From NCBI GenBank assembly GCA_947628485.1, contig CANRAA010000007.1:1-37701 (forward strand): a stretch of DNA of 37,701 nucleotides, in the 5' to 3' direction. The notes below the pieces were generated by a model. The model did no database searches and was not told the DNA's origin. It saw nothing but the letters and a program-made list of their open reading frames with translations. Shown piece after piece: positions 1-37,701 of this stretch. Source of the DNA: an uncultured Bacilli bacterium. Lineage in GTDB: Bacteria; Bacillota_I; Bacilli_A; RF39; UBA660. Every line of letters starts with the position of its first letter. Position 1 is the first letter of the stretch. Position numbers and translations under genes: made by a program.

Positions 1-58
1 TTGCTTTCTTTTTTTCGCTTTTTTAGGTTAATTTAATTTTTAAATTCTTGGTGGTTAG

Positions 59-1735
59 AAATTTAAAATTAACAATTTAGATCAAGTATGTATAACAGAG
101 ACAGATGATATAAACACATGTAATGGTAAATGGCAAAACATAACAGAAAACAATCAATATAGTTATACATTCCCAGATGGAACAGAAGGTGTAAAAGTAA
201 TATTTGGGTTTGTAAAAGATAGATATGGAAATAAATCGTTATCAATTAGTGATGTAATAACCTATGATGTAACACCACCAACAGTGTCATACAGTGTACC
301 AAGTGGAACATATAATGCTAACCAAACAGTAACAGTAACACCAAGTGATGCAGTATCAGGAGTAGGGGTATGGGCAGTACATACATATAATGCAGGAGCA
401 TTAAATTATAGTAATCAAGATTGGACAAAATCAAATAGTAATTTAACGGGATATCCAAGCTATGATGTAACATTAACAGAGGGGATATGGACAATATATT
501 CTAGTGTTTATGATAATGCAAGTAATATAATAGTACAAGAACCAAATAATGGAGATGGCTGGCATTATGAAACATACACGATAGATACAACGCCACCGAC
601 AGTATGGTATAGTTTATCAGAAGGGACATATACAGGAACTCAAACCTTAACCATAATACCAAATGATAACTTAACCGGAGTAGGAGTATGGGCAGTACAT
701 GTATATAAAGATGGAGTAAAGATAGAAGAACAATCAAATAATTATTTAACAGGACAACCTAATTTTACAGTAACCTTAACAGAAGGGAGTACATGGACGA
801 TATATGCTACTGTTTATGATAATGCAGGAAACTTAATAAATCAACAACCGAACAATGGAACATGGTTCTATCAAAACTATATAATACAATCAAATGGAGG
901 AGAAAACTTAAAAACATTACAATCAACAACAAGTACACAATACTTAAGAGAAGCATATTCAGGAGATGAATTGCTTCGATACATAGGAGAATATTCCGAG
1001 ATAACAAATAATTACATTTGTTTTGGAACAAGCGATGTAAATGCTTGTACAAGTAATCCAGATACATATATGTACAGAATAATAGGAATTCAAAAAAGTG
1101 ATAATGATACATTAGGATTAAAAATGAATCAATTAAAGATAATCAAAGCCACTCCAATAAAAAATGATGATGGTAAGGTAAGTGAAGGGGCGTGGTCAGC
1201 AGATGGCAATATTAATTGGGATCATGATAGAAATTCAGTAAGAACATATTTAAACACAACATTCTTAAGTACAATTGATGGAACATGGCAAACAATAATA
1301 AGCAATCCAAAATGGTATATGGGAGATAATGGTGAACTTGCAGCCACAGCAACAGGGATGATGTCAAACGAAAAAACAGCAACAACAAATGCATCATATA
1401 AGATAGGCTTAATGTATGCCAGTGATTATTATTACTCATGGGAATACCCAAGTAGTTGGTCTTCTGAAGACGTAAATACAAATAGTTGGTTACATATAGC
1501 CCACGGAACAAGTAGTAGTCCAACATATCCGAGTCGTGCCGAATGGACGATGGCTAGGTTCGGCAAATACAGTATCCACGGTTACTATGCGTGGGCGGTG
1601 TTTAATAGGGGCTTCGAGAGTAGGGAGCCCGTGGACAACGCGGGGGCGTTACGCCCGGTATTCTATCTATCGTCCAATATAAAGATATCGGGTAATGGAA
1701 TAGAAACTAGTCCATTCATAATAACTTTTACGTAG
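59..1735 (+). pseudogene. 5'-truncated surface protein: partial Ig-like repeats, then a DUF6273-like/CLec-like domain with DGR variable region VR2 at the C-terminus
   Basis: The frame stays open upstream of the ATG at 284 (FKINNLDQVCITETDDINTCNGKWQ...) to a TAG at 56-58 with no ATG/GTG/TTG start seen, so the N-terminus is missing. Two ~105-aa tandem repeats (TPPTVSYSVPSGTY... / TPPTVWYSLSEGTY...). The C-terminal half is homologous to ORF 20798-22006 (LLRYIGEYSEITNNYICFGTS...YRIIGIQ...LKIIKATP...). Confidence 0.6.
1555..1666 (+). other. DGR variable region VR2
   Basis: TAGGTTCGGC...GCGTGG..GTG...GCGTTACGCCCGGTATTCTAT is collinear with VR1 and the TR; encodes RFGKYSIHGYYAWAVFNRGFESREPVDNAGALRPVFY. 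Locally GC-rich compared with its surroundings. Confidence 0.75.
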
Positions 1736-1871
1736 CGATATAATATATCGCCCAATCTGGCAATATAGCAATAGTCTAGAAGTGTGCCGGTAGAACAAGT
1801 AGTCTGTTGTGTAAATCTATAATACCGGCCGAGGTTCGCCATAAGGTATAATTATTATAATGTTAAAGTAG

Positions 1872-1920
1872 AAACTGATAAAAATGTCAAAGTTAAAAGT
1901 TGATAGTTTTATCAGTTTTT
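1872..1920 (+). terminator. Rho-independent terminator after the VR2 gene
   Basis: AAACTGATAAAA (1872-1883) / TTTTATCAGTTT (1907-1918), perfect 12-bp stem followed by T residues. Confidence 0.8.
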
Positions 1921-2085
1921 TGATATACTTTGATTAATTCCATAATAAGGAAAAAGTAGGCAAAATATAAATGTTAAAATAAATATTAATAAAAAAATTG
2001 ACTAATTATTGTCATATAAAAATAAAATATGTGTAATATTAAGGCTTTTTTGGTATAATTTTATTAGAAAGTGTGGAAAATAACT

Positions 2086-2274
2086 ATGGAAGAAAAAAAG
2101 GAAAAAGTTGATAGTGAAAAAAATAAAGTTAAACTAAAAAGCGAAATGTATAATCATGACAATGAACTAATGGAAAGGCGCGAAGACAGTAATGATGCTG
2201 TCATGTGGGGATTTGTTCTTGGATTTATTCTTTTCTTTATTCTTCTTATTTTAATAATTGCTTTTACAGTATAG
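2086..2274 (+). CDS. small single-TM protein
   Basis: ORF with C-terminal hydrophobic helix WGFVLGFILFFILLILIIAFTV; ATG at 2086 inside the given ORF. Confidence 0.6.
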   Translation: MEEKKEKVDSEKNKVKLKSEMYNHDNELMERREDSNDAVMWGFVLGFILFFILLILIIAFTV

Positions 2275-2285
2275 GAGGAATAATA

Positions 2286-2795
2286 ATGGTTCTAAAGTGC
2301 TTAGAGATATTTTTAGCCCGGATAGTGGATGTAACTCTAGGTACAATTAGAACCGTTTTTTTCGTTAAAGGAAAAACTATTGAACCTTTTATAATTGCTT
2401 TTTTTGAAGTCTTAGTTTGGTATATAGTGGCAAGAGAGGCTATCAATACCGATATGAATATGTGGGTTGTAGCTATATTTTATGCGGCTGGCTATGCCAC
2501 GGGTACTTTTATTGGATCTAAGTTATCCCAAAAATTAATTAAAGAAGTTGTGGGAGTACAAATAGTTTTAAAGAAGGGTTCTGAAAAATTAGTTTCTAAA
2601 TTAAGGAAGATGGGTTATGCAGTATCGGTGATTTTACTTAAAAATGATTATAAAGGTAATGATAAAGATATGTTATATATTCAAATTAGTAATCGAAGAC
2701 TAAAAGAACTAACTGGTATTGTAAATAAATATGATAAAGAGGCCTTTATGGTGGTAAGTGAAACAAAACTTGTGCATAATGGCTTTATTAAATAA
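2286..2795 (+). CDS. DUF2179/YebE-type membrane protein
   Basis: LARIVDVTLGTIRTVFFVKGKTIEPFIIAFFEVLVWYIVAREAI...YAAGYATGTFIGSKL; RBS AGGAGG before the ATG at 2286. Confidence 0.8.
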   Translation: MVLKCLEIFLARIVDVTLGTIRTVFFVKGKTIEPFIIAFFEVLVWYIVAREAINTDMNMWVVAIFYAAGYATGTFIGSKLSQKLIKEVVGVQIVLKKGSEKLVSKLRKMGYAVSVILLKNDYKGNDKDMLYIQISNRRLKELTGIVNKYDKEAFMVVSETKLVHNGFIK

Positions 2796-2826
2796 CTTTT
2801 GGGTTGTGTAAAAATAAAAACTTTGG

Positions 2827-2869
2827 TATAATACAATTGCAGATTTAAGTGGGACATAATATCCCGCTT
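2827..2869 (+). promoter_or_regulatory. promoter (TATAAT 2827-2832) plus rimP 5' leader hairpin
   Basis: AAGTGGGA (2847-2854) CATAATA TCCCGCTT (2862-2869), then TTTATTTA, upstream of rimP. Confidence 0.6.
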
Positions 2870-2898
2870 TTATTTATAAAAGAGGTGAAGAAGAAAAA

Positions 2899-3141
2899 GT
2901 GTTAGAGGATTTAAGAAAGGCTATAGATAAGGCTTTATCAGAGAAAGAAATTATGGTTAGTGATATCTTTTTAGAGAAAAAAGGTAAATATACTTTTTTA
3001 ACCGTCGAGCTAGATAAAGTTGGGGGAATTGATTTAGACGGGATAGTTATGGCTACCAATATAATAAACCCTATAGTAGATGAATATGATATATGTGATA
3101 ATGAATACATTTTAGATGTAATTAGTAAGGAAAGAGGTTAA
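2899..3141 (+). CDS. rimP: RimP-like ribosome maturation factor, N-terminal domain only
   Basis: Position directly upstream of nusA; ...DLDGIVMATNIINPIVDEYDICDNEYILDVISKERG matches the end of the RimP N-domain; GTG start. Confidence 0.75.
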   Translation: MLEDLRKAIDKALSEKEIMVSDIFLEKKGKYTFLTVELDKVGGIDLDGIVMATNIINPIVDEYDICDNEYILDVISKERG

Positions 3142-3144
3142 ATT

Positions 3145-4257
3145 ATGGATAGTAAAGCATTTATTAAAGCATTAGATGCAATAGTTAAAGAAAAAAATAT
3201 TAGTGCTGATGTAGTTTTTGAAGCAATGACTTTAGCATTACAAACAGCTTATAAGAAAAATTTTGATTCGAAGACTAATGTAAGAGTAGATATTAATAGA
3301 GAAACAGGCGATATTAAAGTTTATTCTTATTTAGTTGTTGTACCGGAAATTGATGAAGGGGAAGAAGTAGTTGATGAAGAAGGAAATGTAACGGTAAATC
3401 CTCCTAAAATTAATATTGATGCACAAATTCTTTTAGAAGATGCCTTAAAGATTGATCCGAATGCTAAAATTGGGGATACAATTGAAAAGGAAGTTACGCC
3501 AAAAGATTTTGGAAGAGTGGCAGCTGGAACAGCAAAACAAGTCGTAACTCAAAAAATAAGAGAAGCCGAAAAAGAAAGTATAATTGCCGAATTTGCCGAC
3601 AAAGAATATGAACTTATGCTAGGTTTAGTGGCGATGGAAGACCAAAGAAACTACTATATTGATTTAGGAAGAACAAGAGGTATTTTACCAAAGAGTGAAA
3701 TAATTCCTGGCGAAACTATTAAAATGGGCTCTAATATAAGAGTATATATAACCAAAGTTGAAAATGGCACTAAAGGACCAGTTATTATGGTTTCTCGTAA
3801 ACACTATGGTTTTGTTAAAAGATTATTTGAGTCTTTTATTCCCGAATTACAAAGTGGGGATATCGTTTTATATGGTGTGGCTAGAGATGCGGGTAATCGT
3901 AGTAAAGTTGCGGTTTATTCTACTAATGAAAGGATTGATGCGATTGGTTCTTGTATTGGGGAAAAAGGAAGTCGAATTGCCAGCATTTTAAAAGAACTTA
4001 ATGGGGAAAGAGTGGATTTAGTTTTATATGATGAAGATCCTGCCACTTTTATTGCTAATGCCTTAAGTCCTGCTAAAAATGTTATAGTTAATATTACTAA
4101 TGAAGAGAAAAAGGAAGCCTTAGCCATTGTGACAGATGATAATTTATCTCTTGCGATTGGTAAAAAAGGAAGTAATATTAAACTTGCCAGTAAACTAACT
4201 AAGTATAAATTAGAAATTAAAACTTTATCTCAAATAAATGAGGAAGGAAATAAATAG
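3145..4257 (+). CDS. nusA: transcription termination/antitermination factor NusA
   Basis: S1/KH domain organisation, e.g. GRTRGILPKSEIIPGE, AIGSCIGEKGSRIASILKELNGERVDLV, LAIGKKGSNIKLASKLT. Confidence 0.95.
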   Translation: MDSKAFIKALDAIVKEKNISADVVFEAMTLALQTAYKKNFDSKTNVRVDINRETGDIKVYSYLVVVPEIDEGEEVVDEEGNVTVNPPKINIDAQILLEDALKIDPNAKIGDTIEKEVTPKDFGRVAAGTAKQVVTQKIREAEKESIIAEFADKEYELMLGLVAMEDQRNYYIDLGRTRGILPKSEIIPGETIKMGSNIRVYITKVENGTKGPVIMVSRKHYGFVKRLFESFIPELQSGDIVLYGVARDAGNRSKVAVYSTNERIDAIGSCIGEKGSRIASILKELNGERVDLVLYDEDPATFIANALSPAKNVIVNITNEEKKEALAIVTDDNLSLAIGKKGSNIKLASKLTKYKLEIKTLSQINEEGNK

Positions 4258-4263
4258 AATTAT

Positions 4264-4521
4264 ATGAAAGAGAGAAAAATTCCGATGCGAACCTGCATAG
4301 TCAGTCGGGAAAAATGTGAAAAAAGAGATTTAATTAGAGTAGTTCGCGATAAAGAAGGTAACGTTCATGTTGATTTAACAGGCAAAATGAATGGAAGAGG
4401 TGCTTATCTAAAAAAAGATAAAGATATATTTTTAAAAGCGAAGAATAGTAAAATTTTAGATAAAGTGCTAGAAGTAGAAGTTAATGATGAAATATATGAA
4501 GAATTAAATAATTTATTATAA
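4264..4521 (+). CDS. ylxR: YlxR family protein (DUF448, RnpM)
   Basis: RKIPMRTCIVSREKCEKRDLIRVVR...GKMNGRGAYLKK; between nusA and infB. Confidence 0.92.
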   Translation: MKERKIPMRTCIVSREKCEKRDLIRVVRDKEGNVHVDLTGKMNGRGAYLKKDKDIFLKAKNSKILDKVLEVEVNDEIYEELNNLL

Positions 4522-4537
4522 GAAAGGAGAATAAAAA

Positions 4538-6646
4538 ATGACGGTTAAAGAATATGCTAAAGATTTAAATTTATCCGTAGCGGAAGTCTTAAAGAAATGT
4601 ACAGAACTAGGTATCAAAGCGACCAGTGGAGATGATTTTCTTGATGATGATTCCATAGTTATTTTAGATAGTGTTTTAAATCTAATTAGTACAGATGATG
4701 AAATTACTTATGAAGAAGATGAACTGGTTGATAATATCGTAGAAGACATCATGGAAAGCAAAAATATTATGGAAAGTGATTCTTCTAAGAAACAAAAACT
4801 AAAGAAAAAAGATAGTTCGGATGAAAACAAAGATAACTATAATACTTTAAAGAAAGAAATGTATAAGCATAAAGAAAAATTAATGAGTAATGAAGAAGTT
4901 AATGATAATATTATTCTTTATAAAGAAGGTATGACCGTTAATGATTTAGCTAATAGTTTAAATGTCAGTGGCACGGATATTATTAAAAAATTAATGAGTT
5001 TAGGTTTAATGCTTAATTTAAATCAAGAAATTGATTTTGAAAATGCCGAAATTGTTACTTTAGATTATCATAAAACTTTAAAGAAAGAAGAAACGCAAGA
5101 TTTAGCTAATTTTGAAGAATTTGAAATCATTGATAAAGAAGAAGATTTAGTTAAAAGACCTCCAATTGTGACGATTATGGGACATGTTGATCATGGTAAA
5201 ACAACGCTTTTAGACTATATTAGACATTCTCATGTTGTTGATAAAGAATTTGGGGGAATTACCCAACATATTGGAGCTTATCAAATTAATCATAATGGTA
5301 ATTTAATTACATTCATTGATACTCCAGGCCATGCAGCATTTACCGAAATGCGAGCAAGAGGAGCTAGTGTAACGGACATTGTTATTATTATTGTGGCTGC
5401 TGATGATGGCGTTATGCCCCAAACAGAAGAAGCAATTGACCATGCCAAAAGTGCGGGCGTTCCAATCATTGTGGCCGTTAATAAAATTGATAAACCAGAT
5501 GCTAATGTCGAAAGAATTTTAACCGAAATGACCGAAAGAGGTATTACTCCGGAGGCTTGGGGTGGAGATACACCATTTATAAATATTTCCGCGAAGACTG
5601 GTGAAGGAGTACCACTTTTATTAGAAACCATTGAAACAATTGCTGAAATTAACGATTACAAAGCGAATCCTAATCGTTATGCTAGTGGTTCCGTTATTGA
5701 ATCTAGACTTGATAAAAATGTTGGGGGTATTGCCTCATTCATTATTCAAAATGGTACTTTAAGAATTGGCGACCCAATAGTTGTTGGAGAATTCTTTGGT
5801 AAAGTTAGAACCATGAAAAATGATTTAGGAGAAAACATTGCCCAAGCCGGACCTTCAACTCCGGTCGAGGTTACGGGTATTTCCGATAATCCATCCGCTG
5901 GTGATAAATTCATGGCTTTTGAAACCGAAGCTAAAGCCAAAGAAATTGCGAATAAAAGAAAGAATTTAAATGCTTCTAAATATAAAAAAGATATTGTTTC
6001 TTTAGATGATTTATTTAAACAAATTGAAGGTGGTCAAAAAGAAGTCAATATTATTTTAAAAGCCGATGTCAGAGGTAGTGAAGAAGCTGTTAAAGGCGCT
6101 TTAGAAAAAATTAAAGTTGGCGATGTTGCTATTAAAATTATTAGAAGTGGTATTGGGACGATTACCGAAAGTGATGTCGTTCTAGCTAATGCCTCTAATG
6201 CCATTATTATTGGTTTTAATGTCGTACCAAGTAATATTACGAAAGAAATTGCTAAAGAATATAATGTTGACATTCGCCTTTACACTATTATTTACAAATT
6301 GGTTGAAGAAATGGAACAAGCCTTAAATGGTATGTTAGACCCAGAATATGAAGAAAAAATCATTGGCACTGTCGAAATTAGAAAGATATTTAAATATTCT
6401 AAAATTGGTAATATTGCCGGTTGTTACGTAACAGATGGTATAGTTAAGAGTAATGCTAGTGTCCGTCTAGTAAGAGATGGTATTGTTATCTGTACTGATA
6501 AAATTGCTACTTTACAAAGAGGTAAAGAAAGTGTCAAAGAAATGAAAAAAGGTTTTGAGTGTGGAATTACTTTAGAGGCCTATAACGATATTAAAGAAGG
6601 AGATACTTTAGAAGTTTTTGAATTAGTTGAGGTTCAACATGGCTAG
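4538..6646 (+). CDS. infB: translation initiation factor IF-2
   Basis: [45 protein letters not shown]. Confidence 0.97.
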
Positions 6647-6983
6647 TCATAAAATCGAAAGATTAAATTCCGATATTTTAAAATATTTAAGTAATATAAT
6701 CTTAACCGAAACAAGAGATGAGTTATTTAAAACAATAACTTTAACGGCTGTTGATACTTCAAAAGATTTAAGTTATGCTAAAGTTTATTTTACGAGTATT
6801 AGTGAAATACCTCATAAAGATTTAGAAAAAGAAATGAATGAAGCATCTCCTTACTTAAGAGGTTGTTTAGCTAAAGTATTAAATGATGTAAGATGTATAC
6901 CAAGTTTGCATTTTGAATATGATACATCTATTGAATACGCTACGAAAATAGAAAAAATAATTAATAATTTACATCAAAGTTAA
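6639..6983 (+). CDS. rbfA: 30S ribosome-binding factor RbfA
   Basis: [21 protein letters not shown]...DLSYAKVYFT; overlaps the infB 3' end. Confidence 0.9.
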   Translation: MASHKIERLNSDILKYLSNIILTETRDELFKTITLTAVDTSKDLSYAKVYFTSISEIPHKDLEKEMNEASPYLRGCLAKVLNDVRCIPSLHFEYDTSIEYATKIEKIINNLHQS

Positions 6984-6991
6984 GGGAGTTT

Positions 6992-7561
6992 ATGAAATTA
7001 AAAAATATAAATTTTAAAATAGTTAAGAATATAACATTAAATAAATGCCAAGAAAAACAAATTTTTAATTTATATCACAAGTTATTTACAACTATCTATG
7101 GTTATGATTTTTATGATGCTTATTTAGAAGTTATCAAAAGCAAAAATTATCTAAAACCTAAAAAAGATGTTTTAGAGGCATCACCTAATTCTTCTAAGTT
7201 AAAAGAAGTCTTAGATCAAATTCAAAATGCTGAAAACATATGGGTTATCGAAGTTTTTAATAAACATAAATTAATTGGTTTAGGAAGAATAGAGTTAACT
7301 AAAGATAGTGTTAGGTTAAAAGAATTAGTTTTAAAAGTTAAAAATAAAGATATCATAAAATCTTTTTGGAAAAAAGCAATCGATTTTTTAATATCTTATT
7401 ATGAAGGTGATTATGCCACAATGTCAGTTGAAGTACCTTTTAGAGAGGTAAAATTATTACTTCTTTTAGATAGATTAGGTTTTAAGGAAGATGCTAACAA
7501 AATAGAACTTGATGATATTACTTATCTTTTATCAAAATCTTTAGAGGTCTCAAATGAATAA
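6992..7561 (+). CDS. GNAT-like N-acetyltransferase (tentative)
   Basis: IWVIEVFNKHKLIGLGRIEL...LVLKVKNKDII...LLLLDRLGFKED pattern resembles the GNAT fold. Confidence 0.45.
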   Translation: MKLKNINFKIVKNITLNKCQEKQIFNLYHKLFTTIYGYDFYDAYLEVIKSKNYLKPKKDVLEASPNSSKLKEVLDQIQNAENIWVIEVFNKHKLIGLGRIELTKDSVRLKELVLKVKNKDIIKSFWKKAIDFLISYYEGDYATMSVEVPFREVKLLLLLDRLGFKEDANKIELDDITYLLSKSLEVSNE

Positions 7562-8402
7562 AATAATTGTTATTTCTAAAAGTGCTGGTTTAACTAGTCG
7601 GGATGTTGTTAATAAATTAAGTAAAATATTAGGAACTAAAAAAATTGGACACACCGGAACACTAGACCCAATGGCTTCAGGAGTATTAGTCTGTTTGGTA
7701 GGAAAATATACTAAACTTGCTAGTATCATAACTAGTGAAGAAAAAGAATATATAAGTGAAATTAAATTAGGAATGAATACGGATACTTTAGATATTACAG
7801 GTAATATAACTGAAGAAAGAGAAGTTTTCAAAATAAATAAAGATGAAATTATTAAAGTATTTAATTCTTTAATTGGGGAATATAATCAAACTATTCCTTT
7901 ATATTCGGCCGTTCACGTAAATGGCAAAAGATTATATGAATATGCTAGAGAAGGTAAGAAAGTAGAACTTCCTCAAAATAAAGTATTTATCAAAGAATTA
8001 GAACTTTTAGATTATCAAGATAATATAATTAAATTTAGATGTGTAGTTAGTAAAGGAACTTATATAAGAAGTTTAATTCAAACTATTTGTGAGAATTTAA
8101 ATACGATTGGAGTAATGTCAAGTTTAGTAAGAACTAGACAAGGTAAGTTTAAATTAGAAGATGCTTATACATTAGAAGAGATTCAAAATAAGCAATATAA
8201 AAGTTTAAATATTGAAGATGTTTTAGAAGTAACCCTAGTTAATTTAGAAAATAATCGAAATATTTTGCATTTAGTTCTTAATGGTAATAAATTAAACTTA
8301 GATTATAATGGTTATGTTTTATTTAAATTAAATGAAGAAGAAATTGCCTTATATATTTTTAAAAATAATGAGGGAAGATTAATTATTAAAATAAAGGAAT
8401 AA
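7554..8402 (+). CDS. truB: tRNA pseudouridine(55) synthase TruB
   Basis: GHTGTLDPMASGVLVCLVGKYTKL; KGTYIRSLI. Confidence 0.95.
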   Translation: MNKIIVISKSAGLTSRDVVNKLSKILGTKKIGHTGTLDPMASGVLVCLVGKYTKLASIITSEEKEYISEIKLGMNTDTLDITGNITEEREVFKINKDEIIKVFNSLIGEYNQTIPLYSAVHVNGKRLYEYAREGKKVELPQNKVFIKELELLDYQDNIIKFRCVVSKGTYIRSLIQTICENLNTIGVMSSLVRTRQGKFKLEDAYTLEEIQNKQYKSLNIEDVLEVTLVNLENNRNILHLVLNGNKLNLDYNGYVLFKLNEEEIALYIFKNNEGRLIIKIKE

Positions 8403-8409
8403 AAATTGG

Positions 8410-8913
8410 CTATTCCTTTTTTAATTTGTTTATTAAATTATCAATATCTTTTATAGGTATTCTCGTAAAAGTATTATTTTTTAAAAGATTACAAGCATTT
8501 AAACTTTCTTCTTTACTAATTATTTTATTATCTAATAATAATTCAATTATTTTTAAAGTTCTTATGACAGGGATTCCGTTTTTCATAGCGTAATTTCTTA
8601 ATTTACTATCTCCAGTTGCTAATATCCCGTTGTGTTTTTTAGCTAAGACAAAATTGTTAGCATCATAAATAGATAGTTTAACTTCTTTTTTGTTGATGCT
8701 AAGAGCATCTATAATATCTTTATCGCTTGATTTAATTACTTTAAATTTGTTTATAACTTCTAAGTCTCCAGTTTGATTATTTATTTCATCATATTTTATT
8801 AAATCACTAATATAAACATTGTCTAAACTTACAAATTTATTTAAAATATGGGCAATATTTAAATCAGTTATTATATTAGTATCAGTAATTATAATTTTCT
8901 TGGTTATATTCAT
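8410..8913 (-). CDS. PIN-domain-like protein (putative toxin/nuclease)
   Basis: IIITDTNIITDL N-terminal Asp motif; DANNFVLAKKHNGILATGDSKLRNYAMKNGIPVI, a typical PIN C-terminal Asp cluster. Confidence 0.7.
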   Translation of the reverse strand: MNITKKIIITDTNIITDLNIAHILNKFVSLDNVYISDLIKYDEINNQTGDLEVINKFKVIKSSDKDIIDALSINKKEVKLSIYDANNFVLAKKHNGILATGDSKLRNYAMKNGIPVIRTLKIIELLLDNKIISKEESLNACNLLKNNTFTRIPIKDIDNLINKLKKE

Positions 8914-9922
8914 TTATGGTAACATCTAAAAGTTCACAAGCTTTATTTAAAGTAATAATATTTTCGGCTTCTAATTTACATACTAGTCTTTTAAATTGAT
9001 AAGATTTTTCAGGCATAATAGGATTTTTATCTTTTAAACCATTATCTTTATTAAAAAAGGTAGTTAAATTTTTATAAAGATAGTTTGAAATAATATTTAA
9101 ATCTTTTAATCTATGAATAATAGCCGTAAAACTAACCTTGTATTCATTCTTAAAGGCCTCTAATTCATAAAAACTAATACTTCCTCTTTGAGTACCAAAT
9201 TCCTTTTTAATGGCCTCTTCCGGCATTAATAGGGCACTGGCAAAGCGATTAACTAATTTTTCTTCCATATCTTTATTTTGAATATTTAAGATTAAGTGTC
9301 CAAGTTCATGAGAAATTGTAAATCTTTGTCTTGTGCCATCTTTTTGGCCATCTAAAATAACGATAACAGGTAGGCCTTCAATTATTTCACTAAAACCATC
9401 AAATCCTTCAAAAAGATAATCAAGATTCTTAATACTAATAATAATAATTCCTAGATTTTCTAAAACATTTATTAAATTGGATACGGGAAGAGTAGCAGTT
9501 AAATTATAATCACTTCTAAATTTATAAGCAATATTTTCGGCATCATCTAAAGTATAGCAATCATAATTTTTTAAATTGTTTTTCTTTTTAGCAATATCAC
9601 ACATACTTAAAACTTCAAAATATTTGGCTACTTCTTCTTTAATCGTTTGTTTTAATAATTCTAGTTTTTGACCATTAATATTTCTTTTCTTTCTAAAAGA
9701 ATTAAACTTAATTTTTGGTTCTTTATAACTTTTTAATATTTCTGTTGTTTTAACATTATAGGCTTTGGCAAATTCGATTATTTTGGTTGAATTAGGAATA
9801 ATTAAACCTTTTTCATATTTACAAACAGCTGGGGCGGACATATTAAGTATTTTACTAGCCTCTTTTAAAGACATTTTTTTAAGTAATCTAATTCTTTTTA
9901 AATTATAACCGATATTATTCAT
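8882..9922 (-). CDS. XRE-family HTH fused to ImmA/IrrE-family metallopeptidase
   Basis: N-terminal HTH (LKRIRLLKKMSLKEASKILNMSAPAVCKYEKG); zinc motif RFTISHELGHLILN. Confidence 0.88.
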   Translation of the reverse strand: MNNIGYNLKRIRLLKKMSLKEASKILNMSAPAVCKYEKGLIIPNSTKIIEFAKAYNVKTTEILKSYKEPKIKFNSFRKKRNINGQKLELLKQTIKEEVAKYFEVLSMCDIAKKKNNLKNYDCYTLDDAENIAYKFRSDYNLTATLPVSNLINVLENLGIIIISIKNLDYLFEGFDGFSEIIEGLPVIVILDGQKDGTRQRFTISHELGHLILNIQNKDMEEKLVNRFASALLMPEEAIKKEFGTQRGSISFYELEAFKNEYKVSFTAIIHRLKDLNIISNYLYKNLTTFFNKDNGLKDKNPIMPEKSYQFKRLVCKLEAENIITLNKACELLDVTINEYNQENYNY

Positions 9923-10040
9923 AAATATTATCTCCTTGTAGTTAATATTTTAACATTAATCGTCCGTTTTGTAAACTAAAATTAATTGGGTATTTTTGCA
10001 TGTTTTTTTTGCATGTTTTTGTTTACTTTTTACCGGTTTT

Positions 10041-10097
10041 ATAATATAATTATTATTGAAGTTTTTACTTAGATGAAAAAGTTTCCGATTTTCGTCT
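10041..10097 (+). promoter_or_regulatory. rpsO promoter region and 5' leader hairpin (possible S15 autoregulatory leader)
   Basis: TATAAT near 10041; AGATGAAAA (10071-10079) / TTTTCGTCT (10089-10097), 9-bp stem with one G-U, without a T-tract. Confidence 0.5.
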
Positions 10098-10133
10098 CAG
10101 TTTAAACCAATTATTAGAAAGGAAGATGTCAAA

Positions 10134-10403
10134 ATGGCTTTATCAAAAGAAGCAAAAGCAAAGATAATCAAAGAATTTGCTAAAAATTCTAAAGACTGTG
10201 GTTCTGCTGAAGTTCAAATAGCAATCTTAACAAATGAAATTAACAACTTAACTGAACATATGAAAGAACACAAACATGATTATCATTCAAAAAGAGGATT
10301 ACTTATGAAAGTAGGAAGAAGAAAGAAGTTACTTAACTACTTAAAAGAAAACGATGTTGTAAGTTATCGAGAAGTAATCAAAAAATTAAATTTAAGAAAG
10401 TAA
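10134..10403 (+). CDS. rpsO: 30S ribosomal protein S15
   Basis: [36 protein letters not shown]. Confidence 0.97.
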
Positions 10404-10456
10404 AGGCACAAAAAAAGATTTTTAGTGTCTTTTTATTTAGAAAAGAGGTTTAGATA

Positions 10457-12616
10457 ATGAAAAAAGTATTTGAAATGGATTTTTATGGACGAAAGATAGT
10501 TGTCGAACATGGTGAACTAGCCAAAAGAGCCCATGGGAGTGTTTTAGTAAGAGTAGGAGATACTGTGGTTTTAAGTACCGCTGTTGTATCAGATAATGTT
10601 AACGTTTTATCCGACTTTTTCCCATTGATGGTTTTATATAATGAAAAGTTATATTCAGTAGGTAAAATACCCGGAGGATTTATTAAAAGGGAAGGAAGAC
10701 CTACAGATAATGCGACACTTGCAGCTAGAATGATTGATAGACCAATGCGTCCCTTATTTCCAGAAGATTTCCGTAATGAAGTGCAAATTGTTAATACCAT
10801 TTTAAGTGTTGACCAAGATAATATTCCGGAACTAGCCGCCCTTTTTGGTTCTTCTTTAGCAACATGTATTAGTAAAATACCATTTAATGGTCCAGTTGCG
10901 GCCGTAAAGGTAGGAAGAGTTAATGGCAAATTTGTCATTAACCCAACGGTTACAGAAGCCGAAGAAAGTGATATTGATTTAACGGTGGCCGGAACGAAAG
11001 ATGCCATTAATATGGTGGAAGCTGGCGCTAAAGAAGTATCCGAAAAAGATATGTTAGAGGCTCTTCTATTTGGTCATGAAGCTGTTAAGAAATTAGTTGA
11101 ATTTGAAGAAAAAATCATCAAAGAAATTGGCGAGGAAAAAATGGAATATTCTAAACTAGAAATTGAAGAAAATTTAGAAAGAGAAGTAAGAGGTAAATGT
11201 GAAAGTGATTTAAATGAAGCCTTACACATTATTGACCATAATGAAATGTATGATAGATTAGATGAAATAAAAGATAATCTATTAAAAGAATATGAAGATG
11301 CAAATAAAGATGCTTTAAAAGATGATGAGTTAAGAGAACTTTTAACAAAAGTATCTATGATTTATGAAAATGTTCGTTATGAAGTTTTTAGAAAAATAAT
11401 TGTTAAAGAAAAACTAAGAGCAGCTGGAAGAAAACTAGATGAAATAAGACCTTTAAGTGCTAGTATTGATTTACTTCCAAGAACTCATGGTTCAGCGCTA
11501 TTTACCAGAGGAGAAACCCAAAGTTTATCAATTACTACTTTAGGGGCTCTTGGGGAAAGTCAAATGTTAGATGGTCTTTCTTTAGAAGAAGAAAAAAGAT
11601 TCATGTTGCATTATAATTTTCCTCAATTTAGTGTTGGTGAAACCGGAAGATATGGTTCTCCTGGCAGAAGAGAAATTGGTCATGGAGCTTTAGGAGAAAG
11701 AGCGCTCCTTCAAGTTATTCCATCCGAAGAAGAATTCCCTTACACGATTAGAGTCGTAAGTGAAATATTAAGTAGTAATGGTTCATCTAGTCAAGCGAGT
11801 ATTTGTGCCGGATGCTTAAGTTTAATGGCGGCCGGTGTGCCAATTAAAGCTCCCGTTGCGGGTATTGCCATGGGCTTAATCACCAGTGGTAATAAATATG
11901 TAATTCTAACTGATATCGAAGGAATGGAAGACCATTTAGGAGATATGGATTTCAAAGTTGCGGGTACTAGAAAAGGTATTTGTGCTTTACAAATGGATAT
12001 CAAAATTGATGGCGTTAATAAAAGTATTTTAAAAGAAGCTCTAGAACAAGCTAAAAAAGCCCGTTTAGAAATCTTAGATTTATATGATACCATTATTCCA
12101 GAACCAAGAAAGGAATTAAGTCCTTATGCTCCAAAGATTGAAACATTCAATATTGACCCAGAAAAGATTAAAGATGTCATTGGTCGAGGTGGCGAAATGA
12201 TTACGAAAATTATTCTTGAAGCTAGTAATGTTAAAACAGTTAATGATAAGAATGCCGTTAAAGTTGACTTAGAAGATGATGGAAGAGTAATTATTTACCA
12301 TAGTGATAAAGAAATTATTAAAAAGACTCGGGAAATGATTGAGGATGTCGTTAAAGAAGTCGAAACTGGTAAAATATACACAGGTAAAGTCGTAAAAGTT
12401 GAAGACTTTGGATGCTTTGTTGAATTATGGCCAGGTTGTGAAGGTATGGTTCATGTATCGCAACTTGATAATAAGAGAGTTAATAAAGCTAGTGATGTTG
12501 TCAAAGTTGGAGACGAAATTATGGTTAAATCTTTAGGTCATGATAATAAGGGTAGATTAAATCTTTCCAGAAAAGATGCTTTACCTAAAAAGGAAGTTAA
12601 AGAAGATAAAAAATAA
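10457..12616 (+). CDS. pnp: polyribonucleotide nucleotidyltransferase
   Basis: PGGFIKREGRPT..., RTHGSALFTRGETQ, KH (DVIGRGGEMI) and S1 domains. Confidence 0.97.
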   Translation: MKKVFEMDFYGRKIVVEHGELAKRAHGSVLVRVGDTVVLSTAVVSDNVNVLSDFFPLMVLYNEKLYSVGKIPGGFIKREGRPTDNATLAARMIDRPMRPLFPEDFRNEVQIVNTILSVDQDNIPELAALFGSSLATCISKIPFNGPVAAVKVGRVNGKFVINPTVTEAEESDIDLTVAGTKDAINMVEAGAKEVSEKDMLEALLFGHEAVKKLVEFEEKIIKEIGEEKMEYSKLEIEENLEREVRGKCESDLNEALHIIDHNEMYDRLDEIKDNLLKEYEDANKDALKDDELRELLTKVSMIYENVRYEVFRKIIVKEKLRAAGRKLDEIRPLSASIDLLPRTHGSALFTRGETQSLSITTLGALGESQMLDGLSLEEEKRFMLHYNFPQFSVGETGRYGSPGRREIGHGALGERALLQVIPSEEEFPYTIRVVSEILSSNGSSSQASICAGCLSLMAAGVPIKAPVAGIAMGLITSGNKYVILTDIEGMEDHLGDMDFKVAGTRKGICALQMDIKIDGVNKSILKEALEQAKKARLEILDLYDTIIPEPRKELSPYAPKIETFNIDPEKIKDVIGRGGEMITKIILEASNVKTVNDKNAVKVDLEDDGRVIIYHSDKEIIKKTREMIEDVVKEVETGKIYTGKVVKVEDFGCFVELWPGCEGMVHVSQLDNKRVNKASDVVKVGDEIMVKSLGHDNKGRLNLSRKDALPKKEVKEDKK

Positions 12617-12645
12617 TTGACTTTTATTAAAATATACAGTATATT
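12617..12645 (+). promoter_or_regulatory. candidate promoter for the ToxI-like antitoxin RNA
   Basis: TTGACT (12617-12622), 17-bp spacer, TATATT (12640-12645). Confidence 0.55.
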
Positions 12646-12697
12646 ATAGATACTTAAGTAATTAAGTTGTGCCTTTTGGCATATAATATTAAAAAAG

Positions 12698-12799
12698 CGA
12701 GTGATTCCCACTTTAAGAGGAAATTAACAAAGAGGTGATTCCCACCTTAAGAGGAAATTAACAAAGAGGTGATTCCCACCTTAAGAGGAAATCAAAAAA
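12698..12799 (+). ncRNA. ToxI-like type III antitoxin RNA, three 34-nt tandem repeats
   Basis: Units 12698-12731, 12732-12765, 12766-12799: GAGGTGATTCCCACCTTAAGAGGAAATTAACAAA. Stem 1 AGGTG/CACCT; loop TTCC is complementary to downstream GGAA (H-type pseudoknot). Directly upstream of a ToxN-like gene. Confidence 0.85.
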
Positions 12800-12801
12800 G
12801 A

Positions 12802-12829
12802 ACTAGAGAGCACACTCTAGTTTTATTTT
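12802..12829 (+). terminator. terminator between the ToxI-like repeats and the ToxN-like gene
   Basis: ACTAGAG AGCACA CTCTAGT TTTATTTT. Confidence 0.85.
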
Positions 12830-12908
12830 GTTACGATTAGTATCAAAAATGCTTGATATACTTATGTTCGTGTGATATAATTTAAATTGTAAGGGAGGAT
12901 TTAAAAAA

Positions 12909-13415
12909 ATGAAAAGATTATCTATTGTAAAATTAGATGAAAAATATTGCGATTATTTAAGAAAATTTGATAATAAAGTTCCATATAACTTTGCTAAAAA
13001 GAAATTAAGACCATTCGTAGGAGTTTTGTTTGAGGTTGATAAATTTAAATATTTTGCCCCTTTGTCTAGTCCTAAACCAAAACATTTAAAAATAAAATCT
13101 AATTTAGATTTTTTGAAAATTGCTGGAGGAAAACTGGGAGCAATTAATTTTAATAATATGATACCTGTAACAGACAATAATATAATTCATATAGATTTAA
13201 ATAAAAAAGGTAAAAATATTAATGAGGAAAAGTATTTAATGTTATTAAAGACCCAATTATATTGGTTAAATCGTTATGTTGATACTATTTATAATAAAGC
13301 AAAAAAATTATACGATAAATATATAGATGGAACTTTAAATCCTGCCATTTTCAAAAGATGTTGTGATTTTAAATTATTAGAAAAGAAATGTAAGGAATAC
13401 AATCGTAATAAGTAG
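12909..13415 (+). CDS. toxN: type III toxin-antitoxin endoribonuclease, ToxN/AbiQ family
   Basis: YCDYLRKFDNKVPYNF, RPFVGVLFEVDKFKYFAPLSSPKPKH, KLGAINFNNMIPV follow the ToxN/AbiQ conserved pattern. Confidence 0.9.
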   Translation: MKRLSIVKLDEKYCDYLRKFDNKVPYNFAKKKLRPFVGVLFEVDKFKYFAPLSSPKPKHLKIKSNLDFLKIAGGKLGAINFNNMIPVTDNNIIHIDLNKKGKNINEEKYLMLLKTQLYWLNRYVDTIYNKAKKLYDKYIDGTLNPAIFKRCCDFKLLEKKCKEYNRNK

Positions 13416-13448
13416 AAATACTTTTTTCTTTTTGCTATAATATTTTAT

Positions 13449-14102
13449 ATGAAAAAAGAAAAGTTAGAAATTATTTATGAAGATAAAGATATAATAATTG
13501 TTAATAAAAAGAGTGGTCTATTAACTATTAGTACAGATAAAGTTAAAGATAATACTTTATATCATAAAGTAAGTGATTATTTAAAGAAACAAAATAAAAA
13601 TAATAAAGTATTTATTGTCCATCGTTTAGATAAAGATACCCAAGGTTTAGTGATATTTGCAAAATCTGAAAAGGTAAAAAGAATTCTGCAAAATAATTGG
13701 CCAAATGTTAAAAGAGATTATTTAGCCATTGTCTATGGTCATTTAGATAAAAAGAAAGATACTTTAGTAAGTCATTTAAAAGAAACAAAGACCCATTTAG
13801 TTTATGAAAGTAAAGTAGGGGATTTAGCCATTACAAATTACGAAGTAATAAAGGAAAATAAATTATACAGTTTGTTAAAGATAAATATTGAAACAGGTAA
13901 GAAAAATCAAATTAGAGTGCAATTAAAAGGCCTAAATCATCCAATTGTAGGAGATAAAGTCTATAGTGATATCAAAAATAAAAATGTTAAAGAATTATGT
14001 TTACAAGCCTATGCTTTAGAATTTAAACATCCCATAAGTAAAGAATTAATAAAAGTATCTCTAGATTATCCAGCTAGTTTTCAAAAATTAATAAGCCAAT
14101 AA
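13449..14102 (+). CDS. RluA/RluD-family pseudouridine synthase
   Basis: VHRLDKDTQGLVIFAKSE; IETGKKNQIRVQLKGLNHPIVGDKVY. Confidence 0.93.
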   Translation: MKKEKLEIIYEDKDIIIVNKKSGLLTISTDKVKDNTLYHKVSDYLKKQNKNNKVFIVHRLDKDTQGLVIFAKSEKVKRILQNNWPNVKRDYLAIVYGHLDKKKDTLVSHLKETKTHLVYESKVGDLAITNYEVIKENKLYSLLKINIETGKKNQIRVQLKGLNHPIVGDKVYSDIKNKNVKELCLQAYALEFKHPISKELIKVSLDYPASFQKLISQ

Positions 14103-14103
14103 A

Positions 14104-14119
14104 AAAGGCTTATGCCTTT
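14104..14119. terminator. bidirectional terminator hairpin between convergent genes
   Basis: AAAGGC TTAT GCCTTT between stop codons of convergent ORFs. Confidence 0.7.
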
Positions 14120-15242
14120 AATATTCTTTTAAATACATATCATAATATTCGTCATAAGTAAGACCTGATTTATATACTTTAGTAGCTAAATCTACTCCTA
14201 AATAACGAATATGCCAAGGTTCTTCCATATAACCGGTAACAGGAACAAATTCTTCTAAATATCTTAAAATAAAACCATATTTATAAGAATTTTCTTTAAC
14301 CCATTTAAAGTCTTTATCATCAAGTCTAGCGCCACTGACATTAGGGTCGTTTAAATCGACAGCAAGTCCTAATTGGTGTTCACTTGTTCCAGGTCTAGCC
14401 GAATAGGTATCGGCTTTTTCTTTACCATCTTCCGCCACATAATTAGTATATAAAGTATTTTGAAAAGAGTAGGAACGATAAGCGGTGGTGCTTTCTAAAG
14501 TTATACCATCATTTTTGGCGGCCTCAATAAACTTTTCATAAGCTTCTGCAGCCACTCTTACTAATTTAGCTCCATTCTTACTATCAAATAAAGTAACTAA
14601 ATCTTTAGGGACAAAATCTTTATCAACATAATGGAATTTATTAATTAGAGTTGTTATTTCATCCGGATTTTCAATTCTCTCGGTATCGGTATAAAATTCT
14701 TTATCTAAGTTTAAATTAACATGAGTTACCACAGTTTGTAAATCTTCATCTTTATTTTCTTTTTTATACTCTTCATATCTTTCTAAATTATTGATATCAA
14801 AATTTCGGAAAGACAAATATTCACTAAAATCTTTTTGCTTGCTTAAATTTAAGATTTTTTCTTGATTTTTACTACTTAATTTAAAGATATTATTTACCTC
14901 ACTTGCCTCATAGCCAATATTTAAATATTTATTGACTTTATCTGCAAAATCATCAGTTTCGACAAAGTCAATCTTTAAATAATCTTCTAAGTAATTATCA
15001 TTATATTCTTTATTTTCTAAAATATTTTCTAAAGTTTTAGAATAATCAAACTTATAGATTTTTTCTAATTTTTCTTCACTTATAACCGCATTAGCCTCAT
15101 CACTATAATCTTTCGAAGAATTAGTTCCTCCCAAGAGTAGTTTAATTAAAAAGAAAATAATTACTCCAATTACCATTAAAAATAAAATAAGGATACCTAA
15201 TTTTTTAAATTTTCTCTTTTGTCTTCTAGTCATCTTTACCAC
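14118..15242 (-). CDS. VanY-type D-alanyl-D-alanine carboxypeptidase, membrane anchored
   Basis: N-terminal TM; TAYRSYSFQNTLY..., ARPGTSEHQLGLAVDL, EEPWHIRYLG. Confidence 0.92.
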   Translation of the reverse strand: MVKMTRRQKRKFKKLGILILFLMVIGVIIFFLIKLLLGGTNSSKDYSDEANAVISEEKLEKIYKFDYSKTLENILENKEYNDNYLEDYLKIDFVETDDFADKVNKYLNIGYEASEVNNIFKLSSKNQEKILNLSKQKDFSEYLSFRNFDINNLERYEEYKKENKDEDLQTVVTHVNLNLDKEFYTDTERIENPDEITTLINKFHYVDKDFVPKDLVTLFDSKNGAKLVRVAAEAYEKFIEAAKNDGITLESTTAYRSYSFQNTLYTNYVAEDGKEKADTYSARPGTSEHQLGLAVDLNDPNVSGARLDDKDFKWVKENSYKYGFILRYLEEFVPVTGYMEEPWHIRYLGVDLATKVYKSGLTYDEYYDMYLKEY

Positions 15243-15316
15243 CTATAATAATTATAGCACTAAACACGCAAATAAAACTTAAAATATTCTTAAACTTGAC
15301 AAAAGAAAAAAGCTAG

Positions 15317-17167
15317 TTATTTGGTAACACTAGCTTTAACTTGTCTTACTTCTCCAGTTCTTTCCCAACCTGGTAGACTTTCTTCTGTACTCCATTTATA
15401 TCTATATTTTGTTACAGATTTTGTACTAACAGTAGGTTTAACTGATTCTACTTTTCCTTTCGTACATTTAGCAAGTTCTCCTAAACCAAATTTAGTATAA
15501 CCCGCTTCACATTTGTATTCAGTATGTTTAATAGCATTTTGCGTATCTTTACCAGTTGATACACAACTCATATTTTTACCAGTTCCTTTTTCTTCAAATC
15601 CAGCTGGACAACTATAAGTTGTTTGTTTTACAGCATCTTTTACATCTTGAGTTCTTTTAAAACATCTATTTCCATTTAATGAATAACCATCTTCACAACT
15701 ATAACTTGGTGTTTTTGTAGTTGTAAGTAAAGTTCCGTCTTTAATTACACAGCTAGTACCACTTAAAGTTCCTTTAGAACATGTATAAGTTGGATTAACT
15801 GTTCTTTCTGGAGTAGCATTCTTATAACATTTTAAGTTAGATCCACTTCCAGTTTGATAATCAGTACCACTAGGACATTTATAAGATGTTCCTGTTACAA
15901 TACCATTTTTATAAGAGTAAGACGCTCCACAGTAGTAAGCATAAACAGTTTTTGAACAATTTGTTCCACAAGATTGTAAAACAGTTCCACTATAAGTACA
16001 TCCTCCGTAAGTAGTATTATGATAATATGAATAATAATTGTAGTAACCACTACTAGTTCTTCTATAACATCTTAGAGATGAACCACTACCACTATAAACA
16101 CTATAACCACTTGGGCATCCATAACTATTTGTTTTAGTTGGAATAAGAGTAGTAGTTGTGCCACTTATTACACATTTACCATTTGATAAAGTACCTTGAC
16201 TACAACTTGGTGTAGCATTTACCGTTTTGCTTTTATAACATTTTAGAGAGGATCCACTTCCAGTTTGGTAATCAGTACCACTAGGACATGAATAAGTATA
16301 ACTGACATTTGCTTCTTTAAAGTTACTTGAACTTTTAATACATTTAGTTTCATCGTTTCCTTCCGTTAAATAACCGCTAGGACAACTATAAGTAACTTTT
16401 TCAATAGGCTTTGTACTTGTACTAGTATCTTTAGTGCATGTTACTTTGTCTCCACTTACATTTTTAGTATAACCAGTAGGGCAGTTGTAAGATACTACTT
16501 TGGTGGCTGGCTTGGTTGTTTCATCACCCTTCAGACAAATAGTATTTTTGCCACTCCCACTTTTAGTATAACCTGCCGGACAAGCATAAACATTTTCTGT
16601 TCCACTGTAGGCTTGTTTATATCTATATTCATTAACTAAATCTTCTGGATTAGCTACTTCGACAGTACAATTACCACTTACACATAATTGATTACAACCA
16701 AGTTCAATAGTAGTTTTGGCTACTTCCGTACCACATACAAGAGTAGTAGTCATATTATATTTACCATTGGTATTAGTTACTGTTACATAACTGGCTTCGG
16801 CATCACATGTTTTACCTTGATAACCAAATGGTAACATAATTCCTTTATCAATAAGTTCTTGTAAAGTATATTTAATAGTTTGTCCTTCTTTAGGTAGTTC
16901 GCTAACTAAAAAGTATTCTTTGGCGTCATCATGAAAGTAACGGAAATTATCGATAAATTCTTTAGTATAAAAGTCGGTGTCATTAATAAGACCACTGTTA
17001 TTGGTAGAATTATTATTGTTATTATTTACATTTGTATTATTCAAGTGATTATTTCTGACAAATAACCAAATTATAAGGAAAATAACTAAGGCAATAATTA
17101 AGATTAATAAACCTTTCTTTAAAACATTACCCCAATCAATACTTCTTCTAGGTTCTTCTGTATACAT
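15317..17167 (-). CDS. membrane-anchored Cys-rich repeat protein
   Basis: N-terminal TM (LLILIIALVIFLIIWLFV); many Y.CP.GY....G.....C.K motifs. Confidence 0.8.
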   Translation of the reverse strand: MYTEEPRRSIDWGNVLKKGLLILIIALVIFLIIWLFVRNNHLNNTNVNNNNNNSTNNSGLINDTDFYTKEFIDNFRYFHDDAKEYFLVSELPKEGQTIKYTLQELIDKGIMLPFGYQGKTCDAEASYVTVTNTNGKYNMTTTLVCGTEVAKTTIELGCNQLCVSGNCTVEVANPEDLVNEYRYKQAYSGTENVYACPAGYTKSGSGKNTICLKGDETTKPATKVVSYNCPTGYTKNVSGDKVTCTKDTSTSTKPIEKVTYSCPSGYLTEGNDETKCIKSSSNFKEANVSYTYSCPSGTDYQTGSGSSLKCYKSKTVNATPSCSQGTLSNGKCVISGTTTTLIPTKTNSYGCPSGYSVYSGSGSSLRCYRRTSSGYYNYYSYYHNTTYGGCTYSGTVLQSCGTNCSKTVYAYYCGASYSYKNGIVTGTSYKCPSGTDYQTGSGSNLKCYKNATPERTVNPTYTCSKGTLSGTSCVIKDGTLLTTTKTPSYSCEDGYSLNGNRCFKRTQDVKDAVKQTTYSCPAGFEEKGTGKNMSCVSTGKDTQNAIKHTEYKCEAGYTKFGLGELAKCTKGKVESVKPTVSTKSVTKYRYKWSTEESLPGWERTGEVRQVKASVTK

Positions 17168-19218
17168 TAAAACTCACCGCCTTCTTGAGTTAATACTAAT
17201 CCCTCACCACAAATTTGACCTCTTATAGCATCTAAATGGTTTTCTCCTGTAAATAGTAAATCATCCCATCTTTGATAGTCTACATCTTCGCCATCACCAG
17301 TTGGAATAACTACTGGTACAAGTCTTTTAATAACCCCATCATAAGCCATATACCAATCAGCATCATCTAATACTTTAGCGGCCTCATCAAAGGCAGCATC
17401 TCCAGTTAAAACATTAGTAATGGCATTCTCATCTTTTTCACTATCTGGAATTAATACTTCATAATTTAAAGTATTATTAAAGTCATTGGCACTTGTTATA
17501 AATATTTGAATAAATTTAAAGGCTTGTTCTCTTAATTCCATATTATTTGGATCATTAATTATACTCGTTACTATTTCGACAAATTTTGATATACACATAT
17601 CTAAGTCAGATCCATCGGGAGCAATAAATGTTAAAGCATTAATTTTATTTATATCATCAGCAGTTATGGCATTTGTTCCCATAACTAAAGAGTCCATAAC
17701 ATGACTGGCAACAGTATTAGTAATATCATTTAAACGATTATTAGCTTCCACAAATTCATTTCTAAATAAGGCTTTATTATCGATTGCATTAACAAAAGCT
17801 ACATAATCTGCTAGCTCATCATTATCTAAGAAGTTATAATCTTTTAATATATGAGCTCTATTGACATAATCAACTGTTTTATTACTTGTTAAGTTAAATA
17901 AATGTCTTATTTCTTCATATTCTCTAATATAATCATAATTAAATCCAGATACATTAGCATAAGCTTCTACTCTTAAATCATAGGGAATATTTAATAATCT
18001 ATTAATCGTAACTTCATCAAAGTAAGTTGGGATTAAAGATGCTGTTTCATATGAATAACCAATATTCATTAACTTATTTTCTAAAGTATCTTCTGTTGGC
18101 ATTGGTTCAGAGGTTGCTTCTGGTGCTTCTTCTAAAATTACTTCTTCAGTAGGCATTGGGGTAGGATCAGTATAAGTAAATTTTTCTTTATTTCTATCGC
18201 TATAACCTTTTCTACTTAAATGATATAAACCAAATCCGGACGCTGTAATGGCAAGAGCCCCAATTAAAACTCCACATATTTTTCTTTTATTCTTTTCCAA
18301 AAATCCTTCTTTTTTGCTGTCTTCTGTCATTTCTTCCTCTAATTCTTTCTCAGTATTTTTATCTGTATCTTTATTACTTAGTTCTTTTTTTAGTTTTTTA
18401 ATTTCTAATTCTATAAATTCTAAATTTAAATCATTATCAATGTGTTTAAATTCGTCATCTTCAATTAAAGTAATATATTTTTTTAATTTGGCAATTAAAC
18501 TTTCTTTTTCTTCTTTTGTAATATTTCTATCACCAATTAAATATAAATGTTCATCAATACTATCCATGTTAGGAATAGTTAATTTTAATTCTTCTAATTG
18601 TTTTTTAGTTTTAATAAGACTATTTAATTCTTTTTCGACTTTAGAAGTATCATAAGTTTTAGTAATTTCTATCGCAGTTTGTAAATATCTAATTTCTTCT
18701 TTTAATTTAGTCGTATCAGAATTATATTTTTTTAAGACTTCTAGATCACTTAATTTATTCTTTAACTCTTTAGCAAAATCTTTTTCATCTTTATCATATA
18801 AGACATCTAAAATAGGATTTAATCTCTCTATTTTTCCTTTAACTTCTGTAATATATGTATCAATATTATCGTTATTTATGGTAACATTTTCGCCATCAAT
18901 TGTAATATCAATATCTTTATACCAACTAATTACATTCATAATGTATTTCTTGATATCTTCTTTATCTTTTTTTAAAGTTTTACTTTTTCCTAAAACATCA
19001 AGTTTTTCTTTCATTTCATCAAAAACCATTAGATTACTAAAGTCTTTTAAAGATTTTTGGTATTTTAAAAGTTTATTATTTAAAATTTCATATAGTGCAA
19101 ATTCTTTTTCATCTAGTTCATGATTTTTTAAACTATCTAGTTGGTTTGTTATTTTTTCAATGTTCTTTTTTAGTAAACTAATGTACTCTTTTACTAATTC
19201 TTTGCTATCGTTATTCAT
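17167..19218 (-). CDS. large single-TM protein with helical N-terminal region and extracytoplasmic C-terminal region
   Basis: Lys/Glu/Leu-rich N-terminus, TM ICGVLIGALAITASGFGLYHL, then TDPTPMPTEE linker; stop overlaps the start of the downstream ORF. Confidence 0.75.
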   Translation of the reverse strand: MNNDSKELVKEYISLLKKNIEKITNQLDSLKNHELDEKEFALYEILNNKLLKYQKSLKDFSNLMVFDEMKEKLDVLGKSKTLKKDKEDIKKYIMNVISWYKDIDITIDGENVTINNDNIDTYITEVKGKIERLNPILDVLYDKDEKDFAKELKNKLSDLEVLKKYNSDTTKLKEEIRYLQTAIEITKTYDTSKVEKELNSLIKTKKQLEELKLTIPNMDSIDEHLYLIGDRNITKEEKESLIAKLKKYITLIEDDEFKHIDNDLNLEFIELEIKKLKKELSNKDTDKNTEKELEEEMTEDSKKEGFLEKNKRKICGVLIGALAITASGFGLYHLSRKGYSDRNKEKFTYTDPTPMPTEEVILEEAPEATSEPMPTEDTLENKLMNIGYSYETASLIPTYFDEVTINRLLNIPYDLRVEAYANVSGFNYDYIREYEEIRHLFNLTSNKTVDYVNRAHILKDYNFLDNDELADYVAFVNAIDNKALFRNEFVEANNRLNDITNTVASHVMDSLVMGTNAITADDINKINALTFIAPDGSDLDMCISKFVEIVTSIINDPNNMELREQAFKFIQIFITSANDFNNTLNYEVLIPDSEKDENAITNVLTGDAAFDEAAKVLDDADWYMAYDGVIKRLVPVVIPTGDGEDVDYQRWDDLLFTGENHLDAIRGQICGEGLVLTQEGGEF

Positions 19219-19321
19219 AAAATCAAATCCCCCTTAATGAATATGCTGTATATAATACAATATATGCCCCTAAAAGTCAAGTTAAAAGTGATAGTTTTAC
19301 CTACCACTTTTTAGAGAATAA

Positions 19322-19753
19322 TTAGTCTATTTTTCCAAGCAACCAATCAATTGAAACATTGAATTTTTTAGCAAACTCATAAATGAAATTTGTCGAAATC
19401 AAATATCTTCCTCTTTCGTAGTCGCACCAAACGGATGGGGAAGTATTAAGGTACTTAGCCAGTTTACTTTGGGTATAGTTATAAGATTTGCGAGTTTGTT
19501 TCAATCTAAATTTAATTTTATCATAATCTATGTCCTTTTTAGAATTGGGATAATTCCTTGCATTAGTAAGTCCTAATGTATAATCAATTGAAACATTATA
19601 AAAATTCGCAAAATCATTAAGTCTTTTAAGAGGTATAATATTATGATTGTTTTCTAAGACGGCGTATGTACTTCTTCCTATTCCCATTGCTTCGGCAACT
19701 TCCTTTTGTTTCATGTCGCTAGACTCTCTTATCTCCTTCATTCTATTCAACAT
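19322..19753 (-). CDS. tandem double XRE-type HTH regulator
   Basis: Two Cro/CI-like modules: MKEIRESSDMKQKEVAEAMGIGRSTYAVLEN... and LKQTRKSYNYTQSKLAKYLNTSPSVWCDYERG, each ending VSIDYTLGL / VSIDWLLGK. Confidence 0.85.
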   Translation of the reverse strand: MLNRMKEIRESSDMKQKEVAEAMGIGRSTYAVLENNHNIIPLKRLNDFANFYNVSIDYTLGLTNARNYPNSKKDIDYDKIKFRLKQTRKSYNYTQSKLAKYLNTSPSVWCDYERGRYLISTNFIYEFAKKFNVSIDWLLGKID

Positions 19754-20051
19754 CTATAGCCACCCAAGACACATTGTATTTTATTTAAGAGCCATTTTAT
19801 TAAAATGTTGCAAATACCGAAAAAAAATATAATTAAGCTTATTTATTTTGCTTTATAGTTGTTTTATTATTTTTATAGAGTAGTTTAATAATATGGCAAC
19901 AATGTTGTTTTTAAATGTTAAAAAGATTTAGAAGATTTCTAAATTTATATTAATTGCTCATAGTTTAAAAATTAACACGTCAAAAAGTTAATTTTAGGTA
20001 TCTAAAATTATTGTCAGATCATTTGTTAAATAATATCAAATAAAATAGTTT

Positions 20052-20789
20052 TTGTGGAGGATTTGTGTGAAAATAAAGGATTTTGTGGAGAAAATTGGTT
20101 ATAGAAAGTTATCTTTAAGTATTATTGCTATCTTAATTGTGGCTTTAGGAGTATGGGGTATTAAGGGAACTCATGCTTTCTATAGTTATTCATCGGGACC
20201 TATTCAAATATTTAATAGTAAAGTAGGAAACTTTGCGGGTAAAGGAGATACTAGCCCTTTAACAGGTAGAACAACTGATATAAATGTACTATACTATGTT
20301 CAAGATATAACTGATCCTAAAAAGTATTCAGTTATGGTAAAACCTCCATTAGAAATTAAAGGTTTTGATGGTAAAACTGGTTTTACTATAGATCAAGAAA
20401 AGAGTAACTGTATACCAAAGAATGGTGCTAGTTATCCGGCGGATAATGGTAGCAATAATGGATACAAACTTAATGCCGATGGAACAGTTAGAATTACGGT
20501 GACTCAATCATCAGCCAATCAAGTAGTATGTAGATTATATTATACATTTGCCGATGATTTGAATGATGGAATAATTTTATTTGCAATGAAACAAGATGAA
20601 CACGGTAATGTTTCATATAATAATAATAAATATTCTATTGTGTCTGAAATACCAAGTGAATATACTTATAAGGGTTATAAATGTACTGATCAAACCGCAT
20701 CATCTTTTATTAAATATGATGCAAGTACTGGTTTTACATTTACAACAAATAAACCAAATGTCTGTTATGCATACTTTGATAAAAATTAG
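20052..20789 (+). CDS. membrane-anchored extracytoplasmic protein upstream of the DGR target
   Basis: N-terminal TM (LSLSIIAILIVALGVWGIKGTHAF); 8-nt gap to the next ORF, operon-like. Confidence 0.7.
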   Translation: MWRICVKIKDFVEKIGYRKLSLSIIAILIVALGVWGIKGTHAFYSYSSGPIQIFNSKVGNFAGKGDTSPLTGRTTDINVLYYVQDITDPKKYSVMVKPPLEIKGFDGKTGFTIDQEKSNCIPKNGASYPADNGSNNGYKLNADGTVRITVTQSSANQVVCRLYYTFADDLNDGIILFAMKQDEHGNVSYNNNKYSIVSEIPSEYTYKGYKCTDQTASSFIKYDASTGFTFTTNKPNVCYAYFDKN

Positions 20790-20797
20790 GAGGAATT

Positions 20798-22006
20798 ATG
20801 AAGAAAAAAGTATTTAAAAGTGTAATTGGAATATTAATTGTTATTGAAGGGGTATTTTTGTTCTTAAGTTATAAGTCTTATAATAATATTGATAAAGCAA
20901 AAGTTTTAGAAGATGTAAAATTAGCGGATATTTTAAAGGATAAAAAGAAAAGTTTAGCAATTCAAGTTCAAGATAGTAATTATCAATGGCAAGATCAAGG
21001 GACTACAACGGGATGGCCTGATAGTAATCATTATTATTATGGAACCAAATGTACTGATGAAACAGGAAAAGAAACAGCAAATACTAAACAAATAGTCCAA
21101 TTTGATGATACAACTAATACAGCCACAATTACGACTAAAGAAACGGTATATTGTACAATATACTTTGCTTATAAAAAAGATGCTTTAAGCTTAATGCAAG
21201 CAACAACTGATGGAAATCATTTAAAGACAATAAGTGGTGATGATAAATTAATAAGATACATAGGAAAATATAGCGAAATAACAAAAAATTATGTTTGTTT
21301 TGGAACAAGTAATATAGAAGATTGTAAAAAAGATAAAGATAAATATATGTATCGAATAATAGGAATACAAGCCCAAGATGATGATACGGTTGAATTAAAA
21401 CAAAATCAATTAAAAATAATCAAAGCCACCCCTAAAATAAATAATAGTATTAAAACCATAGCATGGTCAGAAAATTATAGTACGGATATAAATTGGGATA
21501 ATACAAACAATACAGTAAGAAAATATTTAAATGATGGAACAAGTGGTTTTTTAAAAACAATTAATGATATGGGAGGAAGTTGGAGCAATTTAATAAGTGA
21601 TCCGAAATGGTATATAGGAGATGATACAACAGCCACAACAGCAACAGGAATATCAAGCGAAAAAAATAAGCAAACAACAAATAAATATAAAGTAGGTTTA
21701 ATGTACGCAAGTGATTATTATAACTCATGGACATACACATCAAATACCGAAAGTTGGTTGCATATAATACACGGAACAAGTAGTAGCAGTTCAGCATATA
21801 GTAGTACCTACGAATGGACAATGACTAGGTATGGCTACAACAGCGATTACACTGCGTGGGGTGTGAATACGAGCGGCTCCTTGCGCTTTGACGGTGTGTA
21901 CTGGACTACGCCTGCGGTTCGCCCAGTCTTCTATCTATCATCCAATATAAAGTTATCAGGTAGTGGAACAGAATCTAGTCCATTCATAATAACTTTTACG
22001 AGGTGA
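20798..22006 (+). CDS. DGR target protein: membrane anchored, DUF6273-like/CLec-like domain with C-terminal VR1
   Basis: N-terminal TM; YRIIGIQAQDDDTVELKQNQLKIIKATP...; C-terminal RYGYNSDYTAWGVNTSGSLRFDGVYWTTPAVRPVFYLSS matches the adjacent TR. Confidence 0.88.
   Translation: MKKKVFKSVIGILIVIEGVFLFLSYKSYNNIDKAKVLEDVKLADILKDKKKSLAIQVQDSNYQWQDQGTTTGWPDSNHYYYGTKCTDETGKETANTKQIVQFDDTTNTATITTKETVYCTIYFAYKKDALSLMQATTDGNHLKTISGDDKLIRYIGKYSEITKNYVCFGTSNIEDCKKDKDKYMYRIIGIQAQDDDTVELKQNQLKIIKATPKINNSIKTIAWSENYSTDINWDNTNNTVRKYLNDGTSGFLKTINDMGGSWSNLISDPKWYIGDDTTATTATGISSEKNKQTTNKYKVGLMYASDYYNSWTYTSNTESWLHIIHGTSSSSSAYSSTYEWTMTRYGYNSDYTAWGVNTSGSLRFDGVYWTTPAVRPVFYLSSNIKLSGSGTESSPFIITFTR
21826..21934 (+). 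other. DGR variable region VR1
   Basis: Shares TAGGTATGGCT, GCGTGG, GTGAATAC, AGCGGC, GCGGTTCGCCCAG and CTTCTAT with the TR. From GCGTGG to the 3' end, 17 of 19 substitutions in my manual alignment fall at TR adenines. Confidence 0.9.
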
Positions 22007-22097
22007 TAATATATCGCCCAAGGCGGCATTATGGCGCCTAGGCGATTCGCGTTAGCGATTAATTATAAATATAAAATTTAAAACCAATAAAAATGTT

Positions 22098-22138
22098 AAA
22101 AAGTGAAAAAGATTAGACACCACATTTTTCACTTTTTT
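22098..22138 (+). terminator. terminator of the VR1 gene
   Basis: AAAAAGTGAAAAA (22098-22110) / TTTTTCACTTTTT (22125-22137). Confidence 0.85.
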
Positions 22139-22156
22139 AAATTATTAAAAATATTG

Positions 22157-22162
22157 TATAAT
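22157..22162 (+). promoter_or_regulatory. -10 box of the TR RNA
   Basis: TATAAT, 6 nt before the start of the segment conserved in the second copy (AGGTAATCTTGATATA at 22169); weak -35. Confidence 0.5.
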
Positions 22163-22168
22163 ATAGAT

Positions 22169-22430
22169 AGGTAATCTTGATATAATGTTAGGTATGGCTT
22201 AAACAGCAGCAATTATCGGGCGTGGAATGTGAATACAAGCGGCAACTTGAACAATAACAATGTGAACAATACGAATGCGGTTCGCCCAGCCTTCTATGAC
22301 TTGAATGAATATATGGTTAAGACTATATACTAGGGAAGATAGAAGACAAAGATTATCTGGGATAAATTTCCAAACTAAAAACGAGGATGATAAATTTTAC
22401 GAGATTTATCTATTACCTCGTTATTTTTTT
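22169..22430 (+). ncRNA. DGR template RNA containing the TR (22189-22297) and a structured 3' spacer
   Basis: TR core AACTTGAACAATAACAATGTGAACAATACGAAT is AAC/AAT-rich; flanks are duplicated at 23681-23821; 5' AGGTAAT (22169-22175) is complementary to 3' ATTACCT (22412-22418); ends at a T-tract. Confidence 0.75.
22380..22430 (+). terminator. terminator of the TR RNA
   Basis: AACGAGG (22380-22386) / CCTCGTT (22416-22422) and inner GATAAAT / ATTTATC, then ATTTTTTT. Confidence 0.8.
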
Positions 22431-22603
22431 GATTTTTACAACAAATGTGTTCTTTTTTAAAAGAAATTTCGCGAAAAAAAAGGAAATCAGAGATTTTTTT
22501 ACAATAATATAAGTGAAGGGAGGAAAAATAGCACCTTAAATTTTAATAGTAAAAAAAGAATAAAAAATGGTTAATTAGTTGAGTAAAAGAAGGAGGAGAT
22601 TTA

Positions 22604-23488
22604 ATGCTAGCAGAAAAAATAGAAAATGAATTAGTAGAACAAAATGGAGAAAATAAAAAAGTTGATTTTTATCATTTAAAATATGATAGAGTATTTAAAA
22701 AAGTAGTAGATGTTAATCCAGAAGTATTAGAGAAAGTACTAACCGATATTTTAGAGGAAGAAGTAAAGATAATTAGTTTTGTACCTACAGAACTTCCTAT
22801 TAAGAATGTAAAGAGTAAAGTAAATACATTAGATATTTTAGTTAAGACTAAAGATAACCAAATTTTAAATATTGAGCTTAACACAAATTTTGATAAAGTA
22901 ACTAAAGAAAGAAATCTAGTATATTATACAACTTTGTATTCGCAAAAGAAATTAAGAGGAGAATATATTGAAGATATTGATGAAAAATTAGAAGTATTAC
23001 ATATCGATATTAATTTTAATGAGAGTAAAAAAGAAGAAGAAAAGAAAGTATTTTATGTGCAAAACGAGAAAGGAATAAAATACAGCGAAAGCTTTAAAAT
23101 TATCACCGTAAACATTGCTAAGTACAAGCATATGTGGTATGATAAAAACATAAAAGGTGATAAAACTCACATTTATTTAGTAATGTTAGATGCTAATAAA
23201 GAGGAGTTAAGAAAGTTAGCTAAAGTGGATAAGTTAGTTAAGGGAGTGGATGAAGAAGTGGAAAAACTAAATTCTGATGAAGTATTTATAAAAGAAATCA
23301 GTAGAGAAGAAGAAATGAAGATAAGAGAACAAATGCGAGTTAAAATGGCCAAAAAAGAAGGCATTGAAGAAGGAAAAACAAATAAAGCTAATGCTATTGC
23401 TAAGAATATGCTTGAATCAGGAGAAAGAGAAGAAAAAATATTAAAGTATACGGGATTATCTAAAGAAGAATTAGAAAAATTAAAATAA
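22604..23488 (+). CDS. Rpn/PD-(D/E)XK nuclease-family transposase-like protein
   Basis: YDRVFKKVVDVNPEVLEKVLTDILEEEVKIISFVPTELP..., VNTLDILVKTKDNQILNIELNTNF (D...ExN nuclease-like motif), C-terminal EGIEEGKTNKANAIAKNMLESGEREEKILKYTGLSKEELEKLK. Confidence 0.85.
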   Translation: MLAEKIENELVEQNGENKKVDFYHLKYDRVFKKVVDVNPEVLEKVLTDILEEEVKIISFVPTELPIKNVKSKVNTLDILVKTKDNQILNIELNTNFDKVTKERNLVYYTTLYSQKKLRGEYIEDIDEKLEVLHIDINFNESKKEEEKKVFYVQNEKGIKYSESFKIITVNIAKYKHMWYDKNIKGDKTHIYLVMLDANKEELRKLAKVDKLVKGVDEEVEKLNSDEVFIKEISREEEMKIREQMRVKMAKKEGIEEGKTNKANAIAKNMLESGEREEKILKYTGLSKEELEKLK

Positions 23489-23546
23489 GTTATATAAAAA
23501 CAGTGATAGTGCTAATATAAAAATGTAATATTTGGTCCATATAATT

Positions 23547-23570
23547 ATGTAGGAAATCCTACATTTTTTT
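23547..23570 (+). terminator. terminator after the Rpn-like gene
   Basis: ATGTAGG AAAT CCTACAT TTTTTTC. Confidence 0.75.
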
Positions 23571-23680
23571 CTTACATTTTTATAGTACCATTAACAGAAG
23601 CTAAAGTGAAAAGAAAAAATGAGAAAGAAAAAAGAATGGATGTAGGTAGTTGTCGAAACTACAAAAGGTGACATTACAAA

Positions 23681-23821
23681 TAGGTAATCTTGATATAGGT
23701 GATAGTAGGTATGGCTATATACTAGGGAAGATGCGAAGACAAAGATTATTTAGGATTTTATCCAAACTAAAAACGGAGATAATAAGTTTTACGAGACTAA
23801 TCTATTACCTCGTTATTTTTT
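23681..23821 (+). repeat. second copy of the TR-RNA flanks lacking the TR core
   Basis: TAGGTAATCTTGATATA...TAGGTATGGCT|ATATACTAGGGAAGAT.GAAGACAAAGATTAT...CCAAACTAAAAACG...TTTTACGAGA...ATCTATTACCTCGTTATTTTTT matches 22168-22199 + 22325-22430. Confidence 0.9.
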
Positions 23822-23959
23822 CTCGCAAAAAGAGAATTTAAAAATTTTATATTTAAAGATTAGAAAAATAATGTTATAATCATCTTAAGAGTAGGTAGGT
23901 GATGAAGTTATAAATAAAATTATGAGAAATGCGACAAAGTAAAAAAGGAGTGGTGAAAA

Positions 23960-24340
23960 ATTAAAAACGACGTAGTTGAACTAAGACGTTCCGGCAAATT
24001 TTATAATGTCTTTGGAGATGATGCGATTGTCATTCATTATATTACCGGTTATAAAATTGTGGCGGAAAAAGGTGGGGTCGGATTTCCGGAAACTGCCTAT
24101 AACAAAGTTATAAATGCTTTACTAGACAATGAAATATCTTATGTTGTTTATGAGAAAAACGAGAAAAAAGATGAAAAAAATTTTAAAAAAATTAATAATT
24201 ACAAAAATATTCTTAAAAAAGGAATTAGCGAATTATCTATTGAAGAAAGGTTTCAAAAAATAGAAACCGCTATTCGGAAACTTAATGCTAAAGAACTAGA
24301 CCATATACTTGAAGTAATTGAAGATGCAATATCGAACTGA
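23960..24340 (+). CDS. MutS-domain-I-like DGR accessory protein (MSL-type)
   Basis: In-frame extension upstream of the GTG at 24059: IKNDVVELRRSGKFYNVFGDDAIVIHYITGYKIVAEKGGVGFPETAYNKVINALLDNEISYVVYEK resembles the MutS N-terminal domain; AAGGAG RBS at 23945-23950; ATT start or 1-nt frameshift. Confidence 0.65.
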   Translation: MKNDVVELRRSGKFYNVFGDDAIVIHYITGYKIVAEKGGVGFPETAYNKVINALLDNEISYVVYEKNEKKDEKNFKKINNYKNILKKGISELSIEERFQKIETAIRKLNAKELDHILEVIEDAISN

Positions 24341-24704
24341 AAAATTTTTAATAATTAAAAATATGAAAAAATTCATTTTGGGGTTAGAAACGATGTTAGT
24401 TAATTTTCCTAGAAAAGAATTTTTGACTAAAGATATGATTTATAAAGATGCTTTAAAAGTTTTAGAATTAGTTTTTATTGCTAATGAAATAGAAGATATT
24501 AAAGAAAAAAATCATTTGCAAATAGAAATATTAGCCAAAATTAACATGCTGGATTTTTATTTAGAAAGAGCTTATAAGAAAAAATATATTAATGAAAAAC
24601 AATGTTTAAATAAATCAAATGAACTTGAGGCCATTTCCAAAATGGTTTATAGGTGGATAAAATATAGTATCCAAGAAAGTAAAAGTAATGAAGGAACATT
24701 GTAA
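24318..24704 (+). CDS. avd: Avd-like DGR accessory variability determinant (four-helix bundle)
   Basis: Directly upstream of the RT; LETMLVNFPRKEFLTKDMIYKDALKVLELVFIANEI...ILAKINMLDFYLERAYKKKYINEKQCLNKSNELEAISKMVYRWIKY. True start may be the internal ATG at 24363. Confidence 0.8.
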   Translation: MKMQYRTEKFLIIKNMKKFILGLETMLVNFPRKEFLTKDMIYKDALKVLELVFIANEIEDIKEKNHLQIEILAKINMLDFYLERAYKKKYINEKQCLNKSNELEAISKMVYRWIKYSIQESKSNEGTL

Positions 24705-25812
24705 TTTAGATACCATTTTAAATTTATATGAAAAAGAAATATCTAAAAATGTCAAAAACAAACATAAAGTATATATGTTTGAAAAGAACAAATTTCAAAA
24801 TTTAAATCATATAATAAGAGTCCTTCAAACAGGGAATTATGATGGAGGAAAATATAATATCTTTTTAATTAAAGAACCTAAGCATCGAATAGTTATGGCT
24901 TTAAGTATCACGGATAAAATTATTAATCATTTTGTAGCGAGATATGTTTTAGAGGTAAAGCTATCTAAATATTTAGATGACCGAAATATTGCGACCCGTA
25001 AAGGTATGGGTACGGATTATGGAATTAAAATGGTTAAAAAATTTTTAGAGAAAAACAAAAAATATGAAACTTTTTATATTTTAAAACTAGACATAAGCAA
25101 ATATTTTTATTCTATAGATCATGAAGTTTTAATGAGTCTTGTTAAAGATAAGTTATCAAAAGAAGAATATGACTTTTTAAAAATAATTATTGATAGTACC
25201 AATGAAGAATATATAAATAAAATTATTAAAACGATTAAAACAAATTATATAAAGAAACACCCACAGTTTAAAAAAGAAATTGATAGTCTACCTTATTATG
25301 AGTATGGTAAAGGATTACCTATTGGAAATATGACTAGTCAATTTTTATCTATTTTTTATTTATATGAATTAGACCATTATATTGTGCATAATTTACATAT
25401 TAAATATTATGTGCGTTATATGGATGATTTTGTTTTAATTCATCATGATAAGAAAGTCTTAGAAAATGCTTTAAAAGAAATTGAAACTATTTTAAATACT
25501 AAGTATAAATTAAAATTAAATAGTAAAAAGACCAAAATAGTAAAAAATAACGAAGGGTTTGTTTTCTTAGGATACAATTATAAAGTAATAGGTAAGAAGA
25601 CAATTGTTAGATTAAGAAGAGAAGCCTATGAAAAAACGAAAAAGCGAGTTAAAAGAACTTATTATATGTATGAACATGGTTTTATCTCTTTTAATGAAGC
25701 TTTTTGCTCGATAATGAGTTATTGGTACAATCGGAAATATGGAAGTCAAATGAAAGTTAGAAGGGCAATCAATAAATATTGGTTTGAAAGGGTTCATGGC
25801 ATACCAAAATAG
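24688..25812 (+). CDS. DGR reverse transcriptase
   Basis: LPIGNMTSQFLSIFYLYELDHYI (GxxxSQ, typical of DGR RTs), YYVRYMDDFVLI, LKLNSKKTKIV...FLGYNYK. Confidence 0.95.
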   Translation: MKEHCNLDTILNLYEKEISKNVKNKHKVYMFEKNKFQNLNHIIRVLQTGNYDGGKYNIFLIKEPKHRIVMALSITDKIINHFVARYVLEVKLSKYLDDRNIATRKGMGTDYGIKMVKKFLEKNKKYETFYILKLDISKYFYSIDHEVLMSLVKDKLSKEEYDFLKIIIDSTNEEYINKIIKTIKTNYIKKHPQFKKEIDSLPYYEYGKGLPIGNMTSQFLSIFYLYELDHYIVHNLHIKYYVRYMDDFVLIHHDKKVLENALKEIETILNTKYKLKLNSKKTKIVKNNEGFVFLGYNYKVIGKKTIVRLRREAYEKTKKRVKRTYYMYEHGFISFNEAFCSIMSYWYNRKYGSQMKVRRAINKYWFERVHGIPK

Positions 25813-26083
25813 ATACATTTTTATTAAAAGAACTTATCCCAAGACCATTGTATTATTTCAAAAAGATAATAGGTATATTGGTTATAAAGAAGATAAAGAA
25901 TTATTAAGATTTTTAAAATTTCGCAAATTAAAAGATTTAGAACGTTTAAAAATAAATTATATTATTGTAAGAAATATGGAAATAATAGACCATCAAGAAT
26001 ATGAAAATAATATGTATAATATCTATTATTTAAGATTTAGATTAACTAATTTAATTAATTCTTGGAAAGATTTAATAAATTAA
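25796..26083 (+). CDS. small ORF overlapping the RT 3' end, possible DGR-associated protein
   Basis: MAYQNRYIFIKRTYPKTIVLFQKDNRYIGYKEDKELLRFLKF...; overlaps the RT stop. Confidence 0.65.
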   Translation: MAYQNRYIFIKRTYPKTIVLFQKDNRYIGYKEDKELLRFLKFRKLKDLERLKINYIIVRNMEIIDHQEYENNMYNIYYLRFRLTNLINSWKDLIN

Positions 26084-26179
26084 ATTTTTATTATGGTTAA
26101 AAGTTTCGGTATTCTAAACATTTATTTATAGTTTACATAGGCATTTACAAATGCAATACAGATGCAATACAAATTCATC

Positions 26180-27295
26180 TTACTTATTAATTGGTTTATT
26201 ATGAAGTTCAAATTCTAAAGTCTTATTTTTACTTACTAAATCATATATGGCGGCACATTTGAGTTCATAAGTATAGGTAAGAGAGTCTTTTAAGGAAGTA
26301 AGGGAAATATCTATTTCCTTTTTTATTTTATTTAAATATTTTTTACCATTATTATTAAAACCTAAAACTTTAATGTATTCTAAATTTAAATTTTTAATAT
26401 CTTCTTTTTTAAGACCCATTAAAATATGAATAAACATTCTTCTTAAACGATTGTAAGTATATCTTTTAGATTTAGTTTTATTAATTAAATCATTCATATT
26501 AAAACAGTCATAAATGATTTTTTTAAGACGATTTTGGATTCCTTCTTCGACATCTAAATAGGCATCTAAATTATCGTCAGTAATAATTTTATATTTTAAG
26601 TAAGGAAATAAATTATCTAAACTTAAATTTTCTAAATATTTTAAAGTAATTTTAGGAACCATTTTTTTAATACTTTTATTATTCTTTATTCTTTCTCTAA
26701 TATTGGAGGCACTCACAATATCACTATTTAAAGTGGTATCTTTATAATCATTGGTTCTTTTAATCGTTATAGGTTTAATATGATAATTATTTTCTTTGAT
26801 GGCTTTAACATAAGAAATACCTAGTAAATCATTGGGGGTAAAATCAAAATCGATCTTTAAGGCTTTGGCAAGAGCCGTGGGATAGTTTAGTCCTTTATCT
26901 AAATAACTTTTAACTAATGAGTTATATTCTTCTTGATTATTTAGGGTATAATCGGCAATTTTTTCTAATTTTTGAGTATCATTAGATTCACTCCCAAAAA
27001 TAACATAATCACATTTAAAACTCTCTAACAAATGCACAGAAACACTCGCAAATTTATCGGCACTTTGGCATCCAAAAACAAAAGGTAATTCTAATACAAT
27101 ATCGATGTTATTTTCCAAAGCAATCTTCGTTTTATTTTCCTTTGATAGCAAAGAAATTTCGCCCCGTTCTAAAAAGTAACCATTTAAAACTAAAATGATT
27201 AAAGATTCCGGAAACATTTCTTTAATTTTTTGTAAATGATAAAGATGTCCATTGTGAAAAGGATTATATTCACAAATAATACCAATAATATTCAT
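26180..27295 (-). CDS. tmcAL: tRNA(Met) cytidine acetate ligase (YlbM/TmcAL family)
   Basis: MNIIGIICEYNPFHNGHLYHLQKIKE; DIVLELPFVFGCQSADKFA; VSASNIRERI. Confidence 0.93.
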   Translation of the reverse strand: MNIIGIICEYNPFHNGHLYHLQKIKEMFPESLIILVLNGYFLERGEISLLSKENKTKIALENNIDIVLELPFVFGCQSADKFASVSVHLLESFKCDYVIFGSESNDTQKLEKIADYTLNNQEEYNSLVKSYLDKGLNYPTALAKALKIDFDFTPNDLLGISYVKAIKENNYHIKPITIKRTNDYKDTTLNSDIVSASNIRERIKNNKSIKKMVPKITLKYLENLSLDNLFPYLKYKIITDDNLDAYLDVEEGIQNRLKKIIYDCFNMNDLINKTKSKRYTYNRLRRMFIHILMGLKKEDIKNLNLEYIKVLGFNNNGKKYLNKIKKEIDISLTSLKDSLTYTYELKCAAIYDLVSKNKTLEFELHNKPINK

Positions 27296-27377
27296 AATAA
27301 ATCACTCTCTTAATATAACAATTCTCTTTTTAAATGTCAATTTATTTGCTATACTAATTACAAATGAGGAAGGTATT

Positions 27378-28229
27378 ATGATTATATGCGTTGTAGGCCC
27401 AACGGGCGTTGGAAAAACCAAATTAAGTGTTATGCTGGCTAAAAAATATAAGGCTAAAGTTGTAGGATGTGATGCGACCCAAATATATAAACATCTTGAT
27501 ATTGGGAGTGCCAAAGTAACAGAAGAAGAAAAAGAAGGAGTAGAACATCTTTTAATTGATATTAAAGAACCTAACGAAGACTATAGTGTTTGTGATTATC
27601 AAAAAGATTTAAGAACCATCTTAGAGGAAAATAAGAATCGCAATATCGTTATTGTCGGAGGAACGGGTCTATATTTAAAAAGTGCTTTATATGATTATGA
27701 ATTTAGTGAAATGGAAGATAATAATTATGATGAGTATTCTAATGAAGAGTTATATAAAATGTGTTTAGATATTAATCCTAATTTAAATATTCATCAAAAT
27801 AATCGCAGAAGACTAGAAAACTTTTTAAATCGAAAAAATAAAAATCCTAAAGAACCAGTCTTATTATACGATGCTTTATTTATTGGTTTAACTACGGATA
27901 GAGAAGTATTGTATGAAAGAATTAACAAAAGAGTAGATGAGATGGTTCAAAATGGTTTAGTGGAAGAAGTACAAAGTTTATATCAAAAATATGGTCTTAC
28001 GAGTATCTTAAGTCGGGCTATTGGCTATAAAGAGATTATTAAGTATTTAGATAAAGAAATATCTTTAGAAGAGGCTATTGAGTTAATTAAAAAGAACTCC
28101 CGTCATTATGCTAAAAGACAATATACTTGGTTTAATAATCAAATGCATATAACTTGGTTTAATACTAACTTTAATGATTTTAATAAAACTTATGAAGAAG
28201 TAGTAGAGTATATCGAAAAAAATAAATAA
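27378..28229 (+). CDS. miaA: tRNA dimethylallyltransferase MiaA
   Basis: VVGPTGVGKTKLSVMLAKKY; GCDATQIYKHLDIGSAK; RHYAKRQYTWFNN. Confidence 0.96.
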   Translation: MIICVVGPTGVGKTKLSVMLAKKYKAKVVGCDATQIYKHLDIGSAKVTEEEKEGVEHLLIDIKEPNEDYSVCDYQKDLRTILEENKNRNIVIVGGTGLYLKSALYDYEFSEMEDNNYDEYSNEELYKMCLDINPNLNIHQNNRRRLENFLNRKNKNPKEPVLLYDALFIGLTTDREVLYERINKRVDEMVQNGLVEEVQSLYQKYGLTSILSRAIGYKEIIKYLDKEISLEEAIELIKKNSRHYAKRQYTWFNNQMHITWFNTNFNDFNKTYEEVVEYIEKNK

Positions 28230-28286
28230 TAGAGTCCAATCTTAGGGCTCTATTTAGTTTCCATAAAATTTCCAACTTGATTTTGA

Positions 28287-28835
28287 TTATTTCTTTGTTC
28301 TTGTTAAAGCTAAATGTTTTGGTTTTTTATATATTCCATTTGTGTATGCTAGATTTAATTCATTATTTATATCAATATCGGTAATTTTATCAAGATAAAA
28401 TTCTAATTCATTTAGTTCATTTGGCTTTATATGACAATATTCTCTAAATTTTTGATTTTCTCTTTCTAATTCAAGGTCATGAGTATATTGATTTTTTAGG
28501 GAAATACCTTTATTTAATTTACTAGTAAAGCCTTTAATTTTTTTATTTGCTACATATTTAACTATTCCCCAATAAACTGAACATAAACCAATCATACCTA
28601 ATATATTAACTGAAAAAGTAAATATATTAGACAATAGTTTAATATTATGATAAAAAGTTAAATTTCCAATAACATTTAAACCTAATATTAATAATCCTAA
28701 TATTAATTGGAATTTTAACATTTTTTTAGCAAAGAATTTTAATTCGGTATATTCTGAAACATTCTTTTCTGTTTCCATAATTTCTTCATTTAAAGTATTT
28801 ATATTATTTTCTATTAGTTGTTCTGTTTCATTCAT
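28287..28835 (-). CDS. hypothetical membrane protein with two TM helices
   Basis: LILGLLILGLNVIGNLTFY and IFTFSVNILGMIGLCSVYWGIV. Confidence 0.55.
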   Translation of the reverse strand: MNETEQLIENNINTLNEEIMETEKNVSEYTELKFFAKKMLKFQLILGLLILGLNVIGNLTFYHNIKLLSNIFTFSVNILGMIGLCSVYWGIVKYVANKKIKGFTSKLNKGISLKNQYTHDLELERENQKFREYCHIKPNELNELEFYLDKITDIDINNELNLAYTNGIYKKPKHLALTRTKK

Positions 28836-28893
28836 TTAAAAATACTCCCTTCGGATGGAGAGTATTTTAGCATAATCAATTTTTATTGTCAAT

Positions 28894-29850
28894 TTATCTA
28901 AATTCTAAATAAATACTTCTATCAAAGTTATGTTCTTCGACATTAACTTCTCCAGAGTCGGCTTTTTGTAATTCTTCGTTCGTAACTAAGAAATATTTAT
29001 GATATAAATAGTCTTTACCATCACTACTAACGGGATCATCCCAAGTAAGGTCTAAATGGAGCCACTCATCGTCAATTTTAACCGCATTCCAAACATGCCC
29101 ATTTGACTCATAACTAATTTCTTCTTTAGTGGTGGCTATTTTATAATTTTGATAACCAAGTTTTGTTAAGATAATACTCATTAAATCAGCATAACCATTA
29201 CAAGTAGCATAACCAGATACGACAGGACCATAAGCATTAAAGGACTCATACTCACTATCTCCGGTATCATTTCTTACTGTATCGTATTTTGTATGGTCAA
29301 TAATATAATCATGAATTAATTTAATATTCTCAAAATCATCTAAACTTGCATCATATAATTCTTGAATTAAATTATCAATATATTGATTAATAACCTCTAT
29401 TTCTTCTTTTTTATATAAATAAGTAACGTTAATCGTTATTTCGCCATCTTCTTTAATGGATGTTTTAAGGGAATTAAAACTATTATAAGGATGCACAAAA
29501 TTATTTAAATGCGTAAGCATAAATTCATTTTTGGTAATCTCGGCAATATCTTCCGCGCATTCTGTATATTCTTTCGGGCAATAGAAGGTAAAATCTTCCC
29601 AACCTTGATTAATCACACTATAAATGATGTCCATTAAATCGTCATAAGAGTAGGGAATATAATCTTTACTATTTTGCACATATAGAAAATCATAATCTTT
29701 AGTATAAGCATTTCCCTCACTGATAGTTAAAACCGGTTTATTGGAAATTGTTTTCGCTAAAAAACTCGTAATCTTACCAGCATTAAGTAAAATTACTAAT
29801 ATAAGAGCATAACAAATTAAAGGTATAATATATTTCTTCATAAATATCAC
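28894..29850 (-). CDS. transglutaminase-like protease-fold protein, membrane anchored
   Basis: SGYATCNGYADLMSIILTKLGYQ...NGHVWNAVKIDDEWLHLDLTWDDP. Confidence 0.85.
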   Translation of the reverse strand: MIFMKKYIIPLICYALILVILLNAGKITSFLAKTISNKPVLTISEGNAYTKDYDFLYVQNSKDYIPYSYDDLMDIIYSVINQGWEDFTFYCPKEYTECAEDIAEITKNEFMLTHLNNFVHPYNSFNSLKTSIKEDGEITINVTYLYKKEEIEVINQYIDNLIQELYDASLDDFENIKLIHDYIIDHTKYDTVRNDTGDSEYESFNAYGPVVSGYATCNGYADLMSIILTKLGYQNYKIATTKEEISYESNGHVWNAVKIDDEWLHLDLTWDDPVSSDGKDYLYHKYFLVTNEELQKADSGEVNVEEHNFDRSIYLEFR

Positions 29851-29885
29851 ATAATCATTTTATCAAAAAAAAACAAAGTAGTAAA

Positions 29886-30149
29886 CTACTTCATATTTTT
29901 AATTTTAGCATTTAATCTTTGTTTTTCACGATCTGTGGTATTACTTTTAATTAAACCTTTTTGTAAAGCAGCATCGATTGTTTTTTGGAATTCTTTGAAT
30001 ATTTTGTTAGCTTCTTCAGAATTACCAGTGGCAATCGCTTTTTCACAAGATTTGATTAAGTTCTTAACCCGCATCTTTAGTTCATGATTTTCTTCAGTTT
30101 TTTTCGCAATTACTTTAACTGCTTTTTTAGAACTTTTGATATTTGGCAT
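29886..30149 (-). CDS. rpsT: 30S ribosomal protein S20
   Basis: MPNIKSSKKAVKVI...; NTTDREKQRLNAKIKNM. Confidence 0.93.
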   Translation of the reverse strand: MPNIKSSKKAVKVIAKKTEENHELKMRVKNLIKSCEKAIATGNSEEANKIFKEFQKTIDAALQKGLIKSNTTDREKQRLNAKIKNMK

Positions 30150-30275
30150 AAAATCCCTCCTTAAAAATTCATATTAATTTTACCAAAAAATATGTTAATG
30201 TGCAAGAAATATCAATTTTGTTAGTTAAAAGACATCGTTTGACATAAATTTTAAGCGTAATTATTTATAATATAA

Positions 30276-31202
30276 TTGGTGGATAAGATGAGAAAATTTA
30301 AAAGTAAAAAGAAAAGTAATTATACCATTATCTATTTAGGAGTTTTTTTAATTAGTATGGCTTTAACGATTAATTTTTTATATCAGCATAATTTAGTTAA
30401 AGATGATACTTTGATTGATATTTTAATGAAGGATAATTTTAATTTAGAAAAAGACAAAATTGAAGATGTCGATTTTTTATTAAAGTATGCCTTTAATATT
30501 GATAAAAATGATGTTGAGGCCGTAGTTAAAGAAGAAAATACCGAAGAAAAAGTAGAGGTAAGTGAAAATAAACCATATTTAGATAATATTGTCTATATTT
30601 ATAATACCCACCAAGAAGAAAAATATGACATGAGTATTATGGAACCTTATAATATTAAATCAGGTGTTTTTGTGGCGAGTAAAATGCTTAAAGAATATTT
30701 ACATGACGAAGGTATCGGAGCTATTGTGGAAGAAGATAATATCGCCGATGCTCTTCATGCTCTAAATTTAAAATATGGTAGTTCCTATAAAATAAGTCGC
30801 CAGTTTATGGAAAGTGCGAAAGAGAAGAATCCCACTTTGAAATATTTTATTGATTTACATAGAGATTCATCAGTTTATACAAAAACGACCACTAATATTG
30901 ATGGGGAATCTTTTGCCCGAGTTTTATTTGTGGTAGGCCTTGACCATGAAAACTATCAGGTTAACCTCGATTTTGCCACCCGTTTTAGAGAAAAAATTGA
31001 TGCTTATAACGATACTTTATGCAGGGGGATAATGAAAAAAAGTGGAAAAGGGGTAAATGGGATTTATAATCAAGATTTTAGTCCCAATACCATGCTAATT
31101 GAAGTCGGAGGCCAATATAATAATATTAGAGAAGTAAATAATACTTTAAAAGTTTTAGCTAAGCTTTTAAGTGAATTTATAAGGGATGAAGAAAATGGGT
31201 AA
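30276..31202 (+). CDS. SpoIIP-like peptidoglycan hydrolase
   Basis: VYIYNTHQEEKYD, YFIDLHRDS, NTMLIEVGGQYNNIREVNNTLKVLAKLLSE. Confidence 0.85.
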   Translation: MVDKMRKFKSKKKSNYTIIYLGVFLISMALTINFLYQHNLVKDDTLIDILMKDNFNLEKDKIEDVDFLLKYAFNIDKNDVEAVVKEENTEEKVEVSENKPYLDNIVYIYNTHQEEKYDMSIMEPYNIKSGVFVASKMLKEYLHDEGIGAIVEEDNIADALHALNLKYGSSYKISRQFMESAKEKNPTLKYFIDLHRDSSVYTKTTTNIDGESFARVLFVVGLDHENYQVNLDFATRFREKIDAYNDTLCRGIMKKSGKGVNGIYNQDFSPNTMLIEVGGQYNNIREVNNTLKVLAKLLSEFIRDEENG

Positions 31203-31518
31203 GAAAAAGAAAAATTTGCCTCTTAAAGTGTTAGGGCTTTTATTTATTGTGTTTATGGCTTTGTATATTGCCAGTACCAGTGGTTATTATGAAAGTAAAA
31301 TAAGAGATAAAGTAGTGTTAACCGAAGAAGGAATTAAAGAATTTGAACGCAGAGTCCAAAATGGGGAAGATGTCGATATCAGTGCTTTTCTAAATCAAAA
31401 AAGACCGGATTATAGTAGTTATATGTCCACTTTAGGAGATAATTTAACGAGTGGTATAGAAGTTTTAGTTTACGATGGAGCAAGATTTGTCAAAGATATT
31501 ATTAACTCACTCTTTTAA
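31186..31518 (+). CDS. small single-TM protein
   Basis: N-terminal TM LKVLGLLFIVFMALYIAST; overlaps the SpoIIP-like ORF end. Confidence 0.55.
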   Translation: MKKMGKKKKNLPLKVLGLLFIVFMALYIASTSGYYESKIRDKVVLTEEGIKEFERRVQNGEDVDISAFLNQKRPDYSSYMSTLGDNLTSGIEVLVYDGARFVKDIINSLF

Positions 31519-31570
31519 AACCTAATATTTTATTGTATAATTAGAAAGTAAGAAAGTAAGGGTTGATATA

Positions 31571-32647
31571 ATGAGAATACTTTGTATCGGAAGTTCCGTA
31601 TTAGAAACGACATGTTCAATAAATGAGCCAATTAAAGAAAATCAAATTGTAAGGATTACCGAAAAAAATGAATGTGGTGGTGGACATGCTGGTAATATTG
31701 CTTATCTTTTAGGTAAATGGGGAATTGAAACCTATATAGCCTCCGTTGTCGGAGCTGATGATGCCGCGAATAAAATTAAAAAAGAATATGAAAATATTGG
31801 GGTAAGATGTGATTATATAGAGACTACCTATGATCGGAAAACTGCCCAAGATATTGTTATTTTAAATACAACAAGCAAAAATAAAACAATATTTGAAATA
31901 TCTAATAATGCCAATTTAAAGAAATATGCTTTTGGGATGGCTCCAGATATTATTGTTGTTGATGGTAATGATTTTAATGCCTCCGTATCGGCTTTTGATA
32001 AATATCCCAATATTCCAAGTTATTTAATTGTCTCAAGAGTAAATAATGAAATAATTGAATTATGTAAATATGTTAATTTTATTATTTGTAATAAAGAAAC
32101 AGCGGAAATCCTTACGAATATGACTATTGATTACAATAATAGTGCAACTTTAGTAAATGTTTATAATAAACTTCGCCAAAGATTTAATAAAGCTGATTTA
32201 ATTATCACTTTGGGAGAAAGAGGATCAGTTTATGCAATTAATAATCAAGTTAAAATAATGCCAGTTGTTAAAACGAACATTGTGGATACAAATGGAGCAG
32301 GAGATGCCTATTCGGGAGCTTTCATTTATGGAATGGCAAGAGGCTTTGGTTTAGAAAAAAGTATTGCTTATGCCACCATTGCGGCCTCTTTATCGACTAC
32401 AAAACTTACAAGTAGAATGTCTTTACCTACTTTAACGGAAGTATCTACTTATTATGATAATAAATTTGGGGCCGCTAATAATCCGAATAATACAACTCCA
32501 GTTCAAGAAGCATCAAATCAAGTTTCATCCCAAGAAAATTCAAATCCTAATCCTCAAGCAAGTGCTCAACCTAATGGAAATATTCCCGCATCAAGTAATG
32601 ATGCCCGAACCATGAACATGAATACAGAAGGCCCAAATGTTAACTAG
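31571..32647 (+). CDS. PfkB-family carbohydrate kinase
   Basis: NECGGGHAGNIAYLLGKWGIETYIASVVG; DTNGAGDAYSGAFIYGMA. Confidence 0.9.
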   Translation: MRILCIGSSVLETTCSINEPIKENQIVRITEKNECGGGHAGNIAYLLGKWGIETYIASVVGADDAANKIKKEYENIGVRCDYIETTYDRKTAQDIVILNTTSKNKTIFEISNNANLKKYAFGMAPDIIVVDGNDFNASVSAFDKYPNIPSYLIVSRVNNEIIELCKYVNFIICNKETAEILTNMTIDYNNSATLVNVYNKLRQRFNKADLIITLGERGSVYAINNQVKIMPVVKTNIVDTNGAGDAYSGAFIYGMARGFGLEKSIAYATIAASLSTTKLTSRMSLPTLTEVSTYYDNKFGAANNPNNTTPVQEASNQVSSQENSNPNPQASAQPNGNIPASSNDARTMNMNTEGPNVN

Positions 32648-32888
32648 CAAAACGCCGTATCTTGATTTGCATGGTGAAGAAGTCGCAGTTACTTATGCTT
32701 TGGTTAATGAATTTTTACAAGATAATTATAAAATGGGAATAACGGAAGTAATCATTATTCATGGTAAAAGTACGAATATTCTAACGAAAGAAGTTCATAA
32801 AATTTTAAAAGATCATTCTTTAGTGGACCATTTCCATCTTAATAATTGGAACCTTGGGGAAACGATTGTCTATCTTAAAGAAAAATAA
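32637..32888 (+). CDS. Smr-domain protein
   Basis: YLDLHGEEVAVTYALVNEFL...EVIIIHGKST..LTKEVHKIL. Confidence 0.85.
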   Translation: MLTSKTPYLDLHGEEVAVTYALVNEFLQDNYKMGITEVIIIHGKSTNILTKEVHKILKDHSLVDHFHLNNWNLGETIVYLKEK

Positions 32889-33029
32889 TGTCAAAAAAAG
32901 GGTTATAATTATATCAAATAAATGAAATATTTGCCAATCATTTGTTAAAAAACCTTAAAAATTATACAAATGGTTGACATATTTTTTAATTTGTGCTATA
33001 ATTATCTCGTAATTAAGGGGGTAGACATT

Positions 33030-33452
33030 ATGAAAGGATACGTTTTAGATTACATTAACGAAAACGAATTTAAAAAATTAGAGAGAGCTTTAAAGAAGTA
33101 TAATATGCTGGCTTTTAAAAAGTTAAACTTTGATTTTTATCCAGCCTTACGTAATGGCGAATTTTTAGGAGAAAAGGTTGATTCCAATAAAATTAATGGT
33201 ACGGAAAAATATGAATTAAAATTACCAAGTGATAAAATGTTTACACAAATTCATGGAGAAGTTAAGTTAATTTATACCGTTCATTATAAAGAACAAGTTG
33301 TTGTTTTAGAGGAAATTACACCAGCAAATATTTTACTTGAAGGACATATGAGTGAACTTACAACTTATAAAGGTATTATGATTAGTAAGAAAAATGCCTC
33401 TAAAGATATGTTTAAAATTGATTTATTAAACATGTTACAAGATAAACATTAA
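33030..33452 (+). CDS. hypothetical protein
   Basis: RBS AAGGGGGT before the ATG at 33030; conserved-looking soluble ORF. Confidence 0.6.
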   Translation: MKGYVLDYINENEFKKLERALKKYNMLAFKKLNFDFYPALRNGEFLGEKVDSNKINGTEKYELKLPSDKMFTQIHGEVKLIYTVHYKEQVVVLEEITPANILLEGHMSELTTYKGIMISKKNASKDMFKIDLLNMLQDKH

Positions 33453-33463
33453 GAGGCTTAATA

Positions 33464-33697
33464 ATGAAAAAAGATATATATGAAGATTGCAAAGCTTCAC
33501 TTCAAGAATTAAAAAATTTAAGTAACGAAATTTTTACCAAAAAAGGGTATATGCCTATTTTAATACCTGAATTAGGTAAAATAGAAGAGCAATATATAAA
33601 GGGGCTATATCAAAAGGAAGTAGAGAGTTTTATTCCTACTTCACCTGATAGTTTTGAAGCTTATGAACAAGATTATTTAAATTCACGTAGTAGATAG
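33464..33697 (+). CDS. hypothetical protein
   Basis: ORF closely following the previous gene. Confidence 0.5.
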   Translation: MKKDIYEDCKASLQELKNLSNEIFTKKGYMPILIPELGKIEEQYIKGLYQKEVESFIPTSPDSFEAYEQDYLNSRSR

Positions 33698-33709
33698 AAT
33701 AAAAAGGAT

Positions 33710-33744
33710 GTAAAAAGATTTGGGAATTTCCTAAATCTTTTTAC
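33710..33744 (+). terminator. Rho-independent terminator
   Basis: GTAAAAAGATTT / AAATCTTTTTAC, then TTTT. Confidence 0.75.
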
Positions 33745-33809
33745 TTTTGCTGTTGTTTTTAAAAATTATTTATAATATAATATAATTTATTAAGATTAAG
33801 GAGAAAACA

Positions 33810-34754
33810 ATGGAAAAAGATGTAACCAAAGAAAGTATTTTTGTAAGAGAACCAGTTGATAATATTACTAATGAAATATTAAAAAGTCCCAGTTCCCAAT
33901 TTATTTTAACCGGTAAAAGAGGTTCGGGAAGAAGTACTATTTTATATAACTTAGAAAATAGAGGTCTTGGTTCTAAAGAACAAACAATTAAAATGTCTTT
34001 TGATACCTGTATTAGTTTTTCAGAAAATCCAAATGAATATTATACGGAAAAAGTATTTCGCCATTATTATGAACTCATGTTTTGTCATCAAATTATAGAT
34101 TATTTGCACCGTCATTATCCCTTAATTTATGCTAAATATTTTCAAGATGTAAATCTTAAAGTTGAGGCCATGTCTTTTTTATTTTATAATCATGTTAATG
34201 AAGGAGTATACTTAAATAAATATTTTCCTAAAAATACATTAAAAACATTGGAAAAATCTAAGCAACTTATCCAAAAAGTTCAAGAATTGTTAAAAGTAGA
34301 AAAATTAAATATGGCTATTGATCGTTTTGATTGGATAAATGGTGTAAGTAAAACATCACAACTTATCTTAAAAGAATATTTTAGCTATTTTAATAAGGTA
34401 ATTATAACTTCTGATGATAGATATTTAAATTCTTTTTTGAAAGCTCAAGATTTAGATAGAAAGTATTATGTTATTAAAAGAGTAGATTATAGCGAAAATT
34501 TAGAAGTCGTTAAAATGATTTTAAAAATGTCTAATCCGGAATTAAAAGAATTTAAAGATGATTTTTACGAAGATTTAATAAATATTTGTAAAGGTAATTT
34601 AAAAGTTATGCTTGCAGTTTTTAAAAGAATTCAAAATCCTCATGAGTTAACTAACCAAAATTTAAAAAAATTACTTTTACTTTTAGCTAAAGATGATATT
34701 AAAAAGCAAGATTATTTAGATGAGGTAAGTAGACAAAAAAGATTATATTTATAA
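33810..34754 (+). CDS. P-loop ATPase-like protein
   Basis: Walker A-like FILTGKRGSGRSTILYNLE; ORF intact. Confidence 0.65.
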   Translation: MEKDVTKESIFVREPVDNITNEILKSPSSQFILTGKRGSGRSTILYNLENRGLGSKEQTIKMSFDTCISFSENPNEYYTEKVFRHYYELMFCHQIIDYLHRHYPLIYAKYFQDVNLKVEAMSFLFYNHVNEGVYLNKYFPKNTLKTLEKSKQLIQKVQELLKVEKLNMAIDRFDWINGVSKTSQLILKEYFSYFNKVIITSDDRYLNSFLKAQDLDRKYYVIKRVDYSENLEVVKMILKMSNPELKEFKDDFYEDLINICKGNLKVMLAVFKRIQNPHELTNQNLKKLLLLLAKDDIKKQDYLDEVSRQKRLYL

Positions 34755-34758
34755 AAAA

Positions 34759-34827
34759 AGATAAAGTTAAATTTAAGTGAGGCATTTACTTTTGATAGTA
34801 AATGTTTTTCTATTTAAAACTTTATCT
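34759..34827. terminator. large nested hairpin between convergent genes
   Basis: AGATAAAGTT (34759-34768) / AACTTTATCT (34818-34827) enclosing CATTTAC ... GTAAATG. Confidence 0.55.
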
Positions 34828-34855
34828 ATATAATTATACTACTAATTTTTCTTCT

Positions 34856-35041
34856 TCAAAATTTAAGAATTTGGTCTTTATAAACTTTGATTAACTCTTC
34901 AGTTTCTAAATCCATATATAATCTATAGATTGCTAAAGAATTTCTTTCATAAGTCATAAAGTCATTATTTTCTTTTAAATGATTTATATAAAAACTATCC
35001 ATAAAGACCATTAAATGATTACTATTTAAAGATTTATTCAT
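34856..35041 (-). CDS. hypothetical small protein
   Basis: 61-aa ORF with RBS-like GAGGAG upstream on the minus strand. Confidence 0.45.
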   Translation of the reverse strand: MNKSLNSNHLMVFMDSFYINHLKENNDFMTYERNSLAIYRLYMDLETEELIKVYKDQILKF

Positions 35042-35143
35042 AAGTTAATTCTCCTCGTAAATAATACTATAACATAATATTTTTCTTCGTTAAATAAATT
35101 ATTAAACTTTAAAACTAAAAATGATTTACCATTTTAAGATAAA

Positions 35144-35992
35144 TCATTTTTTTCTTATTAATTTTGGGTTATCATTAACATTTTTATTTTCTTGTTTTAA
35201 AACTTCTTCTGTAAGACGCCATACATCATTATTAATATTTACAACGTTCCAAATAGGAGCATTATCTTTAAATGCTTGATGGATGGAATAAACTTTAATA
35301 TCATCTTTATTTTGAATACAAATTTTAAGATTACATTCCTCTTTATGCTTTAAACTTCTTCCTATATCTTTAAGTCTTTTATTAATATAAACACTTATTC
35401 CTGAAGTTTCGGAAATTACATTGTAATTTAAAACTTCTGTGATAATTTCTTTATAAATAGCATTTATACTATCACTTATAAATTTTGAAGTATCTAGAAT
35501 TTCTTCTTTAGTTAAGCATTCTTTCTTTTCTAAATCAAAATTTCTATCTTCTAAAGTAAAAAACATACTGGAAACATCAAAGTAAGGTGTCATACCATCA
35601 AACATGAAAGTCGTAACTTTATAAATAAAACCAAAGTCATTATAGATTCCTTCTTTATTGATTACAGCATCATCTACGACAAAAATGTCCATTGGTAAAA
35701 TTATATAACCTCTGTAATAAGTGCTAAGCATATTTGTAAGGACGTCTTCGCTTAAGTTAGGATTTAATTCTTGAAATTTACGACTCATTATATTATCTAA
35801 CTCATTTTTTAATTCTTCCTTTTCTTCCTCCGTTATATTATCAATATAATGAATACTATTAGCAAATATTAAAGCACTTCTAAGTAGCGGAACATATTTA
35901 TAACTTTTGCGGTTGTAAAATATTTCTTCAACTCTCATATTTCTTTTTTTAATATCGGCAAGTATTTTCTTGGCATCAGCAATTGTTCTCAT
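35144..35992 (-). CDS. hypothetical protein
   Basis: 282-aa ORF with RBS-like sequence; no family recognised. Confidence 0.55.
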   Translation of the reverse strand: MRTIADAKKILADIKKRNMRVEEIFYNRKSYKYVPLLRSALIFANSIHYIDNITEEEKEELKNELDNIMSRKFQELNPNLSEDVLTNMLSTYYRGYIILPMDIFVVDDAVINKEGIYNDFGFIYKVTTFMFDGMTPYFDVSSMFFTLEDRNFDLEKKECLTKEEILDTSKFISDSINAIYKEIITEVLNYNVISETSGISVYINKRLKDIGRSLKHKEECNLKICIQNKDDIKVYSIHQAFKDNAPIWNVVNINNDVWRLTEEVLKQENKNVNDNPKLIRKK

Positions 35993-36097
35993 TCCAAACC
36001 TCCCCCTTGAGTTTTTATATTATAGCATGTTTTAAGAAAAAATAAAACCCTTACCCAGGGCAAGAGTTTAACTTTTAATATGATGTGGTTGTAAATG

Positions 36098-36808
36098 TTA
36101 TCTACACCTTTTTCTTTCTAAAGAATAATCTACAATAGTATCAATATGTGATTGCGTGGTGTCAAAAATAGGAATGTCAATGTCATGGGCTTTTATTAAC
36201 ATTTCTATTTCAGTACAACCTAAAATTACTCCTTCAATATTATTTTGACTTATCATATTATTAATAATGTCTATATAAAATTGCTTTGATGTTTCTTTAA
36301 TTTCTCCCTTACATAACTCATCAAATATTATTCTATCTATTTCATTTATACTTTCTTCTATTTGTGGAGTAGTGACTTTTAGTCCATTTTTTTGCAATCT
36401 ATTTATAAGAAAATCTTCTACCATTGTATATTTAGTCCCCAATAATCCCACATTTACAATATTATTATTTTTACATTTTTCAGCCACACAATCTGCAATA
36501 TGAATTAATGGAATATTTATTTGACTTTGAATATAATCAGCCAGTTTATGCATTGTATTTGTTGCAATAACAATATAATCTGCTCCAGCCGTCTCTAATA
36601 TTTTTGCTATTTTTGAAAGTTCTATTCCAATTTCATTCCATCTATTTTCTAACATTAATTTTCTTATTTCTTCAAAATTAACATTATATATTAAAAGTTT
36701 AGCACAAGTTAATCCTCCTGCAATTTGATTAACTTGGTCATTAATTCTCTCATAATAATGTATACTAGATTCATAACTCATTCCCCCAATTATGCCTATC
36801 GTTTTCAT
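36098..36808 (-). CDS. aspartate/glutamate racemase family protein
   Basis: MKTIGIIGGMSYESSIHYYERIN; ATNTMHKL; GVILGCTEI (Thr/Cys active-site pair). Confidence 0.9.
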   Translation of the reverse strand: MKTIGIIGGMSYESSIHYYERINDQVNQIAGGLTCAKLLIYNVNFEEIRKLMLENRWNEIGIELSKIAKILETAGADYIVIATNTMHKLADYIQSQINIPLIHIADCVAEKCKNNNIVNVGLLGTKYTMVEDFLINRLQKNGLKVTTPQIEESINEIDRIIFDELCKGEIKETSKQFYIDIINNMISQNNIEGVILGCTEIEMLIKAHDIDIPIFDTTQSHIDTIVDYSLERKRCR

Positions 36809-36944
36809 TAATGGAAACCTCCTTTGGTGACTATTATATCACAATTTTTAATCTTTTATTTTTTTATAACACAATTTGTCCATGAGAAAATAATTAACCT
36901 CTAGGTATTTTGACAACAAAGCAAAATAATCTAAGGGGCAATTT

Positions 36945-37556
36945 TTATAACTTATGATTTTTTTTATAATTTTCTATATATTTTGGAAAAACTTGGAGCC
37001 AATTATTTAGTTCTTCAGTATTTTCAAAAGAATATAATTTATAACCTTCTTTAGTATAACGTTTAAATTTCAAATTTAAAAAATTTTCGATAAATTTTTG
37101 ACCATCTAAATTTTGTCCCTCAGCACAAATATTCAAAAACTTAATACCATTATGAGAAAAATATTCTAATTTATCTTTTAATCCTTTTAACAATAAACTT
37201 AACACTAATTTTTCGTCTTTATAAGCAGGGTGAATGGCTATAACAGAGAACAACAAATAATAAGAAGAGTTTTTTTCGTATTTTAATAAAGTATGACTAT
37301 TTATTTCTGTATCTTCTAATTCGTTTTTCATAAATTTATTAAATTGTTCCTTTGATAAGGGTAGAATAGTTATTTCTCCCACAATTTTATCATTTTGAAC
37401 ATCTCTAATAAAAATATGTATATCATGATTTTTATCGTCCCAACTTATAGTTTGCTCAACACTTGCAATTGTTGATGGCTCTAAATAATGTCTTTCAATA
37501 TCCCATACATCTTCAAAATCTTTAACTTTATGAATATATTCAATTTCATATTTCAT
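36945..37556 (-). CDS. GNAT-like acetyltransferase (tentative)
   Basis: DKIVGEITILPLSKEQF...LLFSVIAIHPAYKDEKLVLSLLLKGL. Confidence 0.55.
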   Translation of the reverse strand: MKYEIEYIHKVKDFEDVWDIERHYLEPSTIASVEQTISWDDKNHDIHIFIRDVQNDKIVGEITILPLSKEQFNKFMKNELEDTEINSHTLLKYEKNSSYYLLFSVIAIHPAYKDEKLVLSLLLKGLKDKLEYFSHNGIKFLNICAEGQNLDGQKFIENFLNLKFKRYTKEGYKLYSFENTEELNNWLQVFPKYIENYKKNHKL

Positions 37557-37701
37557 GCTATCACCCTAAAAAAACAATTAAATCCCGCATATTAATTGAT
37601 AAATATATCAATTTCAATCTATACATATTGTACTAAATTTCTAGCGAAAAGTCTATAAAGTAAATAAAGTAAACAATTTTTACTTCACAAAAAAGTACAA
37701 A

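Follow-up and report, generated by a model that had tools for sequence, protein, structure and literature searches.

A diversity-generating retroelement (DGR) is usually described as a cassette with one reverse transcriptase (RT), one template repeat (TR) and one or a few variable repeats (VRs). The locus described here contains all of these parts, and the question it raises is which template writes which variable repeat. It lies in the window, the whole 37,701-nt stretch of DNA that was analysed, which is contig C7 of a metagenome-assembled Bacilli genome (G000; 1.30 Mb, 98 contigs, 89.6% complete). The chromosomal housekeeping genes nusA, infB and pnp are among the neighbours in the window. 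A search of IMG/VR for exact matches to the conserved 3' arm of the template RNA returned none, and we saw no sign of phage carriers. Where the records behind same-genus genomes carry names, these refer to uncultured Bacilli assembled from metagenomes of rabbit ('Lapin') and goat rectum, which supports the host-associated lifestyle that the initial annotation had presumed.

From 20 kb onward the window holds, in order and all on the forward strand, a gene for a protein with a hydrophobic N-terminus, the VR1 target gene, a TR cassette, an Rpn-family gene, a cassette without a TR, and an operon of MSL (MutS domain I-like), avd, RT and a 95-aa gene. The RT (24688-25812; PF00078, 4e-18; PHROG 1423, 1e-72) reads IGNMTSQ and YMDD in translation, in line with the GxxxSQ and YMDD motifs reported from the sequence, and thus has the DGR form [I/V/L]GxxxSQ in place of QGxxxSP together with YxDD. 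Its best PHROG carries only the name 'Reverse transcriptase'; among PDB chains the best match was 8ub7 (1e-22), which we take to be the BPP-1 enzyme, and the next reached 4e-9. With clade membership judged from the motif and the best hits, this RT (P0004) is the only one of its clade in the source genome, and a second RVT_1 match on contig C24 was set aside because it is missing the GxxxSQ motif and looks retron-like by inspection.

Two of the recognised kinds of DGR accessory gene (Avd, HRDC or MSL) are encoded beside the RT. The bAvd-like gene (24318-24704) matched PHROG 3206, 'Avd protein of DGR', at 3e-15, and NF033474 at 2e-8, under the cut-off. MSL (23960-24340; PF01624, 8e-9) is a stand-alone MutS domain I protein adjoining avd and the RT; it has an apparent ATT start near 23960, eight orthologues begin with ATT or ATA, and it is 70-99% identical in relatives. 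The 95-aa gene 3' of the RT (25796-26083) was present in all eight loci checked, with 46-95% identity in relatives, and belongs to no known family in Pfam or NCBIfam. We rejected the idea that it is a second MutS-I domain (hhalign probability just 6%), and its structure model was too poor for use. All the components named in the initial annotation were therefore found, and the window element is a real DGR, but only the hub of a larger system lies in the window.

The TR of the window (22189-22297) sits within a TR-RNA gene, which folds and covariation delimit at 22169-22430. Alignment of six cassettes from the source genome revealed a sharply bounded conserved block, about 270 nt long. A TATAAT box (22157-22162), at the same position in 31 of the 32 cassettes with an intact 5' end, stands 5-8 nt ahead of AGGTAATCTT, which pairs with AAGATTATCT on the 3' side of the TR. 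Because this P1 helix (5' arm 22169-22178, 3' arm 22349-22358; all 10 pairs intact in each of 32 cassettes) pairs across the TR, the TR lies inside it, at what is presumably the 5' terminus of the RNA. In a second helix, P2, the TR 3' end CTTCTAT (22291-22297) pairs with ATAGAAG of the 3' arm (22339-22345), and the arm continues with a small hairpin and a terminator hairpin (22380-22422) with a T run, at the end of the gene. Compensatory changes occur at 15 of the 35 predicted base pairs of the 3' arm (20 cassettes, eight genomes); Rfam contained no family matching this RNA. Judged from these sequence features, each TR is a free-standing RNA gene with a promoter box, a 10-bp TR-enclosing helix, a structured 3' arm and a terminator. 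By analogy with phage BPP-1, the 3' arm is presumed to be the site of RT-Avd binding and cDNA priming.

Just 5' of MSL lies a second TR-RNA cassette (23682-23821), absent from the initial annotation, whose TR is deleted; a related genome, G031, retains a 117-nt TR at the same place. Comparison of the TRs with one another showed a flat rate of difference across the four bases (0.15-0.17), which contradicts the notion that they are mutated among themselves only at adenines. A faster evolution of TR cores than of their flanks was true of only some orthologous pairs.

The target gene of VR1 (VR1, 21826-21934; gene, 20798-22006) encodes a hydrophobic N-terminal segment, as had been noted, and a variable C-terminal domain with homologues in many paralogues. 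A GC-rich inverted repeat (22013-22046) directly follows its stop codon, and a similar hairpin occurs at RT loci of relatives. The gene 5' of it encodes a protein with a hydrophobic N-terminal segment and without a VR; its start, first placed at 20052, was corrected to a GTG at 20067 preceded by GGAGG (gene 20067-20789), and profile searches of Pfam and PHROG gave no family above cut-off.

The paralogy of VR1 and the adjacent TR was borne out, since the TR used as a genome query matched VR1 at E = 6e-13. The ungapped alignment first proposed for them did not hold, as two in-frame indels of 3 nt shift the offset from 363 to 366 and back to 363. The best template for VR1 was instead the TR on contig C20, against which 15 of 30 adenines and 2 of 68 internal non-A positions are changed without a gap; the adjacent TR required six non-A changes and two gaps. 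A segment, TGGACTACGCCT, is common to VR1 and the TR on C20 and missing from the adjacent TR. Since the RT-proximal cassette of G031 also has TGGACTACGCCT, VR1 was perhaps written by an RT-proximal TR since deleted in the source genome, and we infer that the template of VR1 may be this TR, now lost from the window. Thus, the DGR and its adenine bias stood, and the simple cassette, in which the adjacent TR mutates VR1, did not: VR1 fits a TR on another contig better, and the window TR is an exact 3' template of a VR on yet another contig.

To quantify the bias, 66 best TR-VR pairs from seven genomes were counted in alignments that do not favour A; because the VRs are mutually non-independent, the counts carry no p value. 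Template A was changed at 1078 of 2090 positions (0.52), as against 160 of 1221 for C (0.13), 207 of 1733 for G (0.12) and 155 of 1407 for T (0.11), so the predicted adenine bias holds. When the edge of the VR is left aside, together with the fixed difference that separates TR from VR at their 3' ends, three pairs were exact at non-A positions. In G032 the VR at C7:7919 equals the TR at C21:6487, on a separate contig, at all internal non-A positions with 20 of 37 adenines changed; the corresponding numbers were 15 of 29 for the G003 pair (VR C26:14463, TR C26:15724) and 16 of 37 for the G009 pair (VR C7:12063, TR C7:12386). In these pairs, and in the VR on contig C55 of the source genome when it is read as a mosaic of two TRs, TR and VR differ almost only at TR adenines. 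Orthologous VRs of different species were 61-81% identical, compared with 64-91% across the 250 nt upstream.

To assess mosaic structure, every VR was divided in two at the conserved GCGTGG, and zero non-A mismatches were required of each part. The 5' part of VR C55 matched the TR on C20 exactly, and its 3' part (67 nt) matched the window TR exactly, with 14 adenines changed and 0 of 43 non-A positions. Likewise, the VR at C21:2676 of G032 combined TR 5021 (5') with TR 2988 (3'), with no non-A mismatch in either part. Among 288 pairs drawn from one genome, 5 had an exact 3' part; the figure was 1 of 524 when VR and TR came from different genomes within a clade and 0 of 556 when they came from different clades. 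Exact 5' parts also matched TRs of other species within a trio of genomes (7 of 466), as expected if the TRs are common by descent. An exact half was found for just 9 of 38 VRs tested, and most VRs have no exact image among the TRs found; their true templates may be missing from incomplete bins, templates may turn over, or many VRs may be old. For some TRs there is no VR that matches, and these templates may be dead. Partial homing from the 3' side would be the simplest mechanism for the mosaics.

The source genome contains six complete TR-RNA genes (seven cassettes with the TR-less one), one RT of the clade and about 25 VR-like sites. Beyond the elements first noted in the window, five further complete TRs and about 23 further VR-like sites lie elsewhere in the genome. 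The window itself has a second VR-bearing target gene (284-1735), possibly cut at its 5' end by the contig edge, with a VR at 1555-1666 (sequence model R1, E = 1.7e-15); in the C-terminal domain its protein shares 54% identity with that of VR1. Of 38 sampled genomes of the genus, 14 contain the 3' arm and 19 an RT match, and 12 show the same arrangement, in which one RT of the clade accompanies 1-13 TR RNAs. Cassettes numbered 13 in G008, 12 in G031 (TR-less ones and ones truncated at contig ends included), six each in G003 and G023, four each in G025 and G032, and 1-3 in others; G030 has two RTs of the clade. Across the rest of the family, 15 of 295 sampled genomes have the TR RNA, in no more than one or two copies each. 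Four cassettes share one 51-kb contig in G008 (C6), and four share contig C21 with the RT in G032, and therefore mis-binning does not explain the multiplicity.

The VR and TR sequence model gave 35 matches in the source genome, 52 in G008 and 32 in G031; after removal of TRs, 25, 35 and 21 VR-like sites were left, the last figure after reassignment of two entries to TR. The maximum, 46 VR-like sites with one TR, was seen in G009, where the sites are often paired about 0.9 kb apart and one pair lies inside a single 730-aa open frame. Target proteins have in common a C-terminal domain in which the motifs EWTM and RPVFYL are strongly conserved, and hydrophobic N-terminal segments where the start is intact. 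These segments are the one pointer to surface display, and the proteins are putative surface proteins on that account. No Pfam or PDB relative of the domain was found. Its structure model was of poor confidence (pLDDT 38) and too poor for use, and a C-type lectin fold is an expectation.

We propose, with a probability of roughly 0.8, a multi-template DGR in which a single RT-Avd-MSL operon serves, in trans, several independent TR-RNA genes dispersed along the chromosome. Every template RNA would be transcribed from its own promoter and end at its own terminator; RT-Avd would bind the structured 3' arm, where cDNA would be primed as in BPP-1, and the RT, if still active, would copy the TR with errors at adenines. 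The cDNA would replace the 3' part or the whole of a VR at any of the roughly 25 related target sites. Templates differ in TR length, in 3-nt steps, and in fixed codons, and partial homing would spare the older 5' part, so the VRs would be multi-template mosaics with adenine mutations added. What the sequence itself establishes is the single RT of the clade, the six structured TR genes, the adenine bias, the pairing in trans and the exact mosaics.

Could the repeats be ordinary paralogous domains that diverged through duplication and gene conversion, with no DGR mutagenesis? The targets do form a big paralogous family and many TR-VR pairs have non-A differences, but change at template A is four to five times that at other bases, non-A positions can match exactly despite up to 20 changed adenines, and RT, Avd and MSL are all encoded, so that we give this explanation almost no weight. 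An ordinary one-TR DGR is also improbable, though less so. Here the other cassettes would be dead MITE-like copies, perhaps spread by Rpn transposases, and the VR paralogues would have inherited old mutations. The Rpn-family gene of the window (22604-23488; PF12784, 5e-12; TIGR01784, 4e-16, 59.5 bits against an NCBIfam cut-off of 52.1), a putative PD-(D/E)XK transposase between the TR cassette and the RT operon, fits this idea; the initial annotation had not mentioned it. Of 32 such genes in five genomes, 15 lie less than about 1 kb from a TR cassette, compared with a rough expectation of about 0.5. Consistent with dead copies are also the two cassettes without a TR (that of the window and G031 C11:3884) and G037, which retains 9 or 10 TR cassettes with no RT detected. 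Against it, the promoter box, P1 and terminator are maintained with compensatory changes, all 36 TRs measured keep the coding frame in both parts, and separate TRs exactly template separate VR parts in G000 and G032.

A third possibility, a sub-case of the proposed explanation and not exclusive of it, is a multi-template DGR without recombination between templates, in which each VR has its own TR, many TRs are missing from the assemblies and the mosaics are only apparent. The bins are 81-94% complete, TR cassettes are often at contig ends (G031 C12, C50 and C63), and orthologous TR loci sometimes hold different TR cores, all of which would suit it. However, the VR at C21:2676 of G032 is an exact mosaic although the four TRs lie on one contig, and five source-genome VRs (C55, C45, C40, C23 and C89) have the window TR as their closest 3' donor while no listed VR has it as its closest 5' donor; we regard it as rather unlikely. 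Returning to one operon acting in trans, a stronger form can be put forward tentatively: combinatorial diversification, in which a menu of template RNA genes that differ in length and fixed codons, amplified within the genus and perhaps with Rpn-type transposases, would be written piecewise into dozens of targets by one mutagenic RT, each VR being a mosaic of template segments with adenine hypermutation. A loose parallel is the combination of germline segments with somatic mutation. Rpn-type genes could mobilise the cassettes or share their insertion sites, the association being a correlation; G003 has six TRs and no Rpn match.

Among known systems, the DGR of Bordetella phage BPP-1 (avd-TR-brt, mtd) is alike in its GxxxSQ RT, Avd, adenine mutagenesis between TR and VR, a structured RNA 3' of the TR that pairs with the TR 3' end, and 3' ends that differ between TR and VR in an IMH-like manner (for the mechanism, see PMC12875486). 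It differs in having a single target and one RT-adjacent TR, whereas the present system has many free-standing TR genes, an extra MSL gene and about 25 target sites. In Thiohalocapsa PB-PSB1, VRs also match a TR at a remote locus, which was read as action in trans, and transposons were linked to locus duplication (PMC10907252); several loci there bear RTs, in contrast to one RT with RT-less TR-RNA genes here. Trichodesmium erythraeum likewise has remote targets, with 18 loci of TR/VR homology, expressed TR RNA and two DGR RTs (PMC8867640), compared with one RT here and VR-like sites that number as many as 46 (in G009). The passages on multi-TR DGRs in the MetaCSST paper (PMC6642488) give more than one TR for about a fifth of multi-VR DGRs, including a six-TR case in Pseudomonas costantinii with few A-to-N changes, termed atypical; those passages describe no TR-RNA gene family, structure or mosaics. 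MSL-associated DGRs (the name is from PMC10053308) have the MutS-I-like accessory gene in common with this system and differ from its multi-TR organisation and its 95-aa gene 3' of the RT. In the open-access PMC literature, a scope that leaves paywalled papers and preprints outside, we found no DGR with an equivalent layout.

The TR in this genus thus appears as a family of stand-alone structured RNA genes for one RT; a genome can hold as many as 13 cassettes, and targets in the tens. If this is true, 'what to write' is split from 'the writer', and length and scaffold become variable besides the adenine positions. Detection tools confined to the neighbourhood of the RT would then overlook most templates and targets. 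From a menu of templates, one machine could recast an entire family of putative surface proteins in a gut bacterium.

The diversity-generating retroelement (DGR) operon was examined in the window and in same-genus genomes. At the conserved start of the MutS domain I-like gene (window 23951-23970 and seven relatives' loci), no ATG, GTG or TTG was found. Instead, ATT or ATA was the first codon in all eight orthologues, with an AG-rich stretch just before it, and in the window's genome an in-frame TGA lies two codons upstream. The sequence suggests that this gene likely uses a non-canonical start codon. At the other end of the operon, a 95-aa gene (window 25796-26083) lies 3' of the reverse transcriptase (RT) in 8/8 loci checked and matches no known family, making it a candidate new DGR accessory gene.

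The window's genome also carries a second, non-DGR RT (contig C24:5882-6457; L239:1345-2316), which has YSDD, lacks GxxxSQ and looks like a retron-type RT; it is present in G008 too. An RVT_1 search of G037, a 94% complete genome with ten template-repeat (TR) RNA cassettes (C3, C4, C17, C22, C37, C38), returned zero matches; its RT is either lost or absent from the assembly only. In G025, four TR cassettes stand in tandem upstream of the operon (C11:9105-10189). Their templates belong to another type (TTCAATGGGCACAATGTG), and our VR/TR sequence model barely detects the variable repeats (VRs) of this type.

G009 contains numerous VR pairs about 0.9 kb apart, e.g. apparently two in a 730-aa open frame (L176:11760-13952). 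Downstream of many VR genes, about 85-210 nt after the VR, we found a near-identical palindrome, AAGTTCGACA..TGTCGAATTTTGT (e.g. C55:5431-5457, C80:2739-2765 and C81:2759-2784 of the window's genome). The majority of its 21 genomic copies across this genome, G008 and G031 lie closely behind a VR match, some matches being weak. Its role may be that of a terminator common to these genes, or of the stem-loop found at DGR targets.
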